The notes under the pieces were generated by a model. The model saw only the letters and a list, made by a program, of their open reading frames with translations, searched no databases and was not told where the DNA came from. This document shows positions 1 to 64,000 of a stretch of DNA of 64,000 bases, in pieces (within the stretch, counting starts at the first letter, position 1; every line of letters begins with the position of its first letter). The position numbers and the translations under genes were made by a program. Source of the stretch: Gammaproteobacteria bacterium (lineage in GTDB: Bacteria; Pseudomonadota; Gammaproteobacteria; Pseudomonadales; Azotimanducaceae); the NCBI GenBank assembly GCA_007694905.1, contig REEU01000127.1, positions 1 to 64,000 of the forward strand. The letters run 5' to 3'.

Positions 1-145
1 CGGCGGCTGGGAGGCCTAGAGGCCGGCCAGCGCGACCTGGTTCACAGCGCACGGCTTGACGACCGCTCCCCTTCACGGCATCGTCGTCGCGCACAATCGT
101 GCTCCGATCATATAGAGGAGCGTCATGCTCAGGAGGAAGAGATTC

Positions 146-424
146 ATGAAATCCATGTGGAAAGGGACACTGGCGGCCGTCGCTGCGGGGGTTGTACTGT
201 CCGGCTGCGCGACCACCGGTTCGGTTGCAGAACTCGAGTCCCGGATCTCGACCCTCGAAGGGTCAATGAGTCGGATCGAGAGCACGGCGAATGAGGCCAT
301 GGCGGCATCACGTCGCAGTGAAGATGCCGAGGCACGGCGCCTTGCCCAGCGCGCTCTCACCGAAGCCCAGGAAGCGAACGAGCGGATTCGGCGCATGGCC
401 GATACCTGCTGCGGACCCAAGTAA
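146..424 (+). CDS. Lpp/OprI-like murein lipoprotein
   Basis: A 92-residue outer-membrane lipoprotein of the Lpp/OprI type. The N-terminus is a signal peptide ending in a lipobox (LSGC, Cys21), and the rest is a predicted single long helix with heptad-like spacing, rich in Ala, Glu and Arg, as in trimeric murein lipoproteins. It ends in lysine (CCGPK); in the family a C-terminal lysine is the residue joined to peptidoglycan by L,D-transpeptidases. The ATG at 146 is chosen over one at 125 because an AGGAGGA ribosome site sits at 131-137. The convergent downstream gene is an L,D-transpeptidase. Two adjacent cysteines near the C-terminus are unusual. Confidence 0.85.
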   Translation: MKSMWKGTLAAVAAGVVLSGCATTGSVAELESRISTLEGSMSRIESTANEAMAASRRSEDAEARRLAQRALTEAQEANERIRRMADTCCGPK

Positions 425-443
425 GACTCTTCGAAACGGTCAG

Positions 444-470
444 CCCGGCCGGGAACTACCCGGCTGGGTT
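444..470 (+). terminator. Putative hairpin terminator after the lipoprotein gene
   Basis: An imperfect GC-rich inverted repeat (CCGGCCGGG pairing with CCCGGCTGG) lies 20 nt after the lipoprotein stop and is followed by a short TTTC. It lies between two convergent genes. The U-tract is weak, so this is a tentative call. Confidence 0.4.
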
Positions 471-475
471 TCAAA

Positions 476-1525
476 TCAGTCTGCCGATGCCAACTTGCGG
501 CGGGTGCCCACCACGACCGGCACACCGCGAGCTTCGCGTGCAACCTGTTCAGCCAGATCCCAGTCCACGACCTCGTCAGCGCCTGCGCCGGCTCGGGTCA
601 ACTCCCTGACCATGACGGTCAACCCTTCGTGTTCGAACTCCTCCAGCGGCCGATGGGCCTCCATGACGAGCTCGTCACCGTTCCATCCGATCTTGTAGGG
701 TGCATGGACGATGCGAACCGTCGTGCCGACCGGAATCTCCCACACGAGTCGCTCGATGTCCTCCGGGTAGAGTCGCAGACAGCCGTGGCTGACCCGTGTC
801 CCGACGCCGAAAGGCTGATTGGTCCCGTGAATGAGATAACCCGGCGCGGACAGCAGCAGGGCGTATTCACCCAGCGGATTGTCGGGCCCGGGAGGCACGA
901 CCCGCATCAGTTCGACGCCCCGTCGCGCGTACTCTTCGCGCACCGAAGCAGGCGGCGTCCAGTTAGGCTGTTCGATACGATCGGTGACCCGCGTCTCGAG
1001 GACAGGCGTGCGAAAGGCGGCGCGACCGATACCGACCGGCGCCGTGAGCACCCGGTCCTCCCCGGGCGGGAAGTAATAGAGCCGGTACTCGGCAAGATTG
1101 ACGATGACGCCTTCCCGCGGTCCTGGCGGCAGCACGAACGCGATCGGCAACCGGATCTCCGTACCCTCGCCCGGCAGCCATGGGTCCACCCCCGGATTGG
1201 CACGACTCAACTCCTGCACGCCCAGGCCATGCTCGCGGGCCAGCCGCACGAGCGTGTCCTCGTGCTGGGCCCGTACGGTGAAGACATCACCGACGATGTC
1301 GGAGCCATCCTCGGGCAGCGGGTACTCCCGGACGCCATGGGCGAACATGGGCCAGAGCAGGACAATGAACGGCGCGCAGCGGCCAAAATTCAGCGCTCGC
1401 GACGCGACGGCACGAATGAACGGTTTCAAAATGGCAGTGATCCGGCAGTTGGAGGAGCGTAGTGCGACGGAAGCACACACTTTACCGCAGCAGCGGCCTT
1501 CGGGTAGACCCCTTCGGACCGGCAT
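476..1525 (-). CDS. L,D-transpeptidase (YkuD/ErfK family) with LysM-like domain
   Basis: Periplasmic L,D-transpeptidase, forming 3-3 peptidoglycan cross-links or attaching lipoprotein to peptidoglycan. A hydrophobic segment near residues 50-62 is followed by a LysM-like region (about 78-127) and a YkuD domain with the motif HGTN...SHGCLRL, the catalytic Cys being about residue 249. The ATG at 1525 has an AAGGGA ribosome site. A TTG at 1429 would give a more ordinary signal peptide but has no ribosome site; a longer frame to 1675 would overlap the divergent mtfA. It is convergent with a murein lipoprotein ending in lysine, a likely substrate. Known: family chemistry. Inferred: the pairing. Confidence 0.85.
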   Translation of the reverse strand: MPVRRGLPEGRCCGKVCASVALRSSNCRITAILKPFIRAVASRALNFGRCAPFIVLLWPMFAHGVREYPLPEDGSDIVGDVFTVRAQHEDTLVRLAREHGLGVQELSRANPGVDPWLPGEGTEIRLPIAFVLPPGPREGVIVNLAEYRLYYFPPGEDRVLTAPVGIGRAAFRTPVLETRVTDRIEQPNWTPPASVREEYARRGVELMRVVPPGPDNPLGEYALLLSAPGYLIHGTNQPFGVGTRVSHGCLRLYPEDIERLVWEIPVGTTVRIVHAPYKIGWNGDELVMEAHRPLEEFEHEGLTVMVRELTRAGAGADEVVDWDLAEQVAREARGVPVVVGTRRKLASAD

Positions 1526-1609
1526 GGGTTCCCTTGCCGCCGCCCTGCCTCCAGCGCAGCGCAACGTGTCCCGGCTGAGTGGCGGCCCGGGTGTGCACGG
1601 GATGAGGCC

Positions 1610-2392
1610 ATGCTGAGGCGCCTGTGGCGCTGGCGCGAGGATCGCGCGCTGGCTCGATTGCACCTCGAGGAACACTGGGATGCCATCGCAGCTTCATGGC
1701 CTCCGGCGGCTCGCTATCGTGGTGCCGCCCGCGCCCGCCTGCGTGACACGGCGCTGCGCTTCCTGCTCCGCAAACAGTTCGTCCCGGGTGCGGACCTGGA
1801 GTTGAACGACCGCATGCGCATGCTGGTCGCGACGATGGCTGCAGTGCCGGTGCTCGGGCTCGATCTCGACTGGTACCGGGGCTGGAGCTCGGTGGTGATC
1901 TACGAAACTGCATTCGTACCCGACGGGGAGTGGGAAGACGAGTTCGGAATCGTACACGCGGCACATGAACCGCTGAGCGGAGAAGCCTGGCCCCAGGGTC
2001 CAGTGATCCTGTCATGGGCCGACATACTCGCGGCCGGTGGCCAGGAAGGCTACAACGTGGTCATCCACGAAATGGCCCACAAGCTGGACATGCTGGCGGA
2101 CGGCCCGAACGGCGCACCACCCCTTCATCGCGACATGAGCCCGGCGCACTGGCGACGCACGTTCACCGCGGCCTGGGACCGGCTTCATCAGGCAGCGGAG
2201 CAGAATCGTCCGCTGCCGGTGGATCCCTATGCCCTGGAGGACAGCGGCGAGTTCTTCGCCGTCCTCAGCGAATGCTTCTTCGAAGCTCCCGAGCGGCTGG
2301 CGACCAGCCTGCCAGAGGTGTTCGCCCAGCTGAGCGCCTTTTACCGTCAGGACCCCCGCAGCGGATCGCTGCGGAGCGTCGGCACGTTCTGA
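1610..2392 (+). CDS. mtfA: MtfA-family zinc peptidase
   Basis: A 260-residue cytosolic M90 peptidase. In E. coli MtfA binds the glucose repressor Mlc and has aminopeptidase activity. The zinc motif HEMAH (His153, Glu154, His157) is followed by KLDM, and the downstream FFAVLSECFFE segment supplies the third, glutamate-type ligand region. Length matches the family (about 260-270). It is divergent from the L,D-transpeptidase gene, and its 3' end is 3 nt from the convergent flavin reductase gene. No Mlc or PTS gene lies in the window, so the regulatory partner is unknown here. Confidence 0.88.
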   Translation: MLRRLWRWREDRALARLHLEEHWDAIAASWPPAARYRGAARARLRDTALRFLLRKQFVPGADLELNDRMRMLVATMAAVPVLGLDLDWYRGWSSVVIYETAFVPDGEWEDEFGIVHAAHEPLSGEAWPQGPVILSWADILAAGGQEGYNVVIHEMAHKLDMLADGPNGAPPLHRDMSPAHWRRTFTAAWDRLHQAAEQNRPLPVDPYALEDSGEFFAVLSECFFEAPERLATSLPEVFAQLSAFYRQDPRSGSLRSVGTF

Positions 2393-2395
2393 CCC

Positions 2396-2881
2396 TCAGG
2401 CGGCTGCGAAGTCACCGTACTGGCCGCGGAAGAACAGCAGCGGACCCCGGCTGTCGTCGAGAATCGCCAGATCCTTCACTCTGCCCACGGCAATGGTGTG
2501 GTCACCCGCATCGTGTTCCGCCTGAAGTTCGCACTCCACATAGGCGATGATGCCCTCGAGAATGGGCGCACCGGTGGCGCCGGCGCGCCAGGGGATGCGG
2601 GCGAACTTGTCGCCACCGCTGCGCGCGAAGACACTGCACACGCCCTGCTGGTCCGCACCGAGCATATTGATGCAGAAACTGCCGGCGGCGCGGATCCGCG
2701 GCCAGCTGCTGGACGTCTTCGCCGGGCAAAGCGCCACCAGCGGCGGGTCCAGGGACAGGGACACGAAGGACTGCGCCGCGAAACCAGCCGGCTCACCGTC
2801 CACCGCACCGGTTGCGATCACGATTCCGGTACAGAACTGGCCAAGGGTGGCGCGGAACGCTGCCGGGTCGATTGCCGTCAT
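2396..2881 (-). CDS. Flavin reductase-like FMN-binding protein
   Basis: A 161-residue protein of the flavin reductase-like domain family (HpaC/HsaB type), which usually supplies reduced flavin to a two-component monooxygenase. The N-terminal LGQFCTGIVIATG segment, the AAQSFVSLSLDPPLVALCP segment and the conserved late GDH motif (AEHDAGDHTIAVGRV) are typical. It is divergent from an acyl-CoA dehydrogenase gene with a 144-nt gap. No partner oxygenase is adjacent, so substrate and pathway cannot be told. Confidence 0.85.
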   Translation of the reverse strand: MTAIDPAAFRATLGQFCTGIVIATGAVDGEPAGFAAQSFVSLSLDPPLVALCPAKTSSSWPRIRAAGSFCINMLGADQQGVCSVFARSGGDKFARIPWRAGATGAPILEGIIAYVECELQAEHDAGDHTIAVGRVKDLAILDDSRGPLLFFRGQYGDFAAA

Positions 2882-3025
2882 GATGTCCCCACTTTCCTCT
2901 TCGGCGCAGGACTATAGCAATCGACCCGTCCCCGGGCGAGGTTCGCAGACTGCTTGTAGCTGCATTTCCTCTGCCCATACAGATCCGTACAATCCCCAAT
3001 CCCGTTTGATTGACCGGAGAACAAC

Positions 3026-4222
3026 GTGGCCAAGGAACTCGAAGCCTTCCGAGACGACGTCCGCGAGTGGCTCGAAGCCAACTGCCCGCCGTCGATGCGC
3101 ACACCCATGCCCGAGGACGAAGTGGTCTGGGGCGGACGCAAGGCCACGTTCAAGAACCCTGAATCCAAGCTCTGGCTGGAGCGTATGGCCGAGCGCGGCT
3201 GGACCGCACCCACCTGGCCACAGGAATACGGCGGTGGCGGCCTCGGCCCGGACGAAAACCGGGTCCTGCAGCAGGAGCTCGGCCGCATCAGCGCGCGACC
3301 ACCGCTGAACAGCTTCGGCATCTGGATGCTCGGCCCGGCCCTGCTGGAGTTCGCCAACGAGCAGCAGAAGCAGCAGTTCCTGCCACCCATCGTTCGCGGC
3401 GAGATCCGCTGGTGCCAGGGCTACTCCGAGCCGGGTGCCGGATCCGACCTCGCAGGCCTTGCGACCAAGGCCGAGGACAAGGGCGACCACTGGTTGGTCA
3501 ACGGCTCCAAAATCTGGACCAGCTACGCCGACCAGGCGGACTGGATCTTCTGCCTTGTGCGCACCGAGCCGGATGCGCCAAAGCACGAAGGCATCAGCTT
3601 CCTGCTGTTCGACATGGCGAGCGACGGCGTCTCCACTTCGCCGATCCGCCTGATCAGCGGCGCATCACCGTTCTGCCAGACGTTCTTCGACGATGTGAAG
3701 GTGCCCAAGGAGAACCTCGTCGGACAACGTGGCAAAGGCTGGACCATCGCCAAACGTTTGCTGCAGCACGAACGGCAGATGATCTCGGGCATCGGCGGCA
3801 ACTCCGCCCTCGGCGGATCCCCGCGCGCGCTGGAGAATCTAGCCAAGCACTACGTCGGGGAAAGCGACGGGCGCATCAGCGACCCGGTGCTGCGCGACAA
3901 GGTGGCCGCCCATCGCATGAACGATCATGCGTTCCGCCTCACCACAGCACGGGCATTCGAGGAGGCCAAGGCCGGCAAATCCGACGGCAACCTCTCAGCC
4001 ATGTTCAAGTACTACGGCAGTGAACAGAACAAACGCAAATTCGAGGTCATGCTGGAGATCATGGGAACCCAGGCCCTTGGCTGGGAGGGTCCCGGCTTCG
4101 AGGACCGGGAGCTGGACATCACCCGGCAGTGGCTGCGCTCAAAGGCCAATTCCATCGAGGGCGGCACGTCGGAAGTCCAGCTCAACATCGTTGCCAAACG
4201 CGTGCTCGGGCTTCCCGACTGA
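3026..4222 (+). CDS. Acyl-CoA dehydrogenase
   Basis: A 398-residue FAD-dependent acyl-CoA dehydrogenase. The three family domains are visible: an N-terminal helical region, the flavin-binding motif WCQGYSEPGAGSDLAGL around residues 131-147, and a C-terminal helical region ending in EGGTSEVQLNIVAKRVLG, the usual adenine/FAD contact. The start is GTG at 3026 behind GGAGA. It most resembles the group used for branched, cyclic or steroid-side-chain acyl-CoAs, but the substrate cannot be fixed from sequence alone. It is divergent from the flavin reductase gene and convergent with the 2-hydroxyacid dehydrogenase gene. Confidence 0.88.
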   Translation: MAKELEAFRDDVREWLEANCPPSMRTPMPEDEVVWGGRKATFKNPESKLWLERMAERGWTAPTWPQEYGGGGLGPDENRVLQQELGRISARPPLNSFGIWMLGPALLEFANEQQKQQFLPPIVRGEIRWCQGYSEPGAGSDLAGLATKAEDKGDHWLVNGSKIWTSYADQADWIFCLVRTEPDAPKHEGISFLLFDMASDGVSTSPIRLISGASPFCQTFFDDVKVPKENLVGQRGKGWTIAKRLLQHERQMISGIGGNSALGGSPRALENLAKHYVGESDGRISDPVLRDKVAAHRMNDHAFRLTTARAFEEAKAGKSDGNLSAMFKYYGSEQNKRKFEVMLEIMGTQALGWEGPGFEDRELDITRQWLRSKANSIEGGTSEVQLNIVAKRVLGLPD

Positions 4223-4252
4223 GGCCTGAAACCCGCAGCTGCCAGAGGCCGA

Positions 4253-5197
4253 TCAGTATCCGCGCGCCGGATCCACCTGATACCGGAGCGGTTGTCCCGC
4301 CTCCCAGCGTGCGAGGTTGTCGAGGAACACGTCGACGAGGGCAGACGCCGGCGTCACGGCAGCCATGTGGGGCGTGATGTAGAGATTCGAAGTCGTCCAG
4401 AATGGATGCAATGGCGGCAGCGGTTCCTCCCGGAACACGTCGAGCACTGCCGCGCCGAGCGATCCTGATTCGAGCGCGGCGACGAGATCTGCATCCACCA
4501 CCGCGGTGCCGCGGCCCACGTTCAGCAGCATCGCGCCGGGTGCCAGCGCCGCGAGCATGCGCCCGTCGATGAGGTCGCGCGTGGCTGGCGTATCCGGGAG
4601 CACACATACGAGATAGTCCGCATCCGCCACCGCCTCCAGCACTGCGCTGACTGGATAGATACGGTCGATGCCTGCCACCGGCTCACCACTGCGGCTGACC
4701 CCCACCACCTCCAGGCCGAAGGCCTGCGCCACGGCCGCCAGATGGCGGCCGATGCTGCCGATGCCGAGCACGACCATGCGACGACCGGCGCTGGAACGCT
4801 CCCGTTGCGGCTGCCAGACCCCCTCGGTCTGTTGTCGTCGATAATCGAACAGGCGCCGTTCGAGTGCCGCGATCCAACCGAACACGTACTCGGCCATCAG
4901 CGGCCCGAAGATGCCTTTGACGCCAGTGAGGATGAGGTCCTCGCGCTGCTGCAGCAGCGGCAGCAGCGGCTGCACGCCAGCCCAGGTGGACTGGATCCAG
5001 CGCAGGCCCGTGAGTCGATCCGCGGCCGCGAGCACGAACCCGGGCGAGCCCAGACAGATGGTGGCGTCGGAGTCATCGAGTTGTTCCGGGGCGCCGACGG
5101 CGACGTACCGGCCAGGTCGACGTGCCTCGAGTTCGGCGACGATCTCCGCCGCATCCGCATCAAGAACCAGGATCGGGGTGTCGTGCTGCCCGGACAT
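4253..5197 (-). CDS. D-isomer-specific 2-hydroxyacid dehydrogenase (GhrA-like)
   Basis: A 314-residue NAD(P)H-dependent reductase of glyoxylate/hydroxypyruvate or related 2-ketoacids. The Rossmann motif GIGSIG follows residue 140, and the catalytic Arg (NVGRGTAV), Glu (REEPLP) and His (ITPHMAA) segments are all present. The internal ATG at 5197 (MSGQHDT) is preferred because the upstream ATG at 5275 would run into the divergent gene's leader; neither has a strong ribosome site. The exact substrate is uncertain. Confidence 0.85.
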   Translation of the reverse strand: MSGQHDTPILVLDADAAEIVAELEARRPGRYVAVGAPEQLDDSDATICLGSPGFVLAAADRLTGLRWIQSTWAGVQPLLPLLQQREDLILTGVKGIFGPLMAEYVFGWIAALERRLFDYRRQQTEGVWQPQRERSSAGRRMVVLGIGSIGRHLAAVAQAFGLEVVGVSRSGEPVAGIDRIYPVSAVLEAVADADYLVCVLPDTPATRDLIDGRMLAALAPGAMLLNVGRGTAVVDADLVAALESGSLGAAVLDVFREEPLPPLHPFWTTSNLYITPHMAAVTPASALVDVFLDNLARWEAGQPLRYQVDPARGY

Positions 5198-5295
5198 ATT
5201 CACAAACCGTACCCGTTGCGCGCTGAGGAGCGAGGTTGCGGCCGGTCCGAAGCCGTGCCGATAATGCCCCGTCATCGTACCCGACGGAGACCGGA

Positions 5296-5757
5296 ATGAT
5301 CACGCTGACCGTCAACGGCACTCAGCACGAACTGGACGTCGAAGCCGACATGCCCCTGCTCTGGGTCCTGCGCGACCTCCTCGACCTCACCGGAACCAAG
5401 TTCGGGTGCGGGGTAGCCCAATGCGGAGCCTGTACCGTGCAGCTCGACGGGGAGCCGATCCGATCCTGCGTCATTCCGGTGGCCGCGGCGGCCGGGCGGC
5501 AGGTGACCACCATCGAGGGCCTGTCACCAGACCGCTCGCATCCCGTCCAGCAGGCATGGATCGAGAACGACGTCGCCCAGTGCGGCTACTGCCAGTCCGG
5601 CCAGATCATGGCCGCGGCGGCACTGATCAAAGCCAAGCCCTCGCCCACGGATGCGGACATCGACGAGGCCATGACCAATATCTGCCGCTGCGGCACCTAT
5701 CAGCCCATGCGCACGGCCATCAAGCGCGCGGCCGAACTTGCCCGGGAGGTGTCCTGA
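5296..5757 (+). CDS. [2Fe-2S] subunit of a molybdenum hydroxylase (IorA/CoxS-like)
   Basis: A 153-residue iron-sulfur subunit of a xanthine dehydrogenase-family enzyme. Plant-type cluster ligands are Cys38, Cys43, Cys46 and Cys58; the second cluster uses Cys96, Cys99, Cys130 and Cys132 (CGYC and CRC). The length is that of the separate small subunit of isoquinoline 1-oxidoreductase-type enzymes. Start ATG 5296 lies behind GGAGA; an in-frame upstream ATG at 5236 has no family match. Its stop overlaps the large-subunit start by 1 nt (TGATG). No FAD subunit is present, as in IorAB types that pass electrons to a cytochrome. Confidence 0.88.
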
Positions 5758-7922
5758 TGAACGCCCTGTCGACAGGCCTGTCCCGCCGTGGCTTCGTCAA
5801 GGCCACGCTCAGCGCCGGTGGTGGCCTCGCCCTCGGCTTCCATCTGCCCGCGCTGGCCGCGGCCGACGGCCCCTGGGCAGGCGCTGCAGACGGCGCCGAG
5901 ATCAACGCCTGGCTTGTCATCGCAGCGGACGACACCGTCACGATCAGGGTTGCCCAATCGGACATGGGCCAGGGCGTGTTCACCAGCATGCCCATGATCG
6001 TCGCCGAGGAACTCGAGTGCGATTGGCAGCATGTGCGCGCCGAATTCGCCAGCGCCAACCGCAGTCTGCGGGAAGATCGCGTCTATCAGCGCATGGGCAC
6101 AGGCGGCAGCAACGCGGTACGCATCTCGCGGCCTTATCTGCAGCAGGCCGGTGCCAGTGCCCGTGAGCGCCTGATCGCAGCCGCAGCGCAGGAATGGGGC
6201 GTTGCGCCCGAGACCTGCAGCGCCAGCGCCAGCCGCGTCGTCCATGCGCCCAGCGGCCGCAGCAAGCGCTACGGCGAGCTGGCCGCGGCGGCAGCAGCGG
6301 TGGAACTCGAAGCGGAACCCGCCATCCGCAAACCAGGCGAGTACAAGCTGCTCGGCACCTCGGTCCCCAAGCTCGACGTGCCTGCCAAGGTGGACGGCAG
6401 TGCCGTCTACGGCATCGACGTGCGCGTTCCCGACATGGTCTACGCCACGGTGGCCACCTGCCCGGTATGGGAGGGGCGCCTCAGTTCAGTTGATGCGGAA
6501 CCCGCGCGCAAACTGCGTGGCGTCATCGACGTCCTCGAATTCGAAAATGCCGTGGTGGTCGTCGCAGACAGTTTCTGGCGCGCCAAACAGGGGCTCGACG
6601 CGCTCGATCCGCAATGGGATCTCGGCGAGCATGCCGACGCCAGCACAGAAGCTTTCCTCGAGCGCTTCCGCAAGGCGCTCGATGACAAAGGCGTGGTGGC
6701 CAAGGAGAACGGGGACGCCTACGGCGCCCTCGAGGGTGCCGCCACGGTCGTCGAGGCCGACTACAGCGCGCCCTATCTGGCCCATCTGGCGCTGGAACCG
6801 GTGAATTGCACGGTGCACATCCAGGAGGATCGGGTCGATGTCTGGACCGGCAGCCAGAACCCCGAGAGCGTCCTGAGTGTCGCCGCAGAAGTCAGCGGCC
6901 GACCCGCGGAGCAGGTTCACGTCCACAGCTGTTTCCTCGGTGGCGGCTTCGGCCGCCGCAGCCGCCCCGACTTCGTGGCCCGTGCGGTGGCCGTGGCGGC
7001 GCGTGTCGACCGCCCGGTCCAAGTCATCTGGACACGGGAGGAAGACACGCGGACCGGTCACTACCGGCCGCTGGCGGCATTCCGCTTCCAGGCCGGGCTG
7101 GACGCAGAAGGTACGCCCGTCGCCCTCGTCAATCGCTCGTCCTCCCACTCCATCCTGGCCGGACTGCGCCCGGAAGCCGTGGCTGACGGACTGGACCAGA
7201 GCAGCCTGTCCTGGCTCGCGGACAGCCCCTATACGATCCCCAACCTCAGTGTCGAACATCACCTGCAACGCACCCACGTTCCGGTCTGGTTCTGGCGCGC
7301 CGTGGGGGCGACCCAGAACGCGTTCGCCATCGAGAGCTTCATCGATGAGCTGGCACTGGCTGCCGACATGTGCCCCTGGCAATTCCGTCGTCAGTTGCTC
7401 GGGTCGCGGCCCGACATGATTCCGGTGCTGGACGCCGCGGCGCAGCACGCCGGTTGGGACAGGTCACTGCCGGCCGGCCGGGGCCACGGGATCGCCCTGG
7501 TCGAAGGCTTCGGTTCCATCTGTGCCCAGGTTGCGGACGTGTCCGTCTCCCGGGACGGCAAGGTGACGGTGAATCGGGTCGTGACCGCTCTCGACTGCGG
7601 CAATACGGTCAATCCCCAGACCATCGAAGAGCAGGTGCAGAGCTCCATCGTCTATGGCCTCTCGGCGGCGCTGTGGGGCAAGGTCGAGATCCAAGGCGGC
7701 CGTGCCCGGCACGGCAACTTCGATCGTCACCGGGTGCTCAAGATGGCGGAGACACCGCGCATGGACACCCATCTCGTCCTCGCAGGTGGCGACAAGTGGG
7801 GCGGCGTCGGCGAACCGGCCGTACCGCCGGTGGTTCCGGCAGTGTGCAACGCCATTTTTGCCGCCACCGGCAAGCGAATCCGTGACCTGCCGCTGGCGGA
7901 TCAGGACCTGAGCTGGTCCTGA
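5757..7922 (+). CDS. Molybdopterin-binding large subunit, xanthine dehydrogenase family (IorB-like)
   Basis: A 721-residue molybdenum-cofactor subunit, exported by the Tat system as suggested by the twin-arginine leader SRRGFVK at residues 9-15. It has the paired aldehyde-oxidase domains of IorB-type proteins; the C-terminal GVGEPAVPP motif carries the conserved active-site glutamate (Glu686). It is translationally coupled to the iron-sulfur subunit by a 1-nt overlap and lies 20 nt before a small cytochrome c gene, a plausible electron acceptor. The substrate (N-heterocycle, aldehyde or other) is not predictable. A longer frame reaching back to 5406 lies inside the small-subunit gene and is not used. 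Confidence 0.88.
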
Positions 7923-7942
7923 TCGGCAGGGATCTCCGGCCC

Positions 7943-8248
7943 ATGCGCGCTGCTCTGGTGCTGCTGCTCCTCGTGGTTGCCGAAGCCGGCGCGAAGCAGT
8001 CCGATACGCTTGCGACGGAACTGCTCGCTGCCGGCTGCAACGCCTGCCATGGCCCCGACGGGAAGGGCAGCCCGCCCGTTCCGGCCCTGCGCGGTCGGGA
8101 TGATCTCCACGTGCTGCTCGAAGGCTGGCGCGAAGCGCCGGAGGCGAAGGGGCGCGCCCACATCATGATCCGCTTCGCGCGTGCGCTCGATGCCGCGGAC
8201 ACGGCGGCCCTTGCCGCCCACTACGCCTCGGAAGAAGGCGTACCATGA
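7943..8248 (+). CDS. Monohaem c-type cytochrome (SoxE/FccA-like)
   Basis: A 101-residue periplasmic cytochrome c. A signal peptide covers about residues 1-17, and the haem motif CNACH gives Cys32, Cys35 and His36; methionines near residue 75 (HIMIRF) could be the distal ligand. Its stop overlaps the FccB-like start (ATGA, 8245-8248), suggesting that it is the haem subunit of a flavocytochrome c sulfide dehydrogenase. It also follows the IorB-like gene by 20 nt and could instead accept electrons from the molybdenum hydroxylase. Confidence 0.82.
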   Translation: MRAALVLLLLVVAEAGAKQSDTLATELLAAGCNACHGPDGKGSPPVPALRGRDDLHVLLEGWREAPEAKGRAHIMIRFARALDAADTAALAAHYASEEGVP

Positions 8249-9525
8249 GGGGCTGGCGGCGGCGCGACCTGCTCGCCGCCGGGCTGGCATTGCCGGCACT
8301 GGCTCTCCCTGCAGCCGCACGCGCCACTTCGAGCAACGGCGGGCCGCGGGTCGTCATCGTAGGTGGAGGGTTCGGTGGCGCCACCGCGGCGCGCTACCTG
8401 GCCCGCTGGTCTCCGCAGCTGCGCATCTCCCTGATCGTCGGCCGCGAGCGCTACTGGACCTGCCCGTTCAGCAACCTGGTCCTCATAGGTGAGCGCCAGC
8501 TCGCAAGCCTCGAGGTCTCCCATGCACGACTCGAGGCGGAGGGCATCGAGGTCCTGCGGCGGACGGCCGTGGATTTCGATCCTCACCACCGGCGCCTCGA
8601 CCTGGACGACGGCAGCGAACTCGCGTGGGATCGGCTGGTGCTAGCGCCTGGCATCGAGGTCATGCCCGAAGCCATCGAGGGCCATGGCGTGGACAGCGTG
8701 GAACGCTTTCCCCATGCCTGGCTGGGCGGACAGGCCACCTCCCATCTGGCCCGCCGCCTGCAAGCAGTACCGGATGGCGGACTCGTAGCCATCAGCGTTC
8801 CGGAAGCGCCCTATCGCTGTCCGCCTGGTCCCTATGAGCGCGCCAGCCTGTTCGCATGGTGGCTCGCCCAGCATCGACCCCGGGCCAGGCTGGTGATCCT
8901 CGACGCCAACGACCGCTTCACCAAGGACGACCTGTTCCAGGCCCACTGGCAGGCCGCCCACGGCGATCAGCTGCAGTGGATCGGCCGCGCCGACGGCGGC
9001 AGCCTCAGGCGGGTGGATCCACGCCGCGGCAGCCTGCACACCGACTTCGATGACTGGGCCACTGATCTCGCCTGCGTGATTCCGCCCCAGCGTGCTGCGG
9101 CCATCGCCCGCCGGGCGGGGCTCGACGAGGGACGGGGCTGGTGCGCCATCGATCCCGTCACGTTCGCGTCCCGCATCCATCCCGAGGTGCATGTGATCGG
9201 TGATGCGGCCATCGCGAACCCCATGCCGAAGTCGGCCTTCGCCGCAGCCAGCCAGGCCCGCGTCTGTGCCGCAGCCATCGCCACGGCCCTGGAGGGGAAG
9301 GCGCCGCCGCAGGCGCTGCTCACGAATACCTGCTACAGCCTGCTCACACCCGAGACGGCCATCGCCGTGACGGGCAGCTACCGGGCCACCGCCCAGGGCA
9401 TCGAGCCCCTGCCTGGCACCACCGGCAACAGCCCCGCCGACGCATCAGACGCAGAGCGGAGGGCGGAAGCCGGGCACGCCCGTGGCTGGTATGCGGCTGC
9501 CCGTGCCGACGCCTTCGGTGACTGA
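8245..9525 (+). CDS. fccB: Flavocytochrome c sulfide dehydrogenase flavoprotein subunit (FccB/SoxF)
   Basis: A 426-residue periplasmic FAD protein that oxidises sulfide. The N-terminus is a Tat-type leader (RRRDLL). The dinucleotide-binding GGGFGG motif is at about 40-45. Cys73 (YWTCPFSN) matches the cysteine that binds FAD covalently in the family, and Cys192 (YRCPPGPYERA) and Cys363 (NTCYSLL) match the redox-active pair. All three key cysteines are kept, so the enzyme should be functional. The gene is coupled to the preceding cytochrome by an ATGA overlap and followed by soxX. Confidence 0.9.
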   Translation: MRGWRRRDLLAAGLALPALALPAAARATSSNGGPRVVIVGGGFGGATAARYLARWSPQLRISLIVGRERYWTCPFSNLVLIGERQLASLEVSHARLEAEGIEVLRRTAVDFDPHHRRLDLDDGSELAWDRLVLAPGIEVMPEAIEGHGVDSVERFPHAWLGGQATSHLARRLQAVPDGGLVAISVPEAPYRCPPGPYERASLFAWWLAQHRPRARLVILDANDRFTKDDLFQAHWQAAHGDQLQWIGRADGGSLRRVDPRRGSLHTDFDDWATDLACVIPPQRAAAIARRAGLDEGRGWCAIDPVTFASRIHPEVHVIGDAAIANPMPKSAFAAASQARVCAAAIATALEGKAPPQALLTNTCYSLLTPETAIAVTGSYRATAQGIEPLPGTTGNSPADASDAERRAEAGHARGWYAAARADAFGD

Positions 9526-9529
9526 GCCC

Positions 9530-10060
9530 ATGGACCTGCCGCCGCCCGCCGCAAGCGTCTCGGCCCCGCTGCTCACCTGCGCAGCGGCCGGCCGGCCGTC
9601 CCTGCGGGTTGCAGCGACCCTGCTGGCGTTAGCCATGCTGCTGACCAGCGCTGCCACCATAGCCGACTGCGCTCCGTTCCAGATCGACGGCGATCGCATC
9701 GAGCAGCCACTCGCCGAAAAGGTCGGAGAGGCCGCAGCCGGAGCGCGTGTAGCGGCCGACCGCCAGCGCGGCGACTGCGTCATCTGCCACCGGCTGCCAT
9801 TGCCCGAGGGCCGCTTCCACGGCAACCTGGGCCCGGACCTGCAGGCCGTGGGTCTGCGCCTGTCGCCAGCCCAACTGCGCCTGCGCGTGGCAGCGAACCG
9901 GCACCTCAATCCGGAGTCGATCATGCCTGACTACTGCCGCAGCGGTGACCGCCATCGGGTCGCGGAGAGCCACCGTGGCCAGCCCATACTCAGCGCCCAG
10001 GAGATCGAGGACCTGGTGGCCTGGCTGAGCGGGCTCGAAGCGGTGGAGAAGACGCCGTGA
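9530..10060 (+). CDS. soxX: SoxX, monohaem subunit of SoxAX cytochrome
   Basis: A 176-residue periplasmic cytochrome that, with SoxA, joins thiosulfate to the SoxY cysteine. The leader is long, with a hydrophobic core at about residues 26-42. The haem motif is CVICH (Cys83, Cys86, His87), and the distal Met132 lies in the SIMPDY motif typical of SoxX. The start is uncertain: ATG 9530 is 4 nt after fccB, while GTG 9482 and ATG 9491 overlap fccB and ATG 9635 is internal. The stop overlaps the soxY start (10057-10060). Confidence 0.88.
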   Translation: MDLPPPAASVSAPLLTCAAAGRPSLRVAATLLALAMLLTSAATIADCAPFQIDGDRIEQPLAEKVGEAAAGARVAADRQRGDCVICHRLPLPEGRFHGNLGPDLQAVGLRLSPAQLRLRVAANRHLNPESIMPDYCRSGDRHRVAESHRGQPILSAQEIEDLVAWLSGLEAVEKTP

Positions 10061-10515
10061 CAGCGCCGCTTAGACGTCGCAGCCTCCTCAAGGGCCTCGC
10101 CGGCAGCGCCTTCGTCCTCGTCGTGCCGCGAGCGCTCGCAGACCTCGACACCCGTCTGGAAGCGGCGCTGAGCGAACGCTTCGGCGAGCGGCGGCCGCAA
10201 CAGGGTGGCGTGGAGCTGGAGTTGAGCCGGCTGGTGGAGAACGGCAACTCGGTGGCGGTCACCGTGCGGGCGGCGTCTGGTGAACCGGCGCCTGCGGCCC
10301 TGCATCTGTTCATGCCCCGCAATCCTGAGCCCTGGGGAACCAGCTTCCAGGTCGCGCCGCCGGCACTGGCCGAGTTCAGCACCCGCATCCGCCTCGCCGG
10401 GACCCAGGACGTCCTGGCTGTGGCGGAGTGGGCGGACGGCCGCCTCGGCGCAATGGCCGCCTCCGTCATGGTCACCCTAGGCGCCTGTGCCGACGATCTC
10501 TATCTGGAGTTCTGA
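10057..10515 (+). CDS. soxY: SoxY, sulfur-carrier subunit with an unusual C-terminus
   Basis: A 152-residue periplasmic protein with a Tat-like leader (RRRSLLKG) and the SoxY immunoglobulin-like fold region. In known SoxY the substrate is carried on a cysteine in a C-terminal GGCGG swinging arm. Here the end reads LGACADDLYLEF, so the only arm cysteine (Cys144) is flanked by Ala and is followed by eight residues instead of two glycines. Position before soxZ and after soxX supports the identity. The altered arm may change substrate or partner specificity; whether it is active is unknown. Confidence 0.85.
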   Translation: MTAPLRRRSLLKGLAGSAFVLVVPRALADLDTRLEAALSERFGERRPQQGGVELELSRLVENGNSVAVTVRAASGEPAPAALHLFMPRNPEPWGTSFQVAPPALAEFSTRIRLAGTQDVLAVAEWADGRLGAMAASVMVTLGACADDLYLEF

Positions 10516-10517
10516 CC

Positions 10518-10847
10518 ATGACCCTGTCCGCCCGCGTCCGACTCCCGCAGCAGGCCCGCGCCGGCGAGGTCGTGGAGATTCGAACCCTGGTCAGCCATCC
10601 CATGGAGACTGGGTTTCGCGTCGACAGCTTCGGACGCAGGATTCCCCGCCGGATCCTCACCCGCTTCAGCTGTCGTTACGCGGATCGCCTGATCATCGAC
10701 ATGGACCTGCGGCCGAGCATCTCGGCGAACCCCTACCTGGCCTTCCGCTTCATTGCGGATCGCTCCGGGGAGATCGAGCTGCGCTGGCAAGGCGACCAAG
10801 GTGAAGAACTCATCGAGCGTGGTCACCTCGAGGTGACACCGGCATGA
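10518..10847 (+). CDS. soxZ: SoxZ, partner of SoxY
   Basis: A 109-residue all-beta protein forming the SoxYZ heterodimer. The segment VEIRTLVSHPMETGFR and the closing EIELRWQGDQGE region are characteristic. It has no signal peptide, as usual, since it is exported bound to Tat-targeted SoxY. ATG 10518 lies 2 nt after the soxY stop, and the stop overlaps the soxA start (ATGA). Confidence 0.92.
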   Translation: MTLSARVRLPQQARAGEVVEIRTLVSHPMETGFRVDSFGRRIPRRILTRFSCRYADRLIIDMDLRPSISANPYLAFRFIADRSGEIELRWQGDQGEELIERGHLEVTPA

Positions 10848-11605
10848 GGCATCCCCTGCTCCTGCTGTGGCTGCTGCTCGCACTCGAGGGACAGGCGGAA
10901 CCGCTTACAGGGCAGGTGTCCGGCTACCACCTCCTCGGAGAGGAATTACAGGCGCTGCAAGATGATGCATTCGCCAATCCCGGCATGCTCTGGGTGGATC
11001 GCGGGCAGCGCGCATGGAACAGCCCCGCGGGCGCCCGCGGCACGAGCTGCCGCGACTGCCACGGTGGCCCAGAGCGCATGCAGGGTCTCGCGGCCCAACT
11101 GCCGCGCTGGAACGCCGAAGACAAGCGACTGGAGAACCTGGAAGGCCTCGTCCGCAACTGCCGCAGCGTGCGGCAGCGGGCGGATCCGCCTGCCTACGAG
11201 AGCGATGAGCTGCTGGCGTTGACGACCCTGATCGCATACCAGTCCCGCGGGCTGCCGCTGACGGTGGCTGTCGACGGACCGGCCGCGGACGCCTTCGCCG
11301 CCGGCCGCGACGCCTTCGCAAGGCGGCGAGGACAGCTCGACCTGTCCTGCGCCGATTGTCACGACCGGCACGCCGGCGCCCGCCTCCGGGGCGAAACCAT
11401 CAGTGCAGGCATGATCAACGGCTTCCCTCTGTACCGTCTGACCTGGGAGGGCATGGGTTCCCGGCAGCGCATGATCCGCTGGTGCAACGAAGCGGTGCGC
11501 GCCGAACCTCTGCAACCGGACACGGCGAAAGCTTTGGCCCTGGAGCTCTTCCTGGCCTGGCGCTCGCGGGGGCTCGAACTCGAGTCGCCCGCCATTCGCC
11601 GCTGA
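10844..11605 (+). CDS. soxA: SoxA, dihaem subunit of SoxAX cytochrome
   Basis: A 253-residue periplasmic dihaem cytochrome, the catalytic subunit of SoxAX. Haem motifs are CRDCH (Cys69, Cys72, His73) and CADCH (Cys169, Cys172, His173). Cys106 (RNCRSVR) and Cys214 (RWCNEA) match the axial cysteine ligands, the second being the active-site cysteine. A signal peptide covers residues 1-18. soxB normally follows soxA in such operons, but here the next gene is galM 14 nt downstream, so SoxB must be encoded elsewhere or be absent. Confidence 0.92.
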   Translation: MRHPLLLLWLLLALEGQAEPLTGQVSGYHLLGEELQALQDDAFANPGMLWVDRGQRAWNSPAGARGTSCRDCHGGPERMQGLAAQLPRWNAEDKRLENLEGLVRNCRSVRQRADPPAYESDELLALTTLIAYQSRGLPLTVAVDGPAADAFAAGRDAFARRRGQLDLSCADCHDRHAGARLRGETISAGMINGFPLYRLTWEGMGSRQRMIRWCNEAVRAEPLQPDTAKALALELFLAWRSRGLELESPAIRR

Positions 11606-11619
11606 CAGGAGCGCAAGAC

Positions 11620-12615
11620 ATGCAGCGCAACAGCATCGAGCAGGTTCGGATCGGCAGTGCCGCGGGACTGACCGCGACGATCTCGAACTGGGGCGGTTAT
11701 CTCATCGAACTGTGCCCGGACGGCAAGCGGGACGTGGTCCTGGCCCATGCGGAGGATGGCGCCCGCCGTGGCGACGCCCTGCACCTCGGCTGCATCATCG
11801 GCCGCCATGCCAACCGCATTCGCGACGGATCCTTCGAACTCGACGGTTGGCAGCATCAGCTGCCCTGCAATGCAGACAACAACCACCTCCACGGTGGATA
11901 TGCAGGCTTCCACCAGCAGGTCTGGCGCATCACCGAGCGAGCGCCTGAACGCGTCCAGCTGACCCTGCGCTCACCCAACGGTCAGGAGGGCTATCCCGGA
12001 ACCCTGGACGTGGACGCCCGGATCACGGTGCCGGCCCCGGACCGTCTGCGGCTGGAATGCTTTGCCGTGACCGATGCACCAACACCGGTGAGCCTCACTT
12101 GGCACCCCTATTTCAACCTGCTGGGTCATGCCGCGGGTTCCGCTGGCGGGCACCGTATCCAGATCGACGCGGACCACTACCTGCCGATGACCCGGGAGTT
12201 CTGCCCGAGCGGGGAGATCGCGCCGGTGGATGCGACCCCCTTCGACCTGCGCCAACCGGTGATCATCGACCACGCGTTGGCGTCCAGACATCCGCAGATC
12301 GTCCTCGGCGAAGGCTTTGATCATTGCTTCGTGCTGCGGGGCGAGGGCCTGCGCCGGGCCGCACGACTCGAAACACCCACGGGCGATCTGGCCATGGAGG
12401 TCTGGACGACGCAGCCCGGCCTGCAATTCTACACCGGCAACACGCTGATGCTCCCGCGCGGGGCCAAGGACGGTGCCCGCTACCAACGACTCAGCGGCAT
12501 CTGCCTGGAACCCCAGGGTCTGCCCGATGCGCCCAATCAGCCCCATTTTCCCTCAACGACTCTGCGTCCAGGCGAGCGCTACCATCAGATCATCGAGTAC
12601 CGGTTCGAGCTGTGA
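11620..12615 (+). CDS. galM: Aldose 1-epimerase
   Basis: A 331-residue mutarotase interconverting alpha and beta anomers of aldoses. The catalytic His lies in the LTWHPYFNL motif and the catalytic Glu in the CLEPQGLPDAPN motif; GRHANRIRDG and NNHLHGG segments are also typical. ATG 11620 follows a CAGGAG site. It probably shares the sox transcript (14-nt gap), but a functional link is not obvious; no other galactose gene is present. Confidence 0.92.
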   Translation: MQRNSIEQVRIGSAAGLTATISNWGGYLIELCPDGKRDVVLAHAEDGARRGDALHLGCIIGRHANRIRDGSFELDGWQHQLPCNADNNHLHGGYAGFHQQVWRITERAPERVQLTLRSPNGQEGYPGTLDVDARITVPAPDRLRLECFAVTDAPTPVSLTWHPYFNLLGHAAGSAGGHRIQIDADHYLPMTREFCPSGEIAPVDATPFDLRQPVIIDHALASRHPQIVLGEGFDHCFVLRGEGLRRAARLETPTGDLAMEVWTTQPGLQFYTGNTLMLPRGAKDGARYQRLSGICLEPQGLPDAPNQPHFPSTTLRPGERYHQIIEYRFEL

Positions 12616-12717
12616 AATCGGACCGGAGCCGTAGCAGAGCCGCTCTTAGCCATCCGGCCAGGACATCACGTCGATGGGGAGCTATGCTTCACCCGACATG
12701 TCTTCAGGGGCAGGACC

Positions 12718-13317
12718 ATGAGTGTTTCCACGATCGTCACGCTGGTGATCATCGCGCTGTTGGTCTTCGGCGCGATCGCCATCTACAACCGGCTCGTCAC
12801 CTTGCGCAACCGGTTCCAGAACGCGTTTGCCCAGATCGAGGTTCAGCTCAAGCGTCGCTATGACCTGATCCCGAACCTGGTGGAAATCGCCAAGGGCTAT
12901 CTCAAACATGAGCGGGAAACTCTGGAAGCCGTTGTCCAGGCACGCAACCAGGCTCTGGGTGCGCTTCAGGCCGCGGCCAAAGACCCGGGTGATGCGGGCG
13001 CCATGCAGCAGCTCCAGGGCAGCGAGAACATGCTCACCAGCGCCCTCGGGCGACTCAACGTCGTCGTGGAGCAGTATCCCGACCTCAAGGCCAATCAAAA
13101 CATGATGCAGCTCAGCGAAGAGATGACCAGCACCGAGAATCGGGTCGCTTTCGCCCGTCAGGCCTTCAACGACTCGGTGATGGCGTTCAACAGTTATCGC
13201 CAGAGCTTCCCTCCGGTCATGATCGCCGGCATGTTCGGTTTCGGTCAGGACGCGACCCTGCTCCAGTTTGAGGACACCGAGGCCATCCGCCAGGCGCCCC
13301 AGGTGTCCTTCCAGTAA
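12718..13317 (+). CDS. LemA family protein
   Basis: A 199-residue protein with one N-terminal membrane helix (about residues 4-24) and a long helical LemA domain, including the conserved KRRYDLIPNLVEIAKGY segment. Function of the family is unclear; LemA genes commonly sit beside M48 metallopeptidases or TPM-domain genes. Here the partner is the M48 gene 18 nt downstream, so the two are very likely cotranscribed. A 102-nt gap before it holds no recognised element. Confidence 0.9.
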   Translation: MSVSTIVTLVIIALLVFGAIAIYNRLVTLRNRFQNAFAQIEVQLKRRYDLIPNLVEIAKGYLKHERETLEAVVQARNQALGALQAAAKDPGDAGAMQQLQGSENMLTSALGRLNVVVEQYPDLKANQNMMQLSEEMTSTENRVAFARQAFNDSVMAFNSYRQSFPPVMIAGMFGFGQDATLLQFEDTEAIRQAPQVSFQ

Positions 13318-13335
13318 TCGGGAGCGCAGGCTGCC

Positions 13336-15369
13336 ATGTCGGCGACCATGGACTTCTTCGAAGCCCAGGCGGCAGCCCATCGCACGACGCTGCGGCTGAT
13401 CGGGCTGTTCATCGGCGCGGTGCTGGCGCTGATCGTACTGACCATCCTCGTGGTGGCCGCCGTGATCGCGTTCAACATGCCGCCCGCCGGGGTCATCAGC
13501 CTGGACAAGATCCTCCACGCACTGTCACCGGGGCTCATCCTCGGCATTGCCGGAGGCGTCATCGGGGTGGTGCTGGTGGCCAGCGTGTTCCGGCACCTGA
13601 GCCTGTCCCGCGGCGGACGCGTCATTGCGGAAAACCTCGGTGGTCGCCAACTGCAACCCAACAGCACTGATCAGGATGAACGCCGGCTGCTGAACGTGGT
13701 GGAGGAGATGGCCATCGCGGCGGGGCTGCCCGTACCCCCCGTCTACGTGATCGACGAGGACGGCATCAACGCGTTCGCCGCCGGCTACAGCCCGGACGAT
13801 GCCGTCATCGGCGTCACCCGGGGGGCGATGGAGGTGCTCGACCGGGACGAGCTGCAAGGTGTCATCGGCCATGAGTTCAGCCACATTCTCAACGGCGACA
13901 TGCGTTTGAACATCCGCCTGATGTCGGTGCTGTTCGGCATTCTGGTGATCGGCGTGGTCGGCCGCGGCCTGGTGATGAGCCGGCCACGCCGGGGCGGCAT
14001 GAGCAGCGCAGGCGGCTCCCGTCGCGGCGGCGCGGCCCAGGTGGCAGTCCTCGGTATCGCGCTGATGCTGCTCGGCTACATCGGTACCTTTTTCGGCAAC
14101 CTGATCAAGGCGGCGGTGAGCCGACAGCGGGAATTCCTGGCCGATGCCTCCGCCGTCCAGTTCACCCGCAACCCCGACGGGCTCGCCGGCGCCCTGCGCA
14201 AGATCGGCGCCCTCTCTGCGACCTCGCGCGTGCGCGATGGCCGCGCCGACGAGATGAGCCACATGTTCTTCGGTCCGGTCAGCGGTAGCAGCGGCAGCCG
14301 TCTGTTCGCGGGTCTCGCCACTCACCCACCCCTCGAGGCGCGCATCCGGGCAGTGGACCCTCGTTGGGACGGCACGTTTCCGCCCGTCCAGCGTCCCTCG
14401 CGCAAGGACGATGTGGAAATGGCCAGCGATACTGATCGCAAGTTCGCCGCAGCCAGCGCCCGCATGGGCATTCCGAATCCTCTTGCCGGTGTCACCGCAG
14501 ATCTGCCCCCCGCCGCCGGTGCCGCGATCGGCGGCGTGCTTGCAGCCGGCGTTCTCGCCGGCTCCGCCAGCAGCCGCATCGGCCAGGTCACGCCGGATGA
14601 CGTCGACGAGGCTCATGCCCTCATCGACGGCATCCCGAAGCCGCTCTACGACGCAGCCCACGACCCGTTCGGTGCGCGCGCGATGATCTACGCCCTGTTG
14701 CTCAGCAGCGACGCCGACATGCAGACGCAACAGCGGGAGCTACTCGCCGGGAAGGCGGAACCAGGGGTTCCGGAGCTGATCGACGATCTCGTGGCGGCGC
14801 GGGTGGCCCTGCCGGCGGGCCTCAAGCTGACCCTGCTGCAGATCGCCATGCCCGCACTGAAAAATCTGAGCGACGCCCAGTACCGCCGTTTCATGGCTGC
14901 GCTCACGGCCCTCGTCCGCTCCGATGGCAGCATCCATGCCTTCGAATGGGTGCTGCATCAAGTCCTGGTGAAGGAGTTGCGCCCTCACTTTGAGGGCGTG
15001 AGCCGGCGGCGCAGCGGCCGGCGCGCGCTCGATGACATGCCGGCAGCGGTGACGACGCTGCTGTCGTCCCTCGCCCGCGCGGGGCAGGACGACCTCGAGC
15101 AGGCCCGCAGCGCGTTCGCTGCCGCGACTGCAGAACTCGACCTGCCCGCAGACGGCTTCGAGGCCCAAGCCGATCCCAATATGGCGCGTCTCACCGGAGC
15201 CATGCGCCAGCTGCGCGAGCTGCATCCCCTGGCGCAACCGCGGCTGCTCAAGGCCTGCATCCGCTGCGTCCAGCACAGCGGCCGGATTCTGGACAGCGAA
15301 CGTGACCTGCTGCACGGTGTTGCCGCCGCACTCGATTGCCCCCTACCACCCCTGGTCGCGGAGCATTGA
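13336..15369 (+). CDS. M48 family membrane metallopeptidase with C-terminal extension
   Basis: A 677-residue inner-membrane zinc peptidase resembling HtpX. Two membrane helices (about 21-47 and 63-85) precede the HEFSH zinc site (His179, Glu180, His183); further hydrophobic segments lie near 192-215 and 231-258, and SRQREFLADASAV supplies the third ligand. HtpX is about 290 residues; the extra roughly 300-residue C-terminal part includes a TerB-like helical stretch ending in SGRILDSERDLL...ALDCPLPPL. The upstream LemA gene is its likely functional partner. The role of the extension is unknown. Confidence 0.87.
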   Translation: MSATMDFFEAQAAAHRTTLRLIGLFIGAVLALIVLTILVVAAVIAFNMPPAGVISLDKILHALSPGLILGIAGGVIGVVLVASVFRHLSLSRGGRVIAENLGGRQLQPNSTDQDERRLLNVVEEMAIAAGLPVPPVYVIDEDGINAFAAGYSPDDAVIGVTRGAMEVLDRDELQGVIGHEFSHILNGDMRLNIRLMSVLFGILVIGVVGRGLVMSRPRRGGMSSAGGSRRGGAAQVAVLGIALMLLGYIGTFFGNLIKAAVSRQREFLADASAVQFTRNPDGLAGALRKIGALSATSRVRDGRADEMSHMFFGPVSGSSGSRLFAGLATHPPLEARIRAVDPRWDGTFPPVQRPSRKDDVEMASDTDRKFAAASARMGIPNPLAGVTADLPPAAGAAIGGVLAAGVLAGSASSRIGQVTPDDVDEAHALIDGIPKPLYDAAHDPFGARAMIYALLLSSDADMQTQQRELLAGKAEPGVPELIDDLVAARVALPAGLKLTLLQIAMPALKNLSDAQYRRFMAALTALVRSDGSIHAFEWVLHQVLVKELRPHFEGVSRRRSGRRALDDMPAAVTTLLSSLARAGQDDLEQARSAFAAATAELDLPADGFEAQADPNMARLTGAMRQLRELHPLAQPRLLKACIRCVQHSGRILDSERDLLHGVAAALDCPLPPLVAEH

Positions 15370-15415
15370 CGCGGCCCGTACAATGCCCACGCCTTCGAAG
15401 CGGTGCACGGATTTC

Positions 15416-16990
15416 ATGATCGATCCCGAACAGGCACTCGAGCACGGTCCCGACCTCGATCCTGCCCCATCGGCCACGATCGCGGCCCTGGACATCGGCT
15501 CCAATTCCTTCCACATGATCGTAGCGCGCTACACCAACAACCGGCTCATGGTCCTGGATCGGCTCAAGGACATGGTACGGCTGGCGGCCGGTCTCGATCG
15601 CCACAATGATCTCCGCCCGGCGGTGATGGAGCGGGCACTGGAGAGTCTCGCGCGCATGGGCCAGCGTGTCCGCGAACTGCCCGAAGCCAACGTGCGCGTC
15701 GTCGGCACCAACACGCTGCGCAAGGCCCGCAACGGAGCAGAATTCGTGGAGCGGGCAAGCGACGTGCTCGGGCGCGAGGTGGAGATCATCTCCGGCCGCG
15801 AGGAAGCCCGCCTGATCTACCTGGGCGTCTCCCATTCCCTGGAAGACAACATGGAGTGCCGCCTGGTGGTGGACATCGGCGGCGGCTCCACTGAGCTGAT
15901 TCTCGGCCGGCAGTTTCAGCCCGAAACCATGGACAGCCTCTACATGGGCTGCGTCAGCATGAGCGCCGAATTCTTCCCCAGCGGCCGGATCACGGCAGCG
16001 GCCATGAAGGCCGCGGAACTCGCCGCGCGCCAGGAACTCGAGCCCATCGTCGCCCGCTACCGCAACCGAGGCTGGGATTCGGCCATCGGCGCGTCGGGAA
16101 CCATCCTCACCATCCAGGACGTCGTGGCGGCCCAAGGCTGGAGTACGGAGTCAATCACGGCGGAGGCGCTCAAGCGGCTGCAGGCGCAGCTCGTAGAGGT
16201 AGGACAGATCAACCGCCTGTCCCTACCGGGGCTGCCGAACCAGCGCGCCCCGGTGTTTCCGGGCGGGGTTGCGATCCTGGCGGCCATCTTCAAGGAACTC
16301 GACATTCAGCAGATGCAGACCTCATCCGGCGCTCTGCGGGAGGGCCTGCTCTGGGACCTGCTCGGTCGCCAGCAGCAGTTCGACATCCGAGAGCAGACCG
16401 TCGCCGATCTCATGGCCCGCTACCACGTGGATCAGGAGCAGGCCCTCCCTGTGCGGACGACGGCGCTCCGTCTGCTCGAGGCAGTGGCCGAGGCCTGGCA
16501 GCTCAACGATCCCGAGCTCGCCCAGCTGCTGCGCTGGGCGGCACAGCTGCACGAAATCGGCATGGACATCGCCTATGCCCAGTACCACAAACACGGCAGC
16601 TACCTGCTGCAGAACCTGGAAATGCCCGGATTCTCCCGGACGGAACAGCACAAGCTTGCCCTGCTGGTCCGGGCCCATCGGCGCAAGCTGCCGCGGGCGG
16701 AACTCGCGGCCACACCCATCGACAAGCCCGAAGACCTGATTCGACTGACGCTGCTGCTGCGCTGCGCAGCGGTCATGCATCGTGCCCGCAATCAGGCCCA
16801 GGCCCCGCCGCTGGCACGCATCGAGGCCCGGACCATAGGGGTGCATCTCACCTTTGCCGGAAGCTGGCTGCAGCAGCATCCGTTGACGCGACTCGATCTG
16901 GCCGAGGAGGCCCGCGCCTGGGCTGATCTCGGGGTGGGACTGACCTTCGCCGACGCGGCGCAAGACCAGGATGGCGACGCCGTAATTTGA
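15416..16990 (+). CDS. ppx: Exopolyphosphatase / Ppx-GppA phosphatase
   Basis: A 524-residue enzyme hydrolysing polyphosphate or pppGpp. The ASKHA-fold motifs are visible: ALDIGSNSFHMIVAR near residue 22, the GTNTLRKARN segment, and DIGGGSTELILG. The C-terminal HD-like helical part (LHEIGMDIAY) is that of long Ppx proteins. ATG 15416 is preferred to an upstream frame start inside the M48 gene. It faces ppk1 tail to tail with a 27-nt gap, so the two arms of polyphosphate turnover are neighbours but not in one operon. Confidence 0.92.
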   Translation: MIDPEQALEHGPDLDPAPSATIAALDIGSNSFHMIVARYTNNRLMVLDRLKDMVRLAAGLDRHNDLRPAVMERALESLARMGQRVRELPEANVRVVGTNTLRKARNGAEFVERASDVLGREVEIISGREEARLIYLGVSHSLEDNMECRLVVDIGGGSTELILGRQFQPETMDSLYMGCVSMSAEFFPSGRITAAAMKAAELAARQELEPIVARYRNRGWDSAIGASGTILTIQDVVAAQGWSTESITAEALKRLQAQLVEVGQINRLSLPGLPNQRAPVFPGGVAILAAIFKELDIQQMQTSSGALREGLLWDLLGRQQQFDIREQTVADLMARYHVDQEQALPVRTTALRLLEAVAEAWQLNDPELAQLLRWAAQLHEIGMDIAYAQYHKHGSYLLQNLEMPGFSRTEQHKLALLVRAHRRKLPRAELAATPIDKPEDLIRLTLLLRCAAVMHRARNQAQAPPLARIEARTIGVHLTFAGSWLQQHPLTRLDLAEEARAWADLGVGLTFADAAQDQDGDAVI

Positions 16991-17017
16991 ATCCGAGGAC
17001 TGCGTCCGGTGGTCGGG

Positions 17018-19093
17018 TCAGCCGTCCGTGAGTTCCTCGAGCAGCACCTCCTGAGCCGCACGGCGGCGAGCGTTACCCTGAGCGGCGCGACGATAGCTTC
17101 CGTCACCCTGCAGCAGCCAGGCCTGACTGTTGTCCGCGAGGTAGTTGAGCAGGGACTCCTGGATCACCCGCTGGCGAATGCGCCGATCCTCGATGGGGAA
17201 ACAGATCTCCACCCTGCGGAAGAAATTGCGCTCCATCCAATCTGCGCTGGACAGGAACACCCTCTCCTCGTCGTCGCCATTCTCGAAGTAGAACACGCGG
17301 GTGTGCTCGAGGAAGCGGCCGATGATGGAGCGCACCGTGATGCTCTCGGAAACCCCTTTCACCCCGGGACGCAGGGAACAGACACCACGCACGATGAGGT
17401 CGATGCGCACGCCCGCCTGGGATGCGGCATAGAGCGCCTGAATGACCTGAGGCTCCACCAGGGAGTTCATCTTCGCCATGATCCGAGCCGGCTTGCCGGC
17501 TCGAGCGTTCTCCGCCTCGGCGCCGATGAGATCGAGCATGTGCCGATGCAGGGTGAACGGTGACTGCACCAGTTTCTTCAGGCGTACCACCCTGCCCATG
17601 GCGGTGAGCTGCTGGAACACCTTCTGCACGTCCTCGGCAATGGCCGCATCACAGGTGAACAGCCCGTAGTCCGTGTACAGGCGAGCGGTGCGGGCATGGT
17701 AGTTCCCCGTACCGACGTGCACGTAACGTCGCAGCTGCCTCGCCTCGCGACGGACCACGAGCAGCGCCTTGGCATGGGTCTTGTGCCCCACCACACCGTA
17801 CACCACGTGTGCGCCGGCCTCCTGCAGGGTATTGGCGAGCTCGATATTGGCTTCTTCGTCGAAGCGGGCCCGCAGCTCCACTACCACCGTCACTTCCTTG
17901 CCGTTGCGCGCCGCCTCCACCAGTGCCTTGACCACGCCGGAATCGGGGCCCGTCCGGTACAGGCACTGTCGGATCGCGAGCACGCCTGGATCGCGCGCGG
18001 CCTGGCGCAGGAATTCGATCACTGGAGCGAAGGATTCGAACGGGTGGTGGAGGATGAGATCACCACGGCGGATGACGTCGAACATGTCCTCATTACGGCG
18101 GATGCGTGCCGGAATGCGCGGCAGGAAACCCGGGTACTTGAGTTCGGGGCGGTCCACGAGTTCGGCGACGGTCAGCAGCCGCGTCAGGTTGACCGGCCCG
18201 TTGCAGCGATAGATGTCCTCTTCGTCGAGCTCGAACTGGCGCATCAGGAACTGTTCGACATCTTCGGGGCAGTCATCCGCCACTTCCAGGCGCACCTCGT
18301 CGCCAAAGCGGCGCGAGGACAACTCACCTTCCAGCGCCAGCTTCAGATCATCCACCTCCTCCTCATCCACGAACAGATCGGAGTTGCGAGTGACCCGGAA
18401 CTGGTAGCAGCCGGTAGCCTTCATGCCCGGGAACAGATCGGACACATGAGCGTGGATGATGGAGGATAGAAAGACGAAGTCGAACGGACCGCTGGTGCTC
18501 GACTCCGGCAGATGCACCAGTCGCGGCAGCGAACGCGGCGCACCGACGATGGCCATGCCGCTGTTGCGGCCGAACGCGTCCTTGCCCTCGAGCGTGACAA
18601 TGAAGGTGAGGCTCTTGTTCAGGACCCGGGGAAACGGATGCGCAGGATCCAGCGCAATAGGGCTCAGAATGGGCGCGAGCTCGCGACTGAAGTAGCGCTT
18701 GACCCATCCGGCCTGACGCCGGTTCCATTCGGTGCGCTTCAGAAAGCGGATATCCTCCATGGCCAGACGCGGGATGAGCACCTCGTTGAGAATCTGGTAC
18801 TGCTCCGCCATGACACCATGCACGGCCTCGGAGATGCGCTTGAGCTGATCCGCCGGCGACAGGTTGTCGGGTCCGCGCTGCGTAGAGCCATAGGTGACCT
18901 GCTGCTTGAGTCCGGACACCCGGATCTCAAAGAACTCGTCGAGGTTCGAGGCCGAGATGCACAAAAACTTGACCCGCTCCAGCAGCGGCACCGATTCGTC
19001 CCGAGCCTGCTCGAGCACGCGCCGGTTGAACTCCAGCAGCGAGAGCTCCCGGTTGATGTACAGCTCAGGATTGCTGAGATTGATGGCATCCAT
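17018..19093 (-). CDS. ppk1: Polyphosphate kinase 1
   Basis: A 691-residue kinase polymerising polyphosphate from ATP. The N-terminal YINRELSLLEFNRRVLEQA motif and the phospholipase D-like catalytic half with HAKALLVVRRE (autophosphorylated histidine) and YVHVGTGNYHARTARLYTD are present. ATG 19093 (MDAINLSN) is the family start; a frame extension to 19267 would overlap the divergent cmoA. Convergent with ppx. Confidence 0.94.
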   Translation of the reverse strand: MDAINLSNPELYINRELSLLEFNRRVLEQARDESVPLLERVKFLCISASNLDEFFEIRVSGLKQQVTYGSTQRGPDNLSPADQLKRISEAVHGVMAEQYQILNEVLIPRLAMEDIRFLKRTEWNRRQAGWVKRYFSRELAPILSPIALDPAHPFPRVLNKSLTFIVTLEGKDAFGRNSGMAIVGAPRSLPRLVHLPESSTSGPFDFVFLSSIIHAHVSDLFPGMKATGCYQFRVTRNSDLFVDEEEVDDLKLALEGELSSRRFGDEVRLEVADDCPEDVEQFLMRQFELDEEDIYRCNGPVNLTRLLTVAELVDRPELKYPGFLPRIPARIRRNEDMFDVIRRGDLILHHPFESFAPVIEFLRQAARDPGVLAIRQCLYRTGPDSGVVKALVEAARNGKEVTVVVELRARFDEEANIELANTLQEAGAHVVYGVVGHKTHAKALLVVRREARQLRRYVHVGTGNYHARTARLYTDYGLFTCDAAIAEDVQKVFQQLTAMGRVVRLKKLVQSPFTLHRHMLDLIGAEAENARAGKPARIMAKMNSLVEPQVIQALYAASQAGVRIDLIVRGVCSLRPGVKGVSESITVRSIIGRFLEHTRVFYFENGDDEERVFLSSADWMERNFFRRVEICFPIEDRRIRQRVIQESLLNYLADNSQAWLLQGDGSYRRAAQGNARRRAAQEVLLEELTDG

Positions 19094-19172
19094 GGCGAGG
19101 CCGTCCGCAGAAACTGTGGAATTATGGCAAAAAACAGGAGCCGGAATATGACAATGGCACGGCAGCCCGCCT

Positions 19173-19916
19173 GTGGCCGGTGACGAGGACCAGCTGTTCG
19201 TCGACGGCTCGGCAGCGCCCGGAAGCTTCCGCTTCGATGCCCGGGTGGCACGGGTGTTCGATGACATGATCCGCCGCTCGGTGCCGGGTTACATGGCCAC
19301 AGTGAGCCGTTCCGGCTGGCTCGCAGCCCGCTTCGCGCAGCCGCAGACAGCCTGCTACGACCTTGGCTGCTCGCTGGGCGCGACGCTGCTGGCCTGTGCT
19401 GATGCCATCAACGAGCGCGGCATCGAGGCCGTGAAGCTCATCGGTGTCGATACGTCCGGCGCGATGCTGGAACGCTGTCGGGAGCGGCTGCTGCCGGAAC
19501 TCGGAGCGCATATGCCGCGACTGATCGAGGCGGATATCAGCGAGTTGGACTTCGAGCCCGCGTCGGTGGTGATCCTCAATTGGACCCTGCAGTTCCTGCC
19601 CCCGGCGCATCGTCAACCACTGCTCGAGCGGATCCACTCGGCACTGCTGCCAGGCGGCGCCCTGATCCTCAGCGAAAAGGTGGTCGCGGCCGATGCGGAT
19701 GCCCAGGCGCTCCTCGAACGCCTGCACGAGGATTTCAAGCGGTCTCAGGGCTACTCGGAACTGGAGATCGCAGCCAAACGCACCGCCCTCGAAGCCGTAC
19801 TCGTTCCCGATTCAGTCGACACTCACCTGGTACGCCTGCGCGGCATCGGGTTCGCGCCGGTCCTCATCTGGTACCGGCAATTCAATTTCGTGTCCCTGCT
19901 GGCCGTGAAGCCATGA
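19173..19916 (+). CDS. cmoA: Carboxy-S-adenosyl-L-methionine synthase
   Basis: A 247-residue enzyme that makes carboxy-SAM from SAM and prephenate for cmo5U34 tRNA modification. The FDARVARVFDDMIRRSVPGY segment, YDLGCSLGATL SAM motif and NWTLQFLPP motif are characteristic. The start is GTG 19173; no in-frame ATG lies upstream. The stop overlaps the cmoB start (ATGA, 19913-19916), fitting their sequential roles. Confidence 0.93.
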   Translation: MAGDEDQLFVDGSAAPGSFRFDARVARVFDDMIRRSVPGYMATVSRSGWLAARFAQPQTACYDLGCSLGATLLACADAINERGIEAVKLIGVDTSGAMLERCRERLLPELGAHMPRLIEADISELDFEPASVVILNWTLQFLPPAHRQPLLERIHSALLPGGALILSEKVVAADADAQALLERLHEDFKRSQGYSELEIAAKRTALEAVLVPDSVDTHLVRLRGIGFAPVLIWYRQFNFVSLLAVKP

Positions 19917-20914
19917 CCAGTCGCGATCCCTTTGCCGACGTCAGCGGCAAGGCCCTCGCCAACCGGTTGACGGCTGCAGGGCTCGACCACTGGAATCCGC
20001 ATGTCCCGGAGCGCGTCGCTGCGGCCATTGCGCCCGGTCGCCACGGCGATCTCGATACCTGGCGGGGGCTGCTCACACAGCTCGAAGCCCTGCCGCGGGC
20101 AACCCTCCAGCCGGGCGGGCCTGCGGTGGCCACGGCTGTCGACGCTCCGCTTCCGGCCGCCCAGCAGGCGACCCTCGAACAGGTGCTCATGGGCCTGCAC
20201 CCCTGGCGCAAGGGACCGTTTTCCCTCCACGGTATCAACATCGATGCAGAATGGCGTTCCGATCTGAAGTGGGCCCGCATCCAAGCGGCCGACATCGATC
20301 TCGACGCCACACGCATCCTCGACGTGGGCTGCGGCAACGGCTGGTACGCTTGGCGCATGCTCGCAGCAGGCGCCCGGACGGTGATCGGCGTCGACCCGAC
20401 CCTGAAGCATGTGATGCAGGCCTGGGCGGTGCGCCGCTGCCTGCTGACGCCGGCGCCAGAGATCCTGCCGCTGCCGCTGGAAGCCTTGCCACCCGGGCGC
20501 GGCGACTTCGATCGCGTGTTTTCCATGGGTGTGCTCTACCATCGGAAATCGCCCATCGATCACCTCATGACCCTGCGCGAGCACCTGGCACCGGGCGGTA
20601 CGCTGCTGCTCGAGAGTCTGGTCATCGCAGGGGATGTCGATCAGTGCCTGTGCCCACCTGACCGCTACGCACGCATGCGCAACGTCTGGTTCATTCCCTC
20701 CACCCCCTTACTCGCACGCTGGCTGGAGCGCAGCGGTTTCGAGGCAGTGGAGGTCCTCGACGAGAGCGTCACCACGGTCGACGAACAACGCGCCACCCCC
20801 TGGATGCGCTTCGAGTCATTGCCTGCGGCACTTGACCCGGTGGACCCGACGCGTACCGTTGAGACTCATCCAGCGCCACGACGAGCGCTGCTTGCAGCCC
20901 GAAGACGAGATTAG
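19913..20914 (+). CDS. cmoB: tRNA U34 carboxymethyltransferase
   Basis: A 333-residue enzyme that transfers the carboxymethyl group from carboxy-SAM to 5-hydroxyuridine-34 of tRNA. The WRKGPFSLHGINIDAEWRS region and the SAM-binding ILDVGCGNGWYAWRM motif match the family, as does the later VFSMGVLYHRKSP. Start ATG 19913 overlaps the cmoA stop by 4 nt. The gene is followed after 3 nt by a small unknown gene. Confidence 0.93.
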   Translation: MTSRDPFADVSGKALANRLTAAGLDHWNPHVPERVAAAIAPGRHGDLDTWRGLLTQLEALPRATLQPGGPAVATAVDAPLPAAQQATLEQVLMGLHPWRKGPFSLHGINIDAEWRSDLKWARIQAADIDLDATRILDVGCGNGWYAWRMLAAGARTVIGVDPTLKHVMQAWAVRRCLLTPAPEILPLPLEALPPGRGDFDRVFSMGVLYHRKSPIDHLMTLREHLAPGGTLLLESLVIAGDVDQCLCPPDRYARMRNVWFIPSTPLLARWLERSGFEAVEVLDESVTTVDEQRATPWMRFESLPAALDPVDPTRTVETHPAPRRALLAARRRD

Positions 20915-20917
20915 CCC

Positions 20918-21289
20918 ATGAAGTTCAGACGCTACCTCGGTCGCGAACGTCAGATCGAGGCGCTTTACTCCGCGATGAAGGCCGCAGAAGGGAAAGCCAT
21001 GCACCCCACCGAGCTGAGCCGGGAAACCAGCCTGGACATGCACACGGTGCAGGACCGCATGGACGCCTGCCCAGAGCTGTTCGTGCGCCTGCCGCGCAAC
21101 CCCGAGGGTCTCGTCCGCTACCGGATCACCAGTAGCGCAGCGGTGCTGGCGCCGGAGCAGGTCAGCGGCCTGATCAGACGGCGGGCCCGTAGCGAGAAGC
21201 TGCAGCTTGCGGCGGGTATCGCAATCATCGCCAGCTTCGGACTCATCATCCTGCTGACGGTGCTGCCCTCCACATCGCTGTTCCTCTGA
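20918..21289 (+). CDS. Unknown small protein: helix-turn-helix-like domain plus C-terminal membrane helix
   Basis: A 123-residue protein with no family that I recognise. Residues about 8-75 look like a small winged-helix fold (an HPTELSRETSLDMHTVQDRMD helix-turn-helix-like stretch followed by a short strand region LVRYRIT). Residues about 97-118 form a hydrophobic helix, giving a tail-anchored or type II membrane topology. It lies 3 nt after cmoB and 1 nt before an acyl-CoA dehydrogenase gene, so it is probably cotranscribed. Function unknown. Confidence 0.7.
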   Translation: MKFRRYLGRERQIEALYSAMKAAEGKAMHPTELSRETSLDMHTVQDRMDACPELFVRLPRNPEGLVRYRITSSAAVLAPEQVSGLIRRRARSEKLQLAAGIAIIASFGLIILLTVLPSTSLFL

Positions 21290-21290
21290 G

Positions 21291-22409
21291 ATGCCCGAAC
21301 AACTCGAAGCCAGGCAGCAGGACCTGCTGCAACGCACCCGCGGGTTCATCGAGGACCACCTCGAGCCGCTGGCGCAGCGCTACGGAGCCGATGCCAAGGC
21401 CTTGCGCAAAGCCGTCATCGCAGCCTCCCGGGATGCAGGACTGTACGCGCTGACTCAATCCGCGGGCTTGGGCGGTACCGAGGCTGGCGTCCTCGACCTG
21501 ACCGTCGTCCGCGAATGCCTGGCGGGCAGCGGCCTCGACGCACGTCGGTACGTCCTCGGCCCGCAGCCCGGTTTCCTGGCCGGAGCCGAGGGTAAGCTGG
21601 CCGAGCGCTACCTCGAACCCCTGCTCAGAGGCGAGCTCCGCAGCGCGTTCGCCTTCACCGACAGCCGTGACGGCCCGCCCACGCGTGCCGAAAAGGTTCC
21701 CTCCGGGTGGACGATCTCAGGGACCAAGGCCTATGTCACCGCCGGGGCCGATGCCGAATGCTTCGGCGTCGTCGCCCGCCTCGCCTCCGGCGCAGGCAGC
21801 CTCTTCGCGGTGGTGGACGCCGACGCACCCGGGCTGACGATCTCTGCCCCGTTCCGCTCCCTGGACGGCTCACACCACGTTGCGCTGACGTTCGCGGAAG
21901 TGTTCATCCCGGACGATCATCTGCTCGGATCGCCCGGCGAAGGTCTGCCCCGTGCCATGCGCCAGATTGGCGACACGCGACTGGCCATGGCAGCCGACGC
22001 CTGCGGCCTGATGGCTTACGTGCTCGGCCATCTCGAAGCGCATCTGCGCGCGCCGCACCGCAGCGGCGCGCCGCTGTCGGACCGCGAAGGAGTGCGCCTG
22101 CGCTACGCTGAAGTCCGCATCCGCGCCTACGCCGCTCGCAGCATGCTCTACCGCACGGCGCGGCTGGCAGACGCCCGGGAAAACGTGGTCAACGAAGGCA
22201 TTGCCAGCAAGGTGTTCATCACCGAGACCCTCGGTGAGCTGGTGGATACGGCCATTCAGCTCGAAGGCGGCCAGGCGCTGGTGGAGGGCCATCCCCTGGA
22301 GCGCCTGTATCGGGAGGTTCGCGCCCTGCGTCTCGCCGAGGGCGCCAGCGACCTGCTGCGGCTGAATCTGGCGCGGGGTCGCTTCGAACTGAACAAGGGT
22401 CGGATCTGA
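21291..22409 (+). CDS. Acyl-CoA dehydrogenase family protein
   Basis: A 372-residue acyl-CoA dehydrogenase-type flavoprotein. The FTDSRDGPP segment takes the place of the flavin motif, TISGTKAYVTAGADAE is the typical beta-domain segment, and RLAEGASDLLRLNLARG is the C-terminal motif. It differs from the enzyme at 3.0-4.2 kb and is shorter. ATG 21291 directly abuts the preceding small gene. Substrate unknown. Confidence 0.83.
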   Translation: MPEQLEARQQDLLQRTRGFIEDHLEPLAQRYGADAKALRKAVIAASRDAGLYALTQSAGLGGTEAGVLDLTVVRECLAGSGLDARRYVLGPQPGFLAGAEGKLAERYLEPLLRGELRSAFAFTDSRDGPPTRAEKVPSGWTISGTKAYVTAGADAECFGVVARLASGAGSLFAVVDADAPGLTISAPFRSLDGSHHVALTFAEVFIPDDHLLGSPGEGLPRAMRQIGDTRLAMAADACGLMAYVLGHLEAHLRAPHRSGAPLSDREGVRLRYAEVRIRAYAARSMLYRTARLADARENVVNEGIASKVFITETLGELVDTAIQLEGGQALVEGHPLERLYREVRALRLAEGASDLLRLNLARGRFELNKGRI

Positions 22410-22482
22410 CCGACTGCCGCCGGCCTCCCAGGCACAGCGAGCAGCAATGCTCCCAAGGCGCGGCGCCCGCCGCGCATCCCAT

Positions 22483-23271
22483 TCAGGAGGTCATGATCAG
22501 GGACGGATAGTTCGCAGACCGGGTGCCCGGTATCGGCAGATTGTCGTCACGATGATAGGTAAACACCGCAGACAGCTTGACGTCATCACTGCGATTCATC
22601 CCGGCCGCATGGAACGTTTGCGCATCGAAGAACACCACGTCTCCCGCCCGCAGCTCGACCAGGACGGCAGAGTCGATCAGGCCCTGGTTTTCCGGCAACT
22701 CGGGACGCAGGAACAACTCTGCATCGAGGCGCCCTCGATCGAGTTGCTCGCGATGACTTTCAGGAATCATTTGCAGGGCACCATTGGCGGCCACCTCGTC
22801 GCCCAGCGCAAGCCAGACACTGATCAGCTCAGGACGATCGAAGGACCAGTAGCGGATGTCCTGATGCCACAGCGTCGCGCTGGAGTAACCCGGATGCTTG
22901 GTCATGATGCAGTTGTGATGGCTTTGGGCGAGACAGACCGGCCCACCGAGCAGCGCTGCGAGACGACGTCCGAGCGCCGCTGACGTCGCCCAGCTACGGA
23001 AGCTGTCATCACGCGTGATCGCGTGCAGAAGCCGGCGCGGCGTCTCGCCACCCTCATCGAGCCGGCTGCCGGGTGCGCCGGGATAGTGGACGTCCGCTTC
23101 GAACTCCGCAGGTCCGAGCAGCGGTTGCAGTGATGCCAACGCCACAGCGCGCATCCGGGCAAGCACGCCAGGCTCCGCGAGTCCACGCATGACCAGGAAC
23201 CCCTCCCGCTCGAAGCGCTGCCGTTCGATCTCGCTCAGATTCCGATCCGCACTGTCATGCATGCTCATCAT
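22483..23271 (-). CDS. Phytanoyl-CoA dioxygenase (PhyH) family protein
   Basis: A 262-residue Fe(II)/2-oxoglutarate-dependent dioxygenase. The iron triad is His136 and Asp138 (WHQD) plus His221 (TFHAAGMNRSDD), and an Arg downstream could bind 2-oxoglutarate. Family members hydroxylate diverse small molecules, so the substrate is not predictable. It is convergent with the acyl-CoA dehydrogenase gene, with 73 nt of unremarkable sequence between them. Confidence 0.87.
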   Translation of the reverse strand: MMSMHDSADRNLSEIERQRFEREGFLVMRGLAEPGVLARMRAVALASLQPLLGPAEFEADVHYPGAPGSRLDEGGETPRRLLHAITRDDSFRSWATSAALGRRLAALLGGPVCLAQSHHNCIMTKHPGYSSATLWHQDIRYWSFDRPELISVWLALGDEVAANGALQMIPESHREQLDRGRLDAELFLRPELPENQGLIDSAVLVELRAGDVVFFDAQTFHAAGMNRSDDVKLSAVFTYHRDDNLPIPGTRSANYPSLIMTS

Positions 23272-23387
23272 CGACCACCATCCGTCCGGATCACCACGTT
23301 AACACTGCGCCTGGAAAGCGAAAACGGCTTGCATCAGTCCGCAACGCTGGTCATGTTGTCGTGAGGCTCTTTGAGGTGGAGGTCGCC

Positions 23388-23906
23388 GTGCGCACTGTGC
23401 TTTCCATGGCACTGCTGGTCGCCCTGCCGCTGCATGCGAGCGTCCTTCCTGAGGCCCCGCCGGAGGGCCTGCGCATCACGGTGTCCGTCAGCTGCGACTT
23501 CGAGCAACGCTGGTGGGAGGCAACGCTTTATCCGAACAGCACGCTCCCGCTGGAGGTTCGCTGGCGGGCACCGACGATGCGCGGCAGCCAACCGAGAGAG
23601 CTGGTTAGAGACCTGACTCCGGAACTGCGGGCGACACTTTATGAGTTGAGCCGCCGCGCGTTCGATGACTTCCGACTCGACCGCCTGCCACCGCTGCTCG
23701 GCGATCCGGACGCGGGCCCGTGGCTCGGGTCCCGCACCCTGTCCTTGAGCGCCCTGATTCTCGACGGCGGTCTCGGTCGGGTTGATCGCATCGACCTCGC
23801 CATCGATCTGCTGCCGGGTCGCGCCCTGTTCGAAGATGCCCGCAATCTGCTGACCCGCTTCGAAGGTCTCGCCAGCCCGATCGACCCGAATCTCGACTGC
23901 AGATGA
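23388..23906 (+). CDS. Exported hypothetical protein
   Basis: A 172-residue protein with a clear signal peptide (MRTVLSMALLVALPLHA) and an otherwise unrecognised mature part containing one Cys near each end of the domain (SVSCDFEQRWWE and the C-terminal LDCR), suggesting a disulfide. GTG 23388 is chosen because GGTGGAGG lies 5-12 nt upstream; an earlier GTG at 23361 is possible. The reverse strand also carries an open frame of similar length, but without a signal peptide or ribosome site. Confidence 0.62.
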   Translation: MRTVLSMALLVALPLHASVLPEAPPEGLRITVSVSCDFEQRWWEATLYPNSTLPLEVRWRAPTMRGSQPRELVRDLTPELRATLYELSRRAFDDFRLDRLPPLLGDPDAGPWLGSRTLSLSALILDGGLGRVDRIDLAIDLLPGRALFEDARNLLTRFEGLASPIDPNLDCR

Positions 23907-23999
23907 CAGCAATGACGATGGACCCCAGCGAGAGTATCCTCAAGTGGGGACCTGACCAAGGGTGGTACCGGGGGTCATCACCACCCAGGGAGAGACCAC

Positions 24000-24557
24000 A
24001 TGAACCGACGTCTGCTGTGTCGAGTTCTCTGCTGTGCGCTGTTCCTGCCGTTGACGCCCGCCGTCACGCTGGCGGCCCAAACAACGGTCATGGGCGTCTC
24101 AGCAGCGCAGCTCTGCTACGACTACGCGACCCACGGCACCAGCTCCGCGCGGCGCGCCCTGGAGACCTGCACGCGAGCCATCAACGACGAGTCGTTGACT
24201 ACGCGCGACTTGGCCGCCACCTACTCTAATCGTGGCATCATCCAGGCAGCGCGGGGACGCTTTGAGCTCGCCATCGAGGATTACGACCGTTCCCTGGCCC
24301 TCAATCCCACCCTCGTGCACGCCATGATCAACCGTGGCAATGCCCGCACGCGACTACGGCAATTCAAGCAGGCGCTGGACGACTACGACCTGGCCGGTTT
24401 CTACAGCGAGGGACGCAACGGCCTCGTCTTCTACAATCGGGCCATGTTGTTCATGCAGATGGGTCGGATCGAGAATGCGCGTGCCGACCTGCTGCGCGCG
24501 CTGGAGCTGCAGCCCGATTCCCTGCGCTATCGGGAGGCGCTGGCCTCGCTGAAATAA
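24000..24557 (+). CDS. Exported TPR-repeat protein
   Basis: A 185-residue protein with a signal peptide (about residues 1-26) and three tetratricopeptide-like repeats in the mature part (for example AATYSNRGIIQAARGRFELAI and FYNRAMLFMQMGRIENA). It is probably periplasmic and acts by protein-protein contact. ATG 24000 lies behind a GGGAGAG site. The partner is unknown; the preceding gene is another exported protein of unknown function. Confidence 0.8.
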   Translation: MNRRLLCRVLCCALFLPLTPAVTLAAQTTVMGVSAAQLCYDYATHGTSSARRALETCTRAINDESLTTRDLAATYSNRGIIQAARGRFELAIEDYDRSLALNPTLVHAMINRGNARTRLRQFKQALDDYDLAGFYSEGRNGLVFYNRAMLFMQMGRIENARADLLRALELQPDSLRYREALASLK

Positions 24558-24599
24558 AGCCACAGGGACGTTGGCCCGCACCGACGCGACCGCTTCGGG

Positions 24600-26048
24600 T
24601 CAGCGCTTGATCTGACTGCGCACCAGTTTGAGCATCTTGTCACCCCAGGGCGGCGTGATGCCCACCATGCCTGCGAGATCGATGCCGGTCTGCCGATAGA
24701 CGGATTTCCGGTGACTGAAGCTCTGGAAACCATCGCGACCGTGGTAGGCACCCATGCCGCTCGGACCGACGCCTCCGAAGGGCAGATCCTCCTGCGCCAC
24801 GTGCATGATGACGTCGTTGATGGTGACTCCGCCGGACGTGGTCCGGGACAGCACCTTGCGCTGTTCGTCGGCATCGGAACCGAAATAATAGAGCCCCAGC
24901 GGACGCGGGTGGTCATTCACGTAGGCGATGGTCTCCTCCACCTTGCTGTAACCCTTCACCGGCAGCAGCGGCCCGAAAATCTCCTCCTGCATGACCTGCA
25001 TCTCCTCGCTGGGATCGAGAATCAGCGTCGGTGGCATTTTGCGGTTCGGTTGCTGGCGGAAGTCCTCGTTGGCGGGATTGATCTCGGTCACCGTGGCGCC
25101 CTTGGCACGCGCGTCCTCGACATACCCGGACAGCCGATCGTAATGACGCTCGTTGATGATCGACGTGTAATCCGGATTGTCGAGCAAAGTCGGGAACATC
25201 TTCGCGACAGAGCGCCTTGATGACTCGACAAACGCCTCCACCCGATCATCCGGAACCATGACGTAGTCCGGCGCGAGGCAGATCTGTCCAGCATTGAGCA
25301 TCTTGCCCATCATGAGACGATCCGTGGCCTTCTGCAGGTCCGCGCTGCGACCGAGAATGACCGGTGACTTGCCACCGAGCTCGAGCGTAACGGGCACCAG
25401 ATTGTCAGCGGCGGCGCGCATCACGTGCCGGGCCACGCTGGTGGCGCCGGTAAACAGCAGATGATCGAAAGGCAGGGACGCGAACGCAGCACCGGTGTCG
25501 GGGCCACCGGTGACCACGGCCACTTCGTCGTCATCGAACGCCGCATGAAACAGCTCGCGCATCAGTTCTGATGTCAGGGGCGTGAATTCAGAGGGTTTGA
25601 TCATGCAACGATTGCCCGCTGCGAAAATCCCGGCCAACGGTCCGAACGTCAGTTGCACTGGGAAATTCCAAGGGCTGATCACCCCGACCACGCCCAGCGG
25701 CTGATGTTCGATCCAGGCGCGAGCGCCGAGCAGCCCGAAGGGCATTTCAGCCCGCCGCTTCTCCGGCCTCATCCACTTCTCGAGATGCTTGCGCGCATGT
25801 TTCAGCGGCCCGACGGACCCGGCGATGTCCGTGAACAGAGACTGATGCACCGAGCGATGCCCGAAGTCCTGGCGCATGGCCTCCGCCAGCGCATCCCCGT
25901 GGTCCACCAGAATGGCGATGGCCCGATCGATACGCTCACGGCGCGCGGCGGCACTCACCTCTCCCGCGGCGAGCTGGGCCTGACGCTGCCGCTCCAGCAG
26001 CGTCAGCATGGCATCACGGGACATGTCGTTATGGGTCTCGATGGTCAT
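24600..26048 (-). CDS. Aldehyde dehydrogenase, coniferyl-aldehyde dehydrogenase-like
   Basis: A 482-residue NAD(P)-dependent aldehyde dehydrogenase. The catalytic Glu lies in LELGGKSP and the catalytic Cys in NAGQICLAPDY; the PWNFPVQLTFGPLAG motif is typical. The APDY context and the C-terminal FSHRKSVYRQ resemble the coniferyl-aldehyde dehydrogenase (CalB) group, which also acts on long-chain or aromatic aldehydes. It is last in a long minus-strand run, 76 nt after the AstE-like gene. Confidence 0.87.
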   Translation of the reverse strand: MTIETHNDMSRDAMLTLLERQRQAQLAAGEVSAAARRERIDRAIAILVDHGDALAEAMRQDFGHRSVHQSLFTDIAGSVGPLKHARKHLEKWMRPEKRRAEMPFGLLGARAWIEHQPLGVVGVISPWNFPVQLTFGPLAGIFAAGNRCMIKPSEFTPLTSELMRELFHAAFDDDEVAVVTGGPDTGAAFASLPFDHLLFTGATSVARHVMRAAADNLVPVTLELGGKSPVILGRSADLQKATDRLMMGKMLNAGQICLAPDYVMVPDDRVEAFVESSRRSVAKMFPTLLDNPDYTSIINERHYDRLSGYVEDARAKGATVTEINPANEDFRQQPNRKMPPTLILDPSEEMQVMQEEIFGPLLPVKGYSKVEETIAYVNDHPRPLGLYYFGSDADEQRKVLSRTTSGGVTINDVIMHVAQEDLPFGGVGPSGMGAYHGRDGFQSFSHRKSVYRQTGIDLAGMVGITPPWGDKMLKLVRSQIKR

Positions 26049-26124
26049 GGCGCGCTTGTCCTTTCCGGTCGCTCATCGACCGGTGCAGTGTACCGCGCTC
26101 CCGCCTGCGTCTGCATAACCGGGA

Positions 26125-27177
26125 TCAAACGACCGGCGGCTCGGCGTCGGACAGTTCCTCGAGCAGGTCGGACTGGAAATCTTCCAGGCCTCGAGCCACC
26201 TCGCCGAGCGCGTCGAAGCGCGCAATGTGGAACAACGCCTCGCCTTCGTTCACCAACGGGATATTGTTGCGCCCCACGAGCACACCTGCCGCGGGCGCGA
26301 CGATATCCACTTCCCCTTCCCCTTCCGGCGAACCGATGACGCCGAGCAGATCGCCCTTCCTCACGTGTGCACCAAGTGCCACGTGAGTGCGGAACACACC
26401 GTCCTGCTCCGCGCGCACCCACTGCGACGATCGTGCGATGACCGGCTCCCACTGCTGTGGTCCCGACTCACGCCTCGAGGCCGGCAGCATGTCGAGATGG
26501 CGCAGGACCCGCAGGCATCCGCGTACGCCGGCGCGGATGCAGTGTTCCTCGAAGCGCAGCGCCTCGCCGGCTTCATAGACGATGGCTGGAACGCCACGGG
26601 TCCCTGCGATGTGACGCAGAGAGCCGTCGAGGGGCGGGGACCCGAGAATCACCGGCAGACCAAAGGCGCGTGCCATGTCCGCCACGGCTTCGTCATCCAC
26701 GTCGCCGCGGACCTGCGGAAGATTGGAGCGATGAATGGCGCCCGTATGGAGGTCCACAAGATGGGTACAGTGGGCGAGCACCTCACGGGTGAACAGGCCC
26801 GCGATGCGCGCACCCAGCGAACCGCGATCGCTGCCGGGAAAGCAGCGATTGAGATCGCGTCGGTCGGGCAGGTAGCGCGACCGGTGGATGAATCCGAACA
26901 CGTTCACCACCGGTGCCGCGATGAGCGTGCCGCGCAGGCGCGTCATGGACCGGTGCTTGAGTACTCGGCGGATGATCTCGACCCCGTTGAGTTCATCCCC
27001 GTGAATGGCGGCAGTCAGCAGCAGCACGGGGCCATCCCGGCGGCCGTGGATCACCTGCAAAGGAATATTGAGTTGGGTGTGGGTATAGAGCTGCGCAGCG
27101 GGGAGTTCGGTTGCTCCACGCGCCCCGGGAGCCACCTCCAGATCACAAATGCGGAAAGCGGGTCTTCGCTGCGCCAA
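26125..27177 (-). CDS. Succinylglutamate desuccinylase / aspartoacylase family zinc enzyme
   Basis: A 350-residue AstE/AspA-type zinc carboxypeptidase-fold protein. Zinc ligands are in HGDELNG and in HLVDLHTGA; the DRRDLNRCFPG segment supplies the substrate-binding Arg residues. The C-terminal part (HVRKGDLLGVIGSPEGEGEVDIVAP) is a biotinyl-lipoyl-like beta domain. No arginine succinyltransferase genes are present, so classical AstE function is unlikely. It lies 4 nt after rimK; a role in trimming glutamate tails is an attractive inference. Confidence 0.83.
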   Translation of the reverse strand: MAQRRPAFRICDLEVAPGARGATELPAAQLYTHTQLNIPLQVIHGRRDGPVLLLTAAIHGDELNGVEIIRRVLKHRSMTRLRGTLIAAPVVNVFGFIHRSRYLPDRRDLNRCFPGSDRGSLGARIAGLFTREVLAHCTHLVDLHTGAIHRSNLPQVRGDVDDEAVADMARAFGLPVILGSPPLDGSLRHIAGTRGVPAIVYEAGEALRFEEHCIRAGVRGCLRVLRHLDMLPASRRESGPQQWEPVIARSSQWVRAEQDGVFRTHVALGAHVRKGDLLGVIGSPEGEGEVDIVAPAAGVLVGRNNIPLVNEGEALFHIARFDALGEVARGLEDFQSDLLEELSDAEPPVV

Positions 27178-27181
27178 GAGA

Positions 27182-28087
27182 TCAACCCTGACCGCGGGTC
27201 TTGGTGCGGTTCGGCTTGGCCTGCCGCTCGATGAACTCGATGATCATGCCCGCCACGTCCTGGCCGGTGGCCTGCTCGATCCCGCCGAGACCGGGGGACG
27301 AATTCACTTCCAGAACCAGCGGACCGTGATTGGAGCGGAGGATGTCGACGCCGGCGACATTCAAGCCCATGGCCCGCGCCGCACCAATGGCCGTACGACG
27401 CTCGGCGGACGTGATCTTCACCACTTCGGCGCTGCCGCCGCGGTGCAGGTTGGAACGGAACTCGCCAGGTGCACCCTGCCGCTTCATGGCCGCCACCACC
27501 TTCTCACCGACGACGAGGCAGCGAATGTCCGATCCCCCGGCCTCACGGATGAATTCCTGCACCATGATGTTCACGTTCAGGCCCATGAAGGCCTCGATGA
27601 CGCTCTTCGCCGCCTGCTTCGTCTCCGCGAGCACGACGCCGATCCCCTGCGTGCCCTCCAGCAGTTTGATCACCAGCGGTGCCCCGCCCACCATGTCGAT
27701 GAGATCCGGAATGTCATCCGGAGAATGGGCGAAGCCGGTAACCGGCAGGCCCATGCCCTTGCGGGCGAGAAGCTGCAGCGAACGCAGTTTGTCCCGGGCC
27801 CGGGTAATGGCCACCGATTCATTGACGCTGAACACGCCCATCATCTCGAACTGTCGCACCACGGCGGCACCGTAGAACGTGATCGAGGCGCCGATGCGAG
27901 GAATCACCGCGTCGACGCCAGCCAGCTCCTGACCCTTGAAATGAATCGAAGGGCGGGCCGTGGCCATGTTCATGTAACAGCGCAGCGTATCGATCACCTG
28001 TACTTCATGACCTCGCTGCTTCGCCGCCTCCGCCAGACGGCGGGTCGAATAAAGGCGTCCATTGCGGGACAGAATGCCGATTTTCAT
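27182..28087 (-). CDS. rimK: Ribosomal protein S6 L-glutamate ligase (RimK)
   Basis: A 301-residue ATP-grasp ligase that adds glutamates to the C-terminus of ribosomal protein S6. The N-terminal [18 protein letters not shown], the [17 protein letters not shown]-binding loop and the closing [13 protein letters not shown] metal-binding motif are diagnostic. The start overlaps the rimB stop (ATGA, 28084-28087), so the two are coupled. Confidence 0.93.
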
Positions 28088-28566
28088 GTGCGGGCCCGAG
28101 TCAGATAGGAGCGGGATGGATCCACCACGAAGCGGCCGCGTATAGCCGTACGGCCCAGCAACATCCGGAACAGCATGTCATCACGACTGGTGAGTGTGAT
28201 TTCCGCACGCCAGGCGTCGAGTCCGAGCTGGACCGTCGTTGCGATGACAAAGCGGCGCTCGGTGTGGCCTCCGGAATCGCGCACGTCGCGCTCGTCCACG
28301 ACAGCAGCTTCGCATATCACTTCGCGCACTGCATCGCGCTGCCGCGGATGCAGGCGGAACCTTACCCAGGGTGCGCCGTCACGCTCGAACGGAGCCAGCT
28401 CGAAGGCGTGCAGAGCGGAGGTGCGCGCACCGGTGTCCACCTTGGCCTTAATGCGGGCGATGCCGAGCTCTGGCAGGGCCACCCACTCGCGCCAACCGAT
28501 GGCTTGCAGCACCGCTCCCTCAACCCTCACCCGATGGCTCCGCTGCAGTCTCCAATCCAGCCTCAT
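28084..28566 (-). CDS. RimB/retropepsin-like ATP-dependent zinc protease family
   Basis: A 160-residue protein of the family called ATP-dependent zinc protease (DUF615-era RimB), which has a retropepsin-like fold with the motif [12 protein letters not shown] (Asp44-Thr-Gly-Ala). It is commonly paired with rimK. The ATG at 28566 follows a GGGGGCGG ribosome site and overlaps the end of mscS by 47 nt; GTG starts at 28530 or 28512 are possible. The enzymatic role is not settled; coupling to rimK suggests a part in S6 modification. Confidence 0.85.
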
Positions 28567-29365
28567 CCGCCCCCGTTGCGGGCGGCGACAGGGTGATGCG
28601 TCGATAGGGGATGTCGATTCCCGCGGCCAGCAGCGCCTGCTGCACCTCCTGGATCAGCGACGTTCTCAGCACAAAGAACTGCTCGCGCGCTGACCAGACG
28701 GAAAACTGCACACCGATACCCCACTCCTCGTAACCCAGAGGCAGGAATAGAGGTTTGGGCTCCTGCAGCGCGACCTGATTGTGGTCGGAGGTGGCACGCA
28801 GAACCTTCTCGAGCGCCTTGAGATCCTCGCGGAAGTCCACCGTCAGCTTCAGATCGAAGCGACGGATCGGAAATCGGGAAAGGGTGCGTACCCGATCCCT
28901 GAGGATGGATTCGTTGGGAATGCGCACAAAAATATTGTCGAAGGTACGCAGCTTTACCGACAGCGCGTCGATAGACAGCACTTCACCGGTGACATCACCG
29001 ACAGTGATGGTGTCGCCCACTGCGAACGGCTTCTCGCCGAGCAGGAACAGACCGCTGATCAGGTTCGACGCCGAAGTCTGGGACGCGAAACCAACGGCCA
29101 CCGTGAGAATTCCCGCAGCTCCAAGCAAAACGCCGAGATTGAAGCCAAGCTGGTGCAACGCGGTCACCAACACCAGACTGGCCAGGAACCAGAACACGCC
29201 CTTGCGCGCCAGCATCGCCAGCTGCCTGTCACCCCGCGCCAGAATCGCCTTTTCCAATGCGCGCGCCGCGAATCGCGCCAGGGTGATCCCCAGCCCGAGC
29301 ACCAGCAGCGCCCGCAGGATGCCCAGCACGTGATCAAACTCCACTGAAACGTTGCCGACTTCCAT
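28520..29365 (-). CDS. MscS-family mechanosensitive channel
   Basis: A 281-residue small-conductance mechanosensitive channel. Three membrane helices (about 12-34, 50-72, 75-97) precede the MscS beta domain with the motif [20 protein letters not shown]; the pore-helix region reads [28 protein letters not shown]. The start overlaps the stop of the preceding unknown gene by 1 nt. Its insertion between an unknown soluble protein and rimB is notable. Confidence 0.9.
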
Positions 29366-30162
29366 CAGAACAGGTTCCCATAGAAGCGACCGAGGATGCT
29401 GCTGCTGCCGCTACGGCGAGGCTTGCCCTGCTCGGTCCACGGTCCGGGTTCGACCGGAGGGGCATCACCGACTCTGATGTCACCGACCTTGCCTTCGTGA
29501 TCGCGGCGGGTGGAGAGGCTGGACGTCCACAGGCGGCCATCAGTGGACACAAACAGCGGCAGCTGTGGCACCGGCAGGACGACACGGTCGAGCATCCAAC
29601 CGTCCTTGGCCCGGTTCTCGAGCCGCAGCGGCGAGATGGCCCGCCAGGGTCGCAGCGGAACATCCTGCGCATTCGTCCGACAGTAGGTTCGCGCGGCATA
29701 ACACAGCGCGCCTTCGACCGTGGAGGAGCCGAACCAGGTCTGGGACGGGCGCATCAATGGCAGTTCACAAAGCGTCACGGCGTCCACACCCGCCTTCAAC
29801 TCCACCCATAGCGGCGTGCCCACGTAAAGCGTGACGCTGGCGTCAGGCGCGATGTTGAACGGCATGCGCGGACGGCTCACCACCGCCCGGTCAGCGAGTC
29901 GGGGTACCAGAGTCAGGCTGTCGTCGAATCCCGGGGCCTTGTAGTGGACCACGTCAGACTGGGTGTTTCCCGGCATCCATGCGATCTCGCTGGCGATTTC
30001 CAGCGGCGGGTCCTCGACTTCGTCGCGAGCATGTTCGAAGGATTGCACCAGCCAGCCGTCGTCACGTCGCGCCACGAACAGGTCGAGGGCACCGATCCGC
30101 CAGTAGCGGGCTTCGTCGATGGGAACGCGATAGCTGCCCCACCAGGTCCATTCCTGCGCCAC
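29365..30162 (-). CDS. Unknown conserved-looking soluble protein upstream of mscS
   Basis: A 265-residue protein without signal peptide or membrane helix. It is rich in aromatic residues (WTWWGSYRVP start, RYWRIGALDLFVARR) and has a mixed beta-like pattern with a Cys-containing segment CYAARTYCRTNAQD. I do not recognise it with confidence; its place next to a MscS gene recalls DUF432 proteins, which would need a profile search. It overlaps mscS by 1 nt (TGATG), implying translational coupling and a likely functional tie. Confidence 0.7.
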   Translation of the reverse strand: MAQEWTWWGSYRVPIDEARYWRIGALDLFVARRDDGWLVQSFEHARDEVEDPPLEIASEIAWMPGNTQSDVVHYKAPGFDDSLTLVPRLADRAVVSRPRMPFNIAPDASVTLYVGTPLWVELKAGVDAVTLCELPLMRPSQTWFGSSTVEGALCYAARTYCRTNAQDVPLRPWRAISPLRLENRAKDGWMLDRVVLPVPQLPLFVSTDGRLWTSSLSTRRDHEGKVGDIRVGDAPPVEPGPWTEQGKPRRSGSSSILGRFYGNLF

Positions 30163-30165
30163 GAG

Positions 30166-30966
30166 TCATCGGTCCTTCAGCAGCTGACGCCCCACCAGAC
30201 CGCCCAGCGTACGCACGACCCAACGGGGTTGCACCTGAGACCAGAATGTTCCGATCCGATTCGCGAGGCCCGGCACACGAATCACCTCACCGCGCATGCA
30301 GGCCCGATAGCCCTCGCGAGCGACACTGCGCACGCTGGAGAGCAACAGCGGCGGGATCTGAGGCAGCTCCGGGTTGAGCTGACGGACCTGTTGCGCCATG
30401 TCGGTATCCGTGACGCCCGGGCACAGCGTCGTGACGCTGACCCCGCTGCCGCGCAGCTCCTCGTTCAGCGCCTCGGACAAGGACAGCACATAGGCCTTGG
30501 TGGCCGCATAGGCAGCAAGACCGGGGACCGGCTGAAAGCCTGCCACCGAGGCCACATTGAGTATGCGACCGTAGCCACGCGCCACCATGGGCCCGAGAAA
30601 CACGTGGGTGAGCTGGGTCAGCGTGGCCACGTTGAGTTGCACCATGCGATGCAGATCGTCCGCATCGGCGTGCCGGAACGCTCCGGCTTCCAGCACCCCG
30701 GCATTGTTCACCAGGATGTCTACCTGCAGATCACGCTGGCGAACCGCCACAGCGAGTGCTCCCGCGGATCGGCGCTTGGACAGATTCATGGGGATGTGGA
30801 CGGCCCGTACGCCGTGTCGTCCGCTGAGTTCGAAGGCCAGCTCGCGCAGCTTGTCAACGCTGCGCGCCACCAGGATCAGGTCGTGGCCGTGGGCTGCGAA
30901 CTCCGCCGCCAGCGCCCGACCGATACCTGCCGACGCTCCAGTGATAAGTACCGTTTTGCCTTCCAT
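30166..30966 (-). CDS. Short-chain dehydrogenase/reductase (SDR) family oxidoreductase
   Basis: A 266-residue classical SDR. Motifs: TGASAGIG cofactor loop (residues 9-16), NNAG, the catalytic Ser in LNVASVAG, and YAATK. The C-terminal part resembles short-chain reductases of the DltE/YqjQ type. It is the first gene of a seven-gene minus-strand run (3 nt before the unknown gene). Substrate unknown. Confidence 0.87.
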   Translation of the reverse strand: MEGKTVLITGASAGIGRALAAEFAAHGHDLILVARSVDKLRELAFELSGRHGVRAVHIPMNLSKRRSAGALAVAVRQRDLQVDILVNNAGVLEAGAFRHADADDLHRMVQLNVATLTQLTHVFLGPMVARGYGRILNVASVAGFQPVPGLAAYAATKAYVLSLSEALNEELRGSGVSVTTLCPGVTDTDMAQQVRQLNPELPQIPPLLLSSVRSVAREGYRACMRGEVIRVPGLANRIGTFWSQVQPRWVVRTLGGLVGRQLLKDR

Positions 30967-31109
30967 TCTGCTGCTGCCTCCTGGATCGATCGCTCGCTCG
31001 CGGCGTGGCTGTCGGACCTGTAACTGTCCTATTCAGCGTGACTTCAGCGGCGCATTCTATTGTGCGACGCAAAACGAGGCGAAGACTAGATCGAGGCTAT
31101 CGAAGCATC

Positions 31110-32660
31110 ATGACCCGAACAGGTGTCAGGCTCGCGCTGTGGCTCATCCTCCTGGGGCTCCTCGCCAGCTGCGTCGAAAATCCGGTCACGGGCGCCCGCG
31201 AGTTCGGCTTCATCGGCACCGGAGACGAAATCGCGATCGGCAGCCAGCACTATGCGCCCACCGTGCAGTCGCAGGGGGGCACCTACCAGCTCGAACCGGC
31301 CCTCATGAGTTACGTGGCAGGTGTCACCCATCGGCTGGCGGCGGTGAGCGATCGCCCCCTTCCCTACGAGATGGTCGTGATCAATTCCTCAGTCCCCAAT
31401 GCCTGGGCCCTGCCCGGCGGCAAGATGGCCATCAACCGGGGACTGCTGCTCGAGCTCGAAAACGAAGCGGAGCTCGCGGCCGTCATCGGTCATGAGATCG
31501 TCCACGCCGCGGCCCGCCATGGCGCCCGCGCCATGGAACGGGGCTTGCTGCTGGAGGGTGCCGTACTCGCCGCCGCCATCGCGTCCGGTGATTCCGGGTA
31601 CGCGCCGTTCGTAGTCGGCGGTGCCCAGCTCGGCGCGGCATTAATCTCACTGGGCTACAGTCGCGAAGCGGAACGGGAGGCAGATCTCTACGGCATGCAC
31701 ATGATGCATCGAGCTGGCTACGATCCAGCTGCTGCCATCGGCCTTCAAGAGACCTTCGTCCGCCTCGCAGGCGAGCGCCGCAGCAACTGGTTGACTGGAC
31801 TGTTCGCCAGTCATCCGCCTTCGATGGAGCGGGTCGCCAACAACCGCGCCACTGCGGAGCGGTTGGGCGCCAACGGAGAACTGGGAAGGGAGCGCTACCA
31901 GCAAGCCATTGCCGAACTGCGCGGTCGTCAGGACGCTTTCGCAGCAGCGGATGCCGCTCGGGGCGCCCTGGCCAAACGCGACTTCGCCACCACCGAGCGC
32001 AAGCTTAAGGAGGCCATCGAACGCGAACCGCGGGAGGCGAGCTTTCACGGCCTGCTCGGCGACCTGCGCATGGCTCAGAACCGGCCGACGGAGGCCGAAA
32101 CTGCCTACAGCCAGGCACTGGCAAGGGACGAGAGCTACTTCGCACACTGGCAGGGACGCGGCCTGGCCAGACTGAAACAAAGCCAGCGCGCGAGCGCTCG
32201 CAATGATCTCGAGCGCGGCGTCGGACTCCTTCCCACCGCCGTTGCCATGAATGCACTCGGCCAACTCGACCTGGCCGCCGGCCGTACCGCTCAGGCGCGG
32301 CAGTACCTCGGCATGGCCGCGACCTCGGCGGGTCCGGCGGCTGAAGAGGCGCGCCGCACCCTCGCCCGGCTCGATGTACCCGCAGAGCCCGAACGTTTTC
32401 TCACCAGCCGCTGGGCCGCAGACGACGCTGGTCGTCTGATTCTGGAGGTGACGAACCGCGCCCCGATCGCGGTTCATGGCGTGGTGGTGGAAGTGCAGCT
32501 GCGACGCGAGGATGGCCGCATCACGCGACGTCGCGTCAACGTGCCCGGCACCCTAGCCGCAGGCGCAGGCACCCGCTTTCACAGCGGCCTCACCCTGCCG
32601 GCAGATACCCCCCCGGCGGCAGTCGCCAGTCGCGTGATTGCAGCCCGTCCCGTCCCCTGA
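31110..32660 (+). CDS. M48 family lipoprotein metallopeptidase with TPR-like repeats (BepA/LoiP-type)
   Basis: A 516-residue periplasmic, probably outer-membrane-anchored peptidase. The lipobox is LLASC (Cys21). The zinc site is HEIVH (His128, Glu129, His132) with the downstream REAERE-ADLYGM helix. Residues about 270-420 are helical repeats of TPR character, as in BepA (outer-membrane protein quality control). A beta-type C-terminal region of about 80 residues is extra. ATG 31110 is chosen; an upstream frame start at 31005 lies in the leader shared with the divergent SDR gene. Confidence 0.87.
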   Translation: MTRTGVRLALWLILLGLLASCVENPVTGAREFGFIGTGDEIAIGSQHYAPTVQSQGGTYQLEPALMSYVAGVTHRLAAVSDRPLPYEMVVINSSVPNAWALPGGKMAINRGLLLELENEAELAAVIGHEIVHAAARHGARAMERGLLLEGAVLAAAIASGDSGYAPFVVGGAQLGAALISLGYSREAEREADLYGMHMMHRAGYDPAAAIGLQETFVRLAGERRSNWLTGLFASHPPSMERVANNRATAERLGANGELGRERYQQAIAELRGRQDAFAAADAARGALAKRDFATTERKLKEAIEREPREASFHGLLGDLRMAQNRPTEAETAYSQALARDESYFAHWQGRGLARLKQSQRASARNDLERGVGLLPTAVAMNALGQLDLAAGRTAQARQYLGMAATSAGPAAEEARRTLARLDVPAEPERFLTSRWAADDAGRLILEVTNRAPIAVHGVVVEVQLRREDGRITRRRVNVPGTLAAGAGTRFHSGLTLPADTPPAAVASRVIAARPVP

Positions 32661-32794
32661 GCGTCGCGAGAACGATCACTCGAAGCGCCAGCGCCTTGAC
32701 TCACTTGAACCGTGTTCGTCTAATGGCCCCTCGGCGGGCCGGGACGGAATCTCCCCAACGGCCACGCTTTGAGTTGCGGACAGGAGCCCCATCG

Positions 32795-33493
32795 GTGCCT
32801 CACATTCTCGTCGTCGACGACGAAGAACTGATTCGAGGTCTACTCGAGCGCATCTTGAAGCGCGAAGGTTATGAGGTGACTTCGGTCGCCGACGGCCCCG
32901 GCTTCCGCGCTGCCATGGAATCGGGAAGCATCGATCTGGTGCTGCTCGACGTTCGCCTGGGCAGGGATCATGGTTTCGATCTCGCCCGCGAGGCACGCGA
33001 GCGCTACAAGGCCCCCCTGATTTTCGTCACCGGTGATACCGACATGACCGACAAGGTCACCGGTCTCGAACTCGGCGCCGAGGACTACATCACGAAACCA
33101 TTCGACCAGCGCGAACTGCTGGCGCGGATCAAGGTGGTGCTCCGACGGCGGGCGCCGGACAGCCAAGAGCAACACGCACTGGCATTCTCCGGTTTCGTCC
33201 TCGATCTTGCTGGCTACGAACTGCTCGGCCCGGATGGCGAGAACGTCGAACTCACGGGCATGGAACTCTCCATTCTCGCCTTTCTCGCCCAGCGCCCACG
33301 CCAGGCCCTGAGCCGGGACGACATCTCCCAGGCCGTAAGCGGCCGCATCCGTGACCGCCGCGACCGCACCATCGACGTCGTCGTCTCCAAGCTGCGCCGC
33401 AAGCTCGAGCTGGCCGGAGAAGGCAATCCGGATCTGATTCACACGGTCCGCGGCGTCGGCTACAAGTTCATGGCGGAAGTCGCGCCCGCCTGA
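32795..33493 (+). CDS. OmpR/PhoB-family response regulator (orphan)
   Basis: A 232-residue two-component regulator. The receiver domain has the acidic pair Asp8-Asp9, phosphoacceptor Asp52, Thr79 and Lys101. The C-terminal winged helix includes RDRRDRTIDVVVSKLRRKLE and HTVRGVGYKF. GTG 32795 sits behind CAGGAG; a longer frame from 32696 has no receiver-like residues. No histidine kinase gene is adjacent; groEL lies 91 nt downstream but has its own promoter. Confidence 0.88.
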   Translation: MPHILVVDDEELIRGLLERILKREGYEVTSVADGPGFRAAMESGSIDLVLLDVRLGRDHGFDLAREARERYKAPLIFVTGDTDMTDKVTGLELGAEDYITKPFDQRELLARIKVVLRRRAPDSQEQHALAFSGFVLDLAGYELLGPDGENVELTGMELSILAFLAQRPRQALSRDDISQAVSGRIRDRRDRTIDVVVSKLRRKLELAGEGNPDLIHTVRGVGYKFMAEVAPA

Positions 33494-33520
33494 CAGCACA
33501 GGCTATTTTTTCCCCTGCCA

Positions 33521-33548
33521 TTGAAACGCCTTCCCGGCTCCCCCATAG
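33521..33548 (+). promoter_or_regulatory. Sigma-32 (heat-shock) type promoter of groEL
   Basis: TTGAAA at 33521-33526 and CCCCATAG at 33541-33548 are separated by 14 nt, matching the known RpoH consensus (CTTGAAA, 13-15 nt, CCCCATNT) closely. It lies 36 nt before the groEL ATG. No CIRCE inverted repeat was seen. Confidence 0.78.
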
Positions 33549-33584
33549 AACGCTCGCCCTGGGACGCCTGGAGACGCGACCACC

Positions 33585-35210
<1,626 letters not shown>

Positions 35211-35292
35211 CGCAGCGAGGCGCGGGGCTAGAGGGCGCGAGGTGGACACGTGGGCACAGGGGCGGTCTCAACCCAAGGGCCAGCGCCACACT

Positions 35293-36126
35293 TCACTTCG
35301 TTCCAAGCTTGCCACCGAGCCGCCCGACCTCGAGTTCCCCCTTTCGTGTCTGGCCGCCGATCTCCAGGAAGCGACGCATGTTCGCCTGGGCTCCGTCCGT
35401 GCGCAGCAGCTCCTGGAACTGATAGGCCTCCTCCAACAGCCCGTCGCGCAGGGGACGTTCCGCTGCGTCCACTGACGCCTTCGCGCGCCGCACGGCGTCC
35501 GCTGGGAAGGAGGCAATGCGCCGGGCCAGGCGGGTGACAAACGGCTCGATCTCTCTGCGCTTGAAGATGCGATTGAGATAGCCCCACTCGCAGGCCGTCC
35601 TGGCGTCGATGTCGTCACCGCCGAGGATGATCTCGAGCGCCCGCCCGCGGCCCAGAAGACGCGGCAGACGCTGAGTCCCGGTGCCTCCTGGAAGGATGCC
35701 GAGAGGCACTTCCATCTGGCAGATCACGGTGCGTTCCTTGACACCGAAACGCATGTCACAGGACAGAGCGAGCTCACTGCCGCCACCGCCCACCCGACCC
35801 TCGATCTGACAGATCGTGGCCTTCGGCATGGCCCGGAAGCGCTCGCACATCAGGTGGTAGTCGTTGAGCTCCACTTCGCGCTGGGCCGGCGTATCGACGG
35901 GAAAGGCGAGAATGGCCTCGACGTCGAAGTGCGCCAGGAAAAAGTCCTTGTTGGCGCTTTTCAGCACCACTGCCCGGACCTCGTCGTCCGCCTCCACTTC
36001 CGCGGCGAACGCAGCCAGTTCACGGTACAGGTCCGCCGTAATCAGATTGATCGGTGGATTGTCCAGCGTCGCAAAGCATACGCCCCGGTCGAGTTCGACC
36101 CGGATGCGCTCGTAGTCGTAGGCCAC
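35293..36126 (-). CDS. Enoyl-CoA hydratase/isomerase family protein
   Basis: A 277-residue crotonase-fold enzyme. Oxyanion-hole segments are NKDFFLAHFDV and GRVGGGGSELALSCD, and both glutamates at the family's catalytic positions are present (GGSELA and QMEVPLGILPGG). GTG 36126 is chosen for its GGAGGGG ribosome site; the upstream ATG at 36213 has none. Isolated from other beta-oxidation genes; substrate unknown. Confidence 0.86.
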   Translation of the reverse strand: MAYDYERIRVELDRGVCFATLDNPPINLITADLYRELAAFAAEVEADDEVRAVVLKSANKDFFLAHFDVEAILAFPVDTPAQREVELNDYHLMCERFRAMPKATICQIEGRVGGGGSELALSCDMRFGVKERTVICQMEVPLGILPGGTGTQRLPRLLGRGRALEIILGGDDIDARTACEWGYLNRIFKRREIEPFVTRLARRIASFPADAVRRAKASVDAAERPLRDGLLEEAYQFQELLRTDGAQANMRRFLEIGGQTRKGELEVGRLGGKLGTK

Positions 36127-36221
36127 GGACTCCCCTCCTTTCCAGCGACGAAGCGCTGACTGTGGTGCCTTCGAATGAGTTCGGCGAGTGTAGGGTGGGG
36201 CAGCAGCCCCCACAAGCGCCC

Positions 36222-36419
36222 TTGCTGGAACGCAACGACCTGATCCTGTCGCACTTCACCCTGCCCGCGCCGGAGGACGCCGAGCGACGCGCGGCCGCAG
36301 CTGCGACCGCCGGCTTCGCAGGCACTGGCCTGCTGCGCGAACGGCCAACCGCGAAACCGCAATCAACGCGGCTTGCTCAAAATTTCGATGCTGGTGACCC
36401 GGTTATTCCGGAAACGTAG
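36222..36419 (+). pseudogene. Possible N-terminal remnant of a sugar phosphate isomerase/epimerase-like gene
   Basis: A short frame beginning at TTG 36222 reads LERNDLILSHFTLPAP, then an Ala-rich helix ending TAGFAGTGLL. This resembles the first strand and helix of xylose-isomerase-like TIM-barrel proteins. The resemblance stops after about 42 residues, and the frame runs on into the antisense of the DUF2845 gene. There is no barrel, so if real it is a truncated relic. The rest of the 236-nt gap shows nothing else. Confidence 0.35.
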
Positions 36420-36713
36420 AAGCTGGCGGAAACGCTGGGGACCGAACTCGTAGACCCACTCCTCGGTGACCACACCCAGCGGCAGGTACTCCCTGTGCGG
36501 AACACCAACGAATTCGCCGACCCGGAACGGATACTCGACCACCTGCTCGCGGAACAGTGGCTTGCCGCAGGCGGCGAGCACCTCCACCTTGTGGTCGCCC
36601 GGACTGACGAGCCCGCCTGAACAGCGCAGCGCCAAGGTACCCGCCGGCGCCATGGCCAGGCCCAGCGTCACCAGGGACAGCAGAGTCTGGCGCTGCACAC
36701 CGCGCATAGACAT
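36363..36713 (-). CDS. DUF2845 domain-containing exported protein
   Basis: A 116-residue exported protein. A signal peptide is followed by LRCSGGLVSPGDHKVEVLAACGKPLFRE, with the paired cysteines and CGKP motif of DUF2845, and a C-terminal WVYEFGPQRFRQLLRFRNNRVTSIE beta pattern. Function unknown; the family recalls SmpA/BamE-like folds. ATG 36713 is favoured over 36737. Divergent from the secernin-like gene. Confidence 0.75.
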   Translation of the reverse strand: MSMRGVQRQTLLSLVTLGLAMAPAGTLALRCSGGLVSPGDHKVEVLAACGKPLFREQVVEYPFRVGEFVGVPHREYLPLGVVTEEWVYEFGPQRFRQLLRFRNNRVTSIEILSKPR

Positions 36714-36759
36714 GGGCCGCAATCTCCCGCAAGCCATCCATTTTGGCTACCATGGTGCC

Positions 36760-38076
36760 ATGTGCGACACGATCGTGGTCACCCCTGCAGCCTCAGCCAC
36801 CGGCACCCTGCTGTTCGCCAAGAACTCAGACCGCGAACGGAACGAAGCGCATCAGGTGCTGGCGCACCCACCCGGCCACCATGCTCCCCGCGCTCGCGTC
36901 CAATGCACGCGCATCCGGCTTCCGCAAGTACGCGAGACCCGCGCCGTGCTACTCGCCAAGCCGTACTGGATCTGGGGCGCGGAGATGGGGGCGAACGATG
37001 CCGGTGTCGTGATCGGCAACGAAGCCCTGTTCACCCGCGCTGAAGCCGGACCCGACGCCCTGTTGGGTATGGACCTGTTGCGTCTTGCCCTCGAACGCTG
37101 CGAAACCGCGGCCGCAGCGGTGGAAGTGATCACAGGCCTACTGGAACGTCACGGTCAGGGCGGGCTTGCCGCCGTGCACCGGGATCTGCGCTACGACAAC
37201 GGTTTCATCGTCGCAGACCCGCACGAAGCCTGGATCCTGGAAACGGCAGGCCGCCACTGGGTGACACGCCGGGTCGAGGGCTTTGCCGCCATCTCCAACG
37301 CAGCGAGCATCGGTGGAGACTTCACCCGAGTCTCCGCTGGCGCGTTCGAGACGCCTCGCGCCCGTGGATGGCTCGAACCCGGCGCGCCAGACGACTTTGC
37401 CCGTGCCTGGACCGACCCGGAGCCCACCCTGCGCGGCAACGGTCCCGGCCGCTGCCGGCGCTCCCTGGAACTGCTCTCGACCTGTCCAGGTCCGATCCAG
37501 CCCGAGGATCTGCTGCGCATCCTGCGCGACCACGGTGGCGGAGCAGACTGGCGGCCCGACGACCTGACCCGACCCTCGAGTCTGTGCATGCACGCCGCCC
37601 TCGACGATTGGCGCCCGAGCCAGACGACCGGGGCCATGCTCTCGGTGATGGATCCGCTGCGCGCGACCCACTTTCTCACCGGGACGGCCGCGCCCTGCCT
37701 GTCACTGTTCCGCCCCGCCTGGATCGACGCGCTGCCGACCGGGTTCCAACCGCTGCCCGGCGCCGAGGCGGACGCGGTCAGCCTGTTCTGGCGTCATGAA
37801 CGCCTGCATCGGGCCGCACTCGCGAACCTGCCTGCATTCCTTGACCTTGTGGCCGCCGAGCGTGATGAAACGGACGTGCACCGAGTCAGTCGCGCCCTCG
37901 CACTGCGTGATGAGGGGCAGCGGCGGCGACAGCAGGCTGCAGAAGAGATGTTCGAGGAAACCGAACGGCAACTCGAGGACTGGCGCCACCGGCTCCAGCA
38001 CCTGCCCCCAGGACCCGATCAGGATCCCGAGTGGCGCGACACCTGGGCGCGGCACAATGAGCGGTGTGGGTTATGA
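36760..38076 (+). CDS. Secernin-like (C69-type) Ntn hydrolase
   Basis: A 438-residue protein beginning MCDTIVV, where Cys2 would become the N-terminal nucleophile after Met removal, and continuing with the LLFAKNSDRERNEAH motif typical of secernins and C69 dipeptidases. The segment GNEALFTR and the ISNAASIG segment also fit. Cytosolic (no signal peptide). Enzymatic activity of secernin-type proteins is poorly characterised, so the substrate is unknown. Its last 58 nt overlap a truncated gene on the other strand. Confidence 0.82.
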   Translation: MCDTIVVTPAASATGTLLFAKNSDRERNEAHQVLAHPPGHHAPRARVQCTRIRLPQVRETRAVLLAKPYWIWGAEMGANDAGVVIGNEALFTRAEAGPDALLGMDLLRLALERCETAAAAVEVITGLLERHGQGGLAAVHRDLRYDNGFIVADPHEAWILETAGRHWVTRRVEGFAAISNAASIGGDFTRVSAGAFETPRARGWLEPGAPDDFARAWTDPEPTLRGNGPGRCRRSLELLSTCPGPIQPEDLLRILRDHGGGADWRPDDLTRPSSLCMHAALDDWRPSQTTGAMLSVMDPLRATHFLTGTAAPCLSLFRPAWIDALPTGFQPLPGAEADAVSLFWRHERLHRAALANLPAFLDLVAAERDETDVHRVSRALALRDEGQRRRQQAAEEMFEETERQLEDWRHRLQHLPPGPDQDPEWRDTWARHNERCGL

Positions 38077-38354
38077 ACGCACCTCGGCGCCCCGAACACA
38101 GCGCCCAACAGACAGCCCAGCCAGTTGGCATAACTCAAGTCGATCCAGGACCATTTCAACCAACTGCGTTGACTGTCCGTAAGGCTGAACTGTCGCCAGA
38201 TCGCCCCGAGCGCCAGCAGCAGCAAACCGCTCATCATACCGATGGCGTGAGCGGACAGCCCCAATCTTGGGACCGCCATCGCAGGCAGGAAGAACGCGCC
38301 CAGCAGCGCCAGAAGCATCAACACGAACGCGTACCGACACAGACTGATGCGCAT
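38019..38354 (-). pseudogene. Truncated membrane protein resembling hydroxylaminobenzene mutase (HabA)
   Basis: A 111-residue frame with a GAGAGGG ribosome site before ATG 38354. It starts with two hydrophobic helices and a segment AHAIGMMSGLLLLALGAIW followed by YANWLGCLLGAVFGA, which resembles HabA-type small membrane proteins. After GAVFGAPR the resemblance stops, and the frame enters the 3' end of the convergent secernin-like gene, so the C-terminal half of the family is missing. It could be a short functional variant, but a decayed gene is more likely. Confidence 0.45.
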
Positions 38355-38357
38355 CAC

Positions 38358-38800
38358 GGAGCGCCCTCTCCATCCCCCCAGCGGGCATCGAACAATGTGC
38401 CTCTGATTCTCCGAACCGAGCTACAGTCATGCTGGAAGGTTGCTTCATGTGTTGGCTGCGATCTTTCAAACCCCGTTTGTGCGGTTGTGCGCGGTATCGA
38501 ACAGATCATGCTGATGATCGAACCTTACGGTCGAAAGCGAACGCCATGTCCTCCCGTCTCGAGTCAACGCTCGATCCAGTTTTGCCAGCTGAGTGGATCA
38601 TCCTCGATGAAGCAAAGGGCGAGCTATAGCCGCAGGCGCCCATCGATGGCTGCGCATAGCGACATCGACCAAAGGACACGGCCATCGGAATCCCGGGTGT
38701 CGTCGCGGCGCCATTTGCAGGCACAAGCGCGTGCGCTGGGTCCGCACACGGCGGCCAGCTGGGCGGCGCCTGAAACAATGGAAACGTTCACGCTGCGGAT
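38358..38800. other. 443-nt stretch without a recognisable gene
   Basis: Between the HabA-like remnant and argJ. Open frames here are short or lack ribosome sites and family features; local base composition appears less GC-rich than in the neighbours. No tRNA, hairpin terminator or repeat was recognised. It may be decayed coding sequence linked to the neighbouring truncated gene. Confidence 0.5.
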
Positions 38801-40018
38801 TTACGAACGGTACTCGGCGTTGATCTTCACGTAATCGTAGGAGAGATCGGTGGTCCAGACGGTCTCGGCGCTCGAGCCGCGACCGAGGTGGGCGCGAATG
38901 AGGATCTCCGGCTGCGCCATGACCCGTGCGCCGTCCGCTTCCCGATAGCCTGCCGCAACGGCTCCGCCCTCGGCGATGCAGACCTCGTCCAGGAACAGAC
39001 TCACCCCGGTCACGTCGAGATCGTCGATGCCCGCCCTGCCGATTGCAGCCAAAAGCCGACCCCAGTTGGGATCACCGGCAAACAGCGCCGTCTTCACCAG
39101 CGGCGAGTGGGCAATGGCGTAGGCCACCGCCAGCGCCTCGGTGGTGTCTCGTGCACCCTCGATGCGCACCGTGACGAACCGCGTCGCGCCTTCACCGTCA
39201 CGGACGATGGCCTGAGCGAGTTCGTTGCACAGCGCCGTGAGCGCGGCCCCGAATGCCCTGCCTTCGGGACTATCCACGCCCTCGATGGGTTCCGCGTCGG
39301 CCGCGCCCGTGGCGACGAGTGTGACCGCGTCGTTCGTGGACGTGTCACCGTCGATGGTGATGCGATTGAAGCTCGCCTCCACCGCTGCGCGCAACATCGC
39401 ATCGAGTGCCGGCTGGGCGATCGCCGCGTCAGTGGCGATGAACGCGAGCATGGTCGCCATGTCCGGTCGAATCATGCCAGCACCCTTGCTGATGCCGGTG
39501 AGGACCCAGGGCATGCCGGATCCCACCTTACGACTGCTCCCCTTCGGTGCGGTATCGGTGGTCAGGATGCCATGGGCTGCAGCGCTCCAAGCGTCGCCGT
39601 CCAGAGCCGCGAATGCGGCCGGAAGCCCGGCCACGATGCGTTCCGCAGGCAAGGGTTCACCGATGACTCCGGTCGAGTAGGGCAGGACGTCCTCCGGCTG
39701 CACGCCGCCATGGGTGGCCACGGCGGCGCAGCACGCAAGGGCAGCCTCGATGCCCGGCGCACCAGTACCGGCGTTGGCGTTGCCGGTGTTGATCAGGAGG
39801 TACCGGGGTGACCCGGCGGCGAGATGGCGCTCGGCCACCTGCACGGGGGCAGCGCGGAAACGATTGCGGGTAAAGGCTGCCGCCGTTCGGCTTCCGGGTG
39901 CGATCTCGAACAGCACCAGATCGAGACGTCCGGGCTTGCGTACACCGGCCGCCACCGCAGCACAGCGAACACCGGCTACCGGAAGCATTCTCGGCAGCGG
40001 CGGCAGATTGACAGGCAT
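38801..40018 (-). CDS. argJ: Bifunctional ornithine acetyltransferase / N-acetylglutamate synthase
   Basis: A 405-residue self-cleaving enzyme of arginine biosynthesis that recycles the acetyl group from N-acetylornithine to glutamate. The cleavage and nucleophile motif is KGAGMIRPDMATML (Thr189); TTDTAPK and INTGNANAGTG are also characteristic. ATG 40018 lies behind GGGGGAAA. It follows secA after 66 nt, as in many gammaproteobacteria. Confidence 0.94.
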   Translation of the reverse strand: MPVNLPPLPRMLPVAGVRCAAVAAGVRKPGRLDLVLFEIAPGSRTAAAFTRNRFRAAPVQVAERHLAAGSPRYLLINTGNANAGTGAPGIEAALACCAAVATHGGVQPEDVLPYSTGVIGEPLPAERIVAGLPAAFAALDGDAWSAAAHGILTTDTAPKGSSRKVGSGMPWVLTGISKGAGMIRPDMATMLAFIATDAAIAQPALDAMLRAAVEASFNRITIDGDTSTNDAVTLVATGAADAEPIEGVDSPEGRAFGAALTALCNELAQAIVRDGEGATRFVTVRIEGARDTTEALAVAYAIAHSPLVKTALFAGDPNWGRLLAAIGRAGIDDLDVTGVSLFLDEVCIAEGGAVAAGYREADGARVMAQPEILIRAHLGRGSSAETVWTTDLSYDYVKINAEYRS

Positions 40019-40084
40019 CGATGATTTCCCCCTAAGTACACATGTGACGGTCAGCTGCGCGCCGCGGCTCCCGCAAACGCGACG

Positions 40085-42826
40085 CTACTTGAGACCGTGA
40101 CAGTGCTTGTACTTCTTGCCCGAGCCGCAAGGGCAGGGTTCGTTGCGCCCGACCTTGCGCTCCTCGCGAACGAAGGTCTCGGGGCGCCTCGCGGCGCTGC
40201 GGCCGCCGCCTGCTGCCGCCACGGACGCATCGGTCTCGAGTGCATTGGCATCGGCATGGGAGAAGTTGGAGCGACTGATTTCCTCTTCCCGCCGCCGCCG
40301 TTCGTCCGCCTCGATCTCCTCTGCAGTCCGGAACTGGGCACGCGACAGCAACCTCACCACATCCCTTCGCACCGAGTAGAGCAGACCCTGGAACAGCTCG
40401 AAGGACTCGCGCTTGAACTCCTGTTTCGGCTGTTTCTGGGCGTAGGCGCGCAGGTGAATGCCCTGACGCAGCTGATCCATGCTCTGAAGGTGATCCTTCC
40501 AGAGGTGGTCCAGCGTGAGCAGCATCATCTGCTTTTCGAACTTGCGCAGCATGTCACTGCTGAGCGCTGACTCCTTCGCGGCGTATTCCTCCTCGATATT
40601 CTCGAGGATGCGTTCCCGCAAGGTCTCTTCGTAGAGATCCGGTTCCTTCTCGAGCCATTCGCGGACGGGCTGACGGGAGTTGAACTCGACGATCAGGGCT
40701 TCTTCGAGGCCTTCGAGATCCCACTGCTCCTCCACCGACTGCGGCGGAATGTACTCACTGATGACGTCGTTCACGACCTCCTCGCGCATGGCGGCGATGG
40801 TCTGAGAGATGTCGTCCGCCTGCATGATCTCATTGCGCTGGGCGTATATCACCTGGCGCTGGTCGTTGGAGACGTCGTCGTACTCCAGCAGGTTCTTGCG
40901 AATGTCGAAGTTGTGCCCTTCCACCTTGCGCTGGGCCCGTTCGATGGCATTGCTGACCATGCGATGCTCGATTGCCTCGCCCTGCTCCATGCCGAGAGAG
41001 TTCATGATCTTGCGAATGCGGTCGGAGGCGAAGATCCGCATCAGCGTATCTTCCATGGACAGATAAAAGCGGGTGGAACCCGGATCACCCTGGCGTCCTG
41101 ACCGGCCTCGCAACTGATTGTCGATGCGGCGGGACTCATGCCGTTCCGTTCCAATCACACGCAGGCCACCAGCGGCAATCACTGCGTCGTGACGTTCATG
41201 CCACTCGGCCTCGAGGCGCTTGATCTGCTCCTCATCCGGGTCGTCATGCTTGGCGAGCTCGGCCTCCCAGTTGCCGCCTAGAACGATGTCCGTCCCACGG
41301 CCCGCCATGTTCGTGGCCACCGTGACCGCACCCGGACGCCCTGCCTGGGCGATGATCTCGGCTTCCTTCTCGTGAAACTTCGCGTTCAGCACGCTGTGTT
41401 CGATGCCGCGCCGCTTCATCTCCTCCGACAGGCGTTCCGACGACTCGATGGAAGCCGTGCCGACGAGCACCGGTTGGCCACGCTTACGACAATCGTCGAT
41501 GTCCTCGACGATGGCGTCGTACTTCTCGTCCATGGTCAGGAAAACGAGATCGTTGTCGTCGATTCGCACCATGGGCCGGTTGGTCGGGATCACCACCACG
41601 TCGAGTCCGTAGATCTGATTGAACTCGAACGCCTCGGTGTCCGCAGTGCCGGTCATGCCCGCGAGCTTCTCGTAGAGGCGGAAGAAGTTCTGGAACGTCG
41701 TGGACGCCAGTGTCTGCGACTCGAGCTGCACCTTCACGCCTTCCTTGGCCTCGATGGCGCCGTGGAGACCATCGGACCAGCGCCTGCCGGGCATGGTCCG
41801 ACCGGTGTGCTCGTCGACGATGATCACCTGATCGTCCTGGACGATGTAGTGCACGTCACGCTTGTAGACGAAGTGCGCCCTGAGCGCCGCATTCACATGG
41901 TGCAGCAGCCCGAGGTTGCCAGGGGCGTAGAGGCTGCCTTCCTGCATCAGGCCGGCCTCCTGCAAGGCGTGCTCGATCTTTTCGTGTCCGGATTCGAGCA
42001 GCTCGATCTGCCGATTCTTCTCGTCGACGGCGAAGTCGCCCTCGTCCTCACCCTCCGGCTCCATCCCTGCCGGCGTTTCCCTGGCCTTGAGCTTGGGCAC
42101 CAGCTTGTTGATGGCCCGGTAGAGCTCGGAGGAATCATCCGCCGCACCGGAGATGATCAGCGGCGTGCGGGCCTCATCGATGAGAATGGAGTCCACCTCG
42201 TCGACGATGGCGAAATGGAGATCCCGCTGCACCCGGTCCTCGGGCGTGAACGCCATGTTGTCACGCAGGTAATCGAACCCGAATTCGTTGTTGGTGCCGT
42301 AGGTGATGTCCGCCTGATAAGCCGCGCGTTTCTCTTCGCCCTTCTGTCCCGGGACGACCACACCGACGCTCATGCCGAGCGCCTTGTAGATGGGCTCCAT
42401 CCAGCCCGCGTCACGTCGGGCCAGATAATCGTTCACCGTCACCAGGTGGACGCCACGACCCGTGAGGGCGTTCAGGTAGATCGGCAGGGTCGCGACCAGG
42501 GTCTTGCCTTCGCCGGTGCGCATCTCGGCGATGTTGCCCTCGTGCATCGCCATGCCACCAAGCATCTGCACATCGAAATGGCGCATCCCCAGGGTCCGCT
42601 TGGCTGCCTCGCGGACGGCAGCAAACGCCTCGGGCAGCAGAGCGTTGAGCTTTTCACCGCCCTCAAGCCGCTCCCGAAACTTGGGTGTCAGGCCCGCGAG
42701 CTCAGAATCAGAGAGCGCAGCCATCGTCTCTTCGTGCGAATTGATGCGAGTAACAACCCGACCCATTCGCTTGAGTTCACGGGTGTTCTTGGTGGGGACG
42801 ATCTTACGGAAGAGGCTGGCGATCAT
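40085..42826 (-). CDS. secA: Preprotein translocase ATPase SecA
   Basis: A 913-residue motor of the Sec system. The Walker A region [14 protein letters not shown], the [18 protein letters not shown] box, [11 protein letters not shown] and the arginine-finger helicase motif [17 protein letters not shown] are intact. The C-terminal zinc/SEC-C motif reads [17 protein letters not shown] 42826 (MIASLFRK) is chosen over a TTG two codons upstream. A very long open frame on the opposite strand is a composition shadow. Confidence 0.96.
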
Positions 42827-42891
42827 GGTCAATCGCGTGGACCTGCCCTTGAATTGGCAACCCCGGCGCGGAGTCTCCTGGCTGATTCAAT

Positions 42892-42936
42892 GTGCCCGAA
42901 CGGGCCCCGAATGGGGTCCCGGACAGGTGCCCGAAC
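42892..42936 (-). other. secA leader: hairpin between two 10-nt direct repeats
   Basis: In the 126-nt gap between the M23 peptidase gene and secA, a strong stem (CGGG-A-CCCC / GGGG-CCCG, 8 bp with one bulge, 42901-42921) is bracketed by two copies of GTTCGGGCAC (42892-42901 and 42927-42936, minus-strand sense). There is no U-run, so it is not a classic terminator. No SecM-like leader peptide was found. Function unknown. Confidence 0.4.
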
Positions 42937-42952
42937 TGCGGATCTGCGCCCG

Positions 42953-43900
42953 TCAGCCGCGCCTGCGGGCGACGTAGCGGGCAGGATCCACGCTCTCGCC
43001 GTCCTTGAGCACCTCGAAGTGTACATGGGGACCCGTGGCCCGGCCGGTGGAACCGACCTTGGCGATCACGTCACCCTTGCGAACCACGTCGCCGACGGCT
43101 ACCAGCTTCTCGCTGGCGTGCGCGTAGCGTGTACTGTACCCGTTACCGTGGTTGATCTCGACCAGATTGCCATAGGCGCCCCGTCGCCCAGAGAATACGA
43201 CCACACCACCCGCCACGGCCCGGACCTTGGTGCCCGTGGGTGCAGCGAAGTCGAGGCCGCGGTGCCAGGCCATGCGTCCACTGAAGGGATCCAGGCGCCG
43301 TCCGAAGCCGGAGGACTGCCAGCCCTTGTCGACAGGACGCCCCGTGAGCTGCACATCAGCACGGAATTGGCGGTCGTGGAGCAAGCCACCGAGCACGTCG
43401 AGCTGCTGCTGGCGGGTGAGGATCTGGTCCGACAGTCGCTCCACCATGGCAATGAATTCCGGCGTTTCGACCTCTGTGGCACCCATATCGCCGCCTTCAT
43501 AAGGACCGCCGAGCGCCGGGCGCTGAGAGAAATCGAACTCTTCGGCATCGAGGTCGGCTACCGCAATCATGCGCTGCCCGAGTGCCTCCATCCGGACCAG
43601 GCGCCCCTGGAGGTCGGCGAAACGGCGGGTCAGCGCCGTCATCATCCGGTCAGACTCGCGCCGGATGGCAGCAAGTTCTTCCTGCTGCGCTTCCAGCGTG
43701 GAGCGCCATTCGTTTGCTACCGCGGCGTCCACCGAATCCGATTGCCAAGCATGCAGACCCCAGCCTGCAGCCAGCGTGAAGAGGCAGGCCGAGGTGCTGC
43801 GCATCAGCACCCCCTGCATGGTAAACGGCAGCCGCCACTCGCTTCCCTCACGGGCATCAAGGAGAATAACAGCCAAACGTTCGCGACGCAGCCATGTCAT
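42953..43900 (-). CDS. M23 family metallopeptidase with coiled coil
   Basis: A 315-residue membrane-anchored LytM-type protein. One N-terminal helix (about residues 29-48) is followed by a coiled-coil region (about 60-105) and a C-terminal M23 domain with HRGLDFAAPTG and the GPHVHFEVL motif; the His and Asp zinc ligands are kept, so it may be an active peptidoglycan endopeptidase. Located between lpxC/dciA and secA, as in Pseudomonas. ATG 43900 (MTWLRRERL) gives a sensible cytosolic N-tail. Confidence 0.87.
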   Translation of the reverse strand: MTWLRRERLAVILLDAREGSEWRLPFTMQGVLMRSTSACLFTLAAGWGLHAWQSDSVDAAVANEWRSTLEAQQEELAAIRRESDRMMTALTRRFADLQGRLVRMEALGQRMIAVADLDAEEFDFSQRPALGGPYEGGDMGATEVETPEFIAMVERLSDQILTRQQQLDVLGGLLHDRQFRADVQLTGRPVDKGWQSSGFGRRLDPFSGRMAWHRGLDFAAPTGTKVRAVAGGVVVFSGRRGAYGNLVEINHGNGYSTRYAHASEKLVAVGDVVRKGDVIAKVGSTGRATGPHVHFEVLKDGESVDPARYVARRRG

Positions 43901-43947
43901 CAATTGCTTGTATCGCTCGCGTGCTCGACTCACGCCTGGAAACTCCA

Positions 43948-44412
43948 ATGGTGGATGCACCCGACCCGGAATCCGGACCCACAGGTTTGTCGGACCGTCT
44001 TCGCCCCGGGAACACTGTCCTGGGCCGAGTGGTGCGTCATGCGCAACGACTGCTCCGAATTGAACGCGCGCTGCATGAGATGCTTCCTGTCGCTCTGCGT
44101 AACCATGTCGTCGTCGCCGCTCTGGACTCGGGTCGTCTTCGCCTGCTTGTCTCCGGCTCCGCGCGCGCTACGCAGCTTCGATTTCAGCAGCGGTTGATCC
44201 AGACCCAACTCACGGAGCGGACCGGAGAGCCGGTCCAGCGGGTCGATGTCGTCGTTCGGCCCCAAGCAGCCGAGCCACCTGCGCGTCAGCTCGACCGCTC
44301 CACCACCCTTCCCGCAAGGGCAGCAGCTCAGTTCCAGGACATGGCGAACGACGAGCCCGATCCGGCGCTCAGGCAAGCTCTCGAGCGTCTGGCCCGCCGG
44401 ACATCTGATTAA
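43948..44412 (+). CDS. DciA-like DUF721 protein
   Basis: A 154-residue DUF721 protein. The N-terminal LSDRLRPGNTVLGRVVRHAQRLLRIERAL and the core VVAALDSGRLRLLVSGSARATQLRFQQRLI match the DUF721/DciA fold; DciA loads or supports the replicative helicase in bacteria lacking DnaC. It is divergent from the M23 gene and convergent with lpxC, as is common in gammaproteobacteria. ATG 43948 is the likely start. Confidence 0.8.
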   Translation: MVDAPDPESGPTGLSDRLRPGNTVLGRVVRHAQRLLRIERALHEMLPVALRNHVVVAALDSGRLRLLVSGSARATQLRFQQRLIQTQLTERTGEPVQRVDVVVRPQAAEPPARQLDRSTTLPARAAAQFQDMANDEPDPALRQALERLARRTSD

Positions 44413-44481
44413 ACTATGGCAAAGGGATCAGAGTTTTGCCACTCGAAGGTCGAATAACTCAAACCTGTCCCTGACCCGCCC

Positions 44482-44505
44482 GGAAGCCCGTATGACGGGC
44501 CTTCC
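44482..44505. terminator. Possible bidirectional hairpin between dciA-like gene and lpxC
   Basis: GGAAG-CCCGT and ACGGGCCTTCC form a 10-bp stem with one bulge and a 3-nt loop in the gap between two convergent genes. Neither side has a clear U-tract, so termination is only a suggestion. Confidence 0.35.
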
Positions 44506-44556
44506 AGCGCCGTGATGCTCCGCTGTGAGCGTGGACGAACCCCGGGATAAGCCCGA

Positions 44557-45471
44557 TCAGTGGGCCAGCGCTGGACGCGATCCGTAACTGATGGGTGCTG
44601 CTTCCTCGTCCTCAAAAGCGACGATTTCGTAGCATTCGGGGCGGGCCAATAGCGCCCGGCGCAGCATGTGGTTCAGGGTGTGGCCGGAACGATAACCTCG
44701 AAACTCGCCGATCATGCTGTAACCGAGCAGGTAGAGGTCGCCGATGGCGTCGAGTATCTTGTGCTTCACGAACTCGTCCTCGTGCCTCAATCCACCCTCA
44801 TTGAGAATGCGCTCGTCATCCGCCACCACTGCATTGTCGAGACTGCCACCCCGGGCCAGATTCATGGCGCGGAGCTGCTCGAACTCCTGCAGAAAACCGA
44901 AGGTCCTCGCCCGAGCCACTTCCCTGACGAAAGACGCCGTGGAAAAGTCGATCGAGGCATGGCGACTATGACAAGCCAGCACCGGATTGTCGTAGACGAG
45001 ATCGAAGGCGACTTTGAAGCCGTCGAATGGCAGCAGCGAAGCTTTCGCCTCGCCCTGACTGACCTCCACCGGCCGTCGGATCCGCAGGAACTTCTTGGCG
45101 GCCCGCTGCTCCTCGATCCCCGCCGACTGCAGCAGAAAGACGAAAGGAGCAGCGCTGCCGTCCATGATCGGGACTTCCGCTGCGCTCACCTCGACGTAAG
45201 CATTGTCGATGCCAAGCCCGGCAAAGGCTGCCATCAGATGCTCCACCGTCGAGATCCGCACGCCGCCCCGGACCAGCGTCGTGGCCAGGGTGGTATCGCC
45301 GACGAATTCGGCGCGTGCCGGAATCTCTACGAGCTCATCGAGATCGGAACGCGAAAAGACAATACCCGTGTTCACCGGCGCGGGACGGAGAGAGAGAAAA
45401 ATCTTTTCTCCCGTGTGGAGCCCGACACCGGTGGCCCGGATGACGTTCTTCAGCGTTCGTTGTCTGATCAT
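44557..45471 (-). CDS. lpxC: UDP-3-O-acyl-N-acetylglucosamine deacetylase
   Basis: A 304-residue zinc enzyme, the committed step of lipid A synthesis. Motifs: [32 protein letters not shown] and SGHTLNHML, holding the zinc and catalytic residues. ATG 45471 (MIRQRTLKN) is the family start. It follows ftsZ after 102 nt, the standard end of the dcw region. Confidence 0.96.
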
Positions 45472-45573
45472 CGCGTTAGACGACCCTCCGTGAGAGCGCG
45501 GGCAGCCTAACAAACCGCTGCCGGGGCCACCAATGGAGAGGCCCGTGAGAATTGTTGCGTTCCATTACCGCCT

Positions 45574-46722
45574 TCAGTCCGCCTGTCGGCGCAGGAACGC
45601 CGGAACATCAAGATAGTCCAGGTCCGACTTCTCCGCCGGACGCCGATCCGCATCGACGGCAACTGCCGCCTGAGCCCGACGCCTCATGACCGTGGGCCGG
45701 TCGTAGTCGACCCCCCCATCAGGCGTCGTCGGCTGCCTCGCGTTGTCGACCACGACCCGCGGCGGACTGGCACTCCCTCCAAGGCCTGTGGCCACTACAG
45801 TGACACGCATTTCGTCGGTGAGTTCCGGATCGATCACGGTACCGACCACCACCGTCGCTGAATCCGACGCGAACTGCTCGACCGTCTCGCCCACCTCGGA
45901 GAACTCACCAATGGACAGGTTCGGACCCGCGGTGACGTTGACCAGAATGCCGCGCGCACCATTGAGATCCACGTCCTCGAGCAACGGTGAACGGATCGCG
46001 GCCTCGGCCGCCTCTCTGGCACGATGCTCACCGGAGGCACGGCCGGTACCCATCATCGCCATGCCCATCTCAGACATGACCGTACGGACATCGGCGAAGT
46101 CCACGTTGATCATGCCTGGCCTGATGATGAGATCCGCGATGCCCTGCACCGCTCCGAGCAACACGTCGTTGGCCGCCGCGAACGCATCGAGCATCGAGGT
46201 CTGCTGGCCGAGAACCGCCAGGAGCTTTTCGTTGGGAATGGTGATCAGCGAATCCACATGCTGCTGGAGTTCTGCAACACCGCGTTCAGCGATCGGCATG
46301 CGACGCTCGAAGCGGAACGGCTTGGTCACGACCGCGACCGTAAGGATATTCAGTTCACGGGCCACCTCGGCGATCACCGGCGCAGCACCCGTTCCGGTCC
46401 CCCCACCCATGCCGGCGGTGATGAACACCATATCCGCGCCTTCGAGCACCTCTGCAATACGGTCGCGGTCCTCCATTGCGGCCTCTCGGCCGATTTCGGG
46501 ATTGGCGCCCGCACCAAGCCCTTTGGTCATGTTGCCGCCGAGCTGCAGTATCGTGCGCGCCTGGAGCCCCTTGAGCGCCTGGGCATCGGTGTTGGCAACG
46601 ATGAATTCCACGCCTTCGACGTTGCGATTAATCATGTGCTGGACGGCATTGCCACCGCCACCGCCCACTCCAATGACCTTGATCACCGCGTTCTGCGGTG
46701 TGCTATCCACGAGTTCGAACAT
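45574..46722 (-). CDS. ftsZ: Cell division GTPase FtsZ
   Basis: A 382-residue tubulin homologue forming the Z ring. The nucleotide motifs GVGGGGGNAV and GMGGGTGTGAAP and the T7 region NVDFADVR are present. The C-terminal peptide LDVPAFLRRQ, the binding site for FtsA and ZipA, is intact. ATG 46722 has a GTGGAGGACGG ribosome site. Separated from ftsA by 149 nt holding a hairpin. Confidence 0.97.
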   Translation of the reverse strand: MFELVDSTPQNAVIKVIGVGGGGGNAVQHMINRNVEGVEFIVANTDAQALKGLQARTILQLGGNMTKGLGAGANPEIGREAAMEDRDRIAEVLEGADMVFITAGMGGGTGTGAAPVIAEVARELNILTVAVVTKPFRFERRMPIAERGVAELQQHVDSLITIPNEKLLAVLGQQTSMLDAFAAANDVLLGAVQGIADLIIRPGMINVDFADVRTVMSEMGMAMMGTGRASGEHRAREAAEAAIRSPLLEDVDLNGARGILVNVTAGPNLSIGEFSEVGETVEQFASDSATVVVGTVIDPELTDEMRVTVVATGLGGSASPPRVVVDNARQPTTPDGGVDYDRPTVMRRRAQAAVAVDADRRPAEKSDLDYLDVPAFLRRQAD

Positions 46723-46826
46723 GTCACCGTCCTCCACAGACGTTACTTTTTGCTGATCGCCGCCCCTAACACATGTAAGGTTCGGCGGAGTTCGAGGCTT
46801 GCCTGCATGCGCATTCCGCCTCGGTT

Positions 46827-46849
46827 GCCGTCGCGTATGCGACCGGCAC
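46827..46849 (-). other. Hairpin in the ftsA-ftsZ intergenic region
   Basis: TGCC-GTCGC, loop GTAT, GCGAC-C-GGCA: a 9-bp stem with one bulged base, lying about 23 nt after the ftsA stop. No U-run follows in the transcription direction, so an RNA-processing or stability role is more likely than termination. A separate ftsZ promoter in the remaining gap is possible, but none was clear. Confidence 0.4.
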
Positions 46850-46871
46850 GACATCAATGATCCGATGCCGC

Positions 46872-48104
46872 CTACAGGTTGTTCTTGAACCAGGCCTTGA
46901 GCCTGTCTACGAAACTGCTTCGGGTATCCCGCCTGCCGCCGCGAAGGCGCACCTGCTCCTCCTGCATGCGGCCATAAATGAGCAGACCCACGCCGGTCGA
47001 GTAGATCGGGTTGCGCACAATGTCCATGAGGCCGTTGACGTTACGCGGAACGCCGATGGTCACCGGCTTGTGGAAAATCTCTTCAGCCAGATCAACCACG
47101 CCCTCGATCTTCGAAGACCCTCCCGTGAGCACGATGCCCGCGGCGATCAGATCCTCGTAGCCACTGCGCCGCAGTTCGGCCTGCACCAGGGTGAACAGCT
47201 CGTCGTAGCGCGGCTCGACCACTTCAGCGAGCATCTGCCTGGAGAGTGCTCGCGGCGGTTTGTCGCCCACGCCTGGCACCTTGATGGTCTCGTCTGCGCC
47301 AGCGAGTTGGGTCAGCGCACAGGCGTACTTGATCTTGATTTCCTCGGCATGCGGGGTAGGCGTACGCAAAGCCATGGCGATGTCGTTGGTCACCTGATCG
47401 CCAGCAATCGGAATGACCGCTGTGTGGCGGATTGCGCCCTCCGTGAAGATTGCGATGTCGGTGGTGCCGCCGCCAATGTCGACCAGACAGACACCGAGTT
47501 CTTTCTCGTCCTCCGTGAGCACTGCGTAGCTCGACGCCAACTGCTCGAGAATCACGTCGCGCACTTCGAGCCCGCACCGGCGCACACACTTCTCGATGTT
47601 TTGGGCTGCATTCACCGCACACGTCACGAGATGCACCTTCGCCTCCAGCCGGACACCGGACATGCCAAGCGGCTCCTTGACGCCCTCCTGACTGTCGATG
47701 ACGTACTCCTGGGGAACGATGTGAAGCACCTTCTGATCGGCAGGGATCGCCACGGCCTGCGCAGCGTCGATGACGCGATCCACGTCGGACTGCATCACTT
47801 CCTTGTCTCGAATCGCGACGATTCCGTGGGAGTTGAGACTCCGAATATGGCTACCGGCGATGCCGGTATAGACCGCATCGATCTGGCAGCCAGCCATGAG
47901 TTCCGCCTCCTCCACCGCGCGCTGGATAGATTGCACGGTGGACTCGATGTTCACGACAACGCCCTTCTTCAGGCCGCGGGATGGGTGAGAACCGAGACCA
48001 ATCACCTCGATCGTCCCGTCACTGCCAAGCTCGCCGACAATAGCCACGACCTTGGACGTACCAATGTCCAGACCGACGATGATCTGACTTGCACTCGTCG
48101 CCAT
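46872..48104 (-). CDS. ftsA: Cell division actin-like protein FtsA
   Basis: A 410-residue membrane-tethered actin homologue. Motifs: IIVGLDIGTSKVVAIVGE, VDIGGGTTDIAIF and TGGSSKIEGV; the C-terminal amphipathic helix DRLKAWFKNNL is the membrane anchor. ATG 48104 lies 4 nt after the ftsQ stop. A frame extension to 48338 lies in ftsQ and is not used. Confidence 0.96.
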   Translation of the reverse strand: MATSASQIIVGLDIGTSKVVAIVGELGSDGTIEVIGLGSHPSRGLKKGVVVNIESTVQSIQRAVEEAELMAGCQIDAVYTGIAGSHIRSLNSHGIVAIRDKEVMQSDVDRVIDAAQAVAIPADQKVLHIVPQEYVIDSQEGVKEPLGMSGVRLEAKVHLVTCAVNAAQNIEKCVRRCGLEVRDVILEQLASSYAVLTEDEKELGVCLVDIGGGTTDIAIFTEGAIRHTAVIPIAGDQVTNDIAMALRTPTPHAEEIKIKYACALTQLAGADETIKVPGVGDKPPRALSRQMLAEVVEPRYDELFTLVQAELRRSGYEDLIAAGIVLTGGSSKIEGVVDLAEEIFHKPVTIGVPRNVNGLMDIVRNPIYSTGVGLLIYGRMQEEQVRLRGGRRDTRSSFVDRLKAWFKNNL

Positions 48105-48108
48105 CCGG

Positions 48109-48837
48109 TCAGAACCCCTTTGCCAATTGTCGTGATTCGCTGCTTTGTCCAGGCTCTCGCCACGCCACAGCGATCCCGTTGTCGTACCGCAGGTCGATGC
48201 GTGCCACTCGCGCGAGTCCTTCGGGAAACTGTTGCCGCAGCACCAGATCAAGGCGGTGCAGGCGGGCGCCCATGTCCCGACTCCCGAACACCAATTCCGG
48301 CCCATCCTTGATGCGCACGTGGACACTGCCTTCCGCATCCATCACCAGCGCTTCCATGCGCAGCTCGTGAGGTCGCAACACATCGGCAATGCGTTGAAAG
48401 GTCTGCATGATCAACTCGGCGCTGTCGTCCGGTCCCGCCAGATGCGGCAACGCATCGGCACCTACCAGTTCCAGCGGCTCGATGACGCGTCCACGCGCCG
48501 AAAGCAATGCGCCGTCGCGCCATCGCGCCAGCGCCGCCTCGGCGCGGACCTCGACGCGAATGCCGTCGGGCCAGGCGCGCCACAAGGCAACGCTGTCCAC
48601 CCAGGATTCATCCTCCAGCAGCTCGCGCATGCCGTGCGTGTCTACGCTGAGGACACCGGCTGGAAGGAACAGCGACAGGATTTCCGTCGCTCGCGCCCGC
48701 TCGGCCGCCGTCAGCTCACCGTCGATCCGCACCACGCCGATGGGCCGATCGAGCGCGAGCCAGCCACGCCAACCGAACGCGACGATCAGCACGATCAACG
48801 TTGCGCCCGTCAGCGATCGCAGCAGCCCCGGAAACAT
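48109..48837 (-). CDS. ftsQ: Cell division protein FtsQ
   Basis: A 242-residue bitopic divisome protein: one membrane helix (about residues 9-27), a POTRA domain starting IGVVRIDGELTAAERARATEIL, and an FtsQ beta domain ending in RIDLRYDNGIAVAWR, which is the typical end motif. ATG 48837 overlaps the murC stop by 1 nt (a GTG 3 nt upstream is possible). In most relatives ddlB stands between murC and ftsQ; here it is absent. Confidence 0.93.
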   Translation of the reverse strand: MFPGLLRSLTGATLIVLIVAFGWRGWLALDRPIGVVRIDGELTAAERARATEILSLFLPAGVLSVDTHGMRELLEDESWVDSVALWRAWPDGIRVEVRAEAALARWRDGALLSARGRVIEPLELVGADALPHLAGPDDSAELIMQTFQRIADVLRPHELRMEALVMDAEGSVHVRIKDGPELVFGSRDMGARLHRLDLVLRQQFPEGLARVARIDLRYDNGIAVAWREPGQSSESRQLAKGF

Positions 48838-50270
48838 CACCGCACCTCCCCGCTGCTGGCAACGAGCGCGCGCGCCAGACTGCCAATGTCGCCGGCACCC
48901 TGTGTGATCAGAACATCGCCGGGCGCAAGCAACTCCTTCAGCAATGCAGGCACCTCCGCCACCTGGTCCGTGAAGACCGGATCCAGCGGACCGCGCTGGC
49001 GTAGGCTGCGCGCCAGGGCTCGGCCATCTGCTCCAGCAACTGGGGCTTCTCCGGCGGCGTACACCTCCAGCAGGATGAGAAGATCAACACCAGCGAGCAC
49101 CCGGACGAAGTCATCGTAGAGGTCCCTGGTCCGCGTATAACGATGCGGCTGATACACCATGACCAGGCGCTGTCCCGGCCAGCAGTCCCGAGCGGTATCG
49201 ATGACGGCGGCGACTTCCGTTGGATGGTGGCCGTAGTCGTCCACCAGTGTGATGGCGCGGCCCTCGACGCTGAGTTCTCGCACCTCGAAGCGACGACCGA
49301 CTCCAGAGTAGCCGGCGAGGCCCGACAGGATCGCGGCATCGTCGATGCCTTCATCCGTCGCCACGGCGATGGCAGCGAGCGCGTTGAGCACGTTGTGGCG
49401 CCCAGGCAGGGGCATACTCACATCGAGGGGCGCCTGACCTTCCCGCAGCACCTGGAACCGACTGCTGCGATCGTGCGTCTCCACATTCTCCGCGCGAACC
49501 GCAGCATCTTCCGCAAAGCCATACGTCATCAGCGGGCGGCTGACGGCTCCGAGAACGCTGCGCACATGCTCGTCGTCGATGCAGACGACCGCGAGCCCAT
49601 AGAAAGGCAGGCGGTGCAGAAAGTCGACGAAAGCCCCCTTCAGGCGGGCAAAGTCACCGCCGTAGGTACCCATATGATCAGCATCGATGTTGGTCAGTAC
49701 GGCAACCATGGGCTGAAGGTGCAGGAACGAGGCATCGCTTTCATCCGCCTCAGCCACCAGGTAGCGGCTGTCCCCGAGCCCGGCATTGGCGCCGGCGCTG
49801 TTGAGCAGACCGCCGATCACGAAGGTGGGATCCTTGCCGGATGCAGCCAGGATCGAGGTGATCAGGCTGGTCGTCGTCGTCTTGCCATGGGTGCCGGCAA
49901 CCGCGATTCCGTGCCGGTAGCGCATGAGTTCACCCAGCATTTCCGCACGCGCAACCACGGGTATACGCTGCTCACGAGCCGCAACCATCTCCGGGTTGTC
50001 AGGATGGATCGCACTCGAGACCACCACCACGTCGGCACCATGCACGTTCCCGGCCCGCTGGCCGATGATCACTTCTGCACCGAGCCTCTCGAGCCGCTCC
50101 GTAGAGTCACTGCGCTGCAGATCCGAGCCCGTCACGACGTAACCCTGATTGCGCAACACCTCCGCGATGCCGCACATGCCCGATCCACCGATGCCAATGA
50201 AATGGATACGACGGATGCGGCGCATTTCCGGAACCATGTGCAGGGGATGCCCAGGTGTCGCAGCGGTCAT
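48837..50270 (-). CDS. murC: UDP-N-acetylmuramate--L-alanine ligase
   Basis: A 477-residue Mur ligase. The N-terminal [18 protein letters not shown], the P-loop [11 protein letters not shown] and the [10 protein letters not shown] motif are diagnostic. The length is normal, so it is not fused to Ddl or MurB. ATG 50270 overlaps the ftsW stop (ATGA, 50267-50270). murG, usually between ftsW and murC, is missing. Confidence 0.96.
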
Positions 50271-51421
50271 GCCAGCACCTCCCGCTGGCGGGCGCGCCGC
50301 GGATGCTCCGCGTGATGGGCGTTCTCCCAAGCTACCCGGACCAGCAATGCCACCAGGGCACTGGAAACGATCAGGCTGTTACCGCCATAGCTCACCAGCG
50401 GCAGCGTCAGGCCTTTGGTAGGAAGCAGGCCGGTATTGACACCAAGACTGATCAGCGTCTGTATGCCGAGCATGAGCGCCGCACCATAGGCCACCCCGGC
50501 GGCCATCGTCGCTCCGCGTCGCTGGGCCATCCGCCCATGCCACAGGCCCCGAAAGGTGACGGCAAGAAGCGCCGCACAGAGCAGCAGCGCCCCCAGCACA
50601 CCGGTCTCCTCCGCGATCACGGCAAAGATGAAGTCCGTGTGCGCCTCCGGTAGATAGAACAGCTTCTGTAACCCCTCACCCAGCCCGACACCGAACCACT
50701 CGCCGCGGCCGAAGGCGATCAACGCCTGGGTGAGTTGATAGCCGCTGCCGAATTGCACGTCCGGCGCCCAGGGATCGAGGAAGGCCTGCAGGCGTGCGGT
50801 CCGGTAATCGCGCATGCTGATGAGCGCCGCGAGACTGCCCAGCGCCACGACGGTGAGCAGCAGCAGGTGCAGCACACGGGCGCCGGAGAGGAAGAGCAGG
50901 GCCACGGCTGCCGCCATGATCACCACCACCGAACCGAGGTCCGGCTGCGCCAACAGCAGGACAGAGGGGATAGACAGCCATGCCAGCGGCCGCAGGAGCC
51001 CCATGAGCCGGGTCGTGATGATGTCCTGATGTCGCGCCACGTAACCTGCGAGATAAATCACGAGCAGCAATCTCACCGGTTCCGAAGGTTGCAGGGAGAC
51101 GGGGCCGACGGCGATCCAGCGCAGACTGCCGTTCACTTCCCGTCCCAAACCAGGGACCAGGACCAGCGCCAGCAACGCAACCGCAAGCACGAGACAGGCC
51201 CGGTCCAGATGCGCCCAGGAAGCAATGGACACCGACACCACGCCCAGAAAGACAGCCGCTGCCAGCACGAGATAAACGCCGTGGCGCCAGAGGTGATGGA
51301 ACGCATCACCGTGGCGGCTGGCTGCCAGCTCCATGGAGGCGCTCGTCACCGCGATGAGTCCCACGGCCAGCAGCGCGAGCCACAGCCAGAGCAGCAGCGT
51401 GTCCAGCCGCACCGGGTTCAT
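50267..51421 (-). CDS. ftsW: Peptidoglycan polymerase FtsW
   Basis: A 384-residue SEDS-family glycosyltransferase of the divisome with about ten membrane helices. The ending region [20 protein letters not shown] and the extracellular loop segment [20 protein letters not shown] (with the catalytic-type acidic residues in the following loops) are typical. The start overlaps murD (ATGA) and the stop overlaps murC. Confidence 0.95.
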
Positions 51422-52785
51422 GCCGCACCCCCGCCGAGCCGCTGCACGGCTGCCACGAAACGCTCACCGCGGTCAGCATAGGACTCGAACATGTCGAAAC
51501 TGGCGCAGGCCGGCGCCAGCAGCACCGTGTCTCCAGGCTCCGCTGCCGCCAGCGCCCGCGCCACCGCAGCATCCATGGTGTCGGCGTGCTCGATCGCGCA
51601 GATTCCGTCCAGCGCAGCAGCCAGCAGCGGTGCGTCGGAACCGATCAGCACTGCAGCCTTGACGCAGCGCGAGAAGGGCTCCCGCAGCTGCTGAAAGTCC
51701 GCTCCCTTGCCGAGTCCTCCGGCGATCACCACCAGATTCCGCCGCGGTTCTCCGAGCCCATCGATGGCCGCCCGGCACGCCCCCACATTGGTGGCCTTGG
51801 AATCGTTGATGAACCGCACGCCGCCGATGCAACCCGCCGGCGTGCAGCGGTGAGGCAGCGGACGGAAGGCCCTCACCGCCGGAAAAGCATCCTCCGGTTC
51901 CACGCCAAACGCTGCCGCCATGGCCAGCGCGAAGAGCACGTTCAGTTCGTTGTGGCGCCCAGCCACCGGGAGATCGCTGACGGGAAGCAGAGGGCGCCCC
52001 CGTCCCATCAGCCAGCGCCGGTCATCGGCGCCGGATTCGATGCCCCAGCCATCCGCCGTGGGTGCAGGTCCGGAATACACCGGCACGCGCAACCCGGAGA
52101 AGTCGTCGGGGGGCGCGGTCCACGCATCGTCGCCGCTGAACACCGCCACCTTCGCGCCATGGAAGATGCGATGTTTGGAGCGGGCGTAGGCCTCCATGAA
52201 ACCGTAGCGGTCGAGGTGATCGTCACTGACATTTAGGATGGCCGCGCATTGCGCCTGCATGGAGTCAACGAGATCAAGCTGGAAGCTCGATAGCTCGAGC
52301 ACGAAGCCATCCGCCGGCCGTGACGGCAGCAGATCCAGCGCCGGTGTTCCTAGGTTGCCGCCTACTGCCACTTCGCGATCGGCACCGAGCAGGATGGCAC
52401 CGAGTAGACTGGTCACCGTGCTCTTGCCATTGGTCCCGGTCACGGCAGCGATCGGTGCTTTGGCCGCGCGGGCGAACAGCTCGATGTCACCGGCGACGTC
52501 AAGCCCACGGGACCGAGCCGACTTCAGCAGTGGGTCGTCGGCCGGGATACCGGGGCTAACGGCGATCAATGAAGCTTCGAGGGCGATCGCTGCGTCGAAG
52601 CCGCCGGTGATGACCACCACATCAGGCAGCTCTTCCCGCACCGTATCAACTTCCGGCGGCGCATCCCGGGAATCCATGGCCACCAGACGCCGGCCCTGGG
52701 CATGAAGATGCCGCAGACAGGACAGCCCGGTGACGCCGAGCCCGAGCACGACGCTGAATGGAGCTTTGGGCGCGGCCGGCGTCAT
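51418..52785 (-). CDS. murD: UDP-N-acetylmuramoylalanine--D-glutamate ligase
   Basis: A 455-residue Mur ligase. N-terminal VVLGLGVTGLSCLRHL, P-loop AVTGTNGKSTVTSLLG, and FINDSKATNVGA motif are present. ATG 52785 is 2 nt from the mraY stop; the long frame to 53109 is inside mraY and is not used. The stop overlaps ftsW by 4 nt. Confidence 0.95.
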   Translation of the reverse strand: MTPAAPKAPFSVVLGLGVTGLSCLRHLHAQGRRLVAMDSRDAPPEVDTVREELPDVVVITGGFDAAIALEASLIAVSPGIPADDPLLKSARSRGLDVAGDIELFARAAKAPIAAVTGTNGKSTVTSLLGAILLGADREVAVGGNLGTPALDLLPSRPADGFVLELSSFQLDLVDSMQAQCAAILNVSDDHLDRYGFMEAYARSKHRIFHGAKVAVFSGDDAWTAPPDDFSGLRVPVYSGPAPTADGWGIESGADDRRWLMGRGRPLLPVSDLPVAGRHNELNVLFALAMAAAFGVEPEDAFPAVRAFRPLPHRCTPAGCIGGVRFINDSKATNVGACRAAIDGLGEPRRNLVVIAGGLGKGADFQQLREPFSRCVKAAVLIGSDAPLLAAALDGICAIEHADTMDAAVARALAAAEPGDTVLLAPACASFDMFESYADRGERFVAAVQRLGGGAA

Positions 52786-52787
52786 GC

Positions 52788-53870
52788 TCACCTCAGCTTC
52801 AACGTCGACAAGCCGATGAGAACCAGCACCAGCGCGATGATCCAGAAACGGACGATCACCCGCGGCTCGGGCCAACCCTTGAGCTCGAAGTGATGATGCA
52901 GCGGTGCCATGCGGAAGATGCGGCGGCCGGTGAGCCGGTACGACGTCACCTGCATGATCACGGAAACGGTTTCGAGGACGAACAGGCCTCCCATGATGAA
53001 CAGGACGATTTCCTGCCGAATGATCACGGCGACGAGGCCGAGCGCGGCACCGAGCGCCAGGGCGCCGACGTCCCCCATGAACACCTGGGCAGGGTAGGTG
53101 TTGAACCAAAGGAAGCCGAGTCCGGCACCAATGATCGCACCACAGAAGATCGCCATCTCACCCGCGCCGGCCACGTAAGGGATCTGCAGGTAGGTGGCGA
53201 ATTCCACGTGGCCCGACAGATAGGCCATCAACCCGAGGGCACCGGCCACCATCACCGTGGGCATGATCGCCAGCCCATCGAGACCATCGGTGAGGTTCAC
53301 CGCGTTAGACGTGCCGACGATCACGAAATAGGTGGTGACCAGGTAGAAGATGCCGAGGTCGATGGCCACGGCCTTGAAGAAAGGAACGATCAGCTCCGTC
53401 TCTACCGGGCTTTGCGCGCTGTAATAGAGCATCAGCGCCACGCCGACGGCGATCACCGATTGCCAGAAGTACTTCCAGCGCGCCGGCAGGCCCCGTGGGT
53501 TCTGCGCGACCACCTTGCGGTAGTCGTCGACCCAGCCGATGGCGCCGAAGGACAACGTCACCAGCACCGCGAGCCAGACGAAGCGGTTGCCGAGGTCGCC
53601 CCAGAGTAACAACCCGGAAACGATGGCGATGATGATGAGGGCACCGCCCATGGTGGGCGTGCCCGCCTTCGAGAAGTGCGTTTCGGGGCCGTCGTCGCGC
53701 ACCGCCTGACCGATCTGACGCACCGTGAGCTGCCGGATCATGTAGGGACCGACGAGCAGGGAGATCAGCAGCGCGGTGAGCACTGCGAGGATGGTCCTGA
53801 ACGTCAGGAACTGGAACACACCGAAACCGGTGTGCATCGCCATCAGCATTTCTGTGACCCACAGCAGCAT
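52788..53870 (-). CDS. mraY: Phospho-N-acetylmuramoyl-pentapeptide-transferase
   Basis: A 360-residue polytopic enzyme making lipid I. It has ten predicted helices; motifs [29 protein letters not shown] and the late [12 protein letters not shown] are typical. Preceded by a GGGGAGCG ribosome site in the 14-nt gap after murE, where murF is normally found. Confidence 0.96.
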
Positions 53871-53884
53871 ATGCGGCGCTCCCC

Positions 53885-55417
53885 CTAGACCCGGGCATGG
53901 CCGACACCGGAGGGCGGGGACGCACTCCGTGTCAGCTCCGCCACAGTGTCGAGGTCGCTGTAGGCCACGCGACCTGCAGGACCGTCCTGATAGTCCTCGT
54001 GCCCTTTGCCAGCCACGAGAATCACGTCACCCGCGTGCGCTTCCGCCAGCGCCAGTTCAATAGCCCGACGCCGGTCACGCTCCACCGCAACATTCGAGCC
54101 TGCAGGGATACCTGCCATGACATCGCGGACAATCGCGTCCCCGTCCTCTTTGCGCGGGTTATCGTCGGTGATCACCAGGAACTCGGCCGCTGCCTGCGCG
54201 GCGCGACCCATCTCCGGACGCTTGCCCGGATCACGCTCGCCGCCACAACCGAACACACACAGTACGCGCCCGTCGAAATGATCCCGCAGCGCCCCCAGCG
54301 CCTTCGCAAGGGCATCCGGTGTGTGGGCGTAATCCACCACCAGGGTGATTCCCCCAGGGTGATTGAACGGCTGCATGCGACCACTCACCGGCGTCACGTC
54401 CGCGACGGCGATCACGTCCGAAAACGCCAACCCCAGTCCACAGAGCAGCGTCATGCATCCCAGTAGATTGGATAGCGCGAAGTCGCCGAGCAGATGTGTC
54501 CGGAATCCGCCGCGACCCCAGGGTGAAACCACCGCGGCGCGCACGCCGTCGCCGTCGGGTTCGAAAGCTTCCAGATGCACCGCCGCCCGGCGATCCCTGA
54601 GGGAGAAGTCGAATACATCCAGCGCAGCCGGAACGTGATCCATCAGCGCCGTTCCGAACGCGTCGTCACGATTGAGCACCGCCACATCCAGCCCCGGCGT
54701 CAGGAACAGTCGACGCTTGCTCTCGCCGTAGGCCGCCATGCTTCCGTGATAGTCGAGATGGTCTCGGCTGAGGTTGGTGAACAACGCACCGGAGAACGTG
54801 ATGCCGGCCACTCGATCCTGATCCAGCGCATGCGAAGACACTTCCATGGCGACCCACGCCGCGCCCGCGTCACGCATCCACGCCAGACTGCGCTGCAGAC
54901 TGATGGCATCCGCGGTCGTCAGGCCGGTGCCACGCAACCGGCCGGGAAAGCCGTTACCGAGAGTCCCGCAGAGCCCCGCCTGAGCGCCGAGCTTCCCCAG
55001 CATTTCCGCAAGATGATGCGTGCAGGACGTTTTACCGTTTGTCCCGGTGACGCCAAGCACCCGCATGGCCCGCGAAGGACTATCGTAGTAGACGGCCGCG
55101 AGCACGCCGGCTGCCGTCCCGAGCTCATCGATGCCGAGGATCACAGCGCCAGCCGCCGCCTCCCGATCTGCTGCGCTCACCGGTCCATCCACGCAGATGA
55201 CGGCCGCGCCCCGCGCCGCCGCCTCTGCGATAAATGCCCTGCCGTCGTGATGAACTCCCCGCATGGCGAGAAACATCTCGCCCGGACGCACTTTCCGGCT
55301 GTCCAGCGTCATGCCGTTGATGTGACGCTGCAGGAGATCGGGGCCATCGGAACCAGGCGCCGGCACGATGCGCGTGGCTTCCAGCAGAGTCATGAGACCG
55401 CGGCTCAGCGCATTCAC
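53885..55417 (-). CDS. murE: UDP-MurNAc-tripeptide ligase (meso-diaminopimelate adding)
   Basis: A 510-residue Mur ligase. P-loop [18 protein letters not shown], and the motif [10 protein letters not shown], whose DNPR sequence marks specificity for meso-diaminopimelate. The length excludes a MurE-MurF fusion. The start is GTG 55417, overlapping the ftsI stop (GTGA); an ATG at 55393 is the alternative. The gene after it is mraY, so murF is missing. Confidence 0.95.
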
Positions 55418-57114
55418 TGGCCACCTCCCGCTCGGGCCTGCATCAGGGGCGCACCCTCCGGCGGCTCGCTGAGCAAGCGCAGAGCACCAGCAACGACCCG
55501 ACTGAACACCGGCGCTGCGACTGCGCCACCACCGATCTGTTCGCCTTTGGGTTCGTTGATCACCACCACCGTAGCCACGCGTGGGTCCGCGGCGGGTGCA
55601 TAGCCGGCGAAGAAGGCGAGATGCCGCCGGTTGTCGTAGCCCCCAGGCCCCACCTTACGTACCGTCCCGGTCTTGCCGGCAACGGGGTAACCGGGGATCC
55701 GGGCCCGGGCCGCCGTGCCATCGTCTCGGACCACGCCCTCGAGCATGTGGCTGATCTCGGCGGCGAGCGCCGCATCGAGCACCCGCTCACCCGCCTCCGC
55801 AGCATCGAGGCGCAGCAGCGACGGTGCCCGCAGCACGCCGCGATTGGCGAACACCGCGTACGCCTGCGCGAGCTGTAACGGCGTCACTGCCAACCCGTAG
55901 CCGAAGGCGAACGTCACCCGATCAATCAGGGGCCAGCGGGCGCCCTCAGGCAGCACGCCTGAAGTCTCGCCGGGGAAACCGATCCCCGTGATCTGTCCGA
56001 ACCCGAAGCGGCCGAAGGCCTCCCGCAACAGATCGTCATCAAGCGCGAGCGCGATATGCGCAATGCCCACCTGGCTGGAGCGCGCCACGATCTGCTCGAG
56101 ATCAAGCTTGCCGCGATCGAGGGGATCGGTGATCAGCTTGCCGCTCACACGCACCCAGCCCGGGGAGGTGTTGATGATCTCCTCGCGTCGGAGCCGGCCG
56201 GACTCCAGCGCGGCGGCGATGGTGATCGGCTTCACCGTCGAACCCGGCTCGTAGAGATCCGTCACCGCCCGGTTGCGCAGGCGCTCGAACTGGGACGTCA
56301 CCGGAGCATTGGGGTTGTAGGAAGGCCAATTCACCATGGCGAGCACCTCACCGGTGCGCGTGTCCAGAACCACCACAGTTCCTGACTCAGCCTGATACTG
56401 CTTCATGGCCGCCGTCAGTTCCCGGTAGGCCAGATACTGCAGACGCAAGTCGATGGACAGCGTGAGCTCCTGCCCCGGCTCGGACATGGCCAGATACTCG
56501 AGGTCCCGTACGACGCGACCACGACGATCGCGAATCACTCGCTTACGCCCCGGACTGCCGGTCAGCCAGGCATCGTAGGCCAGCTCCAGCCCTTCGATGC
56601 CCTGATCGTCGATATTGGTGATCCCGACCACGTGGGCCGCCACCTCACCGGCAGGATAGAAGCGCCGGTACTCATCCTGCAGGTCGATGCCAGGCACTCC
56701 GAGTGCGGCGATGGACTCAGCCCGATCCGGTGAGACCTGACGCCGCAGATAAAGAAACTCGCGTCCGGCGGCCCGGGCCACCCGGGCCTCGAGATCAGCC
56801 ACCGTGTAGTCCAGGGCCGCTGCCAGTTCCGGAACGGCCGGATGGTCGGCCCGGAACTGCCTTGGATTCACCCACACGGCCGCCACCGGTGTACTCACTG
56901 CCAGAGGCTCACCACGACGGTCACGGATCACGCCCCGCGCAGGCTGAACGCTGAGCGTGCGCACGGTACGCGCATCACCCTGCCGCTTGAGGAAGTTGCG
57001 CTCTTCCTCAGCCTGCAGCATCACGACCCGAGCCGCGACGCCGCCCGCCACCAGCAGCAGCACTGCGGCTGCAGTAAGCAGCCGCCAGGCACCAATGGCC
57101 ACGGGACCGTTCAT
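55414..57114 (-). CDS. ftsI: Septal transpeptidase FtsI (PBP3) with variant SXN motif
   Basis: A 566-residue class B penicillin-binding protein that cross-links septal peptidoglycan. One N-terminal helix (about 11-30). Active-site motifs: STVK (Ser292, Lys295) and KTGT (481-484) are standard, but the second motif reads SSQ (346-348, codon at 56071-56073) where FtsI of E. coli and Pseudomonas has SSN. Start overlaps the ftsL stop (ATGA). Confidence 0.95.
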   Translation of the reverse strand: MNGPVAIGAWRLLTAAAVLLLVAGGVAARVVMLQAEEERNFLKRQGDARTVRTLSVQPARGVIRDRRGEPLAVSTPVAAVWVNPRQFRADHPAVPELAAALDYTVADLEARVARAAGREFLYLRRQVSPDRAESIAALGVPGIDLQDEYRRFYPAGEVAAHVVGITNIDDQGIEGLELAYDAWLTGSPGRKRVIRDRRGRVVRDLEYLAMSEPGQELTLSIDLRLQYLAYRELTAAMKQYQAESGTVVVLDTRTGEVLAMVNWPSYNPNAPVTSQFERLRNRAVTDLYEPGSTVKPITIAAALESGRLRREEIINTSPGWVRVSGKLITDPLDRGKLDLEQIVARSSQVGIAHIALALDDDLLREAFGRFGFGQITGIGFPGETSGVLPEGARWPLIDRVTFAFGYGLAVTPLQLAQAYAVFANRGVLRAPSLLRLDAAEAGERVLDAALAAEISHMLEGVVRDDGTAARARIPGYPVAGKTGTVRKVGPGGYDNRRHLAFFAGYAPAADPRVATVVVINEPKGEQIGGGAVAAPVFSRVVAGALRLLSEPPEGAPLMQARAGGGQ

Positions 57115-57431
57115 GGCTGCACCAGGCGGATGTCGTCGGGCGAGGGCGCCTGCATATCGAGCGTCTCCACGGCCACGGACTCCACCCGGTTGTAGGCAGA
57201 AAAAGTGCTGCGTTCGAGCAACAGCCGGCCGCGCTGCTCCAGCAGCCGATCGTGCTCCAGCCGGGCGCGTTCGAGCTCACCGAACAGCTGCCGGGTTTGA
57301 TGGGATGCAGAGACGGCGCCCAGCGACGACAGCAGAATCGCGACGCCCAGAAGCAGCGCGACCCGCGTCGCGGGCCGCAGAGTCCACTCGTAGAGCGCAT
57401 ACAGCGGATGCTGGGCCCGATGCACGTTCAT
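57111..57431 (-). CDS. ftsL: Cell division protein FtsL
   Basis: A 106-residue bitopic protein: a short cytosolic N-tail, one membrane helix (about 23-43) and a periplasmic leucine-zipper-like coiled coil (FGELERARLEHDRLLEQRGRL) that pairs with FtsB and binds FtsQ. It lies between rsmH and ftsI with 4-nt overlaps on both sides. Confidence 0.92.
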   Translation of the reverse strand: MNVHRAQHPLYALYEWTLRPATRVALLLGVAILLSSLGAVSASHQTRQLFGELERARLEHDRLLEQRGRLLLERSTFSAYNRVESVAVETLDMQAPSPDDIRLVQP

Positions 57432-58375
57432 GCCGCCTCCGGGAGTCGTTCCGCCACCCGCAGGGTAGCGCTGCGTGCCCGGGGATTGGCACTGACTTCG
57501 GCTGCAGATGGCCGCCGCGCGCCACCCATGCGCCGCAGCCGGGCGCCAGTACGATCGCCAGGCACGGGCAGCGCACGCAGAACGGGATCACCGCGTTCCT
57601 CGTCGCGCAGAAAGCGCTTGACGATGCGATCTTCAAGCGAGTGAAAGCTGATCACTGCCAGCCGGCCACCCGGAGCGAGCACATCCACCGCCGCAGCAAG
57701 GCCCGAGGCCACCTGTTCGAGCTCACTGTTGATATGCAGCCGGATGGCCAGAAACACGCGCGTTGCAGGATGTTTGTCTCGCTCCCAGGCAGGGTGAGCA
57801 GCGGACACCACCTCTGCCAGACGCCCCGTTGTGGTGATAGGCGCCTCAGTGCGCGCGGCGACGATACCGCGGGCGATACGGCGCGCGTAGCGCTCTTCAC
57901 CCAATTTCTGAAAGACCCGGATCATGTCGTCCGCCGACGCCCGCGCAATCCAGTCGGCAGCGGTCTGCCTGGCATCTGCACCCATGCGCATATCCAGCGG
58001 ACCGTCGTGCTGGAAACTGAAGCCCCGCGCAGGGTCGTCGAGCTGGGGCGAGGACACGCCGAGGTCCATCAGCACGCCATTGATGGGTCGCTTAAGATCC
58101 TGCGCGGCCACCACCCGCGCGAGCTCGGCAAACGGTGCTTGGGCGACCAGGACCCGGGCATCCTCTTCAGCCAGCGCCCGCGCTGCCGCAATGGCCTCAG
58201 GGTCCCGATCCAGCGCAAGCAGCCGTCCTGACGGCCCCAACCGGGCGAGCAACGCGCGGGCATGCCCGCCACGACCAAAGGTCGCGTCCAGGATGCAGGC
58301 ATCGGGCGCCGGATCGAGCGCTTCCAAGACTTCCTCCAGCATCACCGGTTGATGGGTGTACACGTTGCCTGTCAA
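57428..58375 (-). CDS. rsmH: 16S rRNA (cytosine1402-N4)-methyltransferase
   Basis: A 315-residue MraW protein, methylating C1402 of 16S rRNA. THQPVMLEEVLEAL, the SAM motif ILDATFGRGGHARALL and DLGVSSPQLDDPARGFSF are diagnostic. The start appears to be TTG 58375, overlapping the mraZ stop (TTGA); GTG 58363 is the alternative. Confidence 0.95.
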   Translation of the reverse strand: MTGNVYTHQPVMLEEVLEALDPAPDACILDATFGRGGHARALLARLGPSGRLLALDRDPEAIAAARALAEEDARVLVAQAPFAELARVVAAQDLKRPINGVLMDLGVSSPQLDDPARGFSFQHDGPLDMRMGADARQTAADWIARASADDMIRVFQKLGEERYARRIARGIVAARTEAPITTTGRLAEVVSAAHPAWERDKHPATRVFLAIRLHINSELEQVASGLAAAVDVLAPGGRLAVISFHSLEDRIVKRFLRDEERGDPVLRALPVPGDRTGARLRRMGGARRPSAAEVSANPRARSATLRVAERLPEAA

Positions 58376-58833
58376 AGGGAAATCGACTGCAGGCCGACAG
58401 CGGACTCAGCGCCCGTGCCACCGGTCTCCGCCAGCATGTCGTCACGCCGCGCGGTCCAGACCTCCTCCGACCAGATTTCGAGCTTTCGGCCCTGCCCGAG
58501 CAGGACGAGCTTTTTCTCGAATCCCCCGTAGTCGCGCAGCATCTGCGGCAGCAGGAGACGACCGCTGCCGTCGAGCTCCATATCCGTGGCGTGGCCGATG
58601 AGCAGCCGCTGCAGCCGTCTGCTGGTCGGGTCGACGTTCGGCAGGGATTCGAGCTGGGCCTGGATCTCCTCCCAGTACTTGAGGGGATACAGGAGCAGGC
58701 AGCGCTCCGCGATATCGATGGTCACCACCACCTGACCGTTGCTGGTGTCCTGCAGCAGCTCGCGATAGCGCACGGGCAGAGCCATGCGACCTTTCGCATC
58801 CATGTTGACGCTGCTGACTCCACGAAACAGCAT
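58372..58833 (-). CDS. mraZ: MraZ, transcriptional regulator of the dcw cluster
   Basis: A 153-residue AbrB-like DNA-binding protein with the two family repeats, each holding a DXXXR motif (MDAKGRMALP near residue 10 and LDGSGRLLLP near residue 84). In E. coli MraZ represses its own operon by binding TGGGN repeats upstream. The first gene of the cluster; a matching operator lies at 58867-58906. Confidence 0.95.
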   Translation of the reverse strand: MLFRGVSSVNMDAKGRMALPVRYRELLQDTSNGQVVVTIDIAERCLLLYPLKYWEEIQAQLESLPNVDPTSRRLQRLLIGHATDMELDGSGRLLLPQMLRDYGGFEKKLVLLGQGRKLEIWSEEVWTARRDDMLAETGGTGAESAVGLQSISL

Positions 58834-58866
58834 TCAGCCGGCCCCCGCGCGCCCCTCGACGCCATC

Positions 58867-58906
58867 AATCGACACTTTTTGCCACTTTTTCCCACTAGCC
58901 GACACT
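58867..58906 (-). promoter_or_regulatory. MraZ operator: four 10-nt direct repeats
   Basis: Read on the minus strand, four consecutive 10-mers each begin AGTG: AGTGTCGGCT, AGTGGGAAAA, AGTGGCAAAA, AGTGTCGATT. Known MraZ operators are TGGGN repeats on a 10-nt period, usually three or four, matching these TGGGA, TGGCA and TGTCG cores. The first repeat overlaps the promoter -10 element, giving a direct route to autorepression. The mraZ start is 34 nt downstream. Confidence 0.8.
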
Positions 58907-58933
58907 ATAGGAATGGCGAAATTCCCCTGTCAA
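58904..58933 (-). promoter_or_regulatory. Sigma-70-type promoter of the dcw cluster
   Basis: TTGACA (58928-58933) and TATAGT (58904-58909) on the minus strand, 18 nt apart. It is the nearest clear promoter to mraZ and probably drives all genes to at least ftsA, as no internal gaps allow another strong one. Confidence 0.7.
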
Positions 58934-59096
58934 GCAAGGTAGTTGTGTCATTCCAGGCACTTGCAGGCCAATGCTGCCAAAGATCATGAAAGGTCAGTGG
59001 AGAGGGCCGCGAGGAGGGTCTTGAGGAGAGGGGCAAATCAGCGCTTTGTCAGCGACTTGCGCCGACTTTCTTCGATCCGTTCTAGAAAAACGTTCA

Positions 59097-59116
59097 AACT
59101 CCGCTTAAAAGGAGTT
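59097..59116 (-). terminator. Possible downstream hairpin terminator for rnpB
   Basis: AACTCC-TTTTAAGC-GGAGTT, followed in minus-strand sense by TTTGAACGTTTTTC. It lies 65 nt beyond the mature rnpB 3' end. A second hairpin (CTCGGG-AAG-CCCGAG, 59143-59157) lies between, so read-through and processing are possible. The region 58934-59180 has no coding frame. Confidence 0.35.
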
Positions 59117-59180
59117 CTTTAAGAATATTTGGGTATGAATACCTCGGGCTTCCCGAGATTCAGGGCGTGACGAGAAAAAG

Positions 59181-59540
59181 CACGGAGGAGAGGGCCGATA
59201 AGCCGGGTTCTGTCGTGAGCAGCCATTCATCTGCGACGCGTGTCGCCACGCGCCTGAAGCAGCCTACCCGGATCCGGTGCGGACAACACCATGGGATCCC
59301 TATTCGGCCTTGCTCCGGGTGGGGTTTACCCTGCCACGCGTGTTACCACGCGCGCGGTGCGCTCTTACCGCACCATTTCACCCTTACCACCGGCTCGCGC
59401 CGGTTCGGCGGTATGTTTTCTGTGGCACTTTCCGTAGGCTCGCGCCTCCCAGGCGTTACCTGGCACCCTGTCCTGTGGAGCCCGGACTTTCCTCCCCGCC
59501 GCCGAAACGACGGAGCGACTGCTTGGCCTTCTCCTCCGTG
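59181..59540 (-). ncRNA. rnpB: RNase P RNA, bacterial type A
   Basis: A roughly 360-nt RNA component of RNase P, which matures tRNA 5' ends. Conserved parts on the minus strand: AGGAAAGTCCGGGCTCC near the 5' end (59477-59493), GGGTGCCAGGTAACGCCTGGGA just after, AAGGGTGAAA in the middle, and ACAGAACCCGGCTTATC near the 3' end. The ends are set by the P1 helix: CACGGAGGAGA at the 5' side pairs perfectly with TCTCCTCCGTG at the 3' side, followed by CTTTTTC. Lies between mraZ and rsmI, as in Pseudomonas. Confidence 0.95.
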
Positions 59541-59620
59541 CACGCCATCATGGGGCCGACCGGGTCACGTCACAAGCGGGAACGGATTCATCCGCTCACT
59601 GCGCCGCGCAGTGGAAGCCC

Positions 59621-60490
59621 TCAAAGGTCGCCCGTGATCCTCAACGCACGCTGGAACAGCTCCTGACGCGGCATGCCAAGCACTTTCGCTGCCACCTTCG
59701 CGGCCCGGGAGGCAGGCAACTCATCGAGCAGCGCACGCAACAGCCGGCCCGCATCAATCGCGTCCGCGGTCCCGACCTCCCTGCTGCCCGCGATCAGGAG
59801 CACGAACTCGCCTCGTTCTTCCGCCTCGCCGGCGCCGAAGCACGCCGCGATCTCAGCCAGTGACCCCCGGTAGTGGGTCTCGAACCGCTTGGTGAGCTCC
59901 CGTCCGACCCAGGCCTCCCGCTCGCCACCGAGCACTTCAGCAGCATCAGCCAGCGCCGCGGTGACGCGATGGGGTGATTCATAGAACGCGAGGGTTGCCG
60001 CCTGCGTCCTGAGTTCGGCAAGCGCAGCCTTGCGCGGGCCGGATCGGGCAGGAAGGAACCCCGCAAACAGAAAGCGGTCTGTAGGAAGACCTGCCACGGA
60101 CAATGCCGCCGTCAGCGCGCAGGCACCCGGAATCGGCCGCACCCGAAGACCGGCGGCGGCGACGGCCCTCACCAGACGATACCCGGGATCCGCCAGCAAG
60201 GGCGTGCCCGCATCACTGACCAGGGCCACGTCCTCGCCGGCGCGCAGGCGAGTGAGCAGTCCAGGAATACGTGCTTCTTCATTATGTTCATGGAGCGAGA
60301 GCAGCGGCGTGCCAATACCCCAGTTCGCTAACAGGCCGCTGGTGTGTCTGGTATCCTCCGCCGCGATCAGCGACACGGCAGCCAGCGTCGTCCGGGCGCG
60401 GGCGGACGCGTCGGCCAGATTGCCGATGGGCGTAGCCACGACGTACAGGGTCCCCGCTTCGGAGCCATCATGTTGACTGTTGTGTGCCAT
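59621..60490 (-). CDS. rsmI: 16S rRNA (cytidine1402-2'-O)-methyltransferase
   Basis: A 289-residue SAM methyltransferase that modifies the same nucleotide as RsmH. Motifs: LYVVATPIGNLADAS, SLIAAEDTRHT, VSDAGTPLLADPGYRLV and FYESPHR. Divergent from lpoA with a 48-nt gap. Standard neighbours (rnpB, lpoA). Confidence 0.95.
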   Translation of the reverse strand: MAHNSQHDGSEAGTLYVVATPIGNLADASARARTTLAAVSLIAAEDTRHTSGLLANWGIGTPLLSLHEHNEEARIPGLLTRLRAGEDVALVSDAGTPLLADPGYRLVRAVAAAGLRVRPIPGACALTAALSVAGLPTDRFLFAGFLPARSGPRKAALAELRTQAATLAFYESPHRVTAALADAAEVLGGEREAWVGRELTKRFETHYRGSLAEIAACFGAGEAEERGEFVLLIAGSREVGTADAIDAGRLLRALLDELPASRAAKVAAKVLGMPRQELFQRALRITGDL

Positions 60491-60538
60491 CGCTGCTGCC
60501 CAGGATCCCGGCCGCGGACCAGCTCGCGAGTGTACCTG

Positions 60539-62407
60539 ATGAATTCCATGCGCCTGCGCCTGCCGCTGGCCCCCGCGCTCCTTGCGCTGCTGCTCGCAGC
60601 CTGCGCCTCGCCTGGCACCGAAGCCCCATCGGCGCGGCCTGAGGTCGTCGCACCCGAGACCATCGACCGGCCCAGGGACGACCCGGATGCTCTGCTTCTT
60701 GAAGCGCGGCGCTCCACGCCGGAGCGGGCGGCCTCACTGCAGTTGCAAGCCGCGCTGTTGCTGGAAGCCATGGGCGAGTCGGACCGTGTCGCCGAAATCA
60801 TCTCCGCGCTGGACGTCGAACGGCTCGGCGCGACCGACCGCTACCGATTCACGCTACTCGATGCCCACATGCTGCTGGACGAAGGCCGCCCGAGGGATGC
60901 GCTCGTCGCACTGCAGGATCTGCCCGACTGGCGTTACGTCAGTGACCTCACCCGCCAGGATCAGCGGTTGGCTGCCGGGGTTCGAGCCCGGGCATTCGCC
61001 GCCAATGCTCGCTGGCTGCCCTCGCTGCGGGAACTCATCCAGCTCGCGGCCCTGATCGACGACGCTGAGCAGCACGCCCACAGGGAACTCATCTGGTCCA
61101 CGCTCATGCGCGTCGACGTGCCCCGGCAGCTGGCCGCACGACCCGAAGTGACAGACGAATTCGAGCTGCGGGGCTGGCTGGAGCTGGCCGCCATCGCAAC
61201 GGAGCGGTATCCCACGCTGGAAGCCCAGCAGCAGGCCGTCGTCCTCTGGCGGCGACGCTGGGAAGAGCACCCGGCTGCGGAACAACTGCCGCCCATGCTT
61301 GCCCGATTGCCAGAACTGATGGTGACGCGGCCCCTTCAGGTGGCCTTGCTGTTGCCCCTCAGCGGCCCCCTGAGCAGCGCCGGCACCGCCATCCGGGACG
61401 GCTTCATGGCGGCCCACTTCATGGCCCTGGCCCATGGCGGGGTGGCTCCGACGGTCACGGTGATCGATACTGCGAGCGGGGACGTCACGCGCAGATATCT
61501 CGAGGCCGTTGACCAGGGCGCAGAGCTGGTGATCGGCCCCCTGGCGCGCGAAGCTGTGCGGGACCTTGCGACGTTCTCGCCGAGGGACATTCCGATTCTG
61601 GCGCTGAACGCCACGGCCGGCGTCGATACCGACGCGTCCCTGGTCCAGTTCGGCCTGCTGCCGGAGGACGAAGGCAAGCATATCGCCGAGCGCGCCTATG
61701 CGGACGGCATGCGCCGGGCGCTGATCTTGAACGCCCAGGAGGGATGGGCCGAGCGGCTCATGGCCACATTCGAGCAACGCTTCGTTGCCCTGGGCGGGAC
61801 GGTTGTCGAGCGCCGTCCGTTCGCCGCCACCGGCCAGATCACCGAGAATGTGGCCGAAAGTCTGCTCATCGGCGAAAGCGAAGCCCGAGCCCGAGAGATG
61901 CGTCGGGTACTGGCAGCCAATGTCGAGTTCGAGCCCCGCCGGCGCCAGGATCTGGACTTCGTCATGATGGCCGCGGAACCGGTTTCCGCGCGCACGTTGA
62001 AGCCGGCGCTGGCCTACCACTTCGCAGGCGACCTGCCTGTCTACGCTTCGTCACACATGTACGACGGCAGCACGGACCGCCGGGTCACTTCGGATCTCGA
62101 CGGCATCCGCTTCGTGGACATGCCGTGGCGCCTGCTGCCGTCGAACCTCCGCAGCGAGGTGGAAAGGGCTTGGCCGGAAGCCCATGGCAGTGCCGCCCCA
62201 CTCTATGCCATGGGCGTCGATGCCTGGCACCTGCAGCAGCGGCTGCCGCTGCTCGCGGATGGTGCCTCCTCCTTTCCAGGGATGACCGGTAACCTGCGCC
62301 TGACGGCGAACGGCCGGCTGCTGCGGGAACTGACCTGGGCGGTTCTGCACAACGGCCTGCCCGTGCCCTTGGAGAGCATTGCGGCACCGGTGACGGTCGG
62401 TCGCTGA
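60539..62407 (+). CDS. lpoA: Penicillin-binding protein activator LpoA
   Basis: A 622-residue outer-membrane lipoprotein that activates PBP1A. The lipobox is LLAAC near residue 20. The N-terminal half is helical with TPR-like repeats; the C-terminal half is a periplasmic binding-protein fold starting VALLLPLSGPLSSAGTAIRDGF. ATG 60539 is chosen (60548 possible); an upstream frame from 60344 overlaps rsmI. Confidence 0.92.
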   Translation: MNSMRLRLPLAPALLALLLAACASPGTEAPSARPEVVAPETIDRPRDDPDALLLEARRSTPERAASLQLQAALLLEAMGESDRVAEIISALDVERLGATDRYRFTLLDAHMLLDEGRPRDALVALQDLPDWRYVSDLTRQDQRLAAGVRARAFAANARWLPSLRELIQLAALIDDAEQHAHRELIWSTLMRVDVPRQLAARPEVTDEFELRGWLELAAIATERYPTLEAQQQAVVLWRRRWEEHPAAEQLPPMLARLPELMVTRPLQVALLLPLSGPLSSAGTAIRDGFMAAHFMALAHGGVAPTVTVIDTASGDVTRRYLEAVDQGAELVIGPLAREAVRDLATFSPRDIPILALNATAGVDTDASLVQFGLLPEDEGKHIAERAYADGMRRALILNAQEGWAERLMATFEQRFVALGGTVVERRPFAATGQITENVAESLLIGESEARAREMRRVLAANVEFEPRRRQDLDFVMMAAEPVSARTLKPALAYHFAGDLPVYASSHMYDGSTDRRVTSDLDGIRFVDMPWRLLPSNLRSEVERAWPEAHGSAAPLYAMGVDAWHLQQRLPLLADGASSFPGMTGNLRLTANGRLLRELTWAVLHNGLPVPLESIAAPVTVGR

Positions 62408-62426
62408 AGACGGCCGTACCGGGCGA

Positions 62427-62888
62427 ATGACGCACAAGGGCCTCGCGCACTCGCTGTCCGCGTTAGAATTCGAGTCCAGGAGCGTCCGGCAGGAGGCCGG
62501 AGTGGGTACGGACAAGGTGGTGCAGGGACGCCTGGCGCAGCTGCTCGGCCGGCTCACCGAGCGCAGGGTCGAACGGCTGCTCTGCCGTGCAGGCATGCGC
62601 TGCATCGCGCGCAACTGGCGATGCAAGGGCGGCGAGCTCGATCTCGTGATGCAGGACGGCGACACTCTGGTGTTCGTCGAAGTGCGTCGCCGCAGCCGCA
62701 GCGACCGTGGCAGCGGCGCCGAAAGCCTCGACTTGCGCAAGCGACGCCGCCTCGTGCTGGCCGCTGGACGCTACCTGCAGCAACTGCGCGAGCAGCCACC
62801 TTGCCGATTCGACCTGGTTGCGGTCGACGGTCGCGAAGGCAGGGAAGAACTGCGATGGATCCGCGCTGCATTCGATGTCAGTGACTGA
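62427..62888 (+). CDS. YraN (UPF0102) family protein
   Basis: A 153-residue endonuclease-fold protein of UPF0102. The core GMRCIARNWRCKGGELDLVMQDGDTLVFVEVRRRS contains the predicted Asp-Glu-X-Lys-like site (GELD, FVEVR). It follows lpoA after 19 nt. The N-terminal 27 residues do not resemble the family, so a downstream start (GTG near 62502) is possible. Function is unproven in the family. Confidence 0.87.
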   Translation: MTHKGLAHSLSALEFESRSVRQEAGVGTDKVVQGRLAQLLGRLTERRVERLLCRAGMRCIARNWRCKGGELDLVMQDGDTLVFVEVRRRSRSDRGSGAESLDLRKRRRLVLAAGRYLQQLREQPPCRFDLVAVDGREGREELRWIRAAFDVSD

Positions 62889-62908
62889 TAATTTCGAGGA
62901 CGGACGTC

Positions 62909-63511
62909 ATGTCGCAAGTGGAACACGCTCGGAAGCCCCGCCGCCTCACCGGACTCATCGGGCTGCTGTGCGCGACGCTTATCGTGTCGGGCTGCACGGT
63001 GGCCCGAGCCATCTCCGACGATGAAGTCATCGAGCAGGACCCCACCACGCGCACGGTGGGAACCCGGATCGATGACAACGCCCTTACCCGACTTGCCCTG
63101 ATCAATATCCGTCGCGCCAGCGACGATCTGATGCAGGCCAACCTGTCAGTTTCCAGCCACAACGGGAACGTGCTGCTCTACGGACAGGTGCCGTCCGAGG
63201 ACGCCCGGGCACTCGCCGAAGCGGAGGTGCTGAAGCTCAAAAAGGTGCGACGGGTCTACAACGAACTGGAGGTGGCCGGCCCCACGTCCATGCTCACGCG
63301 TTCCGGCGATGCCTGGATCACCGGCAAGGTCAAAACGCAGCTCCTGGCCAGCGAGCACGTGCGCGGCCGCAACATCAAAGTGGTGACGGAAAACGGCACC
63401 ACCTATCTGATGGGCTTGGTGACTCGACTCGAAGCCGAAGAGGCAACGGAAATCACGCGCAATATTTCCGGCGTGCAGCAGGTGGTTCGCCTGTTCGAGT
63501 ACGTGGACTGA
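62909..63511 (+). CDS. dolP: DolP (YraP) dual BON-domain lipoprotein
   Basis: A 200-residue outer-membrane lipoprotein (lipobox IVSGC). Two BON domains follow: about residues 57-120 (NISGN-type NVLLYGQVPSEDAR) and 135-195 (TYLMGLVTRLEAEEA). DolP maintains outer-membrane integrity and BAM function in E. coli. Between yraN and this gene diaA is usually found; here the gap is only 20 nt. Confidence 0.92.
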   Translation: MSQVEHARKPRRLTGLIGLLCATLIVSGCTVARAISDDEVIEQDPTTRTVGTRIDDNALTRLALINIRRASDDLMQANLSVSSHNGNVLLYGQVPSEDARALAEAEVLKLKKVRRVYNELEVAGPTSMLTRSGDAWITGKVKTQLLASEHVRGRNIKVVTENGTTYLMGLVTRLEAEEATEITRNISGVQQVVRLFEYVD

Positions 63512-63558
63512 ATTGGGGCGGGCTCGAAAGCGAAAACCGCGATGCATGCGAGGCCCAG

Positions 63559-63676
63559 GTGGGAGCTTACGTCCGCGAAGCGGACGTCGAGATCTGTGTC
63601 ACGCCCGATTCCGTCGGCAGTCCGCGATCGCAACGCCGCCCTGCGGCCTATGCGGCCCAGGGACGTTAGCTCCCAC
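63559..63676. repeat. REP/BIME-like inverted repeat pair
   Basis: GTGGGAGCTTACGTCC at 63559-63574 and its near-perfect inverse GGACGTTAGCTCCCAC at 63661-63676 (15 of 16 match) bracket about 86 nt. The left unit continues as ACGTCCGC-GAA-GCGGACGT, a perfect 8-bp stem; the right unit also has an internal stem (CCCTG/CAGGG). Head GTGGGAGC plus stem resembles proteobacterial REP units. It lies between the convergent dolP and sspB genes and might also act as a terminator. Confidence 0.65.
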
Positions 63677-63741
63677 TGCAGCCGCAAAGACTCTCAACCT
63701 TATCAAGGGGTTGTACGTCGTTCCATGCGAGGTGTTGGGGG

Positions 63742-64000
63742 CTACTTCACGACCTTGAGGTGGCTGCTGCCGCGGTCGGGCCCGCTCGGCGAGTCGTCGT
63801 CGGTGGGCGGATCATCGTCGGAGGTGCTGCTTTCCGGCTTGCGTGGCACCGCTTCGAACGCCATCCCGGCACCGTTTTCCTGAGCGTAGATCGCCAGCAC
63901 GGCCTCCGGCGGCATCTCGACCGAGGTGGCGCGCCCAGCGAAACGGCATTCGAACGCAATGTGTTGCTCGCCGATCTCGAAGCCGACGACCGCCCTCGGG
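63742..64000 (-). CDS. sspB: Stringent starvation protein B, C-terminal part (cut by the window end)
   Basis: The last 85 codons plus stop of SspB, a ClpXP adaptor. The visible part reads FEIGEQHIAFECRF, then LAIYAQENGAGMAFE, followed by an acidic linker and the closing HLKVVK, which is the ClpX-docking tail of the family. The start lies beyond the window. It is convergent with dolP, with a REP-like element between, as in Pseudomonas gene order. Confidence 0.88.
   Translation of the reverse strand, partial: PRAVVGFEIGEQHIAFECRFAGRATSVEMPPEAVLAIYAQENGAGMAFEAVPRKPESSTSDDDPPTDDDSPSGPDRGSSHLKVVK

Follow-up and report, generated by a model that had tools for sequence, protein, structure and literature searches.

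Why should a mechanosensitive channel gene share a run with rimK, the gene for the classic S6-modifying enzyme? The question is raised by five minus-strand genes in the window, the whole stretch of DNA analysed here (64,000 nucleotides of contig REEU01000127.1): a DUF432-like gene (29365–30162), an mscS-family mechanosensitive channel gene (28520–29365), a rimB-like retropepsin gene (28084–28566), rimK, encoding the S6--L-glutamate ligase (27182–28087), and a gene for an AstE-like zinc hydrolase (26125–27177), which starts at a TTG. The original prediction had read these as one coupled run, and we indeed find all five in the order that it gave, on the same strand and nearly without gaps. The DUF432-like gene, listed there as unknown, overlaps mscS by the single base 29365, rimB and rimK overlap by 4 nt (28084–28087), and 4 nt (27178–27181) separate rimK from the AstE-like gene. 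An SDR oxidoreductase gene (30166–30966, minus strand), missed earlier, lies 3 nt upstream of the run; its membership is uncertain, and it is also a neighbour in another member of the genus (G003, locus L008).

The 47-nt overlap claimed for mscS and rimB fares less well. The ATG at 28566 on which it depends is present, but comparison within the genus indicates that this is probably the wrong start codon. In the closest relative (G005, L052), an in-frame TGA lies four codons after the matching ATG, L037 also has an upstream stop codon (TAG), and a possible start is found 13–16 codons further on in all five genus members examined. As a counter-sign, L035, L050 and L051 also have an ATG 4–6 codons after the position of the window's ATG. 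The next starts in the window are GTG 28530, which would leave an 11-nt overlap with mscS, and GTG 28512, which would leave a 7-nt gap, and the real start is probably one of these two.

The cluster is kept in all six genomes of the window's genus, a retention beyond chance. It is unbroken in the window, G001, G004 and G005; in G002 it runs into a contig end inside the DUF432-like gene, and in G003 it is spread over two contigs. We are nearly certain that the run is made of two modules, rimB-rimK-AstE-like on the one hand and DUF432-like-mscS on the other.

In the first module, RimK scores 486.4 bits against NF007764, above the curated cut-off of 331. The retropepsin belongs to the PF05618 family (141.5 bits in a profile search, cut-off 27), and its translation carries the DTG motif within KVDTGARTS. 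Because it reaches only 143.2 bits against the RimB equivalog NF052261, under the curated cut-off of 200, we name it RimB-like. It scores higher to the RimB than to the RloA models of NCBIfam and, judged from the sequence by eye, has no hydrophobic N-terminal stretch.

The third enzyme is a member of the AstE/AspA superfamily (PF24827, 136.4 bits, cut-off 25), in a RimK-associated subfamily. Residues H59, E62, N110, R111, H144 and E202 are invariant in our alignment A4 and nearly invariant among 85 AstE-like stretches; we take H59, E62 and H144 to be the HxxE...H zinc site and E202 the catalytic glutamate. The enzyme is not AstE. This identity, in the arginine succinyltransferase pathway, was ruled out by the NCBIfam models, among whose matches at E≤0.01 there is no AstE model, by the absence of AstB, and by the nearest folds. 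The original prediction that AST-pathway genes are absent thus stands as far as AstB, the sole gene probed: it is unmatched in the window's genome (96.7% complete) and matched in the controls, E. coli and Caulobacter. The nearest solved folds are those of DoeB-type deacetylases (3cdx, Z 35.5; DoeB, 34.4), followed by the cyanophycin dipeptidase CphZ (8eip, Z 28.2 over 299 residues with 17% identity) and, much further, CCP5 (Z 16.0). Of these, CphZ and CCP5 have dipeptides derived from a polymer, or glutamate tails, as substrates. Membership of the DoeB equivalog TIGR02994 was not supported (85.3 bits, curated cut-off 402.7).

How general is the association with RimK? Among 80 rimK loci of the class, drawn from 119 rimK genomes mostly at the top of the score list and therefore not a random draw, rimB is linked in 69, the AstE-like gene in 60 (including two remnants, L066 and L068, and one gene broken in two, L101) and both in 56. 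AstE-like proteins scoring at least 345 bits occur in 81 of 274 genomes, 80 of which carry rimK (Fisher p 6e-38), with a profile built from rim-linked members and a line set after the score gap was visible. Furthermore, rimK is no more than 500 nt away from 73 of the 85 high-scoring copies. Loosening the threshold to E≤1e-60 gives 89 genomes, 82 of them with a rimK over the cut-off; the seven without are G272, G101, G106, G201, G244, G313 and G099, and in G099 rimK is broken. A high-scoring copy is missing from 39 of the 119 rimK genomes, which counts against our reading. The triad is nonetheless a widespread unit, and the AstE-like enzyme co-occurs almost exclusively with rimK. A lack of conservation would have refuted the original prediction, but the neighbourhood survey that it called for found rimB-rimK-AstE-like conserved across the class and mscS repeatedly joining rim genes.

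It is highly probable that the AstE-like enzyme acts in the RimK pathway, and on sequence evidence it is apparently an overlooked partner of the RimK/RimB system. The word "desuccinylase" is absent from the rim and rlo papers that we searched for it, and in the titles and abstract beginnings of the open-licence literature searched, neither an AstE-like hydrolase nor mscS is tied to rimK. An enzyme that hardly ever occurs in our sample unless RimK is there too would offer a direct handle on the fate of RimK glutamate chains.

That it acts on a glutamyl chain or dipeptide is, in our judgement, as likely as not. We favour, as originally suggested for glutamate tails, a predicted action of the zinc enzyme on what RimK makes, given its near-exclusive co-occurrence with rimK and the fold relatives CphZ and CCP5. 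It would be a glutamate-releasing exo- or dipeptidase, working on RimK-made chains or on oligo-glutamates cut by RimB. Against a glutamate-chain substrate stands DoeB, the characterised relative with the best score, whose reaction is the deacetylation of a small molecule; DoeB deacetylases are also the nearest relatives of known function in both sequence and structure. The enzyme could accordingly leave Glu-Glu bonds alone and be an N-deacylase of the DoeB/aspartoacylase type, which would strip the acyl cap from a RimK substrate or product, whether amino acid or peptide. We find this conceivable but unlikely, since the enzyme is strictly tied to RimK and the aligned stretches of DoeB and 3cdx lack the invariant arginines that follow its third zinc ligand. 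Indeed, R150, N152, R157 and R188 are invariant in the rim subfamily, and positions 150, 152 and 157 hold other residues in these two alignments.

The second module pairs an MscS protein (PF00924, 68.3 bits, cut-off 20.2), which stays below the NCBIfam cut-offs for MscS, with the DUF432-like protein. The latter scores 12 bits against DUF432 (PF04254), under the gathering score of 21, but 34 of 46 relatives give weak matches (E≤1, best 4.4e-5). DUF432 may adjoin mscS in archaea. In 76 of 80 named loci, the gene immediately downstream of the DUF432-like gene is an mscS. The predicted fold is all-beta; Foldseek found no PDB match at E≤0.001 and VIA-align a maximum Z of 3.8, which is no proof of a new fold. 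The whole word DUF432 was not found in the open-licence literature searched. Its neighbourhoods make the family a candidate for a dedicated MscS-channel partner in many phyla.

Are the two modules joined for a reason, or did chance bring them together in the window's genus, with co-transcription as their only bond? In the class sample, DUF432-like and rimK genes co-occur in 12 of 15 genomes and are adjacent solely in the window's own, so that adjacency as a general rule is rejected there (one of the 12 genomes holding both). Two further genomes of the window's family have the DUF432-like gene, away from rimK. These counts favour chance. Outside the class sample the picture differs: the modules adjoin in the opposite order in four proteobacterial MAGs, and in another arrangement in MAGs labelled planctomycete and myxobacterium, although such labels may be wrong because most named loci are from MAGs. 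In other genera, rim genes lie within 6 kb of DUF432-like/mscS at L134, L135, L139, L142, L188, L171, L173 and L190. Of the 80 DUF432-like loci (L143 and L182 being the same genome), we left L130, L144 and L152 (RimK-profile scores of 105, 80 and 154) out of the rim-linked set, and also L179 and L181, which have only a RloA-like retropepsin; L123 was labelled rim-linked because the rim genes of its genome, G003, sit at the end of another contig. The tree so labelled needs seven changes, four of them forced by well-supported branches, some of the seven possibly being losses. Together with the occurrence of both module orders and the adjacency of mscS genes of other types to rim genes, this makes a purely fortuitous meeting doubtful.

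Indeed, mscS lies directly beside rim genes, with no DUF432-like gene, at L041, L073, L104, L106 and L032. Around the class rimK loci, mechanosensitive channel genes occur in 9 of 80 against 0.98 expected, and the Mg2+ transporter gene corA in 19 of 80 against 0.33, all of them checked with Pfam. The Poisson expectations presuppose independence and a genome of 2.9 Mb, with copy numbers taken from 28 rimK genomes. The corA enrichment is the stronger of the two. Its strands are mixed (8 same, 11 opposite), and therefore it does not reflect simple operon sharing. As a count on the other side, mscS near versus far from rimK gave 7 versus 2 (p 0.09), or 7 versus 4 with the inclusion of L022 and L027, whose channel genes are cut. 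At L144, the DUF432-like/mscS pair has beside it an rlo-type operon carrying an antiporter gene. Rim genes are thus repeatedly linked to mscS and corA, and these neighbourhoods lend genomic support to an osmotic theme; that the MscS link reflects an osmotic or ionic function we consider an even matter. The recurrent linkage makes a polyglutamate role in turgor or ion balance testable.

Our best explanation, to which we give half of our confidence, is that a Rim polyglutamate module, with RimK as ligase, the RimB-like protein as endoprotease and the AstE-like enzyme as third enzyme, would be joined to a turgor-valve module of the DUF432-like protein and MscS. Co-expression with the channel would make sense because glutamate, its polymer and the counter-ions (K+, Mg2+) belong to turgor balance. 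Published findings speak for this reading. RimB cuts poly-Glu and stimulates RimK, and hypo-osmotic stress calls for its paralogues, the RloA proteases (PMC11957791, PMC12239564). Glutamate-modification genes including K05844, and a mechanosensitive channel, are commoner in brackish than in marine genomes (PMC10219603); the identifier K05844 presumably denotes rimK. RimABK of Pseudomonas, which polyglutamylates RpsF, likewise has the ligase and a RimB-like retropepsin in one operon; the run in the window adds the hydrolase, MscS and the DUF432-like protein, and rimA, an EAL phosphodiesterase gene, is not among the five genes. The Rlo system for hypo-osmotic stress tolerance (RloA retropepsin, RloB, RloC ATP-grasp) shares the retropepsin and ATP-grasp logic and the osmotic theme, but RloA is secreted, whereas the RimB-like protein shows no hydrophobic N-terminal stretch and is closer to the RimB models. 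In the cyanophycin system (CphA, CphB and CphZ), the ATP-grasp-type ligase CphA makes a poly-amino acid, and CphZ, of the same fold as our enzyme, would finish its breakdown after the ligase and an endo-acting enzyme; the AstE-like enzyme may play a similar role, although the polymer differs, RimB is an aspartic protease, and the enzyme is closer to DoeB and 3cdx than to CphZ. The tubulin cycle also couples glutamate ligases (TTLL) with M14-fold deglutamylases (CCP), but CCP5 is distant, aligns over the catalytic domain only (model residues 1–243), and other M14 carboxypeptidases align equally well.

The original prediction went further, to osmotic control of ribosome modification: turgor sensed with the MscS/DUF432-like module would shift the RimK/RimB balance on S6 and re-tune translation. 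The S6 protein of the window's genome has the C-terminus DSDEDEE, whose DEDEE tail is compatible with a RimK acceptor; RimK and RimB act on S6 in Pseudomonas (PMC11957791), and the mscS-rim linkage recurs. In the family sample, S6 ends in Glu in 6 of 12 genomes with rimK and 2 of 16 without (p 0.044; 30 tails fetched, two dropped for a misread frame and for a missing stop in the locus). This trend was not repeated among the best-scoring 110 of 262 class genomes with an S6 match (23 of 47 versus 30 of 63, p 1.0), where the tail does not follow rimK, and we rejected it as a test of the RimK target. Moreover, the linkage to corA and cation/proton antiporters suits a general ion and solute balance, and free poly-glutamate as an osmotic store would fit equally. 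We regard such control of the ribosome as improbable.

Poly-alpha-glutamate might itself be a bacterial osmotic buffer, a speculation that we rate as quite improbable as a whole. RimK would turn the osmolyte glutamate into polymer, giving fewer particles for the same nitrogen, RimB and the AstE-like enzyme would reverse this, and MscS/DUF432-like, CorA and cation/proton antiporters would balance ions and vent solutes, S6 modification being one branch of the system. Finally, the DUF432-like family, with a predicted fold that has no PDB match at the above thresholds, provides a candidate MscS partner across many phyla.

The five genes of the run follow one another in near-gapless order, all on the minus strand: a DUF432-like gene (29365-30162), whose 265-aa product has no Pfam match at E<=0.01, and then the genes for an MscS-family channel (28520-29365), a RimB-like retropepsin (28084-28566), RimK (27182-28087) and an AstE/AspA-superfamily hydrolase (26125-27177), called AstE-like below. 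Only 3 nt separate the run from an SDR gene upstream of it. The parts of this run are ordinary and its combination is notable: it points to an additional Rim-pathway enzyme, the AstE-like hydrolase, and to a DUF432-like partner of MscS. The 1-nt overlap, the 4-nt overlap and the 4-nt gap of the original prediction were all recovered, but its 47-nt overlap between mscS and rimB is doubtful, since it rests on an ATG whose equivalent in the closest relative runs into an in-frame TGA four codons on, and since possible rimB starts lie further downstream in 5/5 genus members examined. The neighbourhood survey that it proposed found the run conserved within the genus, in 6/6 genomes, one copy being truncated and one split, both by contig ends.

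The association of the hydrolase with RimK extends well beyond this genus. Among the 274 genomes of our class sample, 119 encode a RimK over the cut-off, and we took the rimK regions of 80 of them, in which the neighbouring genes were labelled by means of profiles that had the window's own proteins as seeds. rimB is linked to rimK in 69/80 loci, the AstE-like gene in 60/80 (three of the linked copies being remnants or broken) and both in 56/80; in 51/80 rimB, rimK and the AstE-like gene are immediate neighbours in that order. In the whole sample, a high-scoring AstE-like gene occurs in 81/274 genomes, 80 of which have RimK; of its 85 copies, 73 are no further than 500 nt from a rimK. In 39 rimK genomes no high-scoring copy is present. 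By these counts, part of the rimK genomes have a third component, the AstE-like hydrolase, which is nearly exclusive to RimK. In the open-licence literature we found no paper joining rimK to succinylglutamate desuccinylase, nor, judged by title, one joining it to aspartoacylase in bacteria, and the word desuccinylase is absent from the rim and rlo papers checked. Within that literature the hydrolase is apparently an undescribed enzyme of the Rim pathway, and it may be described elsewhere. At three loci (L066, L068 and L101) a remnant or broken AstE-like copy accompanies rimB-rimK, which suggests that RimK can persist where the hydrolase has been lost. In the window's family, some RimK open frames that score close to the cut-off reach 400-470 aa and may be extended or fused variants; one of them, at locus L049, is followed by rimB and an AstE-like gene.

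What would this enzyme do? AstE of the AST pathway is ruled out: no AstE model matched, AstE structures rank low and AstB is missing from the window's genome, which bears out, as far as AstB, the predicted absence of AST genes. The confident AlphaFold model (pLDDT 94) aligns with a DoeB-type structure at Z 34.4, against 17.8-19.5 for solved AstE. The invariant residues of the AstE-like alignment include those that, across the superfamily, form the zinc site and contact the substrate carboxylate, and further R150, N152, R157 and R188; at positions 150, 152 and 157 the alignments printed for 3cdx and DoeB show other residues. Because its fold relatives include CphZ, a near one (structure titled cyanophycin dipeptide hydrolase), and the more distant CCP5, which is no closer than other M14 carboxypeptidases, we infer that the AstE-like hydrolase would release glutamate, as an exo- or dipeptidase, downstream of RimK and RimB. 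The main rival to this reading is a DoeB-like deacylase.

The S6 of the window's genome, which ends in DSDEDEE, is compatible with RimK modification. Among class genomes, those with rimK and those lacking it have an S6 that ends in Glu equally often; the tail therefore does not tell which of the two, S6 or free poly-glutamate, is mainly produced. Both modified S6 and free poly-glutamate are reported for Pseudomonas fluorescens (PMC11957791). In two genomes of one genus (G264 and G141), which also carry rimK and an AstE-like gene, the S6 genes (L246 and L254) themselves encode seven or eight glutamates as the tail, which looks like a hard-wired version of the RimK product.

For the unknown protein, the best description is that of a DUF432-like partner of MscS. 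Its gene occurs in 9/58 genomes of the relatives' sample, the window's own counted, and among the best 80 of 182 loci, from many phyla, mscS lies directly downstream in 76; three of the other four run into a contig end and the fourth has a distance of about 430 nt. A weak DUF432 match is found in 34/46 family members (best E 4.4e-5). The predicted model is all-beta (pLDDT 85), with no match among the solved structures compared, and the protein may be a soluble channel regulator.

Outside the genus, rim genes adjoin this pair in 8/76 loci, again from the best 80 of 182. Four (L135, L139, L142 and L188) carry rimB-rimK-AstE-like and then the pair. L134 has rimK, AstE-like, an antiporter gene and the pair, with no rimB seen. 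L171 (planctomycete label) and L173, which has rimB and AstE-like, are divergent. In L190 (myxobacterial label), AstE-like, a ligase of the RimK family that scores below the S6 cut-off and the pair follow one another, tightly packed. Since L134, L135, L139, L142 and L188 form one clade and two loci are near-copies, about four joinings are independent. By our estimate, which assumes one rim cluster per genome, about 0.28 are expected by chance (tail probability 7e-10 for eight, 2e-4 for four). On the tree, the rim-linked trait changes 7 times, losses included, at least four being forced by well-supported branches. In the class sample, rimK is present in 12/15 genomes with the DUF432-like gene (p 0.0055). 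However, the two are adjacent in the window's genome only, and mscS lies near rather than far from rimK in 7 versus 2 cases (p 0.09), or 7 versus 4 once two cut channel genes are counted; both results count against a joint module. In L041, L073, L104, L106 and L032 the rim genes adjoin an mscS of another type, in no case with a DUF432-like gene.

We also clustered every gene neighbouring rimK in the 80 class loci, using no predefined list. After rimK, rimB and AstE-like, the commonest is corA, a Mg2+ transporter gene, in 18 loci, or 19 with a cut copy; it lies within about 7 kb of rimK in 19/80 (expected 0.33), on mixed strands, and Pfam identifies each of the 19 frames as CorA. Mechanosensitive channel genes come next (9/80, 9/9 by Pfam; expected 0.98 for mscS), followed by antiporters, TamA and TamB with 6 each, of which one or two per family were checked. 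The same gene families surround the DUF432-like/mscS pair: among the best 80 of 182 loci we counted corA 23, rimB/rimK-type 14, TamB 14, TamA 13, AstE-like 11, antiporter 8 and MgtE 7, three genus loci being inside the rim and AstE-like figures; the check covered a single corA, TamA, antiporter and MgtE case. These overlapping neighbourhoods support what may be an ion and turgor theme. The osmotic hint that the original prediction read from mscS gains genomic support in a broader form, that of a possible tie of polyglutamate chemistry to osmotic or ionic balance, which is statistically supported at the level of gene neighbourhoods. The outer-membrane assembly genes TamA/TamB lie near the pair, for example, in L132, L135, L142 and L188. 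One rimK locus (L106:4036-9028) holds a glutathione-synthetase-like ATP-grasp gene, corA, mscS, rimK and AstE-like in one tight run. At L144:504-7672 (Nitrospirota label), an operon of RloA-RloB-RloC type, together with a gene for a potassium/proton antiporter, adjoins the pair; RloA and RloB are under their curated cut-offs and the ATP-grasp protein exceeds the TIGR02291 cut-off. The rlo system serves hypo-osmotic tolerance in Pseudomonas aeruginosa (PMC12239564).
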